NCBI RefSeq assembly: GCF_010092985.1
Contig: NZ_CP048106.1
Coordinates: forward strand, 4,192,001 to 4,256,000
Origin: Pontibacter pudoricolor
Lineage (GTDB): Bacteria; Bacteroidota; Bacteroidia; Cytophagales; Hymenobacteraceae
Direction: 5' to 3'
DNA length: 64,000 nt
In this document: piece after piece, positions 1-64,000 of the stretch
Layout of the letters: the number at the start of each line of letters is the position of its first letter
How positions within the stretch are numbered: position 1 is the stretch's first letter
Translations under genes and position numbers: made by a program
The notes under the pieces: generated by a model
Databases searched by the model: none
Seen by the model: the letters and a program-made list of their open reading frames with translations, nothing else
Told to the model about the DNA's origin: nothing

Positions 1-2
1 GG

Positions 3-683
3 AAATACATAGCTTTTGGGCCGGATGGTAAACTATACGTTCCGGTTGGGGCACCCTGCAATGTTTGTAAAGAAGAAAACCCTGTTTATGCAACTATTAC
101 CCGCCTGAATGCAGATGGCACCGGCATGGAAATATTTGCAGAAGGCGTGCGGAACACCGTTGGTTTTACCTGGCATCCCACAACGAAAGAACTATGGTTT
201 ACCGACAACGGCCGCGACATGCTGGGCGATAACATCCCGAACGATGAACTGAATTTAGCTACCAAAAAAGGCCAGCACTTTGGTTTCCCGTATTGCCACG
301 AAGGTGAAATACCTGACCCGGAATTTGGCAAGAACCGCGATTGCAGCGAGTTTGTGAAACCGGTACAGAAGCTTGGGCCGCACGTAGCTGCTTTGGGTTT
401 GAAGTTCTATAACGGTAACATGTTTCCTGACCAGTACAAGAACCAGCTATTTATAGCGCAGCATGGCTCCTGGAACCGCTCTGAGCCAATTGGCTATCGT
501 GTAATGCAGTTAGCAGTAGATGGTAAGGGCAACGCCTCAGACTATAAAACATTTGCAGAAGGCTGGTTACAGGATGGAAAAGCCTGGGGTCGCCCTGTGG
601 ATGTAGTAGTAATGCCAGATGGCGCACTGCTTGTTTCAGACGATACAAACAACGCCATCTACCGGATAAGCTATAATGAATAA
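3..683 (+). CDS. PQQ-dependent sugar/sorbosone dehydrogenase-like beta-propeller, C-terminal fragment
   Basis: The frame is already open at the left edge, so only the last ~226 codons are present; there is no start in the window. Segments such as GVRNTVGFTWHP, WFTDNGRD, GFPYCHEG, FIAQHGSWNRS and GRPVDVVVMPDG are typical of the soluble glucose/L-sorbosone dehydrogenase six-bladed propeller family, usually secreted enzymes that oxidise sugars with bound PQQ. The conserved His and Arg of the AQHGSWNR stretch belong to the active-site side in this family. Family assignment is firm; the substrate cannot be read from the sequence. A cytochrome c domain, common upstream in such proteins, would lie outside the window. 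Confidence 0.85.
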   Translation, partial: KYIAFGPDGKLYVPVGAPCNVCKEENPVYATITRLNADGTGMEIFAEGVRNTVGFTWHPTTKELWFTDNGRDMLGDNIPNDELNLATKKGQHFGFPYCHEGEIPDPEFGKNRDCSEFVKPVQKLGPHVAALGLKFYNGNMFPDQYKNQLFIAQHGSWNRSEPIGYRVMQLAVDGKGNASDYKTFAEGWLQDGKAWGRPVDVVVMPDGALLVSDDTNNAIYRISYNE

Positions 684-849
684 TGAGTAATGAATAATAA
701 CGAATGAAGAATAAGTAAGAATCTGAACTATAGTTTATAGTTAGAGCACTTGCCTTGAAATAGCCTGCAAACTATAGTTGCTACTGTTTTACATTAATCA
801 TTCGTCATTATTCATCATTCATTACTTAAAATGTCTATTTTCGCTTCTG

Positions 850-1344
850 ATGAAAGATAAAAAAGCCCTTCATACAAAACAGGAAAAGCACGTAATAGGC
901 CGGCGCGAGCTGGTTGCGCTGCCCGAACTGGAAATTGAGGAGATAGAAGCCAAGATAGATACCGGCGCGTATACATCAGCCATTCATTGCTCCGACATAC
1001 ACGAAGAAACCACCGCAGACGGTAAAAAAGTGATCTGTGTGGAATTGCTCGATCCATCGCATCCGCAATACAACCACAAAAAACTGCGTTTCGCCGAATT
1101 CGATTTTCGGTTTATAAAAAGTTCGTTCGGGGAGGTGCAGCAGCGTTATGTTATCCGTACAACCATCGAGCTTTTCGGAGAAGTAATAGAGGCCGAGTTC
1201 TCGTTATCAGACCGCAGCGATATGAAGTACCCGGTGCTTATCGGGCGCAAGCTTTTAAAGGGCAGGTTTATAGTAGATGTTTCCCGCAAAAACGTCTCTC
1301 AGAAGTTTAAGATCAAACAAAAGCAGAAACATACCAATTTATGA
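850..1344 (+). CDS. RimB-like retropepsin-type protease (formerly called ATP-dependent zinc protease)
   Basis: The frame opens at 778, but I start it at ATG 850 because the earlier residues (MLLFYINHSS and on) look like translated spacer, and 850 gives the usual short polar lead of the family. The 164-residue product carries the retropepsin-like motif [13 protein letters not shown] with D37-T38-G39, and a conserved C-terminal [10 protein letters not shown]. Pfam formerly called this family a putative zinc protease; in Pseudomonas its relative RimB cleaves glutamate tails that RimK adds. The last codons overlap the rimK-like start (ATGA), indicating translational coupling. The role here, trimming of RimK-made polyglutamate, is inferred from the neighbour. 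Confidence 0.85.
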
Positions 1345-2243
1345 AAATAGCCATTCTCTCCCGCAACCCCAGGTTGTACTCTACCCGCCGGCTGGTAGAG
1401 GCCATTGAGAAGCGGGGGCACCAGGCCATTGTACTTGACCACCTTCGCTGTGACCTTATTATCGAGAAAGGCGACCCGCATATTTTATATAAAGGAGAAC
1501 GTTTGACAGGTATTGACGCTATTATTCCGCGTATCGGAGCTTCGGTAACGTTTTATGGCACGGCTGTGGTGCGCCAGTTCGAGATGATGAAAGTGAAAAG
1601 CGCTGTGGATTCCCAATCTATCGTTCGCTCCAGAGATAAGCTGCGCAGCCTTCAGATTCTGAGCCGTGCCGGATTGGGAATGCCTAAAACTGCTTTCACC
1701 AATTATTCTAAAGAAACATCGGAGCTGGTAAAAGAAGTAGGCGGTGCGCCGCTGGTAATTAAGTTGCTGGAAGGTACACAAGGCCTGGGTGTGGTTTTGG
1801 CAGAGACCAAGAAAGCATCAGAATCGGTAATTGAAGCCTTCCATAACCTGAAAGCACGTGTTATAGTGCAGGAATTTATTTCGGAGGCTGGCGGCGCTGA
1901 TATACGTGCCTTTATAGTGAACGGCGAAGTGGTTGGTGCCATGAAGCGACAAGGCAAGGAAGGTGAGTTCAGGTCTAACCTGCACCGCGGCGGTAAAGCA
2001 ACGCTTATAAAACTTACCCGCGAAGAAAAGGCGGCTGCCCTGTTAGCTGCCAAATCATTAGGGTTAGGTATAGCTGGTGTTGATATGCTGCAATCCAAGC
2101 GCGGTCCGCTTATCCTGGAAGTAAACTCATCGCCGGGCCTGGAAGGGATTGAAAAAGCTACCCAAAAAGACATTGCCAGTAAAATAATTGAGTACGTGGA
2201 AGGCCTTGCTAACAAGAAGCCGAAGAAGAAAGTAAACGAGTAG
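1341..2243 (+). CDS. rimK: RimK-family alpha-L-glutamate ligase (ATP-grasp)
   Basis: The 300-residue length and order fit RimK: an N-terminal pre-ATP-grasp domain ([20 protein letters not shown]), the central [12 protein letters not shown] motif, the nucleotide-binding [14 protein letters not shown] region, then [14 protein letters not shown], which holds metal and ATP ligands. RimK enzymes ligate glutamate to the C-terminus of ribosomal protein S6 or make related peptides. Its ATG overlaps the stop of the RimB-like gene, and an AstE-like gene follows one base after its stop, so the three probably form one operon. The target protein cannot be read from the sequence. The C-terminus ends in a lysine-rich KKPKKKVNE tail. 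Confidence 0.92.
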
Positions 2244-2244
2244 C

Positions 2245-3186
2245 ATGCCTGATACTATAGTTATCAACGGGCGCAGTATAGACCGTGGTGAAAAAGTACT
2301 GACCAAGCTGGTGATCAGCAAGCTACCCAGCGGTACGGTTATCGAAATTCCGGTTTACGTTTTCAGGTCAGTGCACGACGGGCCGGTGGTGCTGCTGATG
2401 GCAGGCATGCACGGCGACGAAGTGAACGGCACAGAGATCATCCGCCGTATGCTTTCCAAAAAAATGCTGTATCCGCTTAAGGGAACTATCATTGCCGTTC
2501 CGATCCTGAATATTTACGGTTTCCTGAATTTCAGCAGGGAGGTGCCGGATGGCAAAGATGTAAACCGAAGTTTCCCGGGGAACAGGGAAGGGTCGCTGGC
2601 CAGCCGTGTTGCCTACCGCTTTATGAAGGAAGTAATGCCTTACGTGGATTATGGCCTGGATTTCCATACCGGAGGTTCCAGCAGAGCCAATTACCCGCAG
2701 ATCAGGTGTGTGCTTGGCGACCATAAAAATGAAGAACTTGCTAAAGCATTTGCCGCACCTTTTATCATGAATGCACCTTACCGCCAGGGCTCGCTCCGCA
2801 AAGAGGCCGGCAAGCTTGGCAAATCCATACTGGTGTACGAGACCGGCGAAAGCCTGCGTTTCGATGAGAAAGGTATAAAACTGGGCATGCAAGGTACCTG
2901 TCGGGTATTGCACCACCTGGGCATGACCCCGAATTGTGTTGAGGCAACAGAGCCAAGTGTGGTTTGCATGAAAGATATCTGGCTACGTGCTAAAAATGCG
3001 GGTTTGTGGCGCACGTTCATCCAGCCCGGCGATTATGTTAAAAAAGGCCAGAACATTGGCAGCATAACCGACCCGTACGGCGAAATGGAAGTGCGTATGA
3101 ATGCGCCTGCAGCTGGTTATGTGGTCGGGTTAAATAATATGCCCGTTGTAAACCAGGGCGATGCCCTGGTGCATATTGCGTATTAA
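2245..3186 (+). CDS. Succinylglutamate desuccinylase/aspartoacylase (AstE/AspA)-family zinc hydrolase
   Basis: The product has the zinc-carboxypeptidase fold markers of the AstE/AspA family: GMHGDEVNG with H56 and E59 as zinc ligands, LDFHTGG with H141 as third ligand, DVNRSFPG before it, and a later VYETGE that probably supplies the catalytic Glu. The C-terminal part (from about residue 255) resembles the family's small beta domain, ending in PVVNQGDALVHI. It is the third gene of the RimB-RimK cassette, beginning just after the rimK stop. A reasonable inference is that it deacylates or trims an N-acyl or glutamyl product of RimK. It is followed by a strong hairpin terminator. Confidence 0.88.
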   Translation: MPDTIVINGRSIDRGEKVLTKLVISKLPSGTVIEIPVYVFRSVHDGPVVLLMAGMHGDEVNGTEIIRRMLSKKMLYPLKGTIIAVPILNIYGFLNFSREVPDGKDVNRSFPGNREGSLASRVAYRFMKEVMPYVDYGLDFHTGGSSRANYPQIRCVLGDHKNEELAKAFAAPFIMNAPYRQGSLRKEAGKLGKSILVYETGESLRFDEKGIKLGMQGTCRVLHHLGMTPNCVEATEPSVVCMKDIWLRAKNAGLWRTFIQPGDYVKKGQNIGSITDPYGEMEVRMNAPAAGYVVGLNNMPVVNQGDALVHIAY

Positions 3187-3245
3187 TAGTTTTTGAAGTA
3201 TCTCTTAAGACTCCGAAGCGTGCGCAGCTCCTGCAGGTGTTAAGA

Positions 3246-3284
3246 CAAAAGCCCGGCTACAACTATAGCCGGGCTTTTGTCTTA
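3246..3284 (+). terminator. Rho-independent terminator after the RimB-RimK-AstE cassette
   Basis: An inverted repeat pairs AAAAGCCCGGCTA with TAGCCGGGCTTTT around a short loop and is followed by a T-rich tract. The right arm contains CTATAG, so the window-wide palindrome is built into the stem. It lies about 60 bases after the AstE-like stop. Confidence 0.8.
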
Positions 3285-3300
3285 TAGTTAAACTATAGTT

Positions 3301-3344
3301 CAGCCCTGCCGTTGTTGGTGTTTTCACCAACAACGGCAGGGCTG
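3301..3344. repeat. Perfect 20-bp inverted repeat with TTTT loop
   Basis: Bases 3301-3320 are exactly complementary to 3325-3344, leaving only four T residues in the loop. No T-run follows the stem, so it is not an ordinary terminator. It sits between the RimK cassette terminator and a convergent minus-strand gene, and could act as a structured 3' element or mobile-repeat remnant. Function unknown. Confidence 0.75.
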
Positions 3345-3413
3345 CGCTTACAAGAGCTTGCTGGTGAAAACACGCAGCAAGGTCATCTTCGCATATAATT
3401 AATAAACTATAGT

Positions 3414-3650
3414 TTATACCCAGGTTCTGCGCTCGCTGAAGTGGTTGCAGCCAAATTCGGCACCTGTAATCATTTCAAATTGTTTTGGTTTCAGGTCTGC
3501 TGATGCTTCGTGCACCAGCGGCAGCACGTATGATGGGTCCATGGCGTGCTGGCCGGTCAGTTCGTCGCACACACCAAAATTGTTACTTGGTACCTGTACC
3601 TTATTCGGGTCCTGCTCCCAATGATTGCAGTGATTGCATGTTGCTTCCAT
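3414..3650 (-). CDS. Small cysteine-containing protein of unknown function (78 aa)
   Basis: I do not recognise the family. The protein begins with a CxxC pair (C5, C8, in ATCNHCNHW), and has two more cysteines at 28 (FGVCDELTG) and 68 (FGCNHFSER), plus several histidines, so zinc or another metal could be bound by four Cys. There is no signal peptide. It stands alone, convergent to the RimK cassette. The proposed ATG is the first in the frame and fits the start of the CxxC motif. Confidence 0.6.
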   Translation of the reverse strand: MEATCNHCNHWEQDPNKVQVPSNNFGVCDELTGQHAMDPSYVLPLVHEASADLKPKQFEMITGAEFGCNHFSERRTWV

Positions 3651-3801
3651 AGTTCTGTAGGTTTATAGTTTGTCTTAAAATATACTTCCTGTTTATACTT
3701 ACCCTGCGCGTTGCCGGTTTGCTGATTTGGTGGATTTACATAAATTTAGAATCAGACTAAACAACAGGCAATACGTGGCTGCAACTATAGTTAGTAAAAC
3801 A

Positions 3802-3838
3802 GAACGGCCCCGCTAAACTATAGCAGGGCCGTTTTTTA
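3802..3838 (-). terminator. Hairpin terminator below the His-rich barrel gene
   Basis: AACGGCCCCGCT and AGCAGGGCCGTT form a near-perfect stem with the loop containing AAACTAT, again including the CTATAG palindrome. A T-run follows on the plus strand and a weaker one on the minus strand; the only gene close enough to use it is the minus-strand gene ending at 3880. Confidence 0.6.
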
Positions 3839-3879
3839 TAGGTAACAGTTAAGCAACTGTCAGTAAAATCAACTATAGT

Positions 3880-4374
3880 TTAGAATACGTAACGCACGTG
3901 CAGGGCAGAATCCCAGTAGCCACCGCCACGTGGTATGTTTATGTACGGCTTAATATCAGCGCCAATGGTAAACGGAATGTCGCGGATGTAATATTCCAGG
4001 CCAAGTACACCATCCACACCCAACGCCACTACATGGTCGTCATAGTAATGCTCGTGGTTCTTGTGATAATAATGGTGTCCGTCATGGAAACCAACGTGGC
4101 CACCCAATCCATAGTACCACTGCAGACCACTTGTATTAAAAGCCTGCGCATGTTTTTCGTAAAGCACTGTGATTACGGTACCACGGTGTCTGAAGCTGGT
4201 GCTCAGGATACCTTCAATAGCAGCATCGCTTTTGATAAAATGCTTTACAGTTAAGCCCGAAGCAATACCGCCCCTGAAGCCTATACCAGTTTTGTAGCCA
4301 CTCTGGGCATTTGCACTGAAAGCAACCGATAAGATCAGCGCCAGTGCAAAAGAAATTCGAATTAACGTTTTCAT
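3880..4374 (-). CDS. Outer-membrane beta-barrel-like protein with His-rich loop
   Basis: The 164-residue product starts with a clear signal peptide (MKTLIRISFALALILSVAFSANAQ, cut after AQ). The rest alternates short beta strands with Gly and aromatic residues (TGIGFRGGIASGLTVK, GLEYYI, FTIGADIKPYI) and ends in RYVF, as small Bacteroidota outer-membrane barrels do. Between residues 93 and 114 there are eight histidines with several Tyr, Asp and Glu, which would sit in a surface or periplasmic loop and could bind metal. No precise family recognised. It is monocistronic, with a hairpin terminator downstream. Confidence 0.7.
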   Translation of the reverse strand: MKTLIRISFALALILSVAFSANAQSGYKTGIGFRGGIASGLTVKHFIKSDAAIEGILSTSFRHRGTVITVLYEKHAQAFNTSGLQWYYGLGGHVGFHDGHHYYHKNHEHYYDDHVVALGVDGVLGLEYYIRDIPFTIGADIKPYINIPRGGGYWDSALHVRYVF

Positions 4375-4476
4375 GAAAGGTTAAAAGTTAAAAATGTGCG
4401 TCCGGCAAAATTGCACTGCCGGTGCAGTAAAATTAAAACATCTAACGTATATAAAAATAAATATTGTACGCTACCG

Positions 4477-5295
4477 CTACTTTTTAGATGAAGTTTTGTA
4501 GCTCTGCAGGTAAGCAGTTTTGCGGGTACGCCGCCCTATCAGTTTAAAAAAAGATATAAAATGTTGGTCATCACGCTTTAAGGCTTTGGCAAAGGCATCG
4601 GGTTTCTTATCGTCCTCAAAATCTTTGATGTAATGCTCGCGTACAACGTCGGCTTCGGAAAGTTCTTCGGCAGCTTCAATTTGTACTAATCCTGTTTTCT
4701 CCCATAGTTTGCGCCACCACGCTATGCTGTGTATAAAGTACCAGTAGTTTTTATAATCGCGACGCAGAAACCTGGGCACCTTGTCCAGGGACTCGATCTC
4801 TTTGGTAAAGCAGACATCCACTATAGCAATGTGGCCATCGGGTTTTATGAAGCGGGCAATGTAGGGCAGGTACTTCTCGTCGGTGCCAAAGTAGGTGTAA
4901 GAATCTACCACAATCACAGCATCAAAGTATTCTTCGGCAAAGGGAAGGGAGCGGGCATCGGCCTCTATTGGTATTACGTTTTCTTCGCAGCCTTCTTCCA
5001 GTATGCGCTCATAGTTGTCACTCGCCGAGATGGCCTCGTCTACAGCCCAGACCTTAACTCCAAACTCTTTAGCCAGAAAGATAGAGCTGATGGCCTTTCC
5101 GCAGCCCAAGTCGAGCACACGCATGCCCGGTTTCAGGTCCAGCGATTTGGTAAGGCTTTCTACGTTAAATAGTACGTTTTCGCCCATCGAGTGCTTGCGC
5201 ACCCACTCGGGGTCGTATTGGGTGGCTTTCGGGAAAACATGCCGTAAGTGGCGTGGCTGCATAATATAGCTTTTAGGTGCTTTGCCTTTACGCAA
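4477..5295 (-). CDS. Class I SAM-dependent methyltransferase
   Basis: Residues 57-70 (PGMRVLDLGCGKAI) form the glycine-rich motif I that binds S-adenosylmethionine, followed by the acidic strand VWAVDEA and a later FDAVIVVDSYTYFGTD stretch, in the order of a Rossmann-type methyltransferase. The conserved N-terminal WVRKHSMGENVLFNVESLT region resembles small-molecule methyltransferases of this superfamily. The substrate is unknown. The start could also be M12 (MQPRHLRH). It lies 15 bases after an NAD(P)-binding gene on the same strand, so the two are probably co-transcribed. Confidence 0.85.
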   Translation of the reverse strand: MRKGKAPKSYIMQPRHLRHVFPKATQYDPEWVRKHSMGENVLFNVESLTKSLDLKPGMRVLDLGCGKAISSIFLAKEFGVKVWAVDEAISASDNYERILEEGCEENVIPIEADARSLPFAEEYFDAVIVVDSYTYFGTDEKYLPYIARFIKPDGHIAIVDVCFTKEIESLDKVPRFLRRDYKNYWYFIHSIAWWRKLWEKTGLVQIEAAEELSEADVVREHYIKDFEDDKKPDAFAKALKRDDQHFISFFKLIGRRTRKTAYLQSYKTSSKK

Positions 5296-5310
5296 GCTTA
5301 TAGCTATAGT

Positions 5311-5982
5311 TTATAGTTTAGCAGCCATATCGGCTATTTTATCGGAAGGGTAGATGTGCACACCACCCCGGTTTTGCTCTGCCGCATACAGCATGGCTTT
5401 GGCTACATCTTCGCCGGGAATGGGTTTGTACCTGCGCAAAGGACCCACCATCAGGCCGCTCAGGGGCTTTATTATCTTAGAGGCCAGTTCTTCGCCGGTG
5501 CGCTCTTCTTCGCGGTCGCCCAGCAGCAGGCTCGGCCTGAAAATATGTACGCCCCTGAACCCAAAATCCTGCACGTCGCGCTCCATTTCGCCTTTCACCT
5601 TGTTGTAAAAGATCATAGAGCCGGCATCGGCACCCATGGCAGATACTACCAGAAACTGCGCCGCATGTTTAGCAGCAGTAAGCCGGGCCAGCTCCACCAC
5701 GTAGGTATGGTCTACTTTATAAAAGTTTTCTTTAGAGCCCGCTTTTTTTATAGTGGTGCCCAAGCAGCAGAACACATCATCGGCCACCAGATCTGAAGCA
5801 TATTTCTTCAGGTTATCAAAGTCAATTACTTTCTGGTCCAGCCTGGGATGTATAAGTGGCAGATCGCGCCGGCCAACAGAGATAACCTGGCTGTACCTGT
5901 TGCTGGCGAGCAGCAGGCGCAGGCAATGCCCACCCACCAGGCCGCTGGCTCCTACAATTAACGCATTTCGGGTTTTGTGCAT
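5311..5982 (-). CDS. NAD(P)-binding Rossmann-fold oxidoreductase (TIP30/HTATIP2-like)
   Basis: The N-terminus holds the dinucleotide-binding signature ALIVGASGLVGGHCL (GxSGxxG), then SVGRRDLPL, a DVFCCLGTTIKKAGS motif and FLVVSAMGADAGS followed by YNKVKGEME, in the order of atypical short-chain dehydrogenases of the HTATIP2/TIP30 type. The Tyr-x-x-x-Lys pair (YNKVK) supports a reductase-like active site. Substrate unknown. It sits 13 bases from the DUF5916 gene and 15 bases from the methyltransferase gene, so the three may share a transcript. Confidence 0.82.
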   Translation of the reverse strand: MHKTRNALIVGASGLVGGHCLRLLLASNRYSQVISVGRRDLPLIHPRLDQKVIDFDNLKKYASDLVADDVFCCLGTTIKKAGSKENFYKVDHTYVVELARLTAAKHAAQFLVVSAMGADAGSMIFYNKVKGEMERDVQDFGFRGVHIFRPSLLLGDREEERTGEELASKIIKPLSGLMVGPLRRYKPIPGEDVAKAMLYAAEQNRGGVHIYPSDKIADMAAKL

Positions 5983-5995
5983 AAGAGATGTTCGC

Positions 5996-8503
5996 TTATG
6001 CTGAGAATACGTTTTTAAGGGCTATATAGTCGATGTAGTATAATAATTTAACCGAGAAATTATTGTTCTGCGGTGCCTGTAAAGTCTTGTTCAGGTTTTC
6101 GATATACTTTTTCTCTATCTCTTTGCGCTGATCCTGTATGGCGTTCTTCCAGACAACCATTAATTCGCTTCCTGGCGCAAATCGCCAGGTATACATCACG
6201 TCTATGTTAAAAGCATTATAATTGATGTTGTTATACCGCGTCTGGTTCGGGTCCTGCTCCGGGGTTATCCTGGAAAGGGTGCCGTTATGCTGCAGGTAAT
6301 ACAGCCAGTTATTTTCGGCTGTAGACCAGTAGTGACGCATGTTCAGTGTAAGGCCGGTGCGCTCGTTAAAAATGTATGCCCCTGACAAAGTAGTGGTCAG
6401 TGTTTTAATATCCCGGTTTGCGAAAACGCCTGTTGCACTGCCCCATGGGTCGGAAATGTGACCGATGCTGTGTTTGTTTATACTATAGCTGTTGCCATTA
6501 ACAAGCAGTAGCTTGTCGTTTACCCGGAAGCGTGGGTTCAGGCTACCCCACCAGTCGCTCTGGTTGTAGCGGTTCGACTGCCAATGTCCCACCGATGCGT
6601 CAAATGCCAGGCGCTTGCGGTAGTCGGTTGACATGCCGAAGTTGAAATCGAAGGCCGGTGGCTTTATGAACACCTGCGGAAACTGTCTGGCCTCAAAGTA
6701 ATCGTACGCGTTGCCCGGGCGTAGGCCAACGTTACCATAAGCGCTCATAAAATTACGGAAACGCACGTTGGTACTCAGGCCAATGCTGGCACTTACATAC
6801 TCGCGGGGCGCATACAACATACTATGGCTCACGTTCAGGCTGTTGTTCCAGCCCAGGAATTTCCAGATGGGCTGATAAAAGTTATAGCTGATGCTGGCGC
6901 TGTTGCTGATCTCGTTGTTGTTGCTCAGGTAACCCATGTCGTTTATCTCATAGGTATCCGATTCTACGTGGTGGTTCAGGCCGAAGCGCAGGTTGCCGCT
7001 TACCTTACTGAAATTTACACTATACTGATGGCCCAGGTGTACATCTGTCGGGATGGAGTCGCCGCGCAGAATTTTATTGTAGATCTGGCTCAGGTTACCT
7101 GCTGCACTAATGGCATAGTTGTTCGTTTTATCTGCAAAGCGCACTTTCAGGCCGCTTACGTTGGCATCGTAATACCCTTTGGAACGGCTGACGTTGGTGT
7201 TTGTAAAGGTGATAAATGAGTTGCGTGGCAGGGTCTGGTCCAGCACAAATACGCTATAGTTGGTGAACGGATCGGTAAGTACTTCGCGGGTCTCACCGGT
7301 TTCGTCGTTCTTTATCTTAGCGAACATGTTGCGGGTAATGGCATTGAATAAACCTACACCCAGTCCTTTCCTTGTTCTGCCCGATACTTTGGCCGCATTC
7401 AGCAGGCCGCTCGTAGCTGGGTTATCAACTATAGATTCATTTTCCTCCATTGTACCTCTAACGCTATTCCGGAGCATAGGCGTGCCCCCGATGCGGCGGG
7501 AGTAGAACAGGCCGGCTTTGTTGAAAAGCTCGGTGCCTTCGGTAAAGAACTGGCGGTTCTCCCCAAATTTCACTTCAAACGGGCTCAGGTTCAGCACCTG
7601 GTTATCTGATTGTGTCTGGCCGAAATCCGGCACCAGGGTTACGTCTAAGGTAAAGGCGTCGTTTATGCCATATTTCACATCCATACCCCCGTTTATAGAG
7701 TGGTTATAGCTGCTGCCGCTGGTTTCGCCGGAGTAATGGTTCAGGTAACCCGAAACGTAAGGCGTAAACTGCAAACGCACCGGCGACTTAATGCCTTCAA
7801 TACCGATGGCGCGTCCTTCCTGGCTCACGAAACCTTCCACGGCGTTGTCTACATGGTTCCAGTACGATTTTTCGCGGGCACGACGAACCACGCGCATAAA
7901 ATTCACGCCCCAGGTCTGCACCTGTGTTTCAGGGAAACGAATGGCGCTGTACGGTATTTTCATCTCTACTACCCAGCCCTGTGTCGTCTTTTTTACCTGG
8001 CTGGCCCATACGGCGTCCCAGTTCCAGTCTTCACGGCCCTGCGAAAGTTTAATGTCTGTCTGCACACCCGCTGCCGAAACCATAAAAGCAAAGGCATTTT
8101 GCTTGTCGTTGTAAGTATCCAGGTACACGGCAAACATATCAGCATTGTTCTCACCGGAGTCGCGTCCGCCAAACTGGGTAAGTATAGAGTCCGGAGCGGT
8201 ATCATAGAGGTTGGCACCGATGTAAACAGCTTCATTATCATACAAAAAGTACACTTCTGAATGCTGTGACGATGGTTTGCCGTTGTGTGGGTCGTAACGC
8301 ACAAAGTTGGTGGCAGGAACTACAGTTTGCCAAACTTCGGGCTCCAGGTAACCATCCAAAACGGGTGCTTTGGTAGCGCGCGCAGCCTTGGTTGTTTTGC
8401 GTTTAAGCTCAGTGGCTTCGGGTTCTTTGTTTTTGTCGGTTGCTGTGGCAGTACCGGTTAGTAAGGTAAAAGTTAGGGCAAAAGCAAGGTATTGGTGTAG
8501 CAT
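5996..8503 (-). CDS. DUF5916 outer-membrane protein with N-terminal CBM9-like domain
   Basis: The 835-residue protein has a signal peptide (ending GTATAT) and an N-terminal carbohydrate-binding-family-9-like domain at about 45-215 (APVLDGYLEPEVWQ, EVYFLYDNEAVYIGANLYD, VEMKIPYSAIRFP). The remainder is the DUF5916 region, rich in alternating beta strands with aromatic and polar residues, consistent with a large outer-membrane barrel; ENRQFFTEGTELF and SRRIGG are family hallmarks. The ligand is unknown; such proteins are widespread in Cytophagales. It heads a likely three-gene minus-strand operon. Confidence 0.9.
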   Translation of the reverse strand: MLHQYLAFALTFTLLTGTATATDKNKEPEATELKRKTTKAARATKAPVLDGYLEPEVWQTVVPATNFVRYDPHNGKPSSQHSEVYFLYDNEAVYIGANLYDTAPDSILTQFGGRDSGENNADMFAVYLDTYNDKQNAFAFMVSAAGVQTDIKLSQGREDWNWDAVWASQVKKTTQGWVVEMKIPYSAIRFPETQVQTWGVNFMRVVRRAREKSYWNHVDNAVEGFVSQEGRAIGIEGIKSPVRLQFTPYVSGYLNHYSGETSGSSYNHSINGGMDVKYGINDAFTLDVTLVPDFGQTQSDNQVLNLSPFEVKFGENRQFFTEGTELFNKAGLFYSRRIGGTPMLRNSVRGTMEENESIVDNPATSGLLNAAKVSGRTRKGLGVGLFNAITRNMFAKIKNDETGETREVLTDPFTNYSVFVLDQTLPRNSFITFTNTNVSRSKGYYDANVSGLKVRFADKTNNYAISAAGNLSQIYNKILRGDSIPTDVHLGHQYSVNFSKVSGNLRFGLNHHVESDTYEINDMGYLSNNNEISNSASISYNFYQPIWKFLGWNNSLNVSHSMLYAPREYVSASIGLSTNVRFRNFMSAYGNVGLRPGNAYDYFEARQFPQVFIKPPAFDFNFGMSTDYRKRLAFDASVGHWQSNRYNQSDWWGSLNPRFRVNDKLLLVNGNSYSINKHSIGHISDPWGSATGVFANRDIKTLTTTLSGAYIFNERTGLTLNMRHYWSTAENNWLYYLQHNGTLSRITPEQDPNQTRYNNINYNAFNIDVMYTWRFAPGSELMVVWKNAIQDQRKEIEKKYIENLNKTLQAPQNNNFSVKLLYYIDYIALKNVFSA

Positions 8504-8585
8504 TATAGTATTGCGCCTGACGAAAGCGCCGCTGTAAAAGGTTATCAGTCTGGTTTATAGTTAGTGTTGCGGAGGTAAGACGTGG

Positions 8586-9425
8586 CTAACGCCTGAGCTT
8601 GATATAGTCCGGGTAGATCTCGATCCTGTTTGCTTTGTACAGGTTCCCTACCGCACGTTTAAACATTTTTTTGCTGGCACCTACTACACGGTAAATATCC
8701 TCCGGATCGCTTTTATCCGACAGGTTCAGGGTTCCATTCTGTTCTTCGAGCAGCTGCATTACTTTAGCTGAGGTCTCATCCATCTCGCTAAACGTATCGG
8801 CATCGGGCTTGCGCAACGTTACGTCTATCTTGTTATCGGGGCGGATGGTTTTAATGTAGGCAGGCAGTTTATCACCAATCTCCAGGTCTTTAAAAACCTC
8901 GTTTCGGTATAGCAGGCCCAAATACGTGTTGTTGATGATCACGTTATACCCAAGGTCGGTATAGGCAGCTACCAGCACTTCTACCTGTTCACCTTCTTTT
9001 ACCTGGATGTTATCATTCTGCAGGTATTTGTTGATCTTGGCAGTACCAACTATCCGGTCCGAGGCATCATCTAAATACACATACACGCAGTACTTACGGC
9101 CGGGTACCATTTTGTCTTTCTGGTTATTGAGGGGCACCAGCAGGTCTTTCTCCAGTCCCCAGTCCAGGAAAGCACCGAAGCTGGAAGTGTCTTTGCACAG
9201 CAATCCCGCAAATTGCCCTACTGTGGCGTAAGGGGTAAGGTTAGTAGCAATTACCCGGTCTTCAGAGTCGCGGTACACGAATACGCGCACAAAATCACCA
9301 ACTTTAGCACCTTCTGGTAAATATTTTTTAGGAAGCAGTATGTCGCCGTCTTCAGAAGTTAAATAAACCCCGAAGTCTACTTCACGCGCTATCTCGAGCT
9401 CGTTGTAATTGCCTAAATCTACCAT
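8586..9425 (-). CDS. CvfB/YitL-like S1-domain RNA-binding protein
   Basis: The 279-residue product fits CvfB: repeated S1-like folds (LTSEDGDILLPKKYLP, TSSFGAFLDWGLEKDLLVPLNNQ, YLGLLYRNEVFKDLEIGD) followed by a C-terminal winged-helix segment (LSDKSDPEDIYRVVGASKKMFKRAVGNLYK). CvfB homologues bind RNA and affect virulence gene expression in staphylococci; the role in Bacteroidota is not established. Upstream on its strand is the 940-bp repeat region, so it has its own promoter somewhere above 9425. Confidence 0.87.
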   Translation of the reverse strand: MVDLGNYNELEIAREVDFGVYLTSEDGDILLPKKYLPEGAKVGDFVRVFVYRDSEDRVIATNLTPYATVGQFAGLLCKDTSSFGAFLDWGLEKDLLVPLNNQKDKMVPGRKYCVYVYLDDASDRIVGTAKINKYLQNDNIQVKEGEQVEVLVAAYTDLGYNVIINNTYLGLLYRNEVFKDLEIGDKLPAYIKTIRPDNKIDVTLRKPDADTFSEMDETSAKVMQLLEEQNGTLNLSDKSDPEDIYRVVGASKKMFKRAVGNLYKANRIEIYPDYIKLRR

Positions 9426-9659
9426 GGTTGTGTTGTTGCTGTGTAAGTGCTGTCCTACAAATCTAATAAAAAGCCAAACGCTTTAAAAGCTGAGAACCTG
9501 CTAAATAGCAATAGTCTATATATTTAGGATAAAGTCTAAAATGGAATGGGTTAAGTGTAAGAATATGGTTTTTGATTTGCCTTATCCCAACCTCCCCGTT
9601 TTATCGAGGGCCCCTACCGCCAAAACAGGGGAAGGAACCCTGCTATCGTTCTATAGTTT

Positions 9660-10316
9660 CTCGTTTGTCATTTCGAACAGCGTGAGAAATCTGAGTTCTA
9701 TAGTTTGCTACTCTACTTTTCAATCCAAGCCTTTCCTTCTATAGTTACCACTTATCCTGAGAGCTTTACTTGCCTATTGTTCTATAGTTGGCTTTCATGC
9801 CCTCACGGCCGGGAGGCCCCGTCTTGGGGGTAGGGGCCCTCGATAAGGGCATCGCGCTGCTGCTTTCTTTCTACCCTCGTACCTCGGGTTGCCTGGCGGC
9901 ACCGCAACAAAGCAAAGGCGCTCAACCCAAAGACTGTGATCAGTTCGATAGCATTTTTTTAGTTGAGTGATAAGCTATAGTTGCATTGCCTTATCGTGGC
10001 TATAGTTTCGTAGGGACAGGTCGCGACCTGTCCGATCTTAGGCTGTAACTATAGAAAACTCAGATTTCTGCCGCTGGTCGAAAGGACAGTTGGGAAAGCA
10101 GTAGCAGAAAGTCCCCCTTCGAAGGGGGCAGGGGGATGACAAACACCCACTATAAAACGATATCCTCAACTATAGCAACAGCCGTAATTCCCCTCTTGGG
10201 AGGGGTAGGGGTGGGTTAAAACCAAAACTATAAAACTATAAAACTATAACTCCAACAATAGCGACTGCTATAAAGCTCCTTCCCCTGTTCTTAGGGGAAG
10301 GCTGGGAAGGGGTAAA
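9660..10316. repeat. Composite intergenic repeat, copy 1 (partner at 45925-46447)
   Basis: This gap between the cvfB-like gene and dps carries ordered blocks also found, in the same order and direction, at 45925-46447. They are: a TCATTTCGA...GAAATCTGAG block (9667); a CCTCACGGCCGGGAGGCCCC block running to GACTGTGATCAGTTCGATAG (9797-9950); the exact palindrome GGACAGGTCGCGACCTGTCC (10014-10033); a CCCCTCTTGGGAGGGGTAGGGG block (10191); and a final GGGGAAGGCTGGGAAGGGGT block (10294). CTATAG is dense here, about eight copies in 650 bases. Small frames inside the block are not convincing genes. Confidence 0.8.
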
Positions 10317-10347
10317 AAAAGGCAGCACTTTGCAGCGCTGCCTTTTC
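10314..10347 (-). terminator. Terminator of the dps-like gene
   Basis: Read on the minus strand, AAAGGCAGC and GCTGCCTTT form a stem around a short loop and are followed by seven T residues. It lies about 20 bases beyond the dps-like stop. Confidence 0.8.
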
Positions 10348-10368
10348 AAAATCTATAATTTGTAAAAC

Positions 10369-11001
10369 TTACTTAGCCTTGGCTTTTGCAGGAGCTTTTC
10401 TGGCTGTTACTCTTAATCCGTCTTTACTGCTGCGGCTTTTCTGATCTTCAGCTTCCATAATATCTTCTGGTCGGGCAATCATTCCGATTGATAAACCGTC
10501 ATCGCCTAAAAAGTGCTCTATGTGGTGGCAGCGGTCTTCTGTTTTGATCAGGATGCCTTCCAGTAATGCTTTGGTGGCGAAGTCTTCGTGCTGCATGGCC
10601 AGTTTTATAGTTTTGCGTAACTCTACAGCTATCGTTTTTTCATCGTCCATGTCCTTGGCCAGCATCTCTCTTATCCTGAAAACGCCTTCTTCTTCGTGGT
10701 CAATGTAGGTTAGTTCCAGTTGTTTTTTTGGGTGGCAGGTAGGGCAGTAGCCCATCACGGTCAGGCGCTCGGCAATGGCATCGTACTGTTCGTGCAACTG
10801 GGTGTAGTGGTCCTCAAAAAACAAATGCAGATCTCTGAACTGCGGGCCTTCTACCATCCAATGGTGTTTGTGATACTGGTTAAATAGCGTGATGAAAGAC
10901 GACAGGTGCCGGTCCAGTTCACGGGCCATAACTTTTGCTGTATTATCTGACAACCCAACCGGGTTTCCTTCATATTCTGATTTTTCTCTTAGTTTTTCCA
11001 T
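10369..11001 (-). CDS. dps: Dps-family DNA-protection/ferroxidase protein with CxxCH insert
   Basis: The ferritin-like core is clear: HHWMVEGPQFRDLH and EQYDAIAERL provide the Dps inter-subunit ferroxidase residues H47, H59, D74 and E78 at the canonical spacing. Dps proteins form dodecamers that oxidise and store iron and protect DNA in stress. At 210 residues it is longer than the usual ~155-180. Two additions are visible: a CPTCH motif (C86, C89, H90) directly after the first ferroxidase helix, and a basic Ala/Lys tail (RKAPAKAKAK) that could bind DNA. It is monocistronic, with its own terminator. Confidence 0.93.
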   Translation of the reverse strand: MEKLREKSEYEGNPVGLSDNTAKVMARELDRHLSSFITLFNQYHKHHWMVEGPQFRDLHLFFEDHYTQLHEQYDAIAERLTVMGYCPTCHPKKQLELTYIDHEEEGVFRIREMLAKDMDDEKTIAVELRKTIKLAMQHEDFATKALLEGILIKTEDRCHHIEHFLGDDGLSIGMIARPEDIMEAEDQKSRSSKDGLRVTARKAPAKAKAK

Positions 11002-11065
11002 AGGTATAGTTTGTAATGCTACCTCTATACTTACCCCGAAAAGCGGAAAAAGGATATGCTGAATC

Positions 11066-12955
11066 TTATCTGAACTCTGCTACGCCGGGGCGCTCAAATC
11101 GGAAATCGGTGAAATCGTAGTATGGCCGTGATGCCTCGTAAACCTTAAAGCTGCTGATATCTTCGTTGGCAGGCAGGCGTGGGTAAAAGCTTAATAGGAT
11201 CTGTATCGTGCTGAAAGACAGATACTCGTTCCGGAACCTGAAGCCAAGGCCATAACCAGTATAAGGTTTGTTTTTGAAAGGACTCGTTTTATTGCCAGCC
11301 GATAGCCAGGCCACATCGGCGAAAGCTACTGTTGCCAGTTTAAAGCCCAGGAAAGAAAAAGGTGTGTAAAGATTGGCTTCATAATTAAGCGTGAGACGTT
11401 TGCTGCCCCTGAGCAGTTCGGAGTTAAAGCCGCGCAGGCCCTCGTTGTTATTGATAGACAGCAGGTCTTCGGGGTTGCGGTTCAGGCCGAAAGTGGCGCG
11501 TGTCTGTAAATAATGGCGTAATTTCCAGCTGCCGTTTTCATACAGTCTGGTAAAGTACAGCGATTGTAGCTGCAACAGGCCCTGCTGCCAGCTTCCGTCA
11601 TTTATAAACGAACCGTACGTAACATTGCCAAACAGGTAGCCAAAGTGTTGCCGGTACCTGGCAAAAGCAAACGAAGCTCCCAGGTAGCGGCGGTTGGTTA
11701 ATGTGCCATTTTCGTAACCGGTAGTAACGGAAATTATGCTGCCGGCTGGTATATCTTCTGTGCGGCCAAAACCAAACAGGTATCGGTCTTTATAATATTT
11801 ACGCACACTATAGCCAATACTGCCCAGGTATAGTTGGTTACTCTGGAAATTCTCGGTAGGGGTGGTTTTATAGTTGGTGTCGATCACTCTCAGGCCTATG
11901 ATCATGCGGCCGCGTGGCTCGTACCCCAGGTTATAGCTTTTAAACTTAAAGGCACGTCCGAACCAGGCATCGCGTCGGGTATAGCTAAGGTTACCGAATC
12001 GCGGAATGGTGTCTGCGTCAGTTGGCGGAAGCAGTATGCGTTCCTCTACCTGGCTAATGCCCGCAGCACCTGCATAGCGGGTGTTGGTGGCATAAAAGTC
12101 CCGGTGCAGGAAAGCGCTCTTTTCCTGGTAATAATTTTCGTTAACATAAGCTATGTCAGCAGTTATATAAGACCGGCCAATGTTTTCTATACTATAGCGG
12201 CCGGCAAACTCCCAGGGGCGTGGATTGGGCTGGTTAAAACGGTAAGAAAGTTCCGGCTGATGGCCCAGTCCCAAAAAGTTAAGCTCCCGCACGGTCAGCC
12301 TGCCAGCTCCAGACGACGGTGTAAATGAGCCTGATCCGCCTAAACTAAAAACGTCTTTCGTAATCACGATCACATCCAGACTGTCTTCGGTGGTTGTTTG
12401 CTCGTTCACAATAATGCGGGCATCCAGAATATAGTCTGTCTGGCGCAGCAAGCGTTCCGATTCTACAAGCGCCAGAGGTTCCAGCACTTTATACTGCTCA
12501 AAAAGCAGCTTATTCCGGATCAGGCTTCTCTTGGTTTTTGCATGAAATATATTGCCGGTTTTCTCGAGCCAGTTCGCAGGTATCCGGGCGGTATCTTGTA
12601 TAGAGTAACCAAAAGCATCCAGCGGAATAACCCGTATGTTGCGCACTACTTTATAGTTGTGGCGTTCATATTCCCGCTCTATCAGTTCGGCGTCCAGGTT
12701 TAGGGCAGCTTCGTTTTCGGGTGTAAAATCCAGAATAGAACTAAGCAGCTTGCCCATAATCGTTTTCCGCTCCGACAGTTCTTTCAGATTACGCATTACA
12801 CGGTCTTCAAACCGGTGGGTGGTATCGGTAACTATAGTTGTGTCGGGCTTGGCAACAGGTTTTTTCTGAGCAGTTCCATCTATAGCAAACAACAGCAACA
12901 GGCCCAGCAAAAACAGGCAGAGCGCAAAGCTATAGTTCGGGTAAAAACGATGCAT
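11066..12955 (-). CDS. BamA/TamA-like outer-membrane surface-antigen protein
   Basis: I start at the internal ATG at 12955 (MHRFYPNYSFALCLFLLGLL) because it gives a signal peptide ending at GTAQ; the longer frame to 13018 adds an implausible basic lead. The mature protein has one or more POTRA-like modules (for example YKVVRNIRVIPLDAFG), and the C-terminal half is a 16-strand-type barrel with repeated YxFG/GxGF strands and a GLGFRFRNEYLSF-like end. This matches the Omp85/D15 superfamily of outer-membrane assembly or translocation proteins. Its exact cargo is not known. It lies upstream of dps on the same strand but ~65 bases away. Confidence 0.82.
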   Translation of the reverse strand: MHRFYPNYSFALCLFLLGLLLLFAIDGTAQKKPVAKPDTTIVTDTTHRFEDRVMRNLKELSERKTIMGKLLSSILDFTPENEAALNLDAELIEREYERHNYKVVRNIRVIPLDAFGYSIQDTARIPANWLEKTGNIFHAKTKRSLIRNKLLFEQYKVLEPLALVESERLLRQTDYILDARIIVNEQTTTEDSLDVIVITKDVFSLGGSGSFTPSSGAGRLTVRELNFLGLGHQPELSYRFNQPNPRPWEFAGRYSIENIGRSYITADIAYVNENYYQEKSAFLHRDFYATNTRYAGAAGISQVEERILLPPTDADTIPRFGNLSYTRRDAWFGRAFKFKSYNLGYEPRGRMIIGLRVIDTNYKTTPTENFQSNQLYLGSIGYSVRKYYKDRYLFGFGRTEDIPAGSIISVTTGYENGTLTNRRYLGASFAFARYRQHFGYLFGNVTYGSFINDGSWQQGLLQLQSLYFTRLYENGSWKLRHYLQTRATFGLNRNPEDLLSINNNEGLRGFNSELLRGSKRLTLNYEANLYTPFSFLGFKLATVAFADVAWLSAGNKTSPFKNKPYTGYGLGFRFRNEYLSFSTIQILLSFYPRLPANEDISSFKVYEASRPYYDFTDFRFERPGVAEFR

Positions 12956-13197
12956 AAAATTACTCAGGTAGCGAAAGCGGCAGGTTAACCTTCTAAAGAT
13001 AACATTTTTTAAGTGCACAACAGATACGGGTTTCCCTTAAAATGGATTTGGAGCAATTACAGTTATTATGTGTGCTAAATAAATTAGTATTTAGGACGAT
13101 GTTGATAAGCATGTTTATAAGTTTTTGCTAAATTTATTAGGCCGTTTTGAGATAAAGTTTTACCTTTAAAACGCTAAAGCAGAAAAGTATACCCAGT

Positions 13198-14463
13198 ATG
13201 GACGACAGAATAACAGAGAAACTAAAGATATTAGCAGATGCTGCGAAATACGATGTTTCGTGTTCATCCAGCGGTGGAAAGCGCAAAAACGATAACAAAG
13301 GCCTGGGTAATGCCGAGGGTATGGGCATTTGTCATAGTTATACCGAAGACGGCCGTTGCGTTTCGTTGCTGAAGATACTGCTTACCAACCACTGCATTTT
13401 TGATTGTGCCTATTGTGTTACCCGCAAAAGCAACGACATTAAACGCGCTGCCTTTACGGTGCAGGAAGTAGTGGACCTGACTATAAATTTCTATCGTCGC
13501 AACTATATCGAAGGCCTGTTCCTGAGTTCGGGTATTTTCTCAAATGCTGATTATACCATGGAGCGCCTGGTGCGCATTGCTAAAAAACTACGTCTGGAAG
13601 AAAAGTTCAATGGCTATATCCATCTTAAGACAATACCGGGTGCCAGCGAAGAGCTGATTAAAGAAGCCGGTTTATATGCCGACAGGTTAAGCGTGAACAT
13701 TGAGCTGCCATCGGAAAAGAGCCTGATAAAACTGGCCCCTGAAAAGAACTATAGCGAGATACTGTTGCCGATGAATAACATTAAGCAGCAGTTGGTACAG
13801 GCTAAAGAAGAGAAGAAGTTGTTTAAGTCGGCTCCTGCGTTTGCACCGGCCGGCCAAAGCACGCAGCTTATAGTTGGCGCATCCGCCGAGAATGACCAGC
13901 AGATACTACAGCTCTCGAGCCAGCTCTACAAAGACTATAGTTTAAAGCGAGTGTACTATTCGGGTTACGTGCCGGTAAGTTCAGATAACAGATTGCCGAT
14001 CATTACAGAGCCGCCTATTATAAGAGAGAACCGAATTTACCAGGCCGATTGGCTGATGCGCTTCTATGGTTTTGATGTAAAGGAAATACTGGATGAAAGC
14101 AACCCGCACCTGGACCTGGATATTGACCCGAAGCTGAGCTGGGCATTGCGCAACCGGCATGTGTTTCCGGTGGAGCTGAACACCGCAGACTATGAAATGA
14201 TATTACGTGTACCGGGTATAGGAGTGAAGTCGGCGAAAAAGATCGTGTCGGCACGCCGGTTTGCTTCTTTAAACTATGAGCATTTACGCCAGATGGGAGT
14301 GGTGCTGAAGCGGGCAAAGTATTTTATAACCTGCCAGCAGAAAAGCCTGCAACCTTACGACTTCGATTCGCAGCGTATCCGGAATAAGATTTTGTTTGGA
14401 GATGGAGCCGTTCGGAGCCCGCTGCTTACTCAGCAGCTGGACCTGTTCAGGCAAGTGGGATGA
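13198..14463 (+). CDS. Radical SAM putative DNA modification/repair protein with C-terminal HhH
   Basis: C66-C70-C73 (CIFDCAYC) is the radical SAM 4Fe-4S motif. The following FLSSGIF and LKTIPGAS elements fit the barrel, and residues 338-350 (VPGIGVKSAKKIV) form a helix-hairpin-helix that binds DNA. The architecture and its pairing with a DUF4130 gene correspond to the TIGR03916 family, described as a radical SAM protein linked to uracil-DNA-glycosylase-like partners. The reaction is not known. The N-terminus has additional cysteines (C22, C45, C54). The next genes follow on the same strand with short gaps, so it heads a cassette. Confidence 0.9.
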   Translation: MDDRITEKLKILADAAKYDVSCSSSGGKRKNDNKGLGNAEGMGICHSYTEDGRCVSLLKILLTNHCIFDCAYCVTRKSNDIKRAAFTVQEVVDLTINFYRRNYIEGLFLSSGIFSNADYTMERLVRIAKKLRLEEKFNGYIHLKTIPGASEELIKEAGLYADRLSVNIELPSEKSLIKLAPEKNYSEILLPMNNIKQQLVQAKEEKKLFKSAPAFAPAGQSTQLIVGASAENDQQILQLSSQLYKDYSLKRVYYSGYVPVSSDNRLPIITEPPIIRENRIYQADWLMRFYGFDVKEILDESNPHLDLDIDPKLSWALRNRHVFPVELNTADYEMILRVPGIGVKSAKKIVSARRFASLNYEHLRQMGVVLKRAKYFITCQQKSLQPYDFDSQRIRNKILFGDGAVRSPLLTQQLDLFRQVG

Positions 14464-14478
14464 TAAACCTATATAACT

Positions 14479-14679
14479 ATGGCACAGAAGTATAAAAGCC
14501 CTGTCGCGAATTCAGATTCAGAAACAAAAAAGATAAAAACGATTAAAGTAAAAGTCATGAGAAAGAACAACAAAGTTGCCCGCGTATCCTGCTATTGCAA
14601 ACTGAACATGCTGGTACCACACCTGCAGCGTATGCAGGCTGAAGGAAAACAGGAGAAAGCCCGCAACAACAACCAGTAA
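14479..14679 (+). CDS. Small basic protein between the radical SAM and DUF4130 genes
   Basis: A 66-codon frame lies 15 bases after the radical SAM gene and 9 bases before the DUF4130 gene, filling the gap exactly. The product is very basic (many Lys/Arg) with a CYC pair (VSCYCKLNM). A second ATG at residue 27 (MRKNNKVARVSCYC, base 14557) may be the true start, giving a 40-residue protein. No family recognised. Its position suggests co-expression with the repair-type cassette. Confidence 0.5.
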   Translation: MAQKYKSPVANSDSETKKIKTIKVKVMRKNNKVARVSCYCKLNMLVPHLQRMQAEGKQEKARNNNQ

Positions 14680-14688
14680 ACTATAGCC

Positions 14689-15465
14689 ATGCACCTCTAT
14701 GCCTACGACGGCTCTTTTGAAGGACTGCTGACGGTAGTGTTCGAAGCCTACGAGCGTAAAGCCTGGCCAACTGCCATAGAGCAGGAGCAGGTGGCACAGC
14801 CGGGCATTTTCGGTACAACTATAGCCGTAGTAACCGACGAAGAAAAGGCACAGCGGGTATGGAAAGGTCTGCAGCACCGGTTATCGGCCGCAGCCCGGAA
14901 GCAGCTATACTATACCTATTTGTGGGAACAGCCAGGCTTTGAGCTGGCTATCTTCAACTATATAAAACTGGCTTTTGGTACTTCTGAAAACATAGAAGGT
15001 AACTTTACCGCACCTTGTGTGCTGCAGGTGCAGCAGGCAGCCAAACAGTTGCATCGCGAGAAACACCGCATGGAAGCCTTTGTGCGTTTCCAGAAAACGA
15101 CAGACGAACTATACTATGCGCACATTGAGCCTGATTTTAATGTGTTGCCGGTAATAATTGAGCATTTTACGAAGCGCTACGCTGATCAGCGCTGGGCCAT
15201 ATACGACACGCGCCGCCGGTATGGTGCCTACTATGACCTGCAGGCTACCACCTTTATAACACTGGATGCAGCACCCCGCAAAGGAATGGGCGTGTTGCCC
15301 GCATCAGCAATTACGCAGCAGGAAAAAACATACCAGCAACTATGGCAGGTATACTTCGACCATGTAAATATTGTCGAGCGTAAAAACCCGAAACTACACC
15401 TCAGGCATATGCCTAAACGCTACTGGAAGTACCTTTCTGAAAAACAGCCCCGCCTGCAAGCCTGA
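14689..15465 (+). CDS. DUF4130 / TIGR03915-type putative DNA metabolism protein
   Basis: The 258-residue product opens with YAYDGSFEGLLTVVFEAYE, the hallmark of the DUF4130 family, which travels with the radical SAM gene upstream and in some bacteria is fused to a uracil-DNA-glycosylase-like domain. The conserved KEKHRMEAFVRFQ-like segment appears as REKHRMEAFVRFQKT, and RRYGAYYDL and ERKNPKLHLRHMPKRYWKYL occur near the C-terminus. No glycosylase domain is attached here, so this is the stand-alone form. Biochemical function is unknown; DNA repair or modification is inferred from partners. Confidence 0.88.
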   Translation: MHLYAYDGSFEGLLTVVFEAYERKAWPTAIEQEQVAQPGIFGTTIAVVTDEEKAQRVWKGLQHRLSAAARKQLYYTYLWEQPGFELAIFNYIKLAFGTSENIEGNFTAPCVLQVQQAAKQLHREKHRMEAFVRFQKTTDELYYAHIEPDFNVLPVIIEHFTKRYADQRWAIYDTRRRYGAYYDLQATTFITLDAAPRKGMGVLPASAITQQEKTYQQLWQVYFDHVNIVERKNPKLHLRHMPKRYWKYLSEKQPRLQA

Positions 15466-15666
15466 GCATACTATTAGTTTAGGTTTATCTGCTCCTGAAA
15501 CGAGTGTTGAAAAATTGTACAGCTTTTTTGCTCCACTTTGTAACATACCCTGTACGTTGCACGTAAGCATTACTATATATTTATTTTAAAACAAGCGGCA
15601 GACTTAACTGCTGAAGCATAAAGTGGCCTTACCACTGCATGTCGCTTAGCTAATGTTTTTGCACAT

Positions 15667-16035
15667 ATGAATACACGCGTACGTAAAAAACTTATTCAGG
15701 TGGCTCGTGGCAGAGCAAATCAAATGACCTTTCAGAACCTGATCTATGAAGCAGAACTCGGCCTGAACCTTGACAATACCTACGAAAAAGCACAGCTAAC
15801 AGAAGTAATTGACGAAATATCGGAAGAAGAGCACGCCGAAGGGAGACCTTTGCTGAGTGCGCTTGTTAGCACCAAAGGGTTTAAGAACCAGGGCGATAAC
15901 TTTTTCAGGCTATGTGAACGCCTAGGCTACGGCAACTGGAGAGAGCTTAAAAAAGATGCGGAGTTTTTAGAGGAACAACGCAAAGCCTGCCGCGAATTCT
16001 GGCAGAATAAAGAAAATTTTTCTACCTACCTATAA
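15667..16035 (+). CDS. Hypothetical protein, 122 aa
   Basis: I do not recognise the family. The product is soluble and mostly helical by composition, with no signal peptide. Conserved-looking elements are a basic N-terminus (MNTRVRKKLIQVARGRANQ), an acidic EVIDEISEEEHAEGRPLLSALV stretch, and an FFRLCERLGYGNWRELKKD segment. Coding status is supported by length, codon use like its neighbours and a terminator just downstream. It is separated by 200 bases from the DUF4130 gene. Confidence 0.7.
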   Translation: MNTRVRKKLIQVARGRANQMTFQNLIYEAELGLNLDNTYEKAQLTEVIDEISEEEHAEGRPLLSALVSTKGFKNQGDNFFRLCERLGYGNWRELKKDAEFLEEQRKACREFWQNKENFSTYL

Positions 16036-16042
16036 TACAACT

Positions 16043-16096
16043 ACAGAGCGGCAGGCCTTCCATCTCACCCTTGGCTGCCGCTCTGTTTTTCTTTTT
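16043..16096 (+). terminator. Terminator of the 122-aa hypothetical gene
   Basis: ACAGAGCGGCAG pairs exactly with CTGCCGCTCTGT across a ~19-base loop and is followed by TTTTTCTTTTT. It begins about seven bases after the stop codon. Confidence 0.85.
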
Positions 16097-16416
16097 GCTT
16101 CTTTCCCAACTATAAGCCGTCGTTTTTTCTGTACCTGATATAATTCGCAACATAGGCTGTATATAATTGCCTGTCAGTATATAATGTAATTAAAACCTGT
16201 TGCTGTAACCCGCCAATCAATAGCCTCTCTTTTATAAAAGTATCAACTACAATAAGTACAAAACCGACTGGTTTGCTTTGAGTTAGCTGTTATAAATTGC
16301 TCCCGAAAAGATTATAATAATGTAAAATATATAGTTTAATTTGTATCTATAAATCTTCTGGTATACATCTGTGTCCGGGCGATTTACAATGCAGTTAAAC
16401 TATTTTTTTACAGCCT
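16097..16416. other. AT-rich gap upstream of the DUF3857 genes
   Basis: This gap of about 320 bases contains no frame I would call and no clear repeat. It is AT-rich toward the right end (TATAATAATGTAAAATATATAG region) and probably holds the promoter for the gene at 16417. I cannot place -33/-7 boxes with confidence. Confidence 0.4.
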
Positions 16417-18381
16417 ATGAAAGCAAATACTTTTACCCTTCCTTTTATTCTTACTTTGTTTTTTGCCCTGACCGGCTTCAGCGCTTTTGCCCAGGGGGCA
16501 AAGTTTGGCAAAGTAAATGATCACGAACTTAAAATGAGCCAGTATGCGCAGGACACTTCTGCGGAAGCTGTTGTGCTGTCAGATATCGGTTTCACCAAGT
16601 TCAGCTTAAACCATGGCATACAGGTTATCACTGACCGCCACATCCGTATCAAGATCCTTAAAAAGTCAGGTTACGACTGGGCAAACTTTGAGGTACCCTT
16701 TTATGTGCAAGGCGGCGACCGCGAACGTGTTACCAGTATAAAAGGTGTAACCTATACGCTGGAGAACGGAGAAGTGCAGAAGCATAAACTGGATACGAAA
16801 AGCGTATTTGAAGAGCAGCACAGCGAGAACTGGTACTCCAAAAAATTTACCATGCCTAATGTTAAAGTAGGTTCAGTAATTGAAGTGAGCTATACCATTT
16901 CATCCGACTTTTTCTACAACATGCGCGAGTGGGAGTTCCAGACAACTATACCAACCCTTTGGAGTGAATACAGCGCCGAAATTCCGTCTTACTTCGACTA
17001 TAAGTTCCTGATGCAGGGGTATCATCCGTTGCATTCAAACAGCAAGAACAACAAGGGCGCTGGTACACCTGAGCTTACGAACTACGCCTACACCTGGACC
17101 ATGAAGGATGTGCCGGCACTGAAAGAAGAAAAATACATTACGACGCTTAAAGATTACCAGGCTAAAATAGAATTTGAATTGCAGCGGGTAAATCTGCCTA
17201 ACCAGGCTCCGAAAATTATGACCGGAAATTGGGAAGACGTAGTAATGAACTTGTTGGCAAACGACCGCTTCGGTATGCAGATAATTAAAAGCGGTTTTTA
17301 TAAGCGCGACCTGGCGAACATTTTAGCGCAGCATAAAACGCCTGAACAGCAGGTGCATGCCATTTATGAGTTTGTAAAAGGTAAAATGACCTGGAACGAG
17401 CAAAACGCTTACATGGCCAGAACAAGCTTAAGCGATGCCTATAGCAAAGGTACTGGTAATGCTGCTGATATAAACCTGCTGCTGGTAGCTATGTTAAAGG
17501 AAGCAAGTTTTGATGCATCGCCGGTACTGGTAAGCACGCGCGCAAATGGCCGCCCGCCACAGGGGTCGCCGTTGGTAAATAAGTTTAACTATGTGATAGC
17601 GCGTGTTTTTATAGATAATAAAGAGTATTTGCTGGATGCTACAGACCCGCTGCTTCCATTTGGCATGCTGCCTGTAAGAGCCCTGAACGGCAGCGGGTAC
17701 ATCGTGAAAAAGAATGAGCACCGCTGGGTAAATTTAAAACCTGTGGTTTACTCTAAATTTATAAATACGGATGTTACTATCAGCGCGAACGGCGACATGA
17801 CCGGGCAGGCTGTGGAGTCGGCAGGTGGGCACTACGCCTTAACATTGCGAAGAGCACTTAACGAACAGGGCGAAGAGAAATTTGCAGAAAACCTGTCGCG
17901 CGAAGTAGGTAACTATAAGCTTGGCAAGCCAGTTTTTGAGAACAAGGACAATATAGGCGACCCGCTTCATATTAAGTACAACATCAGCGCAAGCGGTAAC
18001 GGGCAGCAGAACAGTATTATTTACCTGAATCCGCTAATGGGGCACGGCGATAAAGAAAATCCTTTTAAACTGACCGAGCGCCTTTACCCTGTCGATTTTG
18101 CCACACCTATAGATGAGACCATCATTACAAAGTATATTTTACCGGCAGGATATGTTATTGATGAAGCTCCTAAAAGCGTGAACGTACTGCTGCCGGAAAA
18201 TGGTGGAAAGTTTATGTATATGGTACAGCAGCATGGCAACGAGTTGCAGGTAATGAGCCGGGTAAATATAAACAGGCCTGTGTTTTACGCCGAAGAATAT
18301 GTGTACCTGAAAGAGTTCTATAACCAGATCGTGGCCAAGCACGCCGAACAGATTGTTTTAAAGAAAAGCTCTTCCAATTAA
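16417..18381 (+). CDS. DUF3857/transglutaminase-fold protein lacking catalytic Cys and His
   Basis: A signal peptide (ending FSAFAQ) precedes a DUF3857 beta-sandwich domain at about 60-240 and a transglutaminase-like domain at about 300-420, then a C-terminal beta region. Aligning with the downstream paralogue, the catalytic cysteine position is Ala349 (KGTGNAAD), the histidine is Tyr392 (KFNYVIARV), and only Asp407 (YLLDATDP) remains. So the fold is present but the Cys-His pair is not, and the protein probably acts as a binding or structural module outside the cytoplasm. It is separated from its active-looking paralogue by a strong terminator. Confidence 0.88.
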   Translation: MKANTFTLPFILTLFFALTGFSAFAQGAKFGKVNDHELKMSQYAQDTSAEAVVLSDIGFTKFSLNHGIQVITDRHIRIKILKKSGYDWANFEVPFYVQGGDRERVTSIKGVTYTLENGEVQKHKLDTKSVFEEQHSENWYSKKFTMPNVKVGSVIEVSYTISSDFFYNMREWEFQTTIPTLWSEYSAEIPSYFDYKFLMQGYHPLHSNSKNNKGAGTPELTNYAYTWTMKDVPALKEEKYITTLKDYQAKIEFELQRVNLPNQAPKIMTGNWEDVVMNLLANDRFGMQIIKSGFYKRDLANILAQHKTPEQQVHAIYEFVKGKMTWNEQNAYMARTSLSDAYSKGTGNAADINLLLVAMLKEASFDASPVLVSTRANGRPPQGSPLVNKFNYVIARVFIDNKEYLLDATDPLLPFGMLPVRALNGSGYIVKKNEHRWVNLKPVVYSKFINTDVTISANGDMTGQAVESAGGHYALTLRRALNEQGEEKFAENLSREVGNYKLGKPVFENKDNIGDPLHIKYNISASGNGQQNSIIYLNPLMGHGDKENPFKLTERLYPVDFATPIDETIITKYILPAGYVIDEAPKSVNVLLPENGGKFMYMVQQHGNELQVMSRVNINRPVFYAEEYVYLKEFYNQIVAKHAEQIVLKKSSSN

Positions 18382-18405
18382 TTAAAGCATCATACATGCA
18401 GCTAC

Positions 18406-18448
18406 AGTAAAAGGGCAAACCGGATAAGTTACGGTTTGCCCTTTTACT
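18406..18448 (+). terminator. Terminator between the two DUF3857 genes
   Basis: A perfect 17-bp stem (AGTAAAAGGGCAAACCG with its complement) encloses a nine-base loop. The T-tract lies within the right arm. It separates the two paralogous genes into distinct transcription units or attenuates read-through. Confidence 0.8.
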
Positions 18449-18478
18449 GCCTTAGCTCGCTTCTCTTAAGCCATAGTT

Positions 18479-20383
18479 ATGAAACAAATATCCGTTTTTA
18501 TGCCCCTGCTTTTGTGGCTGGTAATTCCTTTTGCCGCATTTGCAACCCGCAACACATCCTCAGCCGACCTTATAAAAGGTGCCAATGCCGTTATAAACTC
18601 ACAGGAAACCGTTTTTACAGTTACCTCGCCGGGCAGCGCCACCACTACTTTTAAAACCCGGATAACCATACTGAACGAGAACGGCCTGCACCGCGCCAAA
18701 CTATACGTGCCTTACGACAAACTATCGAAGGTGAACTATATAAAAGGCGCCTCTTATTTCCAGGGTGGCAAAAAAATAAAAACGCTGAAAAACAGTGATA
18801 TAGCGGATGTGAGCTCAATATCTGACTTCTCTCTGTTTGAGGATAACCGTGTAAAGATCGCTGACCTGACCCACACCATATACCCGTTTATAGTTGAGTT
18901 CGAGTACCAGACCACTTCGTCTAACATGCTGTTTTACCATACCTGGGCTCCGCTTGATGAAGATAAACTGTCGGTAGAGAATGCCACGTTTACGGTTATA
19001 ATGCCGCAAGCAATGAAGATGCGTTACCGTGAAGCCAACCTGCAGCAGAAAGCTACACAGGAGGTGAAGGAAGGTAAAACGATCTATAGTTGGCAGCTAA
19101 GTAATTTAACACCGATCAAGACTGAGCCGTACGCCCCGCCAATGGCCGAACTGGTGCCCATGGTACGCACCGCTCCAACCGAATTTGAAGTGCAGGGCTA
19201 CGCCGGCGACATGAATAGCTGGCAGAGCTATGGCCAATGGTTTAACAAGCTGAACGAAGGCCGCGATGTGTTGCCGGAAGCTACCAAAGCTAAAATTGCA
19301 GCCCTTGTAGCTGATGCCAAAACGCCGGAAGAGAAAGTAAAACGCATATACAATTACCTGCAGAGCAACACCCGCTACATTTCTATACAGTTGGGAATCG
19401 GTGGCTGGCAGCCCTTCGAGGCAAGTTTTGTAGATAGCAAAGGCTACGGCGATTGCAAAGCGCTAACCAACTATACGCAGGCTATGCTTAAGTCTGTAGG
19501 CATACAGTCTCACCATGCCCTGATACGTGCCGGCGAAAATGCACCTGACCTGATGGCCGATTTTCCAAGCAGCCAGTTTAACCACGTTATATTGTCGGTA
19601 CCGATGAAGCAGGACACGCTTTGGCTGGAATGCACGAGCCAGAGCGAATCGGCGGGGTATACGGGCAGTTTTACCGGTAACAGAAAAGCGCTGCTTATTA
19701 CACCGGAAGGCGGCAAACTGGTAAACACACCCGCCTACAAAGCAACTGAAAACATAGTGAACCGCACCATAAAAGTGATACTGGATGATGCCGGAAACGG
19801 AACAGCTTCTGCGGTAACACACTACAAAGGGGTAGAACACGAATCTTACCGCGACCTGCTGCATGCAGCCTCCCCTGAGGATCAGCGCAAATGGCTTTAC
19901 CGCAACATCAGTATTCCATCTTTCGAGCTGAAGCAGTTTTCTTTTGACTTGAAAAAAGCGAGACTGCCTGAAGTAACGGAAAAGCTGGAACTGAGCGTAC
20001 GCAAGTGTGCGACCATTAGCGGTAAACGCATGTTCCTGGCACCAAACCTGATGAACAAATGGGACAGCACGCCAAACACCGTAGAAAAGCGGACATTAGA
20101 AGTAGTGCGTTCATCGGCTTACACCAATACCGACACCGTAATTTATGAGCTACCTGCAGGCTATAGTTTAGAGTTTAAACCTAACGACCTAGCCTATGAT
20201 ACCGAGTTCGGGACGTTTAAGGCGACTACCAAAGTAGAAGGTCAGAAAGTAACTTACGTGCGCACCATACAATTGCACAAAGGCCGCTACAAACCAGAAG
20301 CCTATACTAAAATGCTGGAGTTTATGAACAACATCGTAAAAGCCGACGGCCAGCAACTGGTGTTTGTGAAGAATGTGCAGTAG
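18479..20383 (+). CDS. DUF3857 domain transglutaminase-like protein
   Basis: The 634-residue product has a signal peptide (ending FAAFA), a DUF3857 domain at about 50-240 and a transglutaminase-like domain at about 280-400. Catalytic-type residues are visible: Cys326 in KGYGDCKA and His369 in QFNHVIL; the third member is Glu384 in LWLECT where many relatives have Asp. The C-terminal ~200 residues are another beta-rich region. Such proteins are exported and their substrates are unknown. It is a paralogue of the gene at 16417, which has lost Cys and His. Confidence 0.9.
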   Translation: MKQISVFMPLLLWLVIPFAAFATRNTSSADLIKGANAVINSQETVFTVTSPGSATTTFKTRITILNENGLHRAKLYVPYDKLSKVNYIKGASYFQGGKKIKTLKNSDIADVSSISDFSLFEDNRVKIADLTHTIYPFIVEFEYQTTSSNMLFYHTWAPLDEDKLSVENATFTVIMPQAMKMRYREANLQQKATQEVKEGKTIYSWQLSNLTPIKTEPYAPPMAELVPMVRTAPTEFEVQGYAGDMNSWQSYGQWFNKLNEGRDVLPEATKAKIAALVADAKTPEEKVKRIYNYLQSNTRYISIQLGIGGWQPFEASFVDSKGYGDCKALTNYTQAMLKSVGIQSHHALIRAGENAPDLMADFPSSQFNHVILSVPMKQDTLWLECTSQSESAGYTGSFTGNRKALLITPEGGKLVNTPAYKATENIVNRTIKVILDDAGNGTASAVTHYKGVEHESYRDLLHAASPEDQRKWLYRNISIPSFELKQFSFDLKKARLPEVTEKLELSVRKCATISGKRMFLAPNLMNKWDSTPNTVEKRTLEVVRSSAYTNTDTVIYELPAGYSLEFKPNDLAYDTEFGTFKATTKVEGQKVTYVRTIQLHKGRYKPEAYTKMLEFMNNIVKADGQQLVFVKNVQ

Positions 20384-20466
20384 GGAGAAATCTTTGACTG
20401 GCTACGCCTATAGTGCAGATAAGCGTATGTTTTCGTTTATCTAGAAGTTATGCATAAGCTCAATTT

Positions 20467-21198
20467 ATGAAGTATTATCTAGGAGCATATTATTTTATAA
20501 AACTGCATAAGGCAAATTACGGCTCCATAAAGGACACCAAAATTTACACTTGCAGTACCTGTATAAATGACTCCTACTTCGATAGTTGGTCAATAACGTG
20601 GAGCGCCATCAACAATAGTGACAGTCTTAAAGAAGCCAAAAAGGATTTTAACCTGACTGACTCACAAATCACAGATATTCAAACTTGGGCGGACCAGAAA
20701 TTTGAAGAAAAGAAAATAGGCTGGATAAATACTTTCTCCGATTACCATGTACTAAGCGAGTACAAGAGCAAGTTTTTCAGCAACGCTCAAGACTATCTGT
20801 TTCTTAGCATCAACTTTCCAGAAACAGAAAAAAATGATCTGTTGGAAGAGTTTAGTATCAAAGAGAAAGGTATAGGATCAATCGGACTTTGGGATAATCT
20901 AAACAGAAATATTCCAGAAGTAACTGACGAATCAGAAGTTGAGATTGGGTTCGACCTAATTGGGATAGAATTAGGTGGGGACTTTCATACCTTTCATTGC
21001 CATGACCTTGCTAGTGAATTGATTCAGAAATTCAATATTGAAATCAACCAGTACGGACTGATAGCTAGCGAAGATAATTGGGAGCAGATGGTTGAATATA
21101 TGAACGATGAAGAAAATGGATTTGAGCCTGTTCCTTGGTTCTTTGTCAAGGTGAAAATGATAGACGAAAAGAAAAAGCATTTGCATAACAAGGCCTAA
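20467..21198 (+). CDS. Hypothetical protein, 243 aa, AT-rich gene
   Basis: No recognised domain. The product is soluble and acidic, with a CSTC pair near residue 29-32 (YTCSTCINDSYFDSW) and an HTFHCHD motif around residue 177. Base composition is clearly lower in GC (about 38% in a sampled line) than flanking genes, and the window-wide CTATAG motif is absent from 20409 to 22574, which covers this gene and the next one, suggesting recent acquisition. The start at 20467 gives MKYYLGAYYFIKLHK. It could be an immunity-type or single-gene cargo protein, but nothing in the sequence proves that. Confidence 0.65.
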   Translation: MKYYLGAYYFIKLHKANYGSIKDTKIYTCSTCINDSYFDSWSITWSAINNSDSLKEAKKDFNLTDSQITDIQTWADQKFEEKKIGWINTFSDYHVLSEYKSKFFSNAQDYLFLSINFPETEKNDLLEEFSIKEKGIGSIGLWDNLNRNIPEVTDESEVEIGFDLIGIELGGDFHTFHCHDLASELIQKFNIEINQYGLIASEDNWEQMVEYMNDEENGFEPVPWFFVKVKMIDEKKKHLHNKA

Positions 21199-21349
21199 AA
21201 AACACAGCTGCCCTCGGGACAGCAGCGCTTTTTAGCCAAGACGTTGGCTATTAAGTATAAATAAGATATTTCTTTTGCATCCCAATGGTAACGAGAGAAA
21301 CTAATCTAAAAGAAAGAAAAGGATTACACCAGATTAAACTGCATATATC

Positions 21350-21784
21350 ATGAAATACTTGTTAGTTTTTTCTTTGTTAGCTGTTCTGGTTTCAGGCTGT
21401 GAAGTACCTGTATGCTGTGATCCTGGACCACCGAGATTTATGGCAGTTATTCAAACCAGTGAAGGTGTTGATTATCTAACCTCGCGTGCGGGTGAGCCTA
21501 TCGACTTGTTTTATGAAGGGGAGAATGCACTTGATGAAAAGACGAATGCACAGCCTTTTACTTACTTGCAGGGTGGTACCACCAAATTGGAAGGGGTAAA
21601 TGTCACCTCCCTTAGCATTCAAGGTATTAAAACGTTTTATCTAAAAGTAGGAAGCGATGTAGATACGCTTTATGTGGATGTAGATAAAAAAAGAAACTTT
21701 AAGTCTGTTCGTTTCAACGGGCATCCTGCCCAGGAGATCACCAGCCCCAAAGCAGGTTCTTACTGGCTGATGCAGAAAAAATAA
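21350..21784 (+). CDS. Putative lipoprotein, 144 aa
   Basis: A short hydrophobic leader ends in a lipobox (LVSGC, lipidated Cys17), followed by CEVPVCCDPGPP. The mature region is a small beta-rich domain with no recognised family; segments include FMAVIQTSEGVDYL and SVRFNGHPAQEI. It would be attached to the outer or inner membrane facing the periplasm. The gene is followed by a hairpin terminator and shares the AT-rich patch with the preceding hypothetical gene. Confidence 0.7.
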   Translation: MKYLLVFSLLAVLVSGCEVPVCCDPGPPRFMAVIQTSEGVDYLTSRAGEPIDLFYEGENALDEKTNAQPFTYLQGGTTKLEGVNVTSLSIQGIKTFYLKVGSDVDTLYVDVDKKRNFKSVRFNGHPAQEITSPKAGSYWLMQKK

Positions 21785-21833
21785 CAAAGCAAGGGTATAC
21801 TCTACTGACTGAAGCATACCCTTGCTTTTACCT
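21785..21833 (+). terminator. Terminator after the lipoprotein gene
   Basis: AAAGCAAGGGTAT and ATACCCTTGCTTT form a perfect stem around a ~17-base loop, ending in a short T-tract. It starts immediately after the stop. Confidence 0.8.
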
Positions 21834-21954
21834 CAGTAATATTTATAAATAAGAAAGCAGGAAATTACTTCTGACAACCAAGTTCAGCATTAACCCTTGC
21901 TTCGCCTCGCCCATCGGCTGCACGAGAAACATTAAACATACAATAACCAAACCT

Positions 21955-21988
21955 GCAGCCCACAGAAAATATTTTTTCTGTGGGCTGC
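21955..21988. repeat. 15-bp inverted repeat upstream of the arsI-like gene
   Basis: GCAGCCCACAGAAAA is mirrored exactly by TTTTCTGTGGGCTGC with a four-base loop. It lies about 70 bases before the ArsI-like start, so it could be a leader terminator, an attenuator or an operator. No matching repressor gene is adjacent. Confidence 0.65.
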
Positions 21989-22056
21989 GTCTTTTTAGAA
22001 GTGGCTCCGTCTTCAGGGTGTAAAACGAAATAAAACACCTTAAACCAATAAGAGCC

Positions 22057-22467
22057 ATGAAAAGATTTCACGTAAATGTTAGAGTAAAGAACCTGGAAGA
22101 ATCAGTAGGTTTTTATACTGCCCTTTTTGCCACAGAGCCAACCGTACTGAAAGAAGATTATGCTAAGTGGATGCTGGAAGACCCGCGTATAAACTTTGCC
22201 ATTTCGCTGCACCCTGAAAACGCAGGCATCGAACATTTAGGCATACAGGCAGAGAGTGAGGAAGAACTGTCCGAAGTATACGGTAACCTGAAAAAAGCAA
22301 AAGGAGCCATCCGCGAAGAAGGAAAATGCACCTGCTGCTATGCCAAATCCGAGAAGTCATGGATAACAGACCCACAGGGCGTGGACTGGGAAGCGTTTTA
22401 TACCTTCGGTGAAGCTACTGTGTATGGCGAAGGAGCCAATGCACGCAAAACCGAAGCAGCTGTTTAG
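22057..22467 (+). CDS. arsI: ArsI/CadI-family metalloenzyme (C-As lyase-type dioxygenase)
   Basis: The 136-residue vicinal-oxygen-chelate protein has the metal triad of ArsI at the expected places: H5 (RFHVNVRV), H60 (IEHLGIQ) and E112 (DWEAFYTF). The substrate-binding cysteine loop is KCTCCYAKSEKSW with C91, C93 and C94. ArsI cleaves the carbon-arsenic bond of trivalent organoarsenicals such as MAs(III), using Fe(II) and O2; CadI relatives respond to cadmium. Next is an ArsN1-like acetyltransferase, then a SigZ-type sigma factor, which supports a metalloid-response role. No ArsR, ArsC or efflux gene is near. Confidence 0.88.
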   Translation: MKRFHVNVRVKNLEESVGFYTALFATEPTVLKEDYAKWMLEDPRINFAISLHPENAGIEHLGIQAESEEELSEVYGNLKKAKGAIREEGKCTCCYAKSEKSWITDPQGVDWEAFYTFGEATVYGEGANARKTEAAV

Positions 22468-22550
22468 TACATCATAAAACTATAAAAAGTAAGGCGGCAG
22501 GTATATTTATACTTGCCGCTATTCCTGCTTTCAGTTAAATTGAGCCACCT

Positions 22551-23063
22551 ATGCAAACCGAAACTACCGCACAAACTATAGTTACTGACCTGTTGCCGGA
22601 GCACTACCCGCAGGTTAAAGAGATTTACGAACTGGGCATGGCCACAGGCAACGCCACGTTAGAGACCAAAGCTCCTGAGTGGGCCGACTGGGATGCTAAA
22701 TTTATGAAGAGCTGCCGCCTGGTGGCACTGCAAAACGGCAGGGTAGCAGGTTGGGCAGCTTTGTCTGCTGTGTCTGGTAGGTGTGTGTATGCCGGAGTGG
22801 CCGAGGATACTGTATATGTTCACCCGGATTTTAAGCAGCAGGGAATTGGTAAACTGCTGTTGCAGGAACTGGTGCGTCAGTCGGAGCAAGCTGGCATCTG
22901 GACTTTACAGGCAGGTATTATTAACGAGAACAAAGCAAGCATACACCTGCACGAGCAATGTGGGTTCAGAATAGTAGGCGTACGTGAAAAACTGGGCCAG
23001 CTACACGGCCAATGGCGCGATATCTGCCTGATGGAACGCCGGAGTAAGGTAGTAGGAGTTTAA
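22551..23063 (+). CDS. GNAT acetyltransferase, ArsN1/phosphinothricin-acetyltransferase type
   Basis: The GNAT fold is shown by the acetyl-CoA motif VYVHPDFKQQGIGKLLLQELV, the following NENKASIHLHEQCGFRIVGVREK segment, and the closing GQWRDICLMERRS that is typical of Pat/Bar and ArsN1 enzymes. ArsN1 acetylates arsinothricin; Pat acetylates phosphinothricin. The gene lies about 80 bases after arsI-like gene 22057, on the same strand, which favours the arsenical variant, but the exact substrate cannot be settled by sequence. Length 170 residues is normal. Confidence 0.82.
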   Translation: MQTETTAQTIVTDLLPEHYPQVKEIYELGMATGNATLETKAPEWADWDAKFMKSCRLVALQNGRVAGWAALSAVSGRCVYAGVAEDTVYVHPDFKQQGIGKLLLQELVRQSEQAGIWTLQAGIINENKASIHLHEQCGFRIVGVREKLGQLHGQWRDICLMERRSKVVGV

Positions 23064-23172
23064 TTTAAACTATAGTTTGTATTTCTGGAAGTGTAAATCG
23101 GCTTATGGAATTTGTGATTTTTTTGCATCTTTAAAATAGAATCTGAACTACCTGCAAACTATAAACTGAACC

Positions 23173-23772
23173 ATGGAAAACTGCTGCAACACTCCTGGAC
23201 CAACTAAACTTTCTGCGGATAGCTGCTCGGCGGTAGCGCCTGTTTTCCTGGCTTACGAGGCCCAGCTAAAAGGCTTTGTGCAGAAGCGCATCCTGGATAA
23301 AGACGAAGCTAACGACATTCTACAGCACCTATACCTCAAGATCTACAAAAACTGCGAGCAGCTACCCGAAGTAAAGAACATAAAAGCCTGGCTCTACCAG
23401 ATCACTCGTAACGCGGTATATGATTTTTTCAGGGAAAGCAGTCGCTACCAGACTATAGCTGAAGTAGAACTGGAAGAACTGCCCGACGACACCCGCCACG
23501 ATGTAGAAGCCCTGGTAGAACCACTGATCAGTTTATTGCCTGAAGAATACGCCATAGCCCTGCGACTGAGCGAGCTGGAAGGAGTAAGCCAGAAAGAAAT
23601 TGCTGAAAAGTTAGGCATTTCCTACTCCGGTGCAAAATCAAGAGTACAGCGTGGCCGCGAAAAACTGAAAGCCCTGTTTCTGGAATGTTGCCACCTGGAG
23701 TTCGGCCATGATGGCAGCGTCGTGTCCGCCACTATAAAAGAAAGCTGTAAGCCTCTGCAGGGGTTGAGTTAG
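23173..23772 (+). CDS. sigZ: SigZ-family RNA polymerase sigma factor (ECF type)
   Basis: Sigma region 2 (AQLKGFVQKRILDKDEANDILQHLYLKIY to AWLYQITRNAVYDFFR) and region 4 (LPEEYAIALRLSELEG to EIAEKLGISYSGAKSRVQRGREKLK) are both intact, and the C-terminal CCHLEFGHDGSV resembles the SigZ family's extra end motif. Unusual cysteines occur at C4 and C5 and again in the C-terminal CC pair, which could sense thiol-reactive metals. No anti-sigma gene is adjacent. It is located directly after the ArsI-ArsN1-like pair and may control them, though the link is inferred. Confidence 0.88.
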   Translation: MENCCNTPGPTKLSADSCSAVAPVFLAYEAQLKGFVQKRILDKDEANDILQHLYLKIYKNCEQLPEVKNIKAWLYQITRNAVYDFFRESSRYQTIAEVELEELPDDTRHDVEALVEPLISLLPEEYAIALRLSELEGVSQKEIAEKLGISYSGAKSRVQRGREKLKALFLECCHLEFGHDGSVVSATIKESCKPLQGLS

Positions 23773-24139
23773 TTATTAGTTGCTGGTTATAAGTATAGTG
23801 GTTTGATTAACCCACCCCTAACCCCTCCGGGGAGGGGAATAATCACCCAGTATAGCAGTGATTATGGCGTGAGCTTCCTCGCTCGTGTCGAACTATAGTT
23901 GGGTCTCTGGCCCAATAGTTTTAAACCAGCTCTGCTCTTTCAGATTTGCAATCCGACTGTTAGTAGCAATTAATTACCAGAGTATAAAGTCGGATTCCAA
24001 ATCCTCGTAGTAAGTGTTTCGGGATTACAAATCCCGAAGAGCAACAGGCAGAATAGAATTCCCCTCCTGTTTTTAGGAGGGGTTAGGGGAGGTAATTCCC
24101 CTCCTGGAAGGGGTAGGGGTGGGTTAACCAAACCACGAG
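23773..24139. repeat. Intergenic cluster of GC-rich dispersed repeats
   Basis: No gene. The gap holds a CCCACCCCTAACCCCTCC block near 23813 facing its inverse GGAGGGGTTAGGGGAGG near 24076 and GGTAGGGGTGGGTTAA near 24110. It also holds a GTGAGCTTCCTCGCTCGTG block (23868), and related CGGATTCCAAATCC and GGGATTACAAATCCC units at 23990-24035. The first family recurs at 10.2, 41.7, 46.3 and 63.2 kb. Confidence 0.7.
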
Positions 24140-26224
24140 CTAAAACTTATACCTAACCTGCGCTTTCACATCAGACCTTCTTGATCCAACTATAGTTTCC
24201 AGTCCAGAGCCGATGGTATCAACATTTCTATAGTTGGTGATGCCGTATTTTACCCACACATCCAGGTCTCGGACTAACTGAAACTGCAGCAACGCATAAA
24301 CCCGCGTGCCTCTGCCGCTTAGCGCCGGAATGGAGAATGCATACAGTACATCGCGCTCGTACACATACTGGCGGGTATCGTAACTGTCCGTATCAAAGAT
24401 GGCATAGCGGGTACTTAGCCGGATATTTTTGAAACTATAGTTTATGTCTTGGGCTATGAGGTAACCGGTTTGCTTTGGAGCTTCGTGCGCATAACTGCTG
24501 AATTGTACACGACTTTTTAAACTGAGAGCTGGCGTTGGTGAGAATTCGTAGTAGAGTAAATAATTGCGGCGCAATGCTTGTGCCACATAATCTACTATCG
24601 TTGTGGTGTTGTTTGGGGCGTTCAGGCCTTTGCTTTCGGTCCGGAACTGGCCGTAGAGAGCGCTCTGGCGGTTGGGCTTAAAGTAAAGCCGCACCAGGTA
24701 TTCGTCGCCGTAAGATGGGGCATCTACGCGGTACCGCAGCCACGGAAAGGTAAAGCGGTCGTAGTAGGCCGTTATTTCCCAGCGGGCTATGGGTTTAAGT
24801 TTGATGCCGGTGTAAAAACCACGCTCGTTAATGTTCCGGCTTCCTTCACCAAAAGCACCGCCATACAAACTATGGAAATCGCGTGAATAGTACCGGTACA
24901 ACATAGCTACTTCGGCTTTGTTAGAGAGATTCGCGATCAAACCATTTACACTGCCCATGCCACCGCTTTTGCTCATAGCCGTTTCCCCGAACAGGTACAC
25001 GTTTTGCCAGGTAAAACTATAGTTGGCGCCGGCGGTATAGTTGTTGCTACCGTTAAACTCGAATCGCTGGTAAGGGGCGTCCGTCTTTTTGATGGGCGAA
25101 CTATAGTTGGTGCCGACAGCGGTAAAGCCAACTGTAAAAGCCTGTTTCTGGTACTGCAAACTGCTGCCGAATATCTGCTCCCGCACGCGGCCCTTGTTAG
25201 CCAGCTCAGTTGCTGTTCTGTGAAATCCGGAAGTCTGGATGCCGGTAAAGGATTCGCTGAAATCAGAGATGGTATCAGCTTGTAAATTTGCGTCGGTTCG
25301 TTTAGTGGAGTAGAAGTCGGTTATGTTCAGATTGTCTTTCAGTTTGTAAGTAACCGCCGCACCCCTGAAAAAGACAGACTCCAAAACTGAACTATAAGGC
25401 CGTATGCCCAGGTTTGCGCGGCTGAGCGTGGTTATCGTTTCGCTGCCCTTGCCCACGCTGTACCCCGACGACAACTGCAATCCCTGTCCGATCTGTAATT
25501 GATAATCGCCTATAGCTATAGTTTTGAACCTGCCTTTGTTGTAGAGCTGGAAATGTGCCGTGTAAAAATCGAACCCATAACGCCGTGTGTCGGGGTCCCA
25601 GGTAAACGCTTCTCCGGCATCTTTCTCGGCAGTTATGCCTAAACTATAGTCCTGAGCCACACTGTTGCGGTAACGCATAAATATCTTGTCGGGCGAACCC
25701 AGGTAGCGGCTCTGCGACCGGCTACTGCTATCAACCGAACTATAACCGCGACGTTGCTGCAATGTCCGTTCGTAACGGATTATAAGGGCGTTGTTGTCTT
25801 CCCCGATCATTCGTTGCCAAAGCGGGCGCGTATCAGCATACAAGCCAGCATCATCCACTTTAACAAATGGCAGCAACTGGTAAATGGTGATCATGTCGAA
25901 ACCAGGGATGGCCTGCAGTTCGTAAATGCTGAGGAGCTTGCCGTTGTCCTGGATGTGCTGGAAAAACGAAGCGATCTGCGGGCGTGAGAGTATAAACAGC
26001 GAAGCCAGTTCTTCGGGTGTGGTATTGTTAAGGTCGATGGGTTGCTGGTAATACTGGAAAAGTGTTTCGTACAGGTCTTCGTAAGAAATGTTCTCATCTT
26101 CCTGCTGCGAAAAAAGCTCCTGTACAAACAGGTCGAAATCTATCGTTTGGCGCGGGTAATTCTGAGCTTGTACCTGCGAGATAATGCAGAAAATCAGCAA
26201 CAGTACAACTATAGCCCGCATCAT
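24140..26224 (-). CDS. Outer-membrane barrel with N-terminal helix-hairpin-helix motifs
   Basis: After a signal peptide (ending QVQAQ) the first ~160 residues are helical and hold two ComEA-like helix-hairpin-helix units (IDLNNTTPEELASLFILS and IYELQAIPGFDMITI). The rest, to residue 694, is rich in alternating strands (for example YDFYTAHFQLYNKGRF, LSSGYSVGKG, YRYDYRVD-like) and ends in KAQVRYKF, like an outer-membrane barrel. Such HhH-barrel proteins are common in Bacteroidota, and their role, sometimes guessed as DNA or cell-surface related, is unproven. It follows the PorQ-like gene with almost no gap, so the two are one operon. Confidence 0.8.
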   Translation of the reverse strand: MMRAIVVLLLIFCIISQVQAQNYPRQTIDFDLFVQELFSQQEDENISYEDLYETLFQYYQQPIDLNNTTPEELASLFILSRPQIASFFQHIQDNGKLLSIYELQAIPGFDMITIYQLLPFVKVDDAGLYADTRPLWQRMIGEDNNALIIRYERTLQQRRGYSSVDSSSRSQSRYLGSPDKIFMRYRNSVAQDYSLGITAEKDAGEAFTWDPDTRRYGFDFYTAHFQLYNKGRFKTIAIGDYQLQIGQGLQLSSGYSVGKGSETITTLSRANLGIRPYSSVLESVFFRGAAVTYKLKDNLNITDFYSTKRTDANLQADTISDFSESFTGIQTSGFHRTATELANKGRVREQIFGSSLQYQKQAFTVGFTAVGTNYSSPIKKTDAPYQRFEFNGSNNYTAGANYSFTWQNVYLFGETAMSKSGGMGSVNGLIANLSNKAEVAMLYRYYSRDFHSLYGGAFGEGSRNINERGFYTGIKLKPIARWEITAYYDRFTFPWLRYRVDAPSYGDEYLVRLYFKPNRQSALYGQFRTESKGLNAPNNTTTIVDYVAQALRRNYLLYYEFSPTPALSLKSRVQFSSYAHEAPKQTGYLIAQDINYSFKNIRLSTRYAIFDTDSYDTRQYVYERDVLYAFSIPALSGRGTRVYALLQFQLVRDLDVWVKYGITNYRNVDTIGSGLETIVGSRRSDVKAQVRYKF

Positions 26225-26225
26225 A

Positions 26226-27071
26226 TTACAGTGAATTTACAGGGGTTGAAACTATAGCCGCCCTCCCGAAACTATAGCTTACCGACAAATGGTGGCTGTT
26301 GCCCAGGTGCGTGGCATTGCCGAAGGCATAATCAACTATAAACTGCCGGGCCACAAAGCCGGCGCCAAAGTTGAGCGTGTTAGTAAGCGACTGAAAACCA
26401 CTGCGAAGTATGAATTTATCTGGAAGCAGCTGATACTCGATGCCAGCTTTAAATGTGGCGTTATGGTCGATGCTTTTTTCGGTTTCGGCTAACAGTAAAA
26501 GCTTTTTGTAAGGTGTGTAGCTAATGCCGGCTTTCATAATGGTGGGTAACCGTTCGTCTTCGAAGTCAGAGAGTTTTGCCTGGTTCAGGTTGTATGCGTG
26601 TGCACCGAAGTAAAGGCCCGGCACAATTTCGGCCTGCCCGCCTAGAGCTATAGTTGCCGTTTTGCGACTGCCGTAGCCTTGCACTGTTACCTGCCAGATG
26701 TCGGCTTTTACACCCAAACTAAATTGACCTAGTTTATGGGCAGCGCCCAGCCCGATGTGTTGCCGGTTGTATAGTTCGTCGCCAAACCTGCTCAGGCTAA
26801 TGCCATACACGCCATATTTTGAAGTTGGATAAACACCCAGAAGCGCTACGGTTGTAAATGCCCGTACACCAAATCGGTTCTCGGCATAAGCTCCGGCTTG
26901 TGGTTGCGTGAGCCCGGCCATGCCAGCTACGTTGTTGTGTAGCGCCCAAAGGTCGGGTATGGTTACGGAGGCGTTGCCAAGTGCGGCGGCTCGGGCACCA
27001 AACGGCACATCAGCTTGCGCCTTTACAAGGAAAGGGAACAGGAGAAAAAGGCAATATAAACTATAGCGCAG
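26226..27071 (-). CDS. PorV/PorQ-family outer-membrane protein with non-ATG start
   Basis: Family signs are DVPFGARAAALGNASVTIPDLWALHNNVAGMAGL and a barrel-like remainder ending in SVSYSFGRA; PorQ/PorV relatives anchor type IX secretion. The first in-frame standard start is GTG at 27008, but the frame continues upstream and encodes a fine signal peptide (RYSLYCLFLLFPFLVKAQA). No in-frame ATG, GTG or TTG lies between the stop above and GTG 27008; I place the start at CTG 27071, though a mutated or miscalled start codon is equally possible. The stop at 26226 is two bases from the next gene's ATG. Function in secretion is inferred from family only. Confidence 0.7.
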   Translation of the reverse strand: MRYSLYCLFLLFPFLVKAQADVPFGARAAALGNASVTIPDLWALHNNVAGMAGLTQPQAGAYAENRFGVRAFTTVALLGVYPTSKYGVYGISLSRFGDELYNRQHIGLGAAHKLGQFSLGVKADIWQVTVQGYGSRKTATIALGGQAEIVPGLYFGAHAYNLNQAKLSDFEDERLPTIMKAGISYTPYKKLLLLAETEKSIDHNATFKAGIEYQLLPDKFILRSGFQSLTNTLNFGAGFVARQFIVDYAFGNATHLGNSHHLSVSYSFGRAAIVSTPVNSL

Positions 27072-27195
27072 TAAAGCTATCCCATCCGTAAGGCTTTAAC
27101 AGTTAGTGAAATAGGGCTTACGGAAGGATGTTAATTAAGTTAGAATTTAAGGTTTATGATGCTGGGGATTTGTATATCAGGATTTGCAGGATTTA

Positions 27196-27493
27196 AAAGA
27201 ATGTAGAGACGCAATACTTTGCGTCGTTTTTGTCTGAATCAGGATTTACAGGATTTAAGGATTAGCAGGATGCTTATCGTAATTTATGCTTGCTCCTCCT
27301 GCTTAACCTGGCGCCGGTATCCCATTGGTGCCGCACAGTGGGCGCGAGTCTCCGGACGCGCTGGGCTATAGTTGCAGCGTAAAGGCCAATCCTGAGCCAG
27401 ACCTATAGTTCTATAGCGGAGACGCAAAATATTGCGTCTCTACCATCCGCCAAAATCCCATTAATCTACGGTTCAGACATTCTTACTCCAGCC
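27196..27493. repeat. ~297-bp inverted repeat, left arm flanking the GH20 gene
   Basis: This segment is the reverse complement of 29942-30240 with only about ten differences by eye (roughly 97% identity), including a perfect run of more than 100 bases. Each arm contains shorter palindromes, for example GAGACGCAAAATATTGCGTCTC, and a GGTTCAGAC end motif seen in other gaps. The arms enclose just one gene, the hexosaminidase. Confidence 0.9.
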
Positions 27494-27521
27494 TAATCCT
27501 TAAATCTTAAAGATCTTAATT

Positions 27522-29849
27522 CTAGTCCACCACCACTTCATCCACAAACAGCCATGCAGTTTTGCCGGCGGAGCGGTGGTTTGGCGGGCAGACTTTAATA
27601 TTTCGCGCCACTACTTTCACGAAACGGGCTTTAACAGGAGTAAGCTCAGCGGTAAATGTTTGTGTAAAAATGCCGCCTTTTAACGGGTCAGTGGTGTTGG
27701 CTATAGTCTTAACGGTTTTGTACTTTTTACCATCTTCCGAAACAAAAAACTCGAGCTGCGTTGGCAGGAAAATATTGGCCAGCATGTTCTGTAAATGTGA
27801 GCTGCTGATGCGGTTTATAGTTTTGGTTTGCTCTAAGTCGATTACGGTTTCGAAGTCGGTGCCGGAAAAGCCGAGCCACTGGCCATCCGATTGGTTTAGC
27901 GAGCCGCTTAACCCATTAACTATAGTTGCGCCGCCCATTGCCGGGAAATAACGGCTGGGGTTGTTCTGTAATTTTGATGGTCGTGCAAAGGCATTATGTA
28001 TAGTCAGGGTGATAGTGGTTGGTTCGTCCATCAGTTTGCCATCCATAAAGGACGCCGCTTTTATAGTTGCCGACTTGTTAACTGTAAATGGCCTGGTGTA
28101 AAGTTGAGATGCTGTGGTAGGAGCGGAGCCATCCAATGTGTAAAACACCTGCGTGCCGGCGGCATCCGACGTAAAAGTTATGGTCGCAGAGTGCTGTAAA
28201 GTATCTATAGTTGCCTGTTGTTTTACCTGGTAGGTGCTGGTACTATAGTTTATGCCTAAGGCTTCGTAGCGCTTATATTGCTGTTGCATACGTTGTGCAA
28301 AGTTCTGCCAGTTCTTGTTTTCCGGCTTAGTCCAGAACACTTCGGAAGCGGCTGCAATACGTGGGAACAGCATATATTCTACCTGTTCGAAAGTCGGGAT
28401 GTATTCGGTCCAGAGATTGGCTTGCGCGCCGATTATGAAACGTTTCTCGGATGGGGTTAACTTGTCGGGCGTAGGCTTGAAACTATAGACTTTACTGAGT
28501 GGCGTGTAACCCCCAAATGCCAGCGGCTCCAGCTGCTGATTTCCCTGGTAATAATCGAAGTATAAATGCGAAGTTGGGGTCATCACCACGCCGTGTTGTT
28601 GTTCGGCAGCTTTAATGCCACCCGCTGTTCCACGCCACGACATTACCAGTGCATTGTTAGGCAGCCCGCCATCCAGTATTTCATCCCAGCCTATAATGCG
28701 TTTGTCTTTCGTTTTGAGGAACTTCCCGATGCGGTTGATGAAGTAGGTCTGCAGTTCGTTCTCGTTTTTCAGGTTTTCGGAAGCAATTTTGGCCTGGCAT
28801 TTCGGGCAGGCTTTCCAGCGGGTTTTAGGTACTTCGTCGCCGCCAATGTGTATTACCTGGCCCGGGAAAAGGGCTGAAACTTCACTCAGCACGTCTTCCA
28901 GGAAACTATAGGTTTGCTCGTTGCCGGCACAGAACACGTCTTCAAAAATGCCCCAGGCTCGCTCTGTTTTAAAAGGCCCACCAGTGCAGCTCAGTTCCGG
29001 GTAAGCAGCCAGGGCGGCCAGCGCATGACCCGGCATTTCTATCTCCGGAACTATCGTTATGTTTCTTTCCGAAGCATATTGCACCACTTCCCTTATCTCG
29101 TCCTGTGTATAGTAACCGCCATTTTTTTTGCCGTCGAACTGCTGCGGGCGTTCCAGCGCATGGCCAACTATAGTTCCGTCGCGCCAACCGCCGACTTCAG
29201 TTAGTTTCGGGTATTTTTTGATCTCGATGCGCCAGCCCTGGTCGTCGGTCAGGTGCCAGTGGAAGGTGTTGAGTTTGTGCATCGCCATGTAATCGATGTA
29301 CTTTTTTATATCCGAAACCGGGAAGAAATGACGCACCACATCCAAATGCAATCCGCGCCAGCTATAGTTTGGTTTATCAGTTATCTCAAGTGCAGGAACA
29401 GAAACGGCAGTAAAATTAAAAGTTGGTGGCAAAAGCTGCTTTATAGTCTGGATGCCCATGCTAATGCCTGCCGGTTGGTTTGCGGAAAGCAGAATTCTGG
29501 CAGGTTGCACCGATAAACTATAGCCTTCGGGCCCAAGTGTGTCGGGGGAGTTGGTAAGGCTGAGGTAAATATAATTTGCAGCTCGTTTTTTAGGTTTTTT
29601 GAAAAACATTTGAGGCTGCTGACCGGTCGCGGTTCTTATAGTTTGCGCCAGTTGCTCGGCTGTAGTTTTCAGAAATTGTTGCTCCGGGTTAATGTATAGT
29701 TTGGTATTGGCATTCAGGATAAACTGGCCTTGCTGTACTGTAATGTGTTGCGGTTTAGGAACTATAGAAATATCCGGTACAGCGCTTTGCTGCGCGGAAG
29801 CCGACAAAATGGTAACTATAAAAACGAGAAGGGTAAGCAGTTTTGGCAT
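27522..29849 (-). CDS. GH20 beta-N-acetylhexosaminidase (chitobiase type)
   Basis: The 775-residue secreted enzyme has a signal peptide (ending ILSASAQ), a GH20 N-terminal domain (GYSLSVQPARILLSANQPAG), and a catalytic barrel at about 160-510. Active-site landmarks are WRGLHLDVVRHFF, FHWHLTDDQGWRIEI, PEIEMPGH and the catalytic pair D338-E339 in HIGGDEVPKTRW. A chitobiase-like C-terminal Ig domain (about 550-640; DAAGTQVFYTLDGSAPT) and a discoidin/F5-8C-type domain (about 650-775) follow. It removes terminal N-acetylglucosamine or galactosamine from chitin fragments or glycans. It is the only gene between two 297-bp inverted repeats. Confidence 0.95.
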   Translation of the reverse strand: MPKLLTLLVFIVTILSASAQQSAVPDISIVPKPQHITVQQGQFILNANTKLYINPEQQFLKTTAEQLAQTIRTATGQQPQMFFKKPKKRAANYIYLSLTNSPDTLGPEGYSLSVQPARILLSANQPAGISMGIQTIKQLLPPTFNFTAVSVPALEITDKPNYSWRGLHLDVVRHFFPVSDIKKYIDYMAMHKLNTFHWHLTDDQGWRIEIKKYPKLTEVGGWRDGTIVGHALERPQQFDGKKNGGYYTQDEIREVVQYASERNITIVPEIEMPGHALAALAAYPELSCTGGPFKTERAWGIFEDVFCAGNEQTYSFLEDVLSEVSALFPGQVIHIGGDEVPKTRWKACPKCQAKIASENLKNENELQTYFINRIGKFLKTKDKRIIGWDEILDGGLPNNALVMSWRGTAGGIKAAEQQHGVVMTPTSHLYFDYYQGNQQLEPLAFGGYTPLSKVYSFKPTPDKLTPSEKRFIIGAQANLWTEYIPTFEQVEYMLFPRIAAASEVFWTKPENKNWQNFAQRMQQQYKRYEALGINYSTSTYQVKQQATIDTLQHSATITFTSDAAGTQVFYTLDGSAPTTASQLYTRPFTVNKSATIKAASFMDGKLMDEPTTITLTIHNAFARPSKLQNNPSRYFPAMGGATIVNGLSGSLNQSDGQWLGFSGTDFETVIDLEQTKTINRISSSHLQNMLANIFLPTQLEFFVSEDGKKYKTVKTIANTTDPLKGGIFTQTFTAELTPVKARFVKVVARNIKVCPPNHRSAGKTAWLFVDEVVVD

Positions 29850-29941
29850 CGGGTAACGGTTTGAGGCTCAAGAATAAGCAGGATAAGTTTAAAATGCCAA
29901 CCCAGACTAAGATTTTTAAGATTGAATTGATGGTGTGATTT

Positions 29942-30240
29942 GGCTGGAGTTAGAATGTCTGAACCGTAGAATAATAGGATTTTGGGGGATGGTAGAGACG
30001 CAATATTTTGCGTCTCCGCTATAGAACTATAGGTCTGGCTCAGGATTGGCCTTTACGCTGCAACTATAGCCCAGCGCGTCCGGAGACTTGCGCCCACTGT
30101 GCAGCACCAATGGGATACCGGCGCCAGGTTAAGCAGGAGGAGCAAGCATAAATTACGATAAGCATCCTGCTAATCCTTAAATCCTGTAAATCCTGATTCA
30201 GACAAAAAAGACGCAAGATATTGCGTCTCTACAATTCTTT
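29942..30240. repeat. ~297-bp inverted repeat, right arm flanking the GH20 gene
   Basis: Reverse-complement partner of 27196-27493. It lies about 90 bases upstream of the hexosaminidase start and may therefore contain or disturb its promoter. No target-site duplication or transposase was seen at either end. Confidence 0.9.
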
Positions 30241-30280
30241 TGATCCATTAAATCTCTATTAATCTGTGGTTCAGACAACA

Positions 30281-30314
30281 AAAAAAGCGCTGAGATTGCT
30301 CCCAGCGCTTTTCT
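30281..30314 (-). terminator. Terminator of the S46 peptidase gene
   Basis: On the minus strand, AAAAGCGCTG and CAGCGCTTTT form a stem around a ten-base loop followed by a T-run of about seven. It lies about 20 bases beyond the peptidase stop. Confidence 0.85.
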
Positions 30315-30331
30315 ATAGTTTAAAAAGGTAC

Positions 30332-32653
30332 TTAGTCTTTCACCTGAAGTTTAACCTTGGCGTCACCTTTTTTCTTTTCGATCTTGAACTCTGTTTTACC
30401 GGCACGCAGTTTCTCCTGCGCTTCTGTCATTGTTTCGTTCAGTAGTTCAGCCTGTGGTGTTTTAGCTTCTGCTTTCGCAGCGTCGCCGGCACCCGGGCTA
30501 GGTGTGTCTACAATCGTCATCTCGCTTATCAGGTTGTTAGCGCCTGCATATTTATCGATAATGAACAGTACGTAACGCGCATCTACGTTAATGCAACGCT
30601 TATAGTCTGCATCGTAAACAAGGTCACCAGTCATCGCTTCCCAGTTACCGTCGAATGCAAGGCCAGTCAGTTCACCTCTACCGTTAATTACCGGCGAACC
30701 TGAGTTACCACCTGTAATGTCGTTATCCGTGATGAAGTTAACTACCATTTCGCCTTTAGAGTTAGCATAGCGGCCATAGTCTTTTGCTTCGTATAGTTGC
30801 TTTAACTTAGCCGGTACTTCAAACTCCTCGTTGGTTGGGTCTTCCTTCGCCATTAAGCCTTCCATAGTAGTGTAGTAGTTGTATAGTACACCATCCTGCG
30901 GGCTGTAATCTTTAATGGCGCCGTAGCTCAAACGTATCGTTGAGTTTGCATCCGGGTAGTACACAAAGTCAGGGTTCATTTCACGCAAACCGGCTACATA
31001 CAGGCGGCTGGCCGTGTTTAACTTCGCGTTAGCACCAGCCAGTTTAGGGGCGATGTTAGTTGAGTAGTTTTCGATGATAGGCTGCACAATGGCGAAAGCA
31101 GGATCATTCTCCAGTTTCTTGGCAGTAGGGTTTTTCAGGAAGTCCTTCAGTTTTTGCTCCGATACTACAAACGAGTTGCTGTACACGTGGTCAGCCAGTT
31201 TGTTGAAATCGCCTTTGTACTTAGCTACCAGGTTTTTGAAAGCTTCCGGCTGCTGATCTTTCGCGATATCTTCGTAGTAGAACTTCAGCATGGCAGCAAA
31301 CACTTTCTTGTCTGTTGGCATGTTATAGTCTTTAAAGAAGGCATCAACGCGTGGCATTAGGTCTTCAACTGCTTTGTCAACAGCGGCCTTGTCACCACCT
31401 TTCAGGGTTGTATAAAGCGGCATCAGGCGGTAAGCCATCATCAGCGACTCAGTACCTAAAATGGCTTCGTTCAGGTATACAGAGCCCAGGTTGTATTTTG
31501 CGATCTCTTTGTAAGATGCATCAATATCAGAAAGTACGTTGCCGTAAAGGGCTTTGCGCTGCGGATCGTTAGCCCATGCCTGGTATTTTGCTTCGTCAGC
31601 TACTTTGCCTTCAATGGTCTTCATGCGCTTAATGCCTTCGTTCTGACCGATAGAGTATTTGTAGTAGTTAGAAGTAGAGGCATATTTAGAGGCATATTTA
31701 ATGCGGGTTGCATCGCTCTTGTCCATGTCTTCTTTCCAAAGTGCCAGCTTTTTCTCGCGCAGTTTAATACGTGTCTTGTTCAGCTGGTCTACTTCCAGTT
31801 GCAGACCTTGTGAGGTCATGAAACGCTTGGTACGGCCCGGGAAACCGAAAACCATAGAGAAGTCGCCTGGCTCTCTGTCGCCGATGTTTATTGGCAGGTG
31901 GTGCTTCGGGTTGTAAGGAACGTTGTCTTTGCTGTATTTGGCCGGCTTGCCATCTTTGCCCGCATATACACGGAAAACAGAGAAGTCGCCGGTATGGCGT
32001 GGCCACATCCAGTTATCCGTATCGCCGCCGTATTTACCGATTGACGATGGAGGCGTTCCTACCAGACGAACGTCGGTGTAGCGGTTGTAAACGAAAAGGT
32101 AGAACTCGTTGCCGTTAAAGAAATCACGCACATAAGTTACATACTCACCATTGTTGCTGGCTTCTTTAGCTAAAGCCTGCATACGCTGGCCTACTTTCTG
32201 AGCACGTTCTGCTTCCGGTGTGTTGTTATCGATGCCTTCCAGTACTTTTCCTGTCACGTCATCCATACGCACTAAAATATCCACAAAAAGACCTTCGTTC
32301 GGAAGCTCTTCGGCATAGCTCTTAGCCCAGAAACCGTTTGTCAGGTAATCGTTTTCCGGTGTAGAATGCGCCTGTATCTGGCCGTAACCACAGTGGTGGT
32401 TTGTAAGCAACAGACCGTTTTTCGAAACGAACTCACCGGTACAGAAACCACCGAACTGCACGATGGCATCTTTCAGGCTCGAGTTGTTTACAGAGTAAAT
32501 TTCTTCGGCAGTAAGCTGAAGTCCTTTTTTCTGCATATCAGCGTGGTTCAGGCGCTTTATCAGCATCGGCAACCACATACCCTCGTCGGCTTTGGCCGTA
32601 AACGGCACGCTCAGCACAACTAAAAGTAGGAGTGAAAGGATTCTTTTTAACAT
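30332..32653 (-). CDS. S46-family dipeptidyl-peptidase (DPP7/DPP11-type)
   Basis: The 773-residue exported peptidase has a signal peptide (ending FTAKA) and the S46 landmarks: DEGMWLP at the start, catalytic His in LLLTNHHCGYG (85-88) and catalytic Ser651 in ITGGNSGSPV. The residue that separates subtypes in this family is Gly669 in LAFDGNWEAM, as in DPP7 enzymes that prefer hydrophobic P1 residues, whereas DPP11 has Arg. That subtype call is inference from family knowledge. Codon use looks highly biased (strong expression) and CTATAG is absent from the gene. The enzyme releases dipeptides in the periplasm for growth on protein. Confidence 0.93.
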   Translation of the reverse strand: MLKRILSLLLLVVLSVPFTAKADEGMWLPMLIKRLNHADMQKKGLQLTAEEIYSVNNSSLKDAIVQFGGFCTGEFVSKNGLLLTNHHCGYGQIQAHSTPENDYLTNGFWAKSYAEELPNEGLFVDILVRMDDVTGKVLEGIDNNTPEAERAQKVGQRMQALAKEASNNGEYVTYVRDFFNGNEFYLFVYNRYTDVRLVGTPPSSIGKYGGDTDNWMWPRHTGDFSVFRVYAGKDGKPAKYSKDNVPYNPKHHLPINIGDREPGDFSMVFGFPGRTKRFMTSQGLQLEVDQLNKTRIKLREKKLALWKEDMDKSDATRIKYASKYASTSNYYKYSIGQNEGIKRMKTIEGKVADEAKYQAWANDPQRKALYGNVLSDIDASYKEIAKYNLGSVYLNEAILGTESLMMAYRLMPLYTTLKGGDKAAVDKAVEDLMPRVDAFFKDYNMPTDKKVFAAMLKFYYEDIAKDQQPEAFKNLVAKYKGDFNKLADHVYSNSFVVSEQKLKDFLKNPTAKKLENDPAFAIVQPIIENYSTNIAPKLAGANAKLNTASRLYVAGLREMNPDFVYYPDANSTIRLSYGAIKDYSPQDGVLYNYYTTMEGLMAKEDPTNEEFEVPAKLKQLYEAKDYGRYANSKGEMVVNFITDNDITGGNSGSPVINGRGELTGLAFDGNWEAMTGDLVYDADYKRCINVDARYVLFIIDKYAGANNLISEMTIVDTPSPGAGDAAKAEAKTPQAELLNETMTEAQEKLRAGKTEFKIEKKKGDAKVKLQVKD

Positions 32654-32839
32654 GGAAATTTGTTTAGATTAGTTAAACTGCATGCAATTTAATAAAAAAT
32701 TACGCACCTAACGCTTGTTAGGGTTTTTAGATAGCTGTTTTGTATATAGTTTTCCCCGTTTTCTGATAACCCGCTATAGTTGAACTAAAACAAAGGAAGC
32801 TACCCTATACTTATAGCCTGATACTAATTACACTGAAAC

Positions 32840-33061
32840 ATGAGCTGGATATTTAAGAAACTGATGCTTGGCCTGATCTGGATTTACCAGTACATGATCT
32901 CGCCATTAAAACCAGCTACCTGCCGCTACACGCCCACCTGTTCTACTTACGCTGTGCAGGCTATCAATAAATACGGCCCGTTTAAAGGCGGCTGGATGGC
33001 TCTGAAAAGAATTGGCCGGTGCCACCCCTGGGGCGGAAGCGGCTACGACCCGGTGAGATAA
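32840..33061 (+). CDS. yidD: Membrane protein insertion efficiency factor YidD
   Basis: The 73-residue product matches YidD: an N-terminal amphipathic helix, then [27 protein letters not shown] with the three conserved cysteines, [21 protein letters not shown] and GGSGYDPV. YidD assists YidC in membrane protein insertion. It is usually next to rnpA and yidC; here it stands alone between a peptidase and an ABC transporter, which is not rare in Bacteroidota. Confidence 0.95.
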
Positions 33062-33103
33062 GGGAGGACTGTTTCCGTGTCATAAAATGTCTTAAAAATT
33101 TAC

Positions 33104-33354
33104 TGTCATTCTGTAAAGAAACTTGGTTGAAAGGAGTTTAAGCCTATGCTACTTGCCACAAAGATCCTTACAGGATGACAAAAAAGGAGAATGAAATAGC
33201 CCGGGTAAAGTAGGAGAGGTTCTAAGTTATTTCTACCGCCCTCGCTCGCCTCTGGCCGCTTTAACCTATAGTTTAGCTTTTCTTGACGCTCTTTTTTTGT
33301 CGTGGCGGGACGCCACATGTAGCTCACACTCGCGGGACGCGAGCGAGGGCGGTA
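33104..33354. repeat. Two nested inverted-repeat elements between yidD and the ABC permease
   Basis: Element one (33104-33180) has imperfect arms TGTCATTCTGTAAAG and CTTACAGGATGACA. Element two (33234-33354) has arms TACCGCCCTCGCTCGC and GCGAGCGAGGGCGGTA and includes GTGGCGGGACGCCAC and CTCACACTCGCGGGACGCG; the same building blocks recur inverted at 41452-41572. The surrounding 470-bp gap holds no gene I can support. Confidence 0.75.
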
Positions 33355-33529
33355 TTTTCAGAGAACATAACAGACACGGGATGAAATAGGGGAGTTTCAG
33401 CTTCATCGGGAGTTCTTGCCTGTAAGTATATTTTTACACCGCGTTCGTCTAAAGCCCGGCCTGTCAGATTGAAATTACGGGCATTTTGGAGTATATTGAG
33501 GAAAGACAATATACTTTCTACTTCTGCCT

Positions 33530-35005
33530 ATGTTCCTGACTTTACTTTCGCACCAATGGCGGTCCGAGCTGCGGTCTTCCGTTTTTCAGAAAAGCATCGC
33601 GCTTAATATAATATTAGGCCTGCTGATCCTGTATTTCGGTGGTATTTTCCTGTTCCTGGGTTTCAATCTGGATGATATTCTGGCAAAAATATACCCGCAA
33701 CAAAATGTGGTAGCCATCTTCAACGGCATGCTGCTGGTGTATTTCCTGATCGATCTCTTTTTCAGGTTTCTGATGCAGGAACTGCCGGTGCTGGCCATAC
33801 AGCCTTACCTGCATTTGCCGATCTCTAAAAACAAGCTGGTGCATTATGTACTGGTAAAATCTGTTCCGAGCTTTTTTAACCTGTTGCCGCTGCTGTTTTT
33901 CGTGCCTTTTATGATCACATCGGTCATACCGGCTTTTGGTTCGGGCATGGCTATAGTTTGGTTGCTGACTGTAGTGGCTGTAACGCTGCTCAACAATTTT
34001 CTGCTGCTGTACTTTAAACGGCAAATGAGCAACAAGCCACTTTATACCCTCGCTTTCGGGGCAACTATAGTAGCGCTGATGCTGCTCGATTACGTGGATG
34101 TGTTGCAGTTACAATTAATTTCCCAGGCTGTATTTGGTGCCATACTGGTGCAGCCGTGGCTGGTTATAGTTCCGGCTGCTTTACTTGTTGGTGCTTACCT
34201 GCTCAACTTTTATTTCCTGAAAGCCCATACCTACCCCGAAGAAATGAGTGTGCGAAAAGCAAAGGAAGCTACAGGCGGCGACATTGCGTTCCTGAATCGC
34301 TTTGGTGAGCTGGGCAAGTTAATAGAGCTGGAGCTGAAGCTGATCTGGCGGCATAAGCGCACCAAATCCATCGTTTTCATGTCGGCTATATTCCTGTTCT
34401 ATGGTTTTATATTTTATGGCAAGGGCACTTATATGGATGGTTTCGGGATCCTGATATTTGTCGGAATCATCTTGTCAGGGATGCCTATGTTTAACTATGG
34501 CCAGTTTTTGCCGGGCTGGCAGAGCGGCCACTTCGATGGATTACTGACCCAGCGCATTTCACCTTACCAGTTCCTGAGCGCCAAGTACTGGATGATGGTG
34601 CCTGTTATGGTGCTGGCTTTCATCCTGACATTGCCTTATGGCTTCTTCGGCTATAAGATCATCCTGATAAATGCGGCAGCCTTGCTTTATAATATTGGGG
34701 TTAACGTGTTCATTGTTTTCTACTTTTCGGTGTACAATACCCAAAAGCTGGACCTGAGCAAGAGTGCTTCCTTTAACTGGCAGGGCGTAGGGGCATCTAA
34801 ATTTGTGATGATGTTGCCGCTTATGGTTTTGCCTATTCTTATTTACCTGCCTTTCGGGTTACTGGATGTGCCCTATGCCGGAATTGCAGCCATTGGCGGA
34901 CTTGGTTTGCTGGGCATCATTTTTCAGAAACAACTGCTTACATTCTCAGCTAACCGGTTTACAGCGCATAAGTACAAGCTGGCAGCCGGCTTCCGTCAGT
35001 CTTAA
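33530..35005 (+). CDS. DUF5687 ABC-type transporter permease
   Basis: A 491-residue integral membrane protein with about ten to twelve hydrophobic helices and the DUF5687 signature: an N-terminal SHQWRSELRSSVFQKS segment, FRFLMQELPVLAIQPYLHLPI, LELKLIWRHKRTKS, and GQFLPGWQSGHFDGLLTQ. It is followed after 30 bases by an ATPase gene, so together they make an ABC exporter. The transported molecule is not known. No signal peptide is present; helices begin around residue 22. Confidence 0.88.
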   Translation: MFLTLLSHQWRSELRSSVFQKSIALNIILGLLILYFGGIFLFLGFNLDDILAKIYPQQNVVAIFNGMLLVYFLIDLFFRFLMQELPVLAIQPYLHLPISKNKLVHYVLVKSVPSFFNLLPLLFFVPFMITSVIPAFGSGMAIVWLLTVVAVTLLNNFLLLYFKRQMSNKPLYTLAFGATIVALMLLDYVDVLQLQLISQAVFGAILVQPWLVIVPAALLVGAYLLNFYFLKAHTYPEEMSVRKAKEATGGDIAFLNRFGELGKLIELELKLIWRHKRTKSIVFMSAIFLFYGFIFYGKGTYMDGFGILIFVGIILSGMPMFNYGQFLPGWQSGHFDGLLTQRISPYQFLSAKYWMMVPVMVLAFILTLPYGFFGYKIILINAAALLYNIGVNVFIVFYFSVYNTQKLDLSKSASFNWQGVGASKFVMMLPLMVLPILIYLPFGLLDVPYAGIAAIGGLGLLGIIFQKQLLTFSANRFTAHKYKLAAGFRQS

Positions 35006-35035
35006 TCAACTATAGTAACTATAAAATTCAGAGCA

Positions 35036-35731
35036 ATGCTAACTATAAATAACCTTCAGAAAGTATATAACGGCACTACCGTGGTAAACATACCAGAACT
35101 AACTATAGCTGCAGGCGAGTCTGTGGGCCTGGTAGGAAATAACGGAGCCGGTAAAACCACGCTTTTCAGGATGATACTGGACCTGATACGGCCAAGCAAA
35201 GGCGAAGTATTTTCGAAAGGCATTGGTGTGATGGAGTCCGGTGACTGGAAAGGCTACACCGGCTCGTACCTGGACGAAGGATTTCTGATAGATTACCTGA
35301 CCACAGAGGAGTATTTTAAGTTTATCGGCGACCTGCATGGCCTTTCGGGTGGCGACGTGGCCGAGCGCTTAGCGCCCTTTGCAGATCTGTTTAACGACGA
35401 AATCCTGGGCCAGCGCAAGTATATCCGCGACTTCTCGAAGGGTAACCAGAAAAAGATCGGGGTTGCCGCAGCCGTACTCTCGAACCCTGAACTGCTGATA
35501 CTGGACGAACCCTTTGCCAACCTGGACCCCAGCTCACAGATACGCCTGAAAAACCTGCTCAAAAACCTGCGCGAACAAAAGAACATGACCATGCTGATCT
35601 CGAGCCACGACCTGAGTCATGTAATTGATGTATGCGAGCGTATCGTTATATTAGAAAAGGGACAGTTGGTGCAGGATATGGCTACAAACGAGAACACCCT
35701 TCGTGAGCTTGAGACCTACTTTACCGTTTAA
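35036..35731 (+). CDS. ABC transporter ATP-binding protein
   Basis: The ATPase core is complete: Walker A GNNGAGKTT (34-42), Walker B LLILDEP (153-159) and the switch His191 (SSHDLSHV). The signature loop reads FSKGNQKKI at 133-141 in place of LSGGQ, as in several exporter ATPases of the Nod/CcmA type. At 231 residues it is a single nucleotide-binding domain, partner of the DUF5687 permease. It energises export of an unknown substrate. Confidence 0.92.
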   Translation: MLTINNLQKVYNGTTVVNIPELTIAAGESVGLVGNNGAGKTTLFRMILDLIRPSKGEVFSKGIGVMESGDWKGYTGSYLDEGFLIDYLTTEEYFKFIGDLHGLSGGDVAERLAPFADLFNDEILGQRKYIRDFSKGNQKKIGVAAAVLSNPELLILDEPFANLDPSSQIRLKNLLKNLREQKNMTMLISSHDLSHVIDVCERIVILEKGQLVQDMATNENTLRELETYFTV

Positions 35732-35839
35732 AAAGCAGGCTTTACTTCTGTTTTAGAATTTAAATTGGTAAACTGCAATTGTTTAAGCCACAGTTCCGGC
35801 TTGCGCCTAAGTTTTTCACCCGTTTAACATAGGCAAAAA

Positions 35840-36115
35840 ATGAATATTAAAGTACCTGTTCCGAAAGGCAGCGAGCGATATATTGTCTCGCTGGTTGATA
35901 TTTTACGTGTAGAAAACCGCTCCCTTTCCTTTTTTGGTGCAGGGGCACATAACCTGTATATTTTTGAGCAAACCTCGAAAGGCGATGAGCTTTTCTCGCT
36001 TTATAGTTACGGGCAAAAGCAGGACATGCTGGCCGCTTTCAGTATTATCTCTTCGCTTTTAAAGCAGAAATCCAAAGAACAGGTATTGCTGGAGCTGGAG
36101 CCGATGAAGAAGTAG
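35840..36115 (+). CDS. Hypothetical protein, 91 aa
   Basis: No domain recognised. The product has no signal peptide or membrane helix; it is a short beta-alpha-like sequence beginning MNIKVPVPKGSERYIVSLVDIL and ending in a basic, Leu-rich tail (KSKEQVLLELEPMKK). Codon use matches the neighbours. It stands just downstream of the ABC transporter genes but about 110 bases apart. It could be a PH-like or response-domain fragment; there is no direct support. Confidence 0.6.
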   Translation: MNIKVPVPKGSERYIVSLVDILRVENRSLSFFGAGAHNLYIFEQTSKGDELFSLYSYGQKQDMLAAFSIISSLLKQKSKEQVLLELEPMKK

Positions 36116-36163
36116 CTAACTATAGTTGCTGTAAACTAATACACCCGATCAGTTACCTATAGT

Positions 36164-36607
36164 TTAGCCCCTGAGCGGAAGTCTCATCTGGTAAAGGTCG
36201 AAGCCTTTTGCCCAGTAATCCTTCTCGGTGTGCACCAGCGCAAAGCCCTGCTTCTCATAGAACATATACACAAGCTGCGAGGTCCGAACTATAACCGTAT
36301 CTATAGTTGGGTTATTTCTGATGTGGTTTATGCGGTGCTGGGTTAGCTTAGTGCCGATGCCCTTACCCTGGAACTCGGGGTGAACAATGTCCCATGAAAG
36401 CCGCGCCAGGCGCTCACTACAAAAGTAATTAATGCCGCCTGCTCCAACTATAGTTTGGGCCTCCTCCATTACAAAATAATCTTCCAGGTGCTCGTCCAGG
36501 TACTCTATAAAGTCGGTTTCCTCGGTTTCGGCAAAATACTGCGGAATATTTAGCTTGAGTAAGGCTATGAGAGCCGGTTTGTCGGTGGGGATGTAGGGAC
36601 GGATCAT
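36164..36607 (-). CDS. GNAT-family N-acetyltransferase
   Basis: The acetyl-CoA binding motif appears as DIVHPEFQGKGIGTKLTQHRINHI (V-x-P-x-x-x-G-x-G-x-G/A region) followed by the VRTSQLVYMFYEKQGFALVHTEKD segment. An acidic N-terminal half (EFDFIEYLDEHLEDYF-like) precedes it. The 147-residue size is standard. The substrate is unknown; a second GNAT gene lies just upstream on the same strand. Confidence 0.85.
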   Translation of the reverse strand: MIRPYIPTDKPALIALLKLNIPQYFAETEETDFIEYLDEHLEDYFVMEEAQTIVGAGGINYFCSERLARLSWDIVHPEFQGKGIGTKLTQHRINHIRNNPTIDTVIVRTSQLVYMFYEKQGFALVHTEKDYWAKGFDLYQMRLPLRG

Positions 36608-36641
36608 GGTTTAGTGGCGGGTTTGAAAGGGAAATTTCTGA

Positions 36642-37166
36642 TCAGTCTTTCAACTGAAGTTTCATCATGATGTCTGTCTGCTCATCGTTTCCTAATTTAA
36701 AAACGTGTTTATCAAACTCAACAAAACCGTTTTTCTTATAAAAATTGATGGCTCCCGGGTTTTCTTCCCAAACACCTAACCAAACATAGTCGGCACCAGC
36801 CTGCTTTGCAATTTGCATTGCCTGCCCGTAAAGTAACTGGCCCACTTTCTTTCCATGATATTCTTTCAGCACATAGATCCGTTCTATTTCAAGGGCTTTA
36901 TCGTCTTTTATTTCTGTTTGCGAGGAGCCAAAGTTTAGTTTTAAATACCCGATTACGTTACCATTAACTGTCGCAAAATAGAATTCAGAATTCTTGTTTT
37001 GAAGTTCAGCAGTCAGTTTCTCAACAGAAAATCCTTCCTCCAGGTACTTCTTCATATTCTCTTCTGTATTTCCAGCTGAGAACGTCTCGGAAAAAGTTTG
37101 CCTGCCAATCTGTTGTAATTGGTCTATAGCAGTTAAGGTAACCCTTTTAATCTCGATGGTATGCAT
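36642..37166 (-). CDS. GNAT N-acetyltransferase, PaiA-like
   Basis: The sequence fits the PaiA-type spermine/spermidine acetyltransferase group: QQIGRQTFSETFSAGNTEENM at the start, ALEIERIYVLKEYHGKKVGQLLYGQAM with the pyrophosphate-binding loop, VWLGVWEENPGAINFYKKNGFVEFDKHVFKLG, and a D-x-x-M-M-K-L end. It acetylates a polyamine or a similar amine in relatives, but the real substrate is not shown. The gene is more AT-rich than most of the window, like the next genes upstream on its strand (37.2-38.7 kb). Confidence 0.85.
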   Translation of the reverse strand: MHTIEIKRVTLTAIDQLQQIGRQTFSETFSAGNTEENMKKYLEEGFSVEKLTAELQNKNSEFYFATVNGNVIGYLKLNFGSSQTEIKDDKALEIERIYVLKEYHGKKVGQLLYGQAMQIAKQAGADYVWLGVWEENPGAINFYKKNGFVEFDKHVFKLGNDEQTDIMMKLQLKD

Positions 37167-37257
37167 TCTGGGGGTTTTGAGTTTAATTCAAGCTGATTAT
37201 AACGTGCCGGGTTTTGCGGTGGCGTAGCTATGGAAATGGGGTAGTTGGGGGGTACTT

Positions 37258-37932
37258 TTAGAGTTTAACCCCAAAAACCATATTCACAGTAAAAGTTTTA
37301 TCTTTCACATCGTAGCTTGAATAATATCCACTGCTAGTTGCACGCTCAGGACTATTTACAACATCTTTGGCGTTTAGGTAATAATCGCCGCGAAGGCCGA
37401 TGTTAAATTTTGAAAAATTATAGGTCACCCCACCGCCCAGCAACAAGCCATAGTTGTAAGAATTTAAAAAATCGCTCTTTCTGAATCCGTCACTAATTAA
37501 GAACTCACTACCATAGTCATCATCCAGCAGAAAGTCTACTCTTGGCCCGACACTCACATAAGGAGTTATATTCTCTCTTATCGGATATTTGAGATCCAAT
37601 ACAGTATTCATTGAAAGATAATTGAGAGTCTCTTTACGGGTTGCGTCAACCAACTTTCCTGTTTCGTCCGCATGTTGGTACTCTTCTTTACTTCCTTTCC
37701 TAACAAAACCGATGTTGCTGGACAAACTGTAGTGCTTTTTGATAAGGTAATCTAATCCAACAAAAAGGGAATGCCCGATGAGAGGGTCGTATTGCTTAGT
37801 TAAAACATTGCCTTGGCGTTCGCTCCGAGCATGAAGCGACGAGACAGATACACCAGTCTGAATTTTTAGAATCTGCCCAAAAGTGAAATTGGAAATTAGA
37901 CATCCAAACAAAATTAGTAAAATGTGTTTCAT
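37258..37932 (-). CDS. Outer-membrane beta-barrel (porin-like) protein
   Basis: A signal peptide (MKHILLILFGCLISNFTFGQ) precedes a ~200-residue barrel with about eight strands: YSLSSNIGFVRKGS, ITPYVSVGPRVDFLL, YGLLLGGGVTYNF, FNIGLRGDYY and a final TVNMVFGVKL. This is the common small outer-membrane barrel seen in Bacteroidota (PF13568-like). Its role is unknown. The gene lies in the AT-richer 36.6-38.7 kb patch. Confidence 0.8.
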   Translation of the reverse strand: MKHILLILFGCLISNFTFGQILKIQTGVSVSSLHARSERQGNVLTKQYDPLIGHSLFVGLDYLIKKHYSLSSNIGFVRKGSKEEYQHADETGKLVDATRKETLNYLSMNTVLDLKYPIRENITPYVSVGPRVDFLLDDDYGSEFLISDGFRKSDFLNSYNYGLLLGGGVTYNFSKFNIGLRGDYYLNAKDVVNSPERATSSGYYSSYDVKDKTFTVNMVFGVKL

Positions 37933-38030
37933 GTAATTGATAGTTAATTATTGCCACAACGGATTGGTGCAGCCGAAGCCCGAAGCATAGCAAGGGTTAA
38001 GGCTGAACCGGGTTACCCACTCTGGTTCTT

Positions 38031-38342
38031 TTAGGCAATTTTCACCTGTTTGTTTAGTAATTCAACCTTAAAGTTAACCTTTGCCTCAAGTGCGTTGAAA
38101 ACTTTCAAAATGGTATCAATTGTCACGTTAGTGGCGTTATTTTCAAGACGGGATATTTGGGCTTTTTTCACTCCCACCAGTTGTCCAAGTTGTTCCTGTG
38201 TAAGATTTCTTTCTTTTCTTGCTGCCTGGATCATGTCTCCAATCAGCTCCAACTTGAGCTCGAACTCGTAATTGTCACGCGCTGGCGTTCCTTTTACCCC
38301 TATAAGCCTGTCTTCGGCTTCACTTAATGAATATCGTTTCAT
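38031..38342 (-). CDS. XRE/Cro-type HTH protein, HigA-like antitoxin
   Basis: The HTH spans about residues 32-88 (LIGDMIQAARKERNLTQEQLGQLVGVKKAQISRLENNATNVTIDTILKVF), the XRE signature. The N-terminal MKRYSLSEAEDRLIG is typical for HigA-type antitoxins that follow a HigB toxin. The upstream minus-strand frame encodes a HigB-like toxin broken by a stop, so this antitoxin may now be an orphan or a free regulator. The original toxin end overlaps this gene's first codons. Confidence 0.88.
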   Translation of the reverse strand: MKRYSLSEAEDRLIGVKGTPARDNYEFELKLELIGDMIQAARKERNLTQEQLGQLVGVKKAQISRLENNATNVTIDTILKVFNALEAKVNFKVELLNKQVKIA

Positions 38343-38683
38343 GATTACTTCTCTTTAAGATAGATTTCTGAATGCGCTCGGCCTTGTCAATTTCTTTTTT
38401 ATCTATTTTGCTGGTTTTCTTGACAAATCCATGGGTGGCTAGTACAAGTGTTTCTTTCTAGTCTGTTTTATCCCAGAAGGCAAGCAGTCTGTACTGAAGC
38501 CCTGCATAAAGAGTCCTGAACTCCCAGATTTCGTCCGTTAGCTTCTTGAACAACTTGGGATCGGTGTGGAATTGGGCTCTCCGGATATTCTGAAGTATTT
38601 TCTCTCGGTGCTTCAGTTCAAGCGATTCCAAATACTTGAAAGCCTCCTCCAGCAAGTCAACTTCAAATTTTGTTGCATTTAGG
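38320..38683 (-). pseudogene. HigB/Gp49-like toxin gene interrupted by an in-frame TAG
   Basis: The frame encodes KFEVDLLEEAFKYLESL, then LYAGLQYRLLAFWDKTD, a TAG stop at 38458-38460, and continues KETLVLATHGFVKKTSK, DKKEIDKAERIQKS and ends at 38320 inside the HigA-like gene. Both halves match the phage-derived Gp49/HigB RNase family. No in-frame ATG is present; a one-base insertion near 38672 in the A-run would join an ATG to the N-terminal KFEVD frame. So two lesions are visible: start loss and an amber codon. The TTG at 38655 could initiate a shortened product. Toxin activity is probably lost, unless there is read-through or a sequencing error. Confidence 0.75.
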
Positions 38684-38834
38684 GCCTATCTTTAGATACC
38701 TCCAAAGATAAAGAAAAGTTTCCTTATATGTAAACCATGTGCAGTTCCTATTGTGGGTAACTAGAGTATAAACATACACTATTTCAACCATTTCTGCAGA
38801 TAACCATAACCGACCAACCAACTATAGTTTAAAC

Positions 38835-40247
38835 CTACTTAACCACTCCCTTCATCCAACTTCCTATAGTTTCTAAAGCACTCGGAGCAATGGTTTCCTC
38901 CAGTTGGCCGTATTCGTTTACCATGCCAGTTGTGGCCGTCTGGAAGAGGTGATTCAGGTTGGGCATCTCTTTTATAGTATACTTTTTGTTGCCGGCAGCT
39001 TTCAGGGCTTTTTCGGTGGCGGGCAGGTTTTGCTGGTAAGGTACCTGCAGGTCTTTGGTGCCATTAAGTGCGAGTATGGGCATCTTCAGTTTCTGCAGTG
39101 TAAGGGCAGGGTCGTACCCTAAAAAGTAGCGCATCCAGGGCGAACTGAGCTGGGCAACTATAGCTTGTTCGCTTTGCTGAGTAAGCCCCATTTGCTTCTG
39201 CTCTTCAGCGGTAAGCTTGGCTTTGGCATCCTGCTCCAGTTGCTTAATAGTTTGGGAAGCTTTAAAAATATCAGGTTCGGTAGCGGCTACAGTGAACTGG
39301 GCTTTGCGGAGTTGGAGGTATTTCTGTAGTTGCGCGTCGGGCATGCCGGCGGTTTTAAACAGGGCTTCGTTCTGGGCTAATAGTAGCTCGGTGCCCGGCA
39401 CTGCACTTCCGGCCATCAGTACTACAAAAGCGGCTTCGGGGTATTTGGCGGCTACTTTAGCTGCAACCAAAGCACCTTCCGAGTGGCCCAGCAAACCAAC
39501 TTTCTTTCCGTCAACGCCTTCAAAACTTTTCAGGTAAGTAAAAGCAGCTGCGGCATCAGAGGCAAAGTCTTCGGTGGTGGCAGTCGCAAAAGTACCTCCC
39601 GATTTACCCACTCCACGGTCATCCAGACGCAGCACGGCAAAGCCCTGGCGGGTGAGGTAGTCGGCCAGTACTAAAAACGGCTTGTGGCCCAGAATGGTCT
39701 GGTCGCGGTCCTGCGGGCCGGAGCCTGTAATAAGTACCACAGCCGGAGCCTTGGTTTTGCCTTTTGGTAAAGTTAGGGTGCCAGCCAGGGTAATGCCGGC
39801 AGCTTTATTTTCTATCGTTACTTCGGTTTCCTGGTACGGGTAGGGTTTTACGGGGTGCTGCGGACGTTTGGCTTCTGCCACCTCGCCTTTCGTAAGCGGA
39901 ATATGCATGTTCTGCCCAGCCTGTTTCAAATACCCATCAATGTTTTCAGGGCCGGTAATTTTACCTGCATACGAGCCACCAATTGCTTTAATGTCTAAGT
40001 ACAAACTATCCTGCACTAATCTGGCCGATGTTACCGGGATACCTTTTGCACCCTGGTCGGGGCTGTCCATGGTAGCGGTAAGGGAGCCATCCGGGGTAGC
40101 ACTTAAGTTAAAGACCAGTCGCAGTTTTGTTCCGCCAATTGCCAAACTGCCGTTCCAGCTTCCGGCTATAGTTTGGGCAGGTCGTTGTGCGTAACAGGTA
40201 ACAGCGGGAAGTATACTTATCAGCAAAAGGAGCAGATGTTTTCTCAT
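38835..40247 (-). CDS. Secreted alpha/beta hydrolase
   Basis: A signal peptide (ending VTCYAQ) is followed by an N-terminal beta domain (about 25-120; GSWNGSLAIGGTKLRLVFNLSATPDG), then an alpha/beta hydrolase: oxyanion-type GSGPQDRDQ, FAVLRLDDRGVGKSGG, nucleophile elbow GLLGHSEGALVA with Ser256, and a late NLNHLFQ segment supplying His. Serine hydrolases of this layout occur near peptidase or esterase roles. Actual substrate unknown. It is a single gene. Confidence 0.87.
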   Translation of the reverse strand: MRKHLLLLLISILPAVTCYAQRPAQTIAGSWNGSLAIGGTKLRLVFNLSATPDGSLTATMDSPDQGAKGIPVTSARLVQDSLYLDIKAIGGSYAGKITGPENIDGYLKQAGQNMHIPLTKGEVAEAKRPQHPVKPYPYQETEVTIENKAAGITLAGTLTLPKGKTKAPAVVLITGSGPQDRDQTILGHKPFLVLADYLTRQGFAVLRLDDRGVGKSGGTFATATTEDFASDAAAAFTYLKSFEGVDGKKVGLLGHSEGALVAAKVAAKYPEAAFVVLMAGSAVPGTELLLAQNEALFKTAGMPDAQLQKYLQLRKAQFTVAATEPDIFKASQTIKQLEQDAKAKLTAEEQKQMGLTQQSEQAIVAQLSSPWMRYFLGYDPALTLQKLKMPILALNGTKDLQVPYQQNLPATEKALKAAGNKKYTIKEMPNLNHLFQTATTGMVNEYGQLEETIAPSALETIGSWMKGVVK

Positions 40248-40397
40248 AGAGGTGTGATTGAAATTTATATAGTACTAAGGTAATAATTTCCGGGTATAGT
40301 TATGTATGTCCAAAAACCGGATGGAGTGAAAATGAAGGGTACAGACTATAAACTGGCATTCTTTGATTAAATTTGTAGTTGATTTAATTTCTGATCT

Positions 40398-41312
40398 ATG
40401 AAGAATATCCTGCTTTCAACAGCCTTATTAACTATAGTTGGCTTGTTATCGGCCTGCAACAATACTCCCGAAACTACTCCCGAAGATAAAACGGCTTATG
40501 TAGCAACTATAGATGCCTGGCATGATCAGCGTATCGAAAACCTGAAGAAAGAAGATGGCTGGCTGGCGCTTTCTGGTCTGTTCTGGCTGGAACCCGGCGA
40601 AAACACCTTTGGCAGCGACCCTGCAAATGCGATCGTTTTCCCGGAAGGTAAAATTGCAGCCAAAGCAGGTACTTTTATACTTGCCGATAACCAGGTTAAG
40701 ATAAAGTTAGATGAAGGCGCTGATGTGCAACTGGATGGGAAGCCGGTGCAGGAGGCTATAGTTTATAGTTCGGATACCGTGGATGCACCAAAGCTGAAAC
40801 ATGGTTCGCTGACCTGGTTTGTGATAAAACGTGGCGACAAGTATGGTGTTCGTTTGCTTGATACGGAAAGCGACATCCGGAAGAACTTTACCGGGATTGA
40901 CCGTTACGAAATAAACCCTGCTTATAAGATACAGGCGAAGCTGGAGCCAAACACTACCGGGCGCAAGATTTCGATATCCAATATAGTTGGCCAGGTAAGC
41001 GAAGAAGAAACACCGGGAGCGCTTGTGTTTACCATAGATGGCAGGGAACATAAGCTGGATGCCCTGAAAGAAGGGGAGGAATTATTTGTGATCTTCGCGG
41101 ATAAAACAAACGGACATGAAACATATGGGGCAGGGCGCTACCTGTATACCGACCTGCCAGACGCAAACGGCAACGTTACCATCGACTTTAATAAAGCCTA
41201 TAACCCACCTTGTGCTTTTGTAACGTATGCAACCTGCCCGCTGCCGCCAAAGCAGAACTTTTTACAGGTGGCTATACCTGCCGGCGAGAAAGCATTTGAA
41301 GCAAATCATTGA
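40398..41312 (+). CDS. DUF1684 lipoprotein
   Basis: The 304-residue protein starts with a lipobox leader (GLLSAC, lipidated Cys20). DUF1684 markers are EDGWLALSGLFWLEPGENTFGS, VIKRGDKYGVRLLD and the C-terminal DFNKAYNPPCAFVTYATCPLPPKQN, with two conserved cysteines. The function of DUF1684 proteins is not established. It has its own upstream region and probable promoter above 40398. Confidence 0.92.
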   Translation: MKNILLSTALLTIVGLLSACNNTPETTPEDKTAYVATIDAWHDQRIENLKKEDGWLALSGLFWLEPGENTFGSDPANAIVFPEGKIAAKAGTFILADNQVKIKLDEGADVQLDGKPVQEAIVYSSDTVDAPKLKHGSLTWFVIKRGDKYGVRLLDTESDIRKNFTGIDRYEINPAYKIQAKLEPNTTGRKISISNIVGQVSEEETPGALVFTIDGREHKLDALKEGEELFVIFADKTNGHETYGAGRYLYTDLPDANGNVTIDFNKAYNPPCAFVTYATCPLPPKQNFLQVAIPAGEKAFEANH

Positions 41313-41862
41313 TATTTTCTAACCCAGATTACGATTATAGAATGAACGGAAGCTATTAACCCAGCCCTACCCTCCGAGGAGAGGAATTAGGCATTACAAG
41401 CCCTCTCTTGAGAGCAGAGTCTTTTCGTTCTGTTAAATCAACCTCTTTAATGCCCTCGCTCGCATCCCGCAGTGTGAGCGACTTAGTGGCGTCCCGCCAC
41501 TTGTGCCTCAGGCATAGGTAAAAGTGGCCGGGGTCCGCAGGTAACTCACACTCGCGGGATGCGAGCGAGGGCAGGGACATATAGTTGTAGCAGAAACTGT
41601 CCCCTTGAGGACAAGTGAGAACGGGGGTTCAAAACTTGCGAACAGCGCTCACAGGATTGTTGAAACCCAAACTATAGAACTATAGCTAAACTATAGCCAC
41701 AGCCCAAATTCCCCTCTCGGGAGGGGCAGGGGTGGGTTGAATACAACTTAATTTTTCTGTTGAAAAACTATAAGCCGGAGCCTCAGCAAGTTCGAAACAT
41801 TTCGGGTTAGGGCATGTTATAGCTTTAACTACACCATAAACATTCCGAATAGCATACATAAC
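41313..41862. repeat. Gap with dispersed repeat blocks
   Basis: No gene. From left to right it contains a CCCTACCCTCCGAGGAGAGG block (41370), the 41452-41572 element whose arms GCCCTCGCTCGC and GCGAGCGAGGGC match the 33.2 kb element in inverted order, two or three CTATAG units around 41668-41696, and CCCCTCTCGGGAGGGGCAGG (41711). A promoter for the gene at 41863 should lie in the last ~100 bases. Confidence 0.7.
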
Positions 41863-42510
41863 ATGACAACCGAAAATACATCAAACGTAATTAAAGCAAC
41901 ACACCTCGAAAAAGCCCTGAACTATACCGAATACGTAGCTCTGACCGAGCAATTGCTGGCTGAGAACAAAACGACCGGCACTAACCACGCGGATGACCTG
42001 GTAGAATATAACCGCATGAACCTGCACCGTATGCGCCGCGGCGAAAAATCGGCAGTGTTGACAGATGAGCTGCTTGAAACACTGCAGAAAGTAGAGCGCA
42101 GAATGGTGTGGGTCGTAATAACCGAAGCCTGGTGTGGCGATGCAGCCCAGAACCTGCCGGGCATTATGAAGATGGCAGAAGCGAGCCCGCTGATAGACCT
42201 GAAGCTGTTGCTGCGCGACGAGAACCTGGATGTGATGGACGCTTACCTGACAAATGGTGGTCGTTCTATTCCTAAACTGGTTGCCCTGGATGCAGAAACC
42301 CTGGAAGAACTGGGAACCTGGGGACCACGTCCGGAACCGGCGCAACAACTGGTGCTGGATGCCAAAGCGCAGAACATGGATTTTAAAGAAATGGCTGAAA
42401 AACTGCACGGCTGGTATGGCAAAGACCGCAGCCGCACCCTGCAACAGGAGTTTATGCCAATACTTAATGCCTGGTCTACCGCAGCAGAAACTATAACAGA
42501 GAACAGTTAA
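41863..42510 (+). CDS. Thioredoxin-family protein with single active-site Cys
   Basis: The thioredoxin fold is suggested by WVVITEAWCGDAAQNLPGIMKMA and the cis-Pro motif RSIPKLVALD. Where thioredoxin has CxxC, this protein has C91-G-D-A, so only one active-site cysteine is present; family members share this WCGDAA motif, so it is a natural variant. It may act in mixed disulfide or peroxidase-like chemistry. An N-terminal helical extension of ~75 residues precedes the fold. No signal peptide, so it is cytoplasmic. Confidence 0.85.
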   Translation: MTTENTSNVIKATHLEKALNYTEYVALTEQLLAENKTTGTNHADDLVEYNRMNLHRMRRGEKSAVLTDELLETLQKVERRMVWVVITEAWCGDAAQNLPGIMKMAEASPLIDLKLLLRDENLDVMDAYLTNGGRSIPKLVALDAETLEELGTWGPRPEPAQQLVLDAKAQNMDFKEMAEKLHGWYGKDRSRTLQQEFMPILNAWSTAAETITENS

Positions 42511-42518
42511 TACAGCAG

Positions 42519-42558
42519 AACTATAAAAGGCGACACGCAGGTGTCGCCTTTTATAGTT
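42519..42558 (+). terminator. Perfect 18-bp hairpin terminator after the thioredoxin-like gene
   Basis: AACTATAAAAGGCGACAC and its exact complement flank a GCAG loop. The outermost base pairs reproduce the AACTATA half of the window-wide palindrome. T-tract is part of the right arm. Confidence 0.85.
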
Positions 42559-42749
42559 TATACCCAATGCCGCAAGTTTAACGGCAGCACAACGTGTGGC
42601 GGGCTATGGCAGCCAGTTTGTAACTGGCGAAACTATAGTCCGGAACACGCCTGTTATAAACTGGCACCTTGCAAGCCGCAAGTTACCGCTGCGCTCTAAC
42701 TTGTGGCATGTGTAGTCGGCTTGTATATCTATAGTCTGCAACTTAGAGC
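42559..42749. other. Short gap with small inverted repeats
   Basis: No gene. Contains GCCAGTT-TGT-AACTGGC (about 42611-42627) and CCGCAAGTT units near 42570 and 42676 together with an inverse AACTTGTGGC near 42699. These look like remnants of another dispersed repeat family. Confidence 0.45.
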
Positions 42750-44699
42750 TTATAGGTTTGGTGCTTTTAACCTCACGTAGTTTATCTTATCGCCAATCTT
42801 CAGCTGGTGCACTACATCCATGCCCTCCACTACTTTCGCGAAAATAGTATAGCGGCCATCCAGGTGCGGAGCCGGAGAGTGCGTTATAAACCATTGGTTG
42901 CTTTCGGTGTCTTTTCCTGCTGAGGCCATCCCAACAAACCCTTCGCGGTAATGCAAGGGCGCAAACTCAGACCGGATAGAATATTCAGAGCTTCCCCAGC
43001 CATCGCCACGCTTATCGCCGCCCTGCGCTACAAAGTTCGGAACTACTCTATGGAAGAATAAGCCATCAAAAAAGTTCTTTTTTGTAAGCTCTACAAAATT
43101 AGCCACAGAGCCCGGTGCATCTTCTACAAAGAGCTCCAGCACAATCAATCCTTTCTCAGTTTGCAGCTCTACCTGCTGGTTGGTTGGTATGGTGGCTACC
43201 AGTGCCCAGTCTATCGGGTGTGTGAACGGGTTTGCAGGTGTTACGCTTTCTTTGTTGTTCAGGAAATCTATTGTTCGTTGCAGCTCAATATTGGTTTCCA
43301 TGTCGCGGGGCAGTTGCAGTTTTTGCTGTGCCTGCGCCAGGAAACTATAGTCGTTATAGTAGCTGCGAAGGTTTAATTTCGGATCGCGGATAGCGCCGGC
43401 GCCCATGCCAACCAGTGCCACATCTCCTGAGCCAACAGCTTTCTTAAAGATCGCCGCAAAATCGGCCTCCATCGCTTTCGGAAAATCAGGTTGCGTGCGC
43501 ATCAGCAGCAGGGCATCCATGCCGGTGGTAGCAATTACCGGCTCTTTTGCTGCAAACATGGCATTGGCAATGTAGGTATAGTTGTTGTAGTTCCCGGATA
43601 AAGCTTTTAAGAACTGGGCTTTGTCGTAAGGATTCGTGGCATTTTGGAAGTAGGTTTTGTATCGTTCACTCAGGAAATCACGCGCCGGGCTGTTTTTCAG
43701 AATTACCCAGATTACGTTAGCGCGCACGCGGGCATCCTGTAATTTGGGAAGCACCTGCTGCAGGTCGGTAACATTAACACCCTGCGGGTTAGCCTGCAAA
43801 AATTCCGATGTAGCTACGGCTGTATTTATATTCTTATCCTGTAGCCCGGCAAGTAAAGCTGTTTTTATTTCGTCGTATTCTAACCCGGTCATAGAGCGGA
43901 TGGCGCTTAAACGCACACGGTAATCAGGGTCGCTTTGCGCGATTCCGGATAAAAACCGGCCTTTATCTATAGCTCTTACTTTACCCAATGCCTGTGCAGC
44001 TGCCATGCGTACTTCTGCCTCAGGGTCAGATGTAGCAGTGGTAATTAATTGCTGCCGATATGGGGTAAGGTCTGCTTTTGGGGAACGGGCAAGAAAATGA
44101 GCAGCGCCCAACCTGGCTTCAAACGGATTTTTTTCGGCTAATAATTCTGCGCCCAAGGCCAGGCTTTTCGGAGAAAACTGCTGACGGGAACCGGCACGGT
44201 ACAAACCCCAGGCTTGTCCGGCCATTGCTTCCGGGGTGCGTGGGTTAAAGTTTGCCAGAAAATCAACACCAACAGGTGTGGCTATTTTACCAAGCGCTTC
44301 CAGCATTTCGGCCTGCACCTGCGGACGCGTTTCGTGCTCTATCTGGTGTAAGAGTGCATTTTCTGATTTTTTATGCCCGATCTGGCCAATAGCATATGCC
44401 GCTGCCGACCGAACTATAGTTGATGTATCTGTTAACAGGCTAAGCAGTTGCGGAATGGCCAGTGTATCCTGCACAGAGGCAAAAGCCAGGGCCGCTTCCT
44501 GGCGGTAGGTGTGTTTGCCATGTTGCAGAAAGGGGAGCAGGTCCGCTGTTCTGCGCTCGTCCTGCAACGTGTAAATCTGTTGTAATTGCGGATCAGTAAA
44601 TTTATTTAATCCGGCTGGTTGTTCCTGGCTTTGCTGTGGCAAGTACTGGCAGGCACTAAGCAAAAGCAGGCCAAAACCGAGCGTATGTATCTTTTTCAT
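42750..44699 (-). CDS. HEAT-repeat lipoprotein with C-terminal cyclophilin domain
   Basis: I start at the internal ATG at 44699 (MKKIHTLGFGLLLLSACQYLP), which gives a lipobox with Cys17; the longer frame up to 44834 has no such signal. Residues ~35-440 are helical repeats of the HEAT type (for example SLLTDTSTIVRSAAAYAIGQIG, DPDYRVRLSAIRSMTGLEYDEI). The last ~170 residues form a cyclophilin peptidyl-prolyl isomerase (FFDGLFFHRVVPNFVAQGGD, FVGMASAGKDTESNQWFITH, TIFAKVVEGMDVV). It is a fusion of scaffold and isomerase facing the periplasm. Such architecture suggests assistance to secreted proteins. Confidence 0.9.
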   Translation of the reverse strand: MKKIHTLGFGLLLLSACQYLPQQSQEQPAGLNKFTDPQLQQIYTLQDERRTADLLPFLQHGKHTYRQEAALAFASVQDTLAIPQLLSLLTDTSTIVRSAAAYAIGQIGHKKSENALLHQIEHETRPQVQAEMLEALGKIATPVGVDFLANFNPRTPEAMAGQAWGLYRAGSRQQFSPKSLALGAELLAEKNPFEARLGAAHFLARSPKADLTPYRQQLITTATSDPEAEVRMAAAQALGKVRAIDKGRFLSGIAQSDPDYRVRLSAIRSMTGLEYDEIKTALLAGLQDKNINTAVATSEFLQANPQGVNVTDLQQVLPKLQDARVRANVIWVILKNSPARDFLSERYKTYFQNATNPYDKAQFLKALSGNYNNYTYIANAMFAAKEPVIATTGMDALLLMRTQPDFPKAMEADFAAIFKKAVGSGDVALVGMGAGAIRDPKLNLRSYYNDYSFLAQAQQKLQLPRDMETNIELQRTIDFLNNKESVTPANPFTHPIDWALVATIPTNQQVELQTEKGLIVLELFVEDAPGSVANFVELTKKNFFDGLFFHRVVPNFVAQGGDKRGDGWGSSEYSIRSEFAPLHYREGFVGMASAGKDTESNQWFITHSPAPHLDGRYTIFAKVVEGMDVVHQLKIGDKINYVRLKAPNL

Positions 44700-44828
44700 G
44701 TTAATCCTGGTTGGGTGCCTGAATATACTAAAATCAACTGAAATGCATTTGCTTCTGTGCCGTAGCTGTAATTTCTGTTGGCAGTAATATAAAATTTTGC
44801 TAAATTGAGTCTGGACAAGTATCGGAAT

Positions 44829-45311
44829 ATGCAAAATATCAACATCAGGCTATTTGAGGGAGCTTATACCGGCAACCTGAAAGCTGAACAGCGCACCAAT
44901 CTGCTGGCAGCTTTTTTGTTGCTGCTGCAGATAGGCCTGTTGCTGTACCTGGTGCTTACCAAAGGCTTTTCCTATAGTTTTGTGGGTATTTATTTGCTGC
45001 ACCTGCTGGTTTTTCCGTTCCTGGTTGCCCGCATCTGGCTCGACCTGCACCCGGAGTACCGCCGCCATCTTACGCTTACCGGCCAGGGCGTTCGTTACCG
45101 CAAGGGTTTCCGGAAACAGGAGCATGATTTTGACTGGGAAGAAGTGGACGAAGTATACCTTAGCATTGCGGAAGTTGTATTTGTACTTAAAAATGAGGAA
45201 CGCCACCTTGTGCGGTTCAACATGCTGCATAGTAATACGGCGCTTCATCGGGCAAGGCAGACTATACAGAACATTGTGCAGCAAAAAGGCATTCCCCTAA
45301 CTGTAAGCTAA
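44829..45311 (+). CDS. Small membrane protein with PH-like C-terminal domain
   Basis: I start at ATG 44829 (MQNINIRLFEGAYTG); the TTG at 44805 adds only eight residues. Two hydrophobic helices (LLAAFLLLLQIGLLLYLVL and FVGIYLLHLLVFPFLVARIWL) are followed by a beta-rich soluble segment, RRHLTLTGQGVRYRKGFRKQEHDFDWEEVDEVYLS, resembling bacterial PH-like (bPH) domains. The next gene, five bases away, has the same layout. No function can be assigned beyond membrane association. Confidence 0.75.
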   Translation: MQNINIRLFEGAYTGNLKAEQRTNLLAAFLLLLQIGLLLYLVLTKGFSYSFVGIYLLHLLVFPFLVARIWLDLHPEYRRHLTLTGQGVRYRKGFRKQEHDFDWEEVDEVYLSIAEVVFVLKNEERHLVRFNMLHSNTALHRARQTIQNIVQQKGIPLTVS

Positions 45312-45316
45312 AAAGC

Positions 45317-45811
45317 ATGTTTATCTCTCTCTACTCCCGCAACCAGCTTAAAACACTGAAACGAAATATTTTAATGTTAGGATTGTTTCTGGCCGTAGGC
45401 GGTATAGTCGCGCTGGTTCGGGAACTGCATACTGAAGAAATTTACCGGTTAGAGTTCCTCTTTGCTGCTGTTTCCCTTGTCATATCAGGTGGACTAGCAA
45501 TAGCCATAGGACTGGGCTTTATTCAGTTAAAGGAAATGTACTTTTCGATGAACCCGACACGGCTAAGTTTCCGGCATGCCTTTTTAGGCAGGGAACATGT
45601 GTTGTACTGGAGCCAGTTAAGTGCCATTCGCGTAGCAGATTCCAGCATCGAGTTTAAGCTTGAAAACAACAGAAAGGTAACTCTTCAGCTATCTGCCATT
45701 CCGGATAAACGAACAGCCCGCCACATAAAAGCAAGTATAAACCTGGCAGCCCTGGAGCAGAATGTTGTGGTAAACGGTGTGCTGGCCCGCCCGAAGGGAG
45801 CTATTGCTTAA
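45317..45811 (+). CDS. Second small membrane protein with PH-like C-terminal domain
   Basis: The 164-residue product mirrors its neighbour: two hydrophobic helices (ILMLGLFLAVGGIVALV and LEFLFAAVSLVISGGLAIAIGLGF), then a soluble beta-rich part (PTRLSFRHAFLGREHVLYWSQLSAIRVADSSIEFKLENNRKVTL). It starts five bases after the previous stop, so both are in one operon and may form a complex. They appear to be diverged paralogues. Unrecognised beyond that. Confidence 0.72.
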   Translation: MFISLYSRNQLKTLKRNILMLGLFLAVGGIVALVRELHTEEIYRLEFLFAAVSLVISGGLAIAIGLGFIQLKEMYFSMNPTRLSFRHAFLGREHVLYWSQLSAIRVADSSIEFKLENNRKVTLQLSAIPDKRTARHIKASINLAALEQNVVVNGVLARPKGAIA

Positions 45812-45924
45812 ATCGGATTACCATTAATATTCTTCTTCTGTCATCCTATGCGTTAGCTGAGTTCTATAGTTTCTATTTGTCATTTCAACATCAGGAGGAA
45901 TCCGAGTTCCATAGTTTCTATTTT

Positions 45925-46447
45925 GTCATTTCGAACAAAGAGAGAAATCTGAGTGCTATAGTTGACTGCTCTACAATCCGAATCAAGCCTTTTCTTTCAT
46001 AGCCTTCTTCAATCCTGGGAGCTCTACTCACCGATCGTTTCAATCTAGCTTTGGTGCCCTCACGGCCGGGAGGCCCCGTCTTCGGGTATCGCGCTGCTGC
46101 TTTCTTGCTACCCTCGCTCTGCTCGTGTTGCCTGGCGGCACCGCAACAAATCAAAGGCGCTCAACCCAAAGACTGTGATCAGTTCGATAGTTACTTTTGT
46201 AAAAGTTTGAAAGGCTATAGTTGCATCGCTTTATCGTGGTGATAATTCCGTAGGGACAGGTCGCGACCTGTCCGATCTTGGTCTATAACTATAAGACTAC
46301 AAGTCAAACTATAACTATAGCAGAAAATTCCCCTCTTGGGAGGGGCAGGGGTGGGTTAAAACGCCAACTATAGAACTATAACCTAAACTATAGCGACAGC
46401 TCGAAAGCTCCTTCCCCTGTTGTTAGGGGAAGGCTGGGAAGGGGTAA
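45925..46447. repeat. Composite intergenic repeat, copy 2 (partner at 9660-10316)
   Basis: Same ordered blocks as copy 1: TCATTTCGAACAAAGAGAGAAATCTGAG (45927), CCTCACGGCCGGGAGGCCCC through GACTGTGATCAGTTCGATAG (46059-46190), the exact palindrome GGACAGGTCGCGACCTGTCC (46254-46273), CCCCTCTTGGGAGGGGCAGG (46331), and GGGGAAGGCTGGGAAGGGGT (46428). It is shorter than copy 1 by loss of a middle block. Another TCATTTCAA unit lies just to its left (45880). The surrounding 45812-46733 gap holds no gene I can support. Confidence 0.85.
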
Positions 46448-46687
46448 AACGCCAACTATAGAACTATAACTCCATCTAAAGCAGTAGCCCAATCCCAGAA
46501 ATCCTTTAAATCTCACTTAATCCCGGTTCAGACTATTCTGTCCTTTCAGGCCAGTTGAGTCAAGGAGACTCAACGCCATAGTTAGTCACGAGTCCGGATA
46601 TTCGCGCCAGCAGCATGAACAACAGAACTGGAACCAGTAGAAAACTCCCATCAACCATAGCTAATTCACCTACATCATTTTTTATGG

Positions 46688-46714
46688 TTTGGTAGTTTCC
46701 TAAACTATACTTTG
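46688..46714 (+). promoter_or_regulatory. Possible Bacteroidota-type promoter for the MFS gene
   Basis: A TTTG at 46688-46691 and a TACTTTG at 46708-46714 lie about 23 bases apart, close to the -33 TTTG and -7 TAnnTTTG consensus of primary Bacteroidota promoters, with one base missing in the -7 spacer. It is about 30 bases above the ATG at 46743. Confidence 0.35.
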
Positions 46715-46742
46715 CCAACTTGCGGCCGATTTAGTGCAACAA

Positions 46743-47918
46743 ATGGAAAAGCAGGAAACGCGGGTGTACGGACTTCAGTTTGGGCTACTTTGCCTGAGCT
46801 CCTTCCTGTTTTTTGCCAGTTTTAACATGATCATCCCCGAGCTGCCCGATTACCTTACCAGCCTGGGCGGCGAAGATTACAAAGGCCTTATCATTTCCCT
46901 TTTTACGCTCACTGCCGGTTTGTCCAGGCCGTTTAGTGGTCAGCTTGCCGATAAAATAGGACGCATACCTGTAATGGTTGTAGGTGGGGCCGTGTGTATC
47001 GTTTGTGGTTTTCTTTATCCAATTACCGGCTCTGTGGCGGCTTTCCTGCTGCTACGTTTCGTGCATGGTTTTTCTACCGGTTTTACGCCTACCGGCACAG
47101 CTGCCTACGTAGCCGATATTATACCCATCAACCGTAGGGGAGAGGCCACTGGTTTACTTGGTTTGTGCGGAAGCCTGGGTATGGCGGCAGGTCCGGCACT
47201 TGGCGGTACTATAGCCAACCACTTCTCCCTCGATACCATGTTCTATACTTCGTCAGTGGCTGCTTTTTTGTCGGTGGCGGTGGTGGTGCGCATGAAGGAA
47301 ACCGTTGATGATAAGCAGCGCTTCCGGATGGGGCTATTGCGTATCTCCCGGAGCGAGCTTTTTGAGCCGCGGGTAATTGCGCCATCGGTTGTTCTGTTCT
47401 TTACGGTGTTTTCGTTTGGTACCATACTTACAGTGATCCCCGATTTCAGCGAGTTCCTGGGTATAAAGAACAAAGGACTTTTCTTTATGAGCTTTACGCT
47501 TTCTTCGCTGGCCATCCGGTTTGTGGCAGGGCGTGTATCGGACAAATATGGGCGGGTAAGTGTGCTGCGGGTAAGTACATTTGTGCTGATGCTGGCGATG
47601 GTTGCCGTGGGGTTCTCCTCCAATCTAACAGAGCTTATGCTGGCCGGCGTACTTTTCGGAATCGGGCAGGGCATGAACTCACCAACCGTTTTTGCCTGGA
47701 CTATTGACCTTAGCCACGAAGCACACCGCGGAAGGGCAATGGCGACGATGTACATTGCCATGGAGGCTGGTATTGGTATCGGTGCACTTTCATCCGGGTG
47801 GCTTTATAACAATAATCCTGAAAACTTCCGGCTTGTATTCTGGACAGGTGCTGCCGTGGTATTGGTTTCCCTTCTTTACCTGCTTTTTTTTATTAAATCC
47901 CCTTCACGAAAATATTAA
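46743..47918 (+). CDS. MFS transporter (twelve-helix)
   Basis: The frame opens with GTG 46734, but ATG 46743 gives the natural start (MEKQETRVYGLQF). About twelve hydrophobic helices are visible, with the MFS motif A loop GQLADKIGRIPVMV between helices 2 and 3 and its mirror GRVSDKYGRVSVLR after helix 8. RFVHGFSTGFTPTGTAAYVADIIP and GLCGSLGMAAGPALGG fit drug/metabolite efflux-like members. Substrate unknown. A well-spaced TTTG promoter lies just upstream. Confidence 0.9.
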   Translation: MEKQETRVYGLQFGLLCLSSFLFFASFNMIIPELPDYLTSLGGEDYKGLIISLFTLTAGLSRPFSGQLADKIGRIPVMVVGGAVCIVCGFLYPITGSVAAFLLLRFVHGFSTGFTPTGTAAYVADIIPINRRGEATGLLGLCGSLGMAAGPALGGTIANHFSLDTMFYTSSVAAFLSVAVVVRMKETVDDKQRFRMGLLRISRSELFEPRVIAPSVVLFFTVFSFGTILTVIPDFSEFLGIKNKGLFFMSFTLSSLAIRFVAGRVSDKYGRVSVLRVSTFVLMLAMVAVGFSSNLTELMLAGVLFGIGQGMNSPTVFAWTIDLSHEAHRGRAMATMYIAMEAGIGIGALSSGWLYNNNPENFRLVFWTGAAVVLVSLLYLLFFIKSPSRKY

Positions 47919-48184
47919 GCCTGTTAAAGCAATTGTAATTACTGTTTACCAAAATCGGTTAAAATAAGCTGAGGTTTAGGAAGCAAAATCGTACTAATAA
48001 TATACTTTTTCCAATAAATAGGATTTATAGTATATGTGCTGCAAAAGCAGGTGTTATACTTTCAAAAAGTGATCCTTTCGCCTATAATTTGGCAGGCAGC
48101 ACACTGTTTCTTCACTTCCCCGGCGCACTGTGTTTACAGTGAGATGTACTGCTTAATCTCTGCAACAAACTTAAAAACAGAACG
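47919..48184. other. AT-rich leader upstream of the duplicated-domain lipoprotein
   Basis: This 266-base stretch holds no gene. It is AT-rich and contains TATAATTTGGCAGG near 48086, which resembles the -7 box (TAnnTTTG) and may start the lipoprotein transcript; a TTTC-type -33 box is not evident. Confidence 0.35.
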
Positions 48185-49393
48185 ATGATGAAGGGAATGA
48201 ATGGAAAACTACTTACTCTATTATGTGCAGCGACGTTAATTTTTTACGGCTGCGAAAAAGAAGAAGATCCGCTGGTAAATGCCAGGAACGGAAATCAGGT
48301 GATCGGTGAAGAGTGCGATATGATCAGCTTTGAGGGACAGACCGGTTACAGAACTTCGGTGGAATCGGATGGTGGCCGCACCATACACGTGGCCGGTATT
48401 GCCCGCGACGAGAACGACGAGCCGGTGGACCAGAACCGCGCCATGATCTTCGACTCTGAGAACTGGACCGGCGATGACGACGACCTGGCCACCAAGGACT
48501 GGGGCAACGTGCTCATTGTGCAGCAACTGGGCGACGAAAGCGAGCCCAACGATAACCAGTGGGGCGCCGAGATGCGGATCGGGTTCCTGGAGCCGGTTAC
48601 CCTGACTTCGATGCGGGTGCTGGACATTGATGAAAACGAGCATGATTCGTGGGCCTTTGTGTACGTGCAGGGCGAAGATGAACCACGAAGAATTTACCTG
48701 GAGCCGCATGGCGACAACGTGGGCTTTACTGTCGACTTTGGTAACATCCAGGAAGTGATCAAGCTGGTGATCTGGATCGATGGGGATGGAGCTTACGGAT
48801 CAGGTGCCATTGACAATATTAAGTTCTGCGTTCCTATATATGGAGGTGAACCAGCAGAACAGCCAAACTGCGATATGATCAGCTTTGAAGGCCAGACCGG
48901 TTACAGAACTTCGGTAGAGTCAGATGGTGGCCGCACCATACATGTGGCCGGTATTGCCCGCGACGAGAACGACGAGCCGGTGGACCAGAACCGCGCCATG
49001 ATCTTCGACTCTGAGAACTGGACCGGCGATGACGACGACCTGGCCACCAAGGACTGGGGCAACGTGCTCATTGTGCAGCAACTGGGCGACGAAAGCGAGC
49101 CCAACGATAACCAGTGGGGCGCCGAGATGCGGATCGGGTTCCTGGAGCCGGTTACCCTGACTTCGATGCGGGTGCTGGACATTGATGAAAACGAGCATGA
49201 TTCGTGGGCCTTTGTGTACGTGCAGGGCGAAGATGAACCACGAAGAATTTACCTGGAGCCGCATGGCGACAACGTGGGCTTTACTGTCGACTTTGGTAAC
49301 ATCCAGGAAGTGATCAAGCTGGTGATCTGGATCGATGGGGATGGAGCTTACGGATCAGGTGCCATTGACAATATTAAGTTCTGTGTGCAATAA
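48185..49393 (+). CDS. Lipoprotein with tandem-duplicated GSGAID domain
   Basis: A lipobox leader (FYGC, Cys23) is followed by two almost identical ~172-residue domains, at about 44-215 and 229-400, each starting CDMISFEGQTGYR and ending GSGAIDNIKFC. Each holds an acidic stretch (DENDEP, DSENWTGDDDD), a NDNQWGAEM motif and VLDIDENE, with Cys at both ends suited to a disulfide; the acidic loops suggest Ca binding. The domain resembles an unnamed extracellular beta-sandwich seen in many secreted bacterial proteins. Unlike most neighbours, the gene contains no CTATAG and has a high GC. Probably displayed on the cell surface. Confidence 0.85.
   Translation: MMKGMNGKLLTLLCAATLIFYGCEKEEDPLVNARNGNQVIGEECDMISFEGQTGYRTSVESDGGRTIHVAGIARDENDEPVDQNRAMIFDSENWTGDDDDLATKDWGNVLIVQQLGDESEPNDNQWGAEMRIGFLEPVTLTSMRVLDIDENEHDSWAFVYVQGEDEPRRIYLEPHGDNVGFTVDFGNIQEVIKLVIWIDGDGAYGSGAIDNIKFCVPIYGGEPAEQPNCDMISFEGQTGYRTSVESDGGRTIHVAGIARDENDEPVDQNRAMIFDSENWTGDDDDLATKDWGNVLIVQQLGDESEPNDNQWGAEMRIGFLEPVTLTSMRVLDIDENEHDSWAFVYVQGEDEPRRIYLEPHGDNVGFTVDFGNIQEVIKLVIWIDGDGAYGSGAIDNIKFCVQ
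48313..48832. repeat. Direct repeat unit 1 (partner at 48868-49387, offset 555 bp)
   Basis: The two units differ at only a few positions in the first ~80 bases, and from about 48394 to 48829 they are identical as far as I can see. All early differences are synonymous. This implies a very recent duplication or ongoing gene conversion. Confidence 0.92.
48868..49387. repeat. Direct repeat unit 2 (partner at 48313-48832)
   Basis: Second copy of the domain-coding repeat. The linker between the units encodes VPIYGGEPAEQPN. Confidence 0.92.
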
Positions 49394-49414
49394 TTAAACT
49401 GAAGAGTAAGAAGG

Positions 49415-49445
49415 AAAAGGGAAGCGAAGGCTTCCCTTTTTTATT
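49415..49445 (+). terminator. Terminator after the duplicated-domain lipoprotein gene
   Basis: AAAAGGGAAGC pairs with GCTTCCCTTTT around a GAAG loop, followed by further T residues. It begins about 20 bases after the stop. Confidence 0.85.
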
Positions 49446-49812
49446 TTGCCCTCCTGTAAACTATAGCTAACCAGCCGAGCTCTGAAATTTTATGAAATAT
49501 TTTTTATAACATGAGGTAAACCAGGTAGCCAGCAGGCAAGCCCCCGAAATGCCCCAGGAGTAATTTAAAGCCATGTTGTAACATCCATTAATGTAATAAT
49601 GAAAAAATAGCCATATGTATATGAAGTAAAAATGTAGCTGCTATTCTAAAAACAGGCCAACCTTTTTGTCATAACTGCCCGTACAAGGGTGAAATGTTTT
49701 TTGCCAAAGGGACATTAAAATATACAATTCTGATGATATAGGCCTGGCTATAGTTGGGCTCCTCCGGCAACTACATTATTTAAAATTTACCCTTTACAAA
49801 AATAGTTGCGAC
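49446..49812. other. AT-rich gap upstream of the second GSGAID lipoprotein
   Basis: No gene. AT-rich, with one GGCTATAGTTGGG unit at 49746 and a CTATAG at 49461. Likely holds the promoter and a leader for the gene at 49813, but no clear boxes can be named. Confidence 0.4.
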
Positions 49813-50520
49813 ATGAAAACAATCTTCTACAAAACCCTCGCCCTTTCACTTGCCAGTTTTTTAGTTGCTTCCTGCGCCCAGGAAACAGAAGCTGAAGTAA
49901 AACCATTAACTACCACAGATACTAAGAAATTCGGCACTATACCAGGCACTACCATCATTGATTTCTCTGAATCCAATGGGTATATCGACGAAATTAAAGT
50001 AAAGAAGGACAGCTATACCACGCTGCCTGTTAAGATAAAAGCTACTAGCTTTACCTCCGGCAGAACTGCGCCGGAAAACGCGGCATTGGTTTACGATACC
50101 ACAAAACCTGATAAAAAGAACGCAGGGTACATTGCTGTAAACCGCGGTCCGTTTCAGCTAGGTAATATACTGACTGTTGGCGAAGACCGTGGCAGTAACT
50201 CAACTATAAACGACAAAGGCGGCAGTATAGAAATGGACTTCTCCAGTTTTGGGAGCGTAGTAATGCGTGGTCTTTACATCGCTGATATCGAAGAACATGA
50301 AAGCGGATCAACCTTAGAACTGCTTGATGCTGCCGGTACCGTTATTTATTCAATGGTTTTACCTGTAACAGGTGCCTACACATTTCAGCCGCTGGTGCTC
50401 GGACCGGGCGTAGCGGGCGTAACAAAACTGCGCGTTACGTTTAAATCTACTAACGGACGTGGCGGCTCAGGTGCTATAGATGTAGTGCAGTTCTGCCCTG
50501 GCACCGTTTGCTACAGATAA
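49813..50520 (+). CDS. GSGAID-domain lipoprotein, diverged form
   Basis: The 235-residue lipoprotein (lipobox VASC, Cys21) is a diverged relative of the gene at 48185. Shared positions are IIDFSESNGYI at the start, ENAALVYDTT, GNILTVGED, MRGLYIADIEEHESG and a closing GSGAIDVVQFC, with fewer acidic residues. It ends GTVCYR. The gene has its own terminator and so its own transcript. Likely surface-exposed, function unknown. Confidence 0.8.
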   Translation: MKTIFYKTLALSLASFLVASCAQETEAEVKPLTTTDTKKFGTIPGTTIIDFSESNGYIDEIKVKKDSYTTLPVKIKATSFTSGRTAPENAALVYDTTKPDKKNAGYIAVNRGPFQLGNILTVGEDRGSNSTINDKGGSIEMDFSSFGSVVMRGLYIADIEEHESGSTLELLDAAGTVIYSMVLPVTGAYTFQPLVLGPGVAGVTKLRVTFKSTNGRGGSGAIDVVQFCPGTVCYR

Positions 50521-50555
50521 CTAAACTATAAGCAGAAGTCTCTGCTACCTTATTT

Positions 50556-50594
50556 AACCCGTAATATAACTAAGCTTATATTACGGGTTTTTTA
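50556..50594 (+). terminator. Terminator of the second GSGAID lipoprotein gene
   Basis: AACCCGTAATATAA pairs exactly with TTATATTACGGGTT around a CTAAGC loop and is followed by a T-run. Confidence 0.88.
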
Positions 50595-50813
50595 TTTTTG
50601 ATCCTGCCTGGCCCGCTTCTATATTTTATCCAAATTCTATCTGCCGGAAATTGTTGTTTATTATATGTTAATAGGTTTATGTATAAACATAGCAGGATTG
50701 TAAACTATATCGAAAACTATAGTTTTTAGTATCAGTATGTAGTGAATAATTGTACTTTTCATGTCTGTGTAAGGCAGGCGTAAATTAACACTTCAAACCT
50801 AAATTTATATACT

Positions 50814-51890
50814 ATGAAAAAAACTTTATTAAAGACCGGACTACTGAGCCTGGCAACATTAGCATTTATGGGATGCGAATCTCAAAACGGGATCGAAGAA
50901 ATAAACCCTACAACCTCCCAGGCTATAGTTGCCGGTACTTGTGATGTAATTGATTTTGAAAATGCGCCTGTAGGAGAATTTATTACCGGGGTAAGTTCAG
51001 CAAATGGTGTTGCTGTGATGGTACATAATAAAGCCCGTAACGCAAGCGGCGAAATGCTGAGTGATAACAGGGCCATGATCTACGATACCAGGAAGATAAC
51101 CGGCGACGATGAAGACCTGTACACACCAGAATGGGGCAACACACTGATCATCCAGGAAATTGGTGTTAATCCGGTAGATGATCCGAATGTATATGGCGAT
51201 GGCCCGAATGATAACCAGTGGGGCGGTGAGATGATGCTGACCTTCCCGAAACTGATGACACTGGAATCTATGAAAGTGCTTGACATAGACACCTATGAAG
51301 ACAACTCGTGGGTATACCTTTACAACGAAAGCGGAGAAGAACTTTACAAGGTAAAACTGTTGCCACTGGGCAATAGCAGCAAGCAAACAGTTGATCTGAA
51401 GAAAACCGCAGGTGTGAAAACCCTGAAAGTAGTATTGGCCGGAACACAGAGTTATTCAGGCTCAGGTGCTATAGATGATATCATGTTCTGTGAAACAGCT
51501 GTAACACCGCCAACTGATGAAGTAACCGGTTGCACCCGTACACAAGGCTACTGGAAAAACCATGCAGATCCTAAGAAGAAGCAATACAACAACGCCTGGG
51601 ACGCTTACCTTGGAAAAATGTTCTATAACAGTGGCCAGGATTACCTGACCGTACTGGAAACAGCTCCGAAAGGTGGAGACGCATATTATATACTGGCGCA
51701 CCAGTTTATAGCTGCCGAACTTAACGTAGTTTCAGGGGCATCTATACCAGCTGAAGTGAAAACTGCCTGGGATGCTGCGAAAGCTTACTTTAAAGGAGAA
51801 ACCAAGCCAACCAGAAGTGAGCTTTTAGCGTGGGCAGAATTACTGGATGACTATAACAACGGTAAAGTTGGTCCGGGCCACTGCGACTAA
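50814..51890 (+). CDS. GSGAID-domain lipoprotein with TQGYWKNH C-terminal region
   Basis: After a lipobox leader (FMGC, Cys21) there is one GSGAID domain at about 43-226 (CDVIDFENAPVGEF to GSGAIDDIMFC) with the acidic GDDEDLYTPEWGN and PNDNQWGGEM motifs of the gene at 48185. A short PPTDEVT linker leads to C240-T-R-TQGYWKNH and a helical tail to residue 358 that ends GKVGPGHCD. TQGYWKNH-containing tails occur in many secreted bacterial proteins and their role is unknown. It is the third lipoprotein of the cluster and ends at a terminator. Confidence 0.85.
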   Translation: MKKTLLKTGLLSLATLAFMGCESQNGIEEINPTTSQAIVAGTCDVIDFENAPVGEFITGVSSANGVAVMVHNKARNASGEMLSDNRAMIYDTRKITGDDEDLYTPEWGNTLIIQEIGVNPVDDPNVYGDGPNDNQWGGEMMLTFPKLMTLESMKVLDIDTYEDNSWVYLYNESGEELYKVKLLPLGNSSKQTVDLKKTAGVKTLKVVLAGTQSYSGSGAIDDIMFCETAVTPPTDEVTGCTRTQGYWKNHADPKKKQYNNAWDAYLGKMFYNSGQDYLTVLETAPKGGDAYYILAHQFIAAELNVVSGASIPAEVKTAWDAAKAYFKGETKPTRSELLAWAELLDDYNNGKVGPGHCD

Positions 51891-51925
51891 CCCGTAACTA
51901 TATATTACATCAACTATAACTATAG

Positions 51926-51957
51926 AAAGGAGCTCAAACATTGGGCTCCTTTTTTTG
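51926..51957 (+). terminator. Terminator of the TQGYWKNH lipoprotein gene
   Basis: AAAGGAGC pairs with GCTCCTTT around a 12-base loop, followed by a T-run. A CTATAG unit lies directly before it. Confidence 0.85.
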
Positions 51958-51999
51958 TTTTGAAATGCACAAACCGGTTTACATTGCCGTACATAGTTT

Positions 52000-52833
52000 A
52001 TGGATAAGGGTTTTTTAGCACAGCTGTACGAAGACCATACGCATACCCGTCACCTGGTTCCGGCCTCCGCTACCTGCCATTTTGCCGAAGCTATCATACA
52101 ATTACTGTTTCCGCCACTTTCTGAAAAGCGCTATGCTTCTCTTTCTGATTTTGAAGAACATACCCAACTGTTGCAGCAATGCCTGGAACGGATATTGGAC
52201 GGAATGCAGAGTGCGTTAGCGGAGTCGCCTGCCGTGCTCGCAACTGCCGTAATGAATGAGCTGCCACAGATACACAGCATGTTGTTGGGCGACGCAGAAG
52301 CTATTACACACGGCGACCCTGCAGCCCAGAGTATGGAAGAAGTGATCCGGACCTACCCGGGTTTTAAAGCGGTTGCACTTTATAGATTAGCACATGCCAT
52401 GTACCGGTTAGGTATCCCATTATTGCCCCGTGTTATCTCAGAATTTGCGCATGGCCGCACCGGCATCGATATTCACCCCGGAGCAACTATAGGGGCGTAC
52501 TTCTGCATCGATCACGGCACAGGCGTTGTAATAGGCGAGACAACTATAATCGGTAACTATGTGAAGGTGTATCAGGGTGTAACGCTTGGGGCTATCAGTG
52601 TAGAGAAAAGTATGGCCAATATAAAGCGCCATCCAACTATAGAAGACCATGTCGTGATCTATGCCGGCGCAACTATACTGGGCGGAAATACTGTAATAGG
52701 TACACGCAGTATTATCGGCGGTAATGTGTGGCTTACGGAAAGTGTTCCGCCTTATTCACGCGTTTATCATCATCCGCAAATAAAAGTACGCAAAGCACCC
52801 GAACCGGAAAACGTGCTCAATTTTTCTATTTAA
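52000..52833 (+). CDS. cysE: Serine O-acetyltransferase
   Basis: The 277-residue product has the alpha-helical N-terminal half and the hexapeptide-repeat C-terminal half of CysE/Eps[48 protein letters not shown] with catalytic His and Asp, and the C-terminal [19 protein letters not shown]. It converts serine and acetyl-CoA to O-acetylserine, the substrate of the next gene's enzyme. The two genes are 10 bases apart and form an operon. Confidence 0.93.
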
Positions 52834-52843
52834 TCATATAACT

Positions 52844-53758
52844 ATGAAAGCTACCACTATACTTGACACAATAGGGCGTACACCACATGTGCGCGTCAAT
52901 AAATTATTCGGCGATAAGGCAGAGGTCTGGATGAAACTGGAGCGCAGCAACCCGGGCGGGAGCATAAAGGACCGCATCGCGCTTGCCATGATTGAAGATG
53001 CCGAGCAGAAAGGTATACTGAAAGAAGGAAGTGTTATAGTTGAGCCAACGTCGGGAAACACGGGCGTAGGGCTGGCCATGGTAGCAGCTGTAAAAGGCTA
53101 CCAGTTGATACTGGTTATGCCGGAATCGATGTCGGTGGAGCGCCGCAGACTGATGACTGCGTATGGGGCCAGGCTTGAACTTACTCCCCGGGAGCAGGGA
53201 ATGAAAGGTGCTATTGAACGGGCCAAAGAGATATTAACCGAACACGAAAGTTCCTGGATGCCGATGCAGTTTGAGAACGAAGCCAATACCCAGGTGCACA
53301 TCGAAACCACAGCTGAAGAGATTTTACAGGATTTCCCGGAGGGGTTTGACTACCTGATAACCGGCGTTGGAACTGGCGGGCATATTACCGGAGTGGCGCG
53401 GGTTCTGAAAGCCCGAAATCCTGATATAAAAGTTTTTGCAGTTGAACCTGCTGCCTCGGCAGTACTGAGCGGTGGACAGCCAGGACCACACCCGATACAG
53501 GGAGTGGGAGCAGGGTTTATACCTGCCATTATGGATACTACGCTGCTGGATGGCACTATACAAGTAGAAGCGAATGATGCCTTCGATTATGCCCGCAGGG
53601 CAGCCCGTGAAGAAGGTATCTTTGTAGGTGTGTCGTCGGGGGCATCGCTGGCAGCTGTTGCGCAAAAGTTAAAGGAAATACCCGAAGGTGCCCGCGTGCT
53701 TACTTTCTGTTACGACACCGGCGAACGATATCTTTCTGTGGAAGGACTTTTTGTTTAA
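52844..53758 (+). CDS. cysK: Cysteine synthase A (O-acetylserine sulfhydrylase)
   Basis: A fold-type II PLP enzyme: PLP lysine K42 in [15 protein letters not shown], the substrate loop [13 protein letters not shown], phosphate-binding loop [10 protein letters not shown], and [10 protein letters not shown] near the end. It converts O-acetylserine and sulfide into cysteine. Length (304) is usual. It sits in an operon with the upstream serine O-acetyltransferase, and no other sulfur genes are adjacent. Confidence 0.94.
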
Positions 53759-53833
53759 GGATCAAACTATAGTTAAAAAGGATAAGCCACGGTGGTTGCA
53801 GTAGCTTTTATTATTTATGATTGGTACAAAAAT

Positions 53834-53864
53834 AAAAAAAGGCAACTATAAACTATAGTTGCCT
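53834..53864 (-). terminator. Terminator of tRNA-Ala, containing the CTATAG palindrome
   Basis: GGCAACTATA and TATAGTTGCC form a ten-bp stem with an AAC loop. On the minus strand it is followed by seven T residues and lies immediately after the tRNA CCA end, so it ends the tRNA transcript; it may also help stop cysK transcripts from the left. Confidence 0.75.
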
Positions 53865-53865
53865 T

Positions 53866-53942
<77 letters not shown>

Positions 53943-54020
53943 TTATGGTGCTACAAAAATAGACTAAATTTTGATATTCTGAAATTCATATCGATTATTT
54001 ATACAGGTTTTTATTAAAAC

Positions 54021-54050
54021 AAAAAGGGGAAGCTACTGCTTCCCCTTTTT
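54021..54050 (-). terminator. Terminator of the first Oar-like receptor gene
   Basis: AAAAGGGGAAG and CTTCCCCTTTT form a strong stem with a short loop, followed on the minus strand by a T-rich stretch. It lies about 20 bases beyond the receptor stop. Confidence 0.8.
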
Positions 54051-54069
54051 GTTTTATATAGTCCGATGC

Positions 54070-57000
54070 TTATTTACCTCCGAAGATGTAACGTACACCA
54101 AACTGACCTCTCCAACGAGAAGTGAAATCCTGTACGAAGTAAGGCTTGCCATCTGTTAAACCTTTACCTGTATAAGTGAAAGCAGGAGTAGTAGTACCAG
54201 CAGTGCTCTTCTCTACGTCTAACAACTGGTAAGCATTGAAGCTAGCGCCATACTGACGACCCCAATCCTTGTTGATCAGGTTACCAACGTTCATTACGTC
54301 GAAAGTGAACTGAAGTCTGTGAGAGTTCTCATCAGTTGTGTTCAGCTTAATTTCGTGCATTAAGCGCAGGTCTACCTGGTTAGACCAAGGTAATCTGTCG
54401 CCGTTACGCTCTGCATACTGGCCTCTTCTCTCTCTTAAGTATTCGTTGCTCTCGATGTAAGCATTGAAAGCAGCCCACTGTGCATCTTTAGAAGCTTGAT
54501 CACCAGTAAAGTTGATTTCGCTCTTATCGCGCGGGATGTATACAAGGTCGTTAGTAGTACCGTTGTCGCCGTTTACATCACCGTTATAGATGTAAGAAAG
54601 CGGAACACCAGACTGACCGTTATAGAAACCAGAGATTGTAGTTGCTGAACCGTTTTCGTAGTTCAGTGTGTAGCTAAGAGCAGCAATTACACGTGAACGA
54701 ACATCGTTATCAGCCCATGCAGCTCTTACATCATTCAGACCGTAAACCTGGTTAACGTTGATCCAGTTAGAACGTGCCTGGCTGGAGTTACCTGGGTTAG
54801 CATCCTGAGCTCTTGAGTAAGTGTAAGCTACTGAACCATACAGGTTAGAAGAGAAAGACTTCTGTAACTGACCTGTAACGCTGTAAGAGTAACCCTGATC
54901 TGTATTTGTTAAATAGATAATGTCGTTGAAATTAGCATCATCCTTTTTAAAGATAGGGCGTGAGTCACCTTTACCTTCAAGCTTACCATTTTCTTTCAGG
55001 TTTAGGTTCTGATAGTAAATGTTGTTCATTGTCTTAGAGTAAATACCTTCTAAAGTAGCGATAACGTTACCTGGAAGTCTCTGGTCAATAGCAGCGTTTG
55101 CTCTGAACAACTGAGGGAATTTGAAGTCAGGGTCAGTGATGTTGATTTCTGATACTCTTTCGTTCAGGCCAAGTGAACCTGAAGTAGGCTGCGTATCCGG
55201 GTTAGGGTTGAAACGCAGTGTTGGTATATTTGAACCTCTCTGGCTAACGCTACCAAGTACTGTACCAGTGTTTGTGTACTGGTTAGAGATCCATACGAAT
55301 GGTGCTCTACCGGTGAATATACCTAAACCACCACGTACCTGTGTGTTACCATCATCAAATACATCCCAGTTTACACCAACTCTTGGAGATACCATAAGCT
55401 GAGCACCCGGAGTTTTGTTTGTAGCTAAGCCACGGCTGGCAAACTTAGTGTTGAACGCCTGGTTAACTGCTGGCTCATCGTTGAAAGTCGGGATATCTAA
55501 ACGAACACCACCTGTTACTTTCAGGTTTGGCATTACAGCGTATTCATCCTGAACATAGAAACCTAACTGGTAAGCAGTAAAGTCAGATCCTTGCTGACGG
55601 TTGTCAGTAAGAGAGTACGTTCTGTCGAACTGGTAAGGTGCCACTTCAGCAGCTGTACCAACTTTCTCCCAGTCTTCGATGGACTTATACTGGTAAGCAC
55701 CAAACTCCTGACGAATGAACAGGTTGTAAGTTTTGTAGAACTCGTTGTGTGTACCAACAGTAATTGTGTGGTTACCTAAGAACCAGTTGAAGTTATCTGT
55801 AATAGTAAGAACATCCTGGTCTAACTGGTTACGAACAGAGAATGCCTCGCTACCTAATGTTACTCTTCTACCACCAGACAGGTCTAACTGTACAGTTGGG
55901 AAAGGGTTGCCATTGTATGTTCTTTTATCTCTTACAGTTGTGTAACCAACTACAAATTCGTTAGCGAAAGTACCACCGAAGTTGCTGTTTAATTGTGCTA
56001 CTGTAGAGTTAGTTGTGCTTGGGAAGAACACAGCGTTGTTTGAGAAACGAACTGTGTTAGGGTTTCTGGAAAGGTCCAGGTCCTCGCCATATACATAGCT
56101 ATGACGTAGTGTTAACTGGTGGTTGTTTGTGATGTTCCAGTCTAAACGGGCAAAGAATTTTTCACTGTTTGTCTCTTCAGTCTGAGCGCCGAAGCTGCCT
56201 GCATCATAACCTAAGCGTTTTGCAACTGCAGCAATTCTGTTAAGTTCATCTAGAGTGAAGTTTGATGTAGATGTACCTGGTTCAAATAAAAGCGGCTGGT
56301 TTTTCTTTGTTACTTCACCGTTTACGAAGAAGAACAGTTTGTCTTTTAATAAAGCGCCACCCAGTCTTGCACCTACCTGGTAATCTGTGTACTCTGGATA
56401 CTCAGCTCTTGCTGCATCGTTGCTCTTACCTACAAGGCTCTCGTTGTTACCGAAGTAATAAGCTGAACCCTCGAAGTTGTTAGAGCCACTTCTTGTGATA
56501 GCGTTGATACCACCACCTGTAAAACCACTCTGACGAACGTCGAATGGAGCTACTACTACCTGGATAGCTTCAATAGCATCCAGAGAGATAGGCTGTACAC
56601 CAGACTGGCCACCGTTCGTACCGTTTGAAGACAAACCGAATACGTCGTTGTTTACAGTACCGTCGATAGAGAAGTTGTTGTACTTGTTGCTCTGACCTGC
56701 GAAAGACGTACCTGCACCAGCTGTAGAAGCCTGTGGAGTAAGACGCGTGAAGTCATTTAAGCTTCTTGAAATAGTAGGTAAGGCCTCAATCTGCTCAGTA
56801 GAAACGCTGGTAGCAGCGCCGGTTCTGTCAGAGTTGATAACTTTATCCTGTGTTGCAACTACTTCAACCTCACCAAGGTCGGTAGAGCTCTGGTTTAAGA
56901 TCAGGTCAAGACGGTAGTTCTGACCTAATGTTAACGTAATGTTCTCTACGAGTTGCTCCTGATAACCTACATAAGAGGTTTTAACGGTGTAAGGACCACC

Positions 57001-57228
57001 AACACGCATGTTCTGAATGTTATAACGCCCCTCAGAGTTTGCAGGCGCTACATACTGGGTATTTGTTGGCTGATGGACAACAATTACCGTTGCTCCTGGC
57101 AGTGCCGTTCCACTATGGTCTTTTACCACACCGTTCATCGCGGCGGTGGTTGTACCCTGCCCAAAACTGGACTGAACTGACAATACCAATGCTAAAAGAA
57201 AGCATAAAGTACTATAAATGTTTTTCAT
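54070..57228 (-). CDS. Oar-like TonB-dependent receptor, paralogue 1
   Basis: I start at ATG 57228 (MKNIYSTLCFLLALVLSVQSSFGQ) because that gives a clear signal peptide; an upstream ATG at 57255 would add nine residues. A carboxypeptidase-regulatory-like domain follows at about 30-115 (VKDHSGTALPGATVIVVH, NMRVGGPYTVKTSYVGYQEQ), then a TonB plug (ISRSLNDFTRLTPQASTAG) and a large barrel ending GQFGVRYIFGGK. Oar-like receptors import or secrete unknown large substrates; there is no SusD gene. Codon use is strongly biased, suggesting high expression, and no CTATAG occurs inside. A near-tandem paralogue lies upstream on the same strand. Confidence 0.93.
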   Translation of the reverse strand: MKNIYSTLCFLLALVLSVQSSFGQGTTTAAMNGVVKDHSGTALPGATVIVVHQPTNTQYVAPANSEGRYNIQNMRVGGPYTVKTSYVGYQEQLVENITLTLGQNYRLDLILNQSSTDLGEVEVVATQDKVINSDRTGAATSVSTEQIEALPTISRSLNDFTRLTPQASTAGAGTSFAGQSNKYNNFSIDGTVNNDVFGLSSNGTNGGQSGVQPISLDAIEAIQVVVAPFDVRQSGFTGGGINAITRSGSNNFEGSAYYFGNNESLVGKSNDAARAEYPEYTDYQVGARLGGALLKDKLFFFVNGEVTKKNQPLLFEPGTSTSNFTLDELNRIAAVAKRLGYDAGSFGAQTEETNSEKFFARLDWNITNNHQLTLRHSYVYGEDLDLSRNPNTVRFSNNAVFFPSTTNSTVAQLNSNFGGTFANEFVVGYTTVRDKRTYNGNPFPTVQLDLSGGRRVTLGSEAFSVRNQLDQDVLTITDNFNWFLGNHTITVGTHNEFYKTYNLFIRQEFGAYQYKSIEDWEKVGTAAEVAPYQFDRTYSLTDNRQQGSDFTAYQLGFYVQDEYAVMPNLKVTGGVRLDIPTFNDEPAVNQAFNTKFASRGLATNKTPGAQLMVSPRVGVNWDVFDDGNTQVRGGLGIFTGRAPFVWISNQYTNTGTVLGSVSQRGSNIPTLRFNPNPDTQPTSGSLGLNERVSEINITDPDFKFPQLFRANAAIDQRLPGNVIATLEGIYSKTMNNIYYQNLNLKENGKLEGKGDSRPIFKKDDANFNDIIYLTNTDQGYSYSVTGQLQKSFSSNLYGSVAYTYSRAQDANPGNSSQARSNWINVNQVYGLNDVRAAWADNDVRSRVIAALSYTLNYENGSATTISGFYNGQSGVPLSYIYNGDVNGDNGTTNDLVYIPRDKSEINFTGDQASKDAQWAAFNAYIESNEYLRERRGQYAERNGDRLPWSNQVDLRLMHEIKLNTTDENSHRLQFTFDVMNVGNLINKDWGRQYGASFNAYQLLDVEKSTAGTTTPAFTYTGKGLTDGKPYFVQDFTSRWRGQFGVRYIFGGK

Positions 57229-57676
57229 AAAATGGGTTGATTGATTTTGGCGCAAAGTTAACTTCTTAAAGACGATAAATCCTAACAGAAATATTAACTT
57301 AATATTAAAAAAAACTATTGTTGGCGAGCCAGCCCGTTCAATGCATATTCAGGCGGTAATTATTGACTACGAACAATTTGCTGTAGTTTGCCTGGCTCTG
57401 CAAAGCATGCACGGAAGAAGCTTAAGCAAGCCCGTAGTGCCTGCGTTACCGGAATGTTACGGATACAATAACTTACATGTAGCTACCCTGAATTCCCTGC
57501 CTGCACAGGCAAGGAATATTGCTTGTAAGGTGTATCTTTTAGGGCTATTGGGGGAGAGCCTGATTTGTTGGTTGCAGGTTTTATAAATGGTGGGAATAGT
57601 AAAAGGAAACTATAGTTAAACTATAGGCCCGCAGGTAATTTGCCTGCGGGCCTATAGTTTTTTGTTTGGTTATAGT
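57229..57676. other. Gap between the two receptor genes
   Basis: No convincing gene; an 81-codon plus-strand frame at 57341-57586 lacks a family and looks like chance. An AT-rich patch near 57290-57320 probably carries the promoter of paralogue 1. A terminator hairpin lies at 57618-57660. Confidence 0.5.
57618..57660. terminator. 18-bp hairpin with CTATAG arms between the receptor genes
   Basis: AAACTATAGGCCCGCAGG and its exact complement flank a seven-base loop. CTATAG is present in both arms. The plus-strand side is followed by a T-run and the minus-strand side ends the receptor paralogue 2 transcript. Confidence 0.8.
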
Positions 57677-60600
57677 TTAATTAAAGATGTATCGTAGCCC
57701 TAACTGGCCCTGCCATCTCGAATCAAACTGCGATATATTATAGATCCGGGTATTTGTGTTAAATGTGAAGGTTGGAACACCAGCAGCGTTAAGGCCTGCA
57801 AACCGGATTAGTTCGTTCGCATTATTATTAACAAAATACTGGCGGCCCCAGTCTTTGTTTATCAGGTTCCCAACATTAAAAATATCAAAGGTGATCTGGA
57901 AAGTGTGCTTATTTTCGCCGGAGGTAAAGTAGAAGTCCTGGAGCAGGCGCAGGTCAAACTGATGGGTCCATGGCATACGACCTCCGTAACGTTCCGCATA
58001 CTGGCCTCTTCTGTCACTTAAGTAGTCATCGCTTCTGATCAGTGCATCCAATGCTTCCCATTGTTCCTGCGGGGTTGCTGAGCCTGGAATAACTGCACCG
58101 GCACGATCTGTAAAGGGCACAAGTATTATATCACTCTGATCTCTGGGAACATATATCAAGTCGTTTGCAATGTTGCCATCGCCGTTCAGGTCGCGGGAGT
58201 ATACAAATGTAATTGGCAAACCAGACTGGCCCTGGTAAAATAAGGAGATGCCGGTTGCCAGGTTTTCTCCGAACCGGAAAGTATAGCCACCGGTACCTAC
58301 AATTCTATGCCTTACATCATACCTGGAGTATTCCAGTTCCGGATCGTTCGGGTTATTCACGATCTGGTTAAATTCATAGTTAGAAAGGGCCGTAGAGCTG
58401 GTGCCGCTGTTCACATCTTTTGATTTACCATAAGTATAGGCAATAGAAGTGTTAAGGCCATTGGTGAAATCTTTACGAAGCTGGCCTGTTAAACTATAGC
58501 GATAGCCTTTGTCGGTGTTATCTAAAAGTATAACGTTAGTGTAATCTCCGTTACGGCGGCGGCTGTTATCAGCGTCTGAGAAAATATTCCGGTTATCGGG
58601 GCCGGCTAATTTGCCTATCGGGTCTACCAGGTTCAGGTCGCGGTACACCACATCGTTCAGTGTTTTGGAATAAATACCCTCTATAGTAGCAATAATTTCT
58701 AACGGTAATGTATAGTCGAAGGCCAGGTTGCTGCGCCAAACGCGGGGTAGTTTAAAGTTGTCGTTAATTACGTTTACTTCTACAGTCTGTACCGGAGGTC
58801 CTGCATCTGTCTGTTTATTTGGGTCGGGTATAAATTCATCCGGGTTGCTCACATCTATAGTTCCTAGTATGGTACCTGTGTTCACAAACTGGTTCGACAT
58901 CCAGACAAATGGCACACGACCCGTAAATATACCTGTACCACCCCTTACCTGTAAGGTTCTGTCTTCGGTTGGAGTAAAGTTAAACCCAAAGCGTGGTGCC
59001 CAGAGCACCTGTCCGCTTGATGTACGGTCTGTTCTAAGGCCTGGATAAAGGGTTCCGAAGTCGCTTTCGAGTTTGGTGTTACGCTCCGGCTTGTCCGGGA
59101 AAACCGGGATGTCTACGCGCAGGCCTAATGTTAATTTTAAACGCTCAGATGCTGTGTATTCGTCCTGCAGGTAAAAGCCGAGCTGGGCAGCGTTGAATTC
59201 GGCGGCTGGTCGTGGGTTATTTGATAAGGAATAGCCTGCCCGCACTCTGGATGGGTTATTGGCAATAAAGTCTTCGATGCTGTTAAAGTCCCAGCGGCCA
59301 TTCAGGTTATTAATGAACAGGTTCCTGAATTTGAAGAACTCGTTGTGTGTGCCAACAGTAAAATTGTGTTTGCCAACCAGGTACGAAAAGTTGTCGGTAA
59401 ATTCGAAGATATCCTGATCGAGCTCGTTGGCAGTGGAGGAGCGTTCAGAGCCGAACACCAGTGTGCCTACCGGATCGAAAATGGTAACCTGCGGGAAGAG
59501 CTGACCAAAAGTTTCGCGATTTTCCCTTATCCTGGAATACCCTATGATCAGGTTATTAGAAAAACTGTTTGATATACGGCTGTTAAGTTCAGCTACCGTA
59601 GAGTTTGTTTTGCTGTTAAACTGGTAGGCGTTGTTTCCAAAACGAGCCTCGGCACGGCTTCTCGAAAATGAAACCTGAAACGCGTCGATGTAATTGTGGC
59701 GTAGTGTCAGGGAGTGGTTATTGGTAATATTCCAGTCGAGGCGGGCAAATAGCTTGTCGCTTTCCGTATCTCTGTCGAAACCTCCGAACGAACCCACATC
59801 ATAATTGTAAGTTTCTCTTACGAAGGTAGCCAGATCCTGTGCTGCGCTAAGGGGTATCTGCGATTCTGCGGAGCCTGGTGCAAAACGAACGGGTTCGGTT
59901 ATGCGGGTGGCATCATAGTTGGTAAAAAAGAATAACTTATCCGGAATGATAGGCCCGCCTATCCGAACGCCATACTGATAATTCTTGAACTCATCTGCTT
60001 TAACCCGTGGGCCTTCCACAGCCTTACCGATTATATCCTGGTTACGGCCAAAACCATATACAGAACCAGAGAATTTATTGGTGCCCGAACGGGTAACGGC
60101 ATTTATACCACCCCCCGTAAAGTTGCCTTGCTTTACATCGTAAGGGGCTATAACTACCTGTATCTCCTGTATGGCATCTAATGAAATTGGCTGCGTGCCG
60201 GCCGAGCCACCGGGCGTACCACTACCTGATAGACCAAACACATCATTGTTTACAGCGCCATCTATGGTTATGTTGTTATAGCGGTTGCTGGAACCACCGA
60301 TAGAGTTGCCGGATGCCTGGGGAGTAAGCCGGGTAAAATCCTGGATACTGCGGCTCAGCGTTGGTAACCGTTCTATCTGCTCCCGCGATACGTTGGTAGC
60401 TGCGCCTGTGCGGTCCTGGTTAAAAACATCATTCTGCTCACCAACAATCTCTATTTCGCCCAGCTCGCGGCTGCTCTCTGTTAATGTAAAGTCAACTCTC
60501 GTAGACTGCCCCAACGCAAGTGTTACGTTCTCCGAGCGTTGTTCCTGGTAGCCTACATAAGATGTGCGTACAGTATAAGGGCCACCCACACGCATGTTCT

Positions 60601-60814
60601 GGATATTAAAATACCCATCCGCGTTAGTAGTGGCAACATATTGAGTGTTTGTCGGATTGTGAACCGCAATGATGGTGGCCCCAGGTAGTGGCGTGCCGCT
60701 CTGGTCTTTTACTGTCCCGTTCAGGGCGGCCGTTGTGGCGCCCTGCCCCCAGGCTAACTGTGATTGGAGCAAAAAGAACGTGCACAGAAGTATGAAAGTG
60801 TAGAAATGTTTCAT
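57677..60814 (-). CDS. Oar-like TonB-dependent receptor, paralogue 2
   Basis: The 1045-residue protein matches paralogue 1 in order: signal peptide (ending AWGQG), carboxypeptidase-regulatory-like domain (VKDQSGTPLPGATIIAVHNPTNTQY, FNIQNMRVGGPYTVRTSYVGYQEQ), plug (LSRSIQDFTRLTPQASGN) and barrel ending GQLGLRYIFN. The barrel loops differ most between the two, which suggests different ligands. There is no SusD partner. Codon bias is weaker than in paralogue 1, and three CTATAG copies occur inside. Probably an older duplication. Confidence 0.93.
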   Translation of the reverse strand: MKHFYTFILLCTFFLLQSQLAWGQGATTAALNGTVKDQSGTPLPGATIIAVHNPTNTQYVATTNADGYFNIQNMRVGGPYTVRTSYVGYQEQRSENVTLALGQSTRVDFTLTESSRELGEIEIVGEQNDVFNQDRTGAATNVSREQIERLPTLSRSIQDFTRLTPQASGNSIGGSSNRYNNITIDGAVNNDVFGLSGSGTPGGSAGTQPISLDAIQEIQVVIAPYDVKQGNFTGGGINAVTRSGTNKFSGSVYGFGRNQDIIGKAVEGPRVKADEFKNYQYGVRIGGPIIPDKLFFFTNYDATRITEPVRFAPGSAESQIPLSAAQDLATFVRETYNYDVGSFGGFDRDTESDKLFARLDWNITNNHSLTLRHNYIDAFQVSFSRSRAEARFGNNAYQFNSKTNSTVAELNSRISNSFSNNLIIGYSRIRENRETFGQLFPQVTIFDPVGTLVFGSERSSTANELDQDIFEFTDNFSYLVGKHNFTVGTHNEFFKFRNLFINNLNGRWDFNSIEDFIANNPSRVRAGYSLSNNPRPAAEFNAAQLGFYLQDEYTASERLKLTLGLRVDIPVFPDKPERNTKLESDFGTLYPGLRTDRTSSGQVLWAPRFGFNFTPTEDRTLQVRGGTGIFTGRVPFVWMSNQFVNTGTILGTIDVSNPDEFIPDPNKQTDAGPPVQTVEVNVINDNFKLPRVWRSNLAFDYTLPLEIIATIEGIYSKTLNDVVYRDLNLVDPIGKLAGPDNRNIFSDADNSRRRNGDYTNVILLDNTDKGYRYSLTGQLRKDFTNGLNTSIAYTYGKSKDVNSGTSSTALSNYEFNQIVNNPNDPELEYSRYDVRHRIVGTGGYTFRFGENLATGISLFYQGQSGLPITFVYSRDLNGDGNIANDLIYVPRDQSDIILVPFTDRAGAVIPGSATPQEQWEALDALIRSDDYLSDRRGQYAERYGGRMPWTHQFDLRLLQDFYFTSGENKHTFQITFDIFNVGNLINKDWGRQYFVNNNANELIRFAGLNAAGVPTFTFNTNTRIYNISQFDSRWQGQLGLRYIFN

Positions 60815-60961
60815 AGCACTGATAAGTAGTTAGTGGACAATTAGTTGTAACTACCTATAAGTACGTATGAAGCTGCAAGTTTATATCAAACTATAGTATT
60901 TATTTTGGATAAAACGTAAGTATATTTGTATGGTTATAATGCCATTTTTTAATAGAGTTTC

Positions 60962-61594
60962 TTAAATGGCTGGCCTTACCGCCTTGATGAAAATTTTCTG
61001 GTAATGCGCTGAAAACAGGTTGTTCTCGATTACACCAAGTGAAGTGGAAGCATGAATAAAGCGAATGTTGTTATCATCGATCACTTCAGTTACCAGGCCC
61101 ACATGCGTAATCTGATTGCTGTTCCTGTTGGCTCCAAAAAACACAAGGTCTCCTTCCTGCAGGTCTTTAACTCTTACCTCTTTCCCAAACCGGCTTTGCT
61201 CGTCTGATGTCCGGGGTAGTTTTACATCTATACTTTCAAAAGAAGTGCACAAAAGGCCGGAGCAGTCCATGCCTACGCGGGTAGTGCCTCCCCAGCGGTA
61301 CGGAACGCCCGTGTAGGAGCGGGCTGTTTCGATAACGGTTTCAATATCTTTATCCAGGTTTCGTTTTACTTTAGTGCGGCTGGTGCGGTCTTTGGATGCC
61401 AGCGGGCGGTCATTGCCGCCATTTCGGCGGGCCAGTTTGCGGGCTTTGCGTTCCTGGCGTTTTTCTGCAGCTATCTCCCGTGCCGACTTGTAGGTTTCGC
61501 CACGCTTACTGAACACCGGCCCCGACGACTGGCACGAAGCCATCAGGACAATTAAAAAGATAAATAAGAGGGAAGTTGTAAAAGCTGTTCTCAA
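60962..61594 (-). CDS. NlpC/P60 (C40) peptidase lipoprotein
   Basis: A lipobox leader (LMASC, Cys21) is followed by a basic Lys/Arg-rich linker (about 35-82) and an NlpC/P60 domain with catalytic residues Cys111 (GMDCSGL), His164 (ITHVGLV) and His181 (RFIHAST). Such enzymes cleave gamma-D-glutamyl-diaminopimelate peptide bonds in peptidoglycan. At 210 residues it is a minimal single-domain form, attached to the periplasmic face of a membrane. It stands alone and is divergent from the receptor genes. Confidence 0.94.
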   Translation of the reverse strand: MRTAFTTSLLFIFLIVLMASCQSSGPVFSKRGETYKSAREIAAEKRQERKARKLARRNGGNDRPLASKDRTSRTKVKRNLDKDIETVIETARSYTGVPYRWGGTTRVGMDCSGLLCTSFESIDVKLPRTSDEQSRFGKEVRVKDLQEGDLVFFGANRNSNQITHVGLVTEVIDDNNIRFIHASTSLGVIENNLFSAHYQKIFIKAVRPAI

Positions 61595-61670
61595 AACGTT
61601 ACTTTAGCAAGGTAAGTAAATAAAAATAATAGGGTCTGCTAATATAGCTATAACCCGGCCTTTTTTACAA

Positions 61671-63077
61671 ATGAAATTTAACACAGTAACCCCGGAAGCC
61701 GTCTCCGTTTTCACAACTATAGTTGGCGAAGCAAATGTGATTTTACCTGCATCCGCTGACGACATGCTCCGGTATACCCACGACGAAACCGAAGACCTGC
61801 GCTACATCCCTGAAGTTGTTCTTAAACCTGCGAACGCTGCCGAGATCAGCCTTATTATGCAGTATTGTAACAAAAACATGCTGCCGGTAACGCCACGCGG
61901 AGCTGGTACCGGGCTAAGTGGCGGTGCATTGGCTGTGCATCAGGGGGTTATAGTTTCTACAGAGCGGCTTAATAAGATTGTAACTATAGATGAGCGTAAC
62001 CTGCAGGCTATAGTTGAGCCGGGCGTAATTACACAGGTTTTCCAGGAGGCTGTAATTGCCAAAGGGTTATACTACCCGCCAGACCCATCGAGTAGGGGCA
62101 GCTGCTTTTTAGGCGGTAACCTGAGCGAGAGCAGTGGTGGCCCGCGCGCTGTAAAATATGGCGTTACAAAAGATTATGTGCTGAATGTGGAAGTGGTGTT
62201 GCCAACCGGCGAAATAACCTGGACAGGCGCTAATGTCTTAAAGAATGCCACCGGCTATAACCTGACCCAACTCATGGTCGGGAGCGAAGGCACGCTGGGC
62301 ATCATTACTAAGATAGTATTTAAGCTGATCCCTTACCCGCCGCAGAATATAGTTATGCTGGTGCCTTTCCGCAACGAAGAGCAGGCTTGCGAAGCCGTAT
62401 CGAAGTTGTTCATGGCTGGTATAGTTCCGTCGGCGCTGGAGTTTATGGAACGTGATGCTATTGAGTGGTCTGGCCGCTATTTAGGAATTGAAGTGAATTT
62501 GCCGGAAGATATACAGGCGCACCTGCTCATAGAACTGGATGGTAACGATATGGACCAACTGTTTAAAGAAGCAGAACAGGTGTATAGTGTGCTGGAACAG
62601 TTTGATATTGACGAAATACTGGTAGCTGACACTGAAAAGCAGAAAGAGGACCTATGGCGACTACGCCGGAATGTAGCGCATGCCGTTAAAGCCAATTCGG
62701 TTTACAAAGAAGAAGATACCGTTGTTCCACGTGCGGAACTGCCTAAACTGCTGCATGGAGTAAAAGAGATCGGTGCCAGGTACAACTTCAGATCTGTTTG
62801 CTACGGCCACGCCGGCGACGGTAACCTACATGTGAATATCATAAAAGGGGACATGACGGACGAGGACTGGCAGCATAAATTACCAGAAGGCATTAAGGAG
62901 ATTTTTAGGTTGTGTGTGGAACTGGGAGGAACAATTTCGGGGGAACATGGTATCGGATTGGTGCAGCGACCTTACATTAATATTGCGCTGAATGAAGTGC
63001 AGCTACGCCTGATGCAGGGTATAAAGCAGCTCTTCGACCCGAATGGTATACTTAACCCTGGGAAGATATTTGCCTGA
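61671..63077 (+). CDS. FAD-linked oxidase, GlcD/D-lactate dehydrogenase type
   Basis: The 468-residue product has the FAD-binding-4 domain (VTPRGAGTGLSGGALAVHQGVIVST; FLGGNLSESSGGPRAVKYG; GYNLTQLMVGSEGTLGII) and a C-terminal FAD-oxidase domain with GHAGDGNLHVNII and GTISGEHGIGLVQ, ending LFDPNGILNPGKIFA. This is the glycolate oxidase GlcD/D-2-hydroxy-acid dehydrogenase family. It oxidises glycolate, D-lactate or a similar acid. The iron-sulfur partner (GlcF) is not visible beside it. The start is ATG 61671. Confidence 0.93.
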   Translation: MKFNTVTPEAVSVFTTIVGEANVILPASADDMLRYTHDETEDLRYIPEVVLKPANAAEISLIMQYCNKNMLPVTPRGAGTGLSGGALAVHQGVIVSTERLNKIVTIDERNLQAIVEPGVITQVFQEAVIAKGLYYPPDPSSRGSCFLGGNLSESSGGPRAVKYGVTKDYVLNVEVVLPTGEITWTGANVLKNATGYNLTQLMVGSEGTLGIITKIVFKLIPYPPQNIVMLVPFRNEEQACEAVSKLFMAGIVPSALEFMERDAIEWSGRYLGIEVNLPEDIQAHLLIELDGNDMDQLFKEAEQVYSVLEQFDIDEILVADTEKQKEDLWRLRRNVAHAVKANSVYKEEDTVVPRAELPKLLHGVKEIGARYNFRSVCYGHAGDGNLHVNIIKGDMTDEDWQHKLPEGIKEIFRLCVELGGTISGEHGIGLVQRPYINIALNEVQLRLMQGIKQLFDPNGILNPGKIFA

Positions 63078-63664
63078 AAGCTATAGTTTAAAGTTAATAA
63101 TTCTGGCATGAGTCTCCCGGCTCGTGACGTAGGATGGTGTTGAGCCCCCTGACTTACCTGGCCCGGCAGGGACAGGCATTGCAGTAGCAGTTGCTAAAGA
63201 GTTTTATAGTTGGCGTTTAACCCACCCCTACCCCTCCCAAGAGGGGATTTTCGGCTATAATTATAGCTTAGCTATAGTTCTATAGTTACCGTTACGGCTT
63301 TTCCATCTGTCATTTCGACGAAAGGAGAAATCTGAATTAACTATAGTTACAGCCTAAGACCGGACAGGTGGCAACCTGTCCCTGCAAAACCAGCTTATAG
63401 AGACGCAACAGTTTGCGTCTTGTTTTCAGTGGTAATTACTCTAACTATAGGACACATAAGATTCCTCGACTTTGCTCGGAATGACAGAAAGGAAACTATA
63501 GTTATCAGATACAAGCAGGAGCAGAAACCTGGTCCGTATGTTTTGGGGAGCATTGTCAGGTCTGGATCCTGCAAATCAATCCAATCTCCATTAATCTGTA
63601 GTTCAGATTTTTCTCTGCGTTTGAAATAATCAAAACAAAACTATAGTTTAAGCTACGGAACTCC
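63078..63664. repeat. Gap dense in dispersed repeat blocks
   Basis: No gene. Blocks found elsewhere recur here: GGCATGAGTCTCCCGGCTCGTG (63105-63126, cf. 23.87 kb), ACCCACCCCTACCCCTCCCAAGAGG (63220-63244), TCATTTCGACGAAAGGAGAAATCTGA (63309-63334), GGACAGGTGGCAACCTGTCC (63362-63381; one step away from the 10.0 and 46.3 kb palindrome), GAGACGCAACAGTTTGCGTCT (63399) and TTAATCTGTAGTTCAGA (63591). CTATAG is dense, with about seven copies in 560 bases. Confidence 0.8.
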
Positions 63665-63907
63665 TTACATTTTCTTCTTCTCCTTCACTACCTCATACTC
63701 CAACTCCCGCAGGTTATACAACGACTCCATTTGGTTGCGTGGCTTTTCATTTACAAGGTCCTGCTGTGCTTTCTGAGGATTTGTTTCGTTTTTTGGTTTT
63801 GCAGTAGTACCCATATGATATAGTTTTTCCTGCTGAGGCTGTTTGTTTTCGTCTGTGGATTCGGGTGCCCGAAAGATTGCTTCCTTAAGAGGTTTGTTCG
63901 GTTTCAT
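63665..63907 (-). CDS. Small charged hypothetical protein, 80 aa
   Basis: No family recognised. The product is hydrophilic and low in complexity, rich in Lys, Glu, Gln, Asn and Pro, with no signal peptide or helix long enough for a membrane. It is probably intrinsically disordered (PKNETNPQKAQQDLVNE), with a more ordered C-terminus RELEYEVVKEKKKM. ATG start at 63907. Coding status is not certain. Confidence 0.5.
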   Translation of the reverse strand: MKPNKPLKEAIFRAPESTDENKQPQQEKLYHMGTTAKPKNETNPQKAQQDLVNEKPRNQMESLYNLRELEYEVVKEKKKM

Positions 63908-63930
63908 AGTAGGTAAGTTTGGCTTTAAGT

Positions 63931-64000
63931 TTATGGTTGCAAGGCCAGTTCGCGCTTTTTCTGCTCTTCTTTTATAAAATTACTGACATACCCGGCTAGC
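63931..64000 (-). CDS. C-terminal end of a minus-strand gene running off the window
   Basis: The frame is open at the right edge and reads LAGYVSNFIKEEQKKRELALQP before the stop at 63931. A 23-codon fragment is too short for a family call. It could continue as a real gene beyond the window. Confidence 0.45.
   Translation of the reverse strand, partial: LAGYVSNFIKEEQKKRELALQP

Follow-up and report, generated by a model that had tools for sequence, protein, structure and literature searches.

An inverted pair of REPIN/BIME-like intergenic elements flanks a GH20 hexosaminidase gene in Pontibacter pudoricolor

Results

The GH20 locus and its inverted arms

The window analyzed here is a 64-kb stretch of the 4.34-Mb, single-contig genome of Pontibacter pudoricolor. 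It contains, on the minus strand, a 775-aa ORF (27522–29849) that matches Glyco_hydro_20 (Pfam, E = 4.4e-124), Glyco_hydro_20b, CHB_HEX_C_1, and F5_F8_type_C, and that is 88% identical to its homologues in P. populi HLY7-15 (G018) and Pontibacter sp. Tf4 (G038). A promoter-like segment, TTGGCA-N18-TATTCT (approximately 29871–29900, minus strand; consensus match only), precedes this GH20 beta-hexosaminidase gene and is conserved among relatives. On the 5′ side, the neighbor is a Peptidase S46 gene (30332–32653, minus strand; ORF and Pfam match), which is followed by a terminator-like hairpin (30281–30314, minus strand) also kept in relatives. On the 3′ side are two adjacent ORFs of 260 aa (26226–27008, minus strand) and 694 aa (24140–26224), both kept in relatives and both lacking a Pfam match.

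A repeat search of the window found inverted repeats at 27181–27498 and 29937–30254, 94% complementary across 318 nt and ~2.4 kb apart. Within them, a high-identity tract joins arm 1, located 3′ of GH20 (27194–27492, minus strand; core 27305–27450), to arm 2, located 5′ of GH20 (29942–30240, plus strand; core 29986–30131). The two tracts are identical in 289 of 299 columns, with ten substitutions and a single 1-nt indel at the outer edge, and the BLAST E value of one arm against the other (4e-143) means that their likeness is not due to chance. The GH20 gene and its promoter-like segment lie between the arms, while the terminator-like hairpin lies outside arm 2. The first-pass annotation of this DNA had reported inverted repeats with about ten differences, a single enclosed hexosaminidase gene, and no transposase or recombinase in the vicinity. 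All three observations hold: GH20 is the sole gene enclosed, and neither enzyme was found among the ORFs listed at 22–36 kb, with protein families run on the four nearest ORFs.

The arms belong to a dispersed intergenic family

The arm gave 77 matches in its own genome, many of them partial. With a covariance model built on the 145-nt core of the element, full copies were counted in P. pudoricolor (~15), Tf4 (~14), G045 (7), and G009 (~6). These matches, together with the identities among own copies, bear out the earlier suggestion that a dispersed MITE- or REP-like element was the source of the arms. The annotation had also named many unrelated copies elsewhere as a sign of a chance pairing of a common repeat. 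The 77 matches partly agree with this, but the arms are 96–98% alike whereas the next own pair reaches only 89%.

The exact hairpin GTAGAGACGCAA-N4-TTGCGTCTC, which tags the element, occurs 22 times in the own genome, compared to 0 for a reversed-pattern control. It is present in 15 of 296 Bacteroidota genomes from several classes, in up to 83 copies (control 0), and this patchy spread suggests a mobile past. The window also contains another, incomplete copy of the GTAG hairpin at 63398–63425 (86–91% over 23–28 nt).

None of 37 copies examined was inside a gene: 17 were in convergent gaps, 17 in tandem gaps, and 2 in divergent gaps (one shared slot), with 1 undetermined, so that divergent gaps account for only 2 of the 36 classified copies. 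REPs are likewise mostly intergenic and 3′ of genes (PMC3733652). By analogy with what is known for REPs, the hairpins of the element might terminate transcripts or shield their 3′ ends.

Anatomy of the element

Each arm is a REPIN/BIME-like intergenic element of ~320 bp that has outer TGTCTGAACC ends and contains two GTAG-tagged hairpins, one inverted with respect to the other. In arm 2, the whole unit is 322 bp long (29956–30277, plus strand) and non-coding, and its ends are imperfect terminal inverted repeats of 35 nt, TGTCTGAACC...GGTTCAGACA, that are 74% alike. One GTAG-tagged hairpin stands at each end of the element, GTAG facing outward. In arm 2, the GH20-proximal hairpin is GTAGAGACGCAATATTTTGCGTCTC (29992–30016, plus strand), and the second, inverted one is GTAGAGACGCAATATCTTGCGTCT (30209–30232, minus strand); their counterparts in arm 1 are at 27419–27443 (GH20-proximal, minus strand) and 27203–27225 (inverted, plus strand). 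The spacer between the hairpins carries further short palindromes, GCGAGTCTGGAGACTCGC and CCGGT-N5-ACCGG (family consensus), as well as CTATAG sites.

As a single strand, the arm 2 element is predicted to form a single long hairpin (−129.5 kcal/mol, z = −8.9). The internal hairpins show a weak signal of compensatory change (57 of 500 shuffles), and no Rfam model matched the element near a gathering score. In a search for a target-site duplication, the GH20-flanking slots of relatives were found to hold other repeats or diverged sequence, and no clean empty site.

Search for a cognate transposase

REPs of TnpAREP subclass 2.4 are abundant in Cyanobacteria and Bacteroidetes (PMC6006769), and a RAYT association was considered for the arm element. 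Among 34 Y1_Tnp loci in Pontibacter, comprising every match in the own genome (5) and the best matches elsewhere in the genus (29), none had GTAGAGACG within 1.5 kb, and the association was rejected. Some GTAG hairpin was near these loci in 8 cases, compared to 2.8 in shuffles, none belonging to the arm-element family. As there are known cases of REPs with no RAYT left (PMC6006769), the missing RAYT lowers the claim of active membership but not that of anatomy. The own genome also encodes five GIY-YIG genes, which were considered as mobilizers.

The pair is shared with a related species

In G045, the same family occupies both GH20 slots in the same inverted orientation as the own arms. A single blastn alignment spans element, GH20, and element between the two genomes, and the sequences linking each element to the gene are in register (0 of 500 shuffles as good for both segments). 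Slot sharing extends to other loci: 7 of 12 other own copies share their intergenic slot with a copy in G038, G045, or G009, mostly in the same orientation as read from the strands, with own_248 and G038_226 as exceptions. As a genome has about a dozen copies but thousands of intergenic gaps, the two GH20 slots are very unlikely to have been hit independently, unless they attract insertions as hot spots. The sequence comparison therefore supports an old pair, with two copies probably already in place when this species and G045 diverged.

The closer relatives P. populi and Tf4 carry other repeats in both GH20 slots instead of the arm element, so that an ancestral pair requires losses or replacements. 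Across these two and three further species, the slots are occupied by other repeats or by a GIY-YIG gene, or are nearly empty, indicating that they turned over in some lineages. The comparison with relatives that had been proposed shows the gene without these arms in P. populi and Tf4 and between a pair of the same family in G045. Orthologous copies are 63–80% alike, generally no more than unrelated family members, so that orthology is not shown by the core sequence alone.

Other contents of the slots were also recorded. The slot of arm 1, 3′ of GH20, is occupied by a gene for a small GIY-YIG nuclease (Pfam E = 3e-16 to 1e-15) in G038 (L183:4770–5156), G015 (L184:4647–4973), and G009 (L187:2212–2520). 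In some relatives, these genes are flanked by GTCATTTCGAGC...GAGAAATCT repeats, and gene and repeats together resemble a mobile cassette that makes use of the gap occupied here by arm 1. In G013, that slot measures only ~130 bp. Several other palindrome-rich repeat families, such as CCGCATGTTTAGCGTAGCGTAACTTG and GGCGCGAGCGTCCTCGCTCGTG, fill the slots beside GH20 in relatives (L182, L183, and L187).

Near-identity of the arms

Core identity is 98% for the own GH20 pair, compared to 89% for the next own pair and a mean of 73% for all own pairs; pairwise comparison of own copies found no distant pair at 96–98%. Three pairs of full copies, in two genomes, are less than 3 kb apart: the own GH20 pair, the G045 GH20 pair (86%), and a G045 pair around an acyl-CoA dehydrogenase gene (89%; L218:2042–3758), which places a second gene between inverted copies of the same element. 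All three are inverted, with the GTAG end of the core toward the gene, and in each case the two copies group together as a well-supported clade of their own. The two G045 pairs rank 1 (89%) and 2 (86%) among the 21 pairs of that genome, and the own and G045 GH20 copies cluster by genome rather than by slot.

The ends of the high-identity tract do not coincide with those of the element. On the GH20 side, the tract runs ~14 bp past the TGTCTGAACC end and stops within older, diverged homology (25 of 31 positions and a 9-nt gap, a match reached by 3 of 1000 shuffles). At its other end, it falls short of the element end, and the sequences beyond resemble each other no more than expected by chance (277 of 1000 shuffles). 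That older homology is clear on one side only, and that the AAGATTTTTAAGATTTAA module of this side recurs in other slots, both speak against the conversion reading given next.

Because the three close pairs are mutual nearest relatives and the tract ends on one side in older diverged homology, recent gene conversion between inverted neighbors is the most likely cause of the ~97% arm identity, with a probability that we put at about 0.7. The first-pass annotation had read the high identity as a recent event or an exchange between the arms. Exchange is indeed the best reading, whereas recent insertion of both arms is disfavored.

These results suggest the following history. To judge from their anatomy, elements of the REP-doublet kind presumably owed their spread to a RAYT-like Y1 HuH transposase acting in trans, although no cognate enzyme was found. 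Two copies would have entered the intergenic slots on both sides of GH20 before this species and G045 separated, as the colinear shared slots indicate. Later, homologous recombination that left no lasting crossover probably overwrote ~300 bp of one copy with the sequence of the other, and the enclosed GH20 gene would have stayed where it was. The elements now appear to be mostly inherited in place, 3′ of genes.

Alternative explanations

The near-identity could also have arisen if one arm had recently been copied from the other, through local transposition or inverted template switching, with the G045 pair having formed independently. The gap between the 98% core identity and the 73% family mean, the lack of elements in both slots of the closest relatives (G018 and G038), and the fact that all close pairs are both inverted and alike would fit such a recent duplication. 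However, it has to account for G045, where the family, the slots, the orientation, and the register of the linking sequence are all the same. Moreover, a transposed copy would start and stop at the element ends, which a conversion tract need not do, and the tract overruns the TGTCTGAACC end on one side and falls short on the other, although template switching could yield such borders. We therefore prefer conversion and regard a recent duplication as unlikely. The G045 pair, in register and identically oriented, also speaks against the annotation's proposal of two independent insertions, if both were recent. That a common repeat landed here twice by chance, and that the arms match merely because the family is young, is hardly credible: the family is abundant, but it is old and diverged (mean 73%), its slots are common to several species, and 98% is extreme among all own pairs.

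The annotation had further proposed that recombination between the arms would flip the gene with its promoter region. The geometry does allow RecA-type inversion, and in Wolbachia, inverted repeats of insertion sequences have been documented to recombine ectopically and to undergo conversion (PMC3004938). Expression of GH20 could then vary by phase variation. Yet GH20 has the same orientation relative to its neighbors in all seven species compared, including P. populi and Tf4, and the position of the promoter-like segment between the arms means that inversion would carry gene and likely promoter together. A phase switch was rejected on these two grounds, and the flip does not stand as a functional event. 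In addition, no recombinase gene was recognized nearby (among the ORFs and families covered above), and the same elements are present as single copies at a dozen other loci. An invertible segment that varies expression is thus unsupported, and we consider it very improbable, although inversion may occur rarely. Slightly less so, but still quite improbable, is a wider reading that covers the inverted REPIN pairs around GH20 in two species and around the acyl-CoA dehydrogenase gene in G045. Recombination would then recur on the time scale of species and maintain the likeness of each pair, and the single gene inside would flip back and forth within populations.

An over-represented palindrome in the same genome

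Independently of the arms, the palindrome AACTATAGTT was found in 1164 copies in the own genome, compared to 8 for the reversed pattern, and in 29 copies in the window (0.1 expected), both inside and outside ORFs. About half of the CTATAG sites of the window are within coding sequence, and 8–9 of the 10 GH20 sites are kept in the two closest relatives. Among 50 Pontibacter genomes, 5 have more than 1000 copies of AACTATAGTT, three have 104–330, and the other 42 are at or near background; 100 genomes from five other genera of the family are at background. By analogy, AACTATAGTT looks like a clade-restricted counterpart of cyanobacterial HIP1; a literature search found no paper that names it. 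With more than 1000 repeats in one group of Pontibacter genomes only, it is a more surprising lead than the arm pair.

Discussion

The arm pair is an ordinary repeat pair of the REPIN/BIME kind and not evidence for a gene-flipping switch. The GH20 locus hence offers a worked example of REP-doublet biology in Bacteroidota instead of a suspected genetic switch. Elements stay in shared intergenic slots from species to species even as their sequences are overwritten, probably via exchange with nearby copies, and near-identical inverted repeats need not mean recent insertions or switches.

In Bacteroides, invertible promoters and other phase-variable segments place gene-sized DNA between inverted repeats. 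The arms described here are far longer than recombinase sites and belong to a dispersed family. Neither a dedicated recombinase nearby nor a promoter that inversion would part from its gene was seen, and no inverted form occurred in the species compared.

The element resembles MITEs in being short (322 bp in arm 2), non-coding, and bounded by imperfect terminal inverted repeats, but it differs from them in its strong internal palindromes, and no parent transposon was found.

With GTAG REPs and REPINs, it shares GT[AG]G at the foot of the palindrome, an intergenic location mostly 3′ of genes, and inverted doublets able to fold. The likeness to GTAG-tagged palindromic repeats includes the GTAG followed by a ~9-bp stem and a 4-nt loop, and the outward GTAG ends of a head-head dimer (PMC3733652). 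That 2013 survey listed such repeats in Proteobacteria, Cyanobacteria, Chloroflexi, and PVC, and did not list Bacteroidetes (PMC3733652). Canonical GT[AG]G-foot hairpins of subclass 2.4 are, however, known in Bacteroidetes alongside Y1 HuH enzymes (PMC6006769), from which the arm element differs in that 0 of 34 Pontibacter Y1 loci have its hairpin inside 1.5 kb. REPs often exceed 100 per genome, compared to 77 partial matches, ~15 full copies, and 22 perfect hairpins here. Finally, the REPINs, or REP doublets, of Pseudomonas fluorescens SBW25 (PMC3116915) also consist of an inverted pair of REP hairpins and a spacer forming one long hairpin, and are likewise intergenic and dispersed. The spacer is ~190 bp here, whereas common inter-REP spacings there are 71 and 110 bp, and SBW25 has hundreds of copies compared to ~15 full copies in P. 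pudoricolor, where no transposase gene was found next to a copy.
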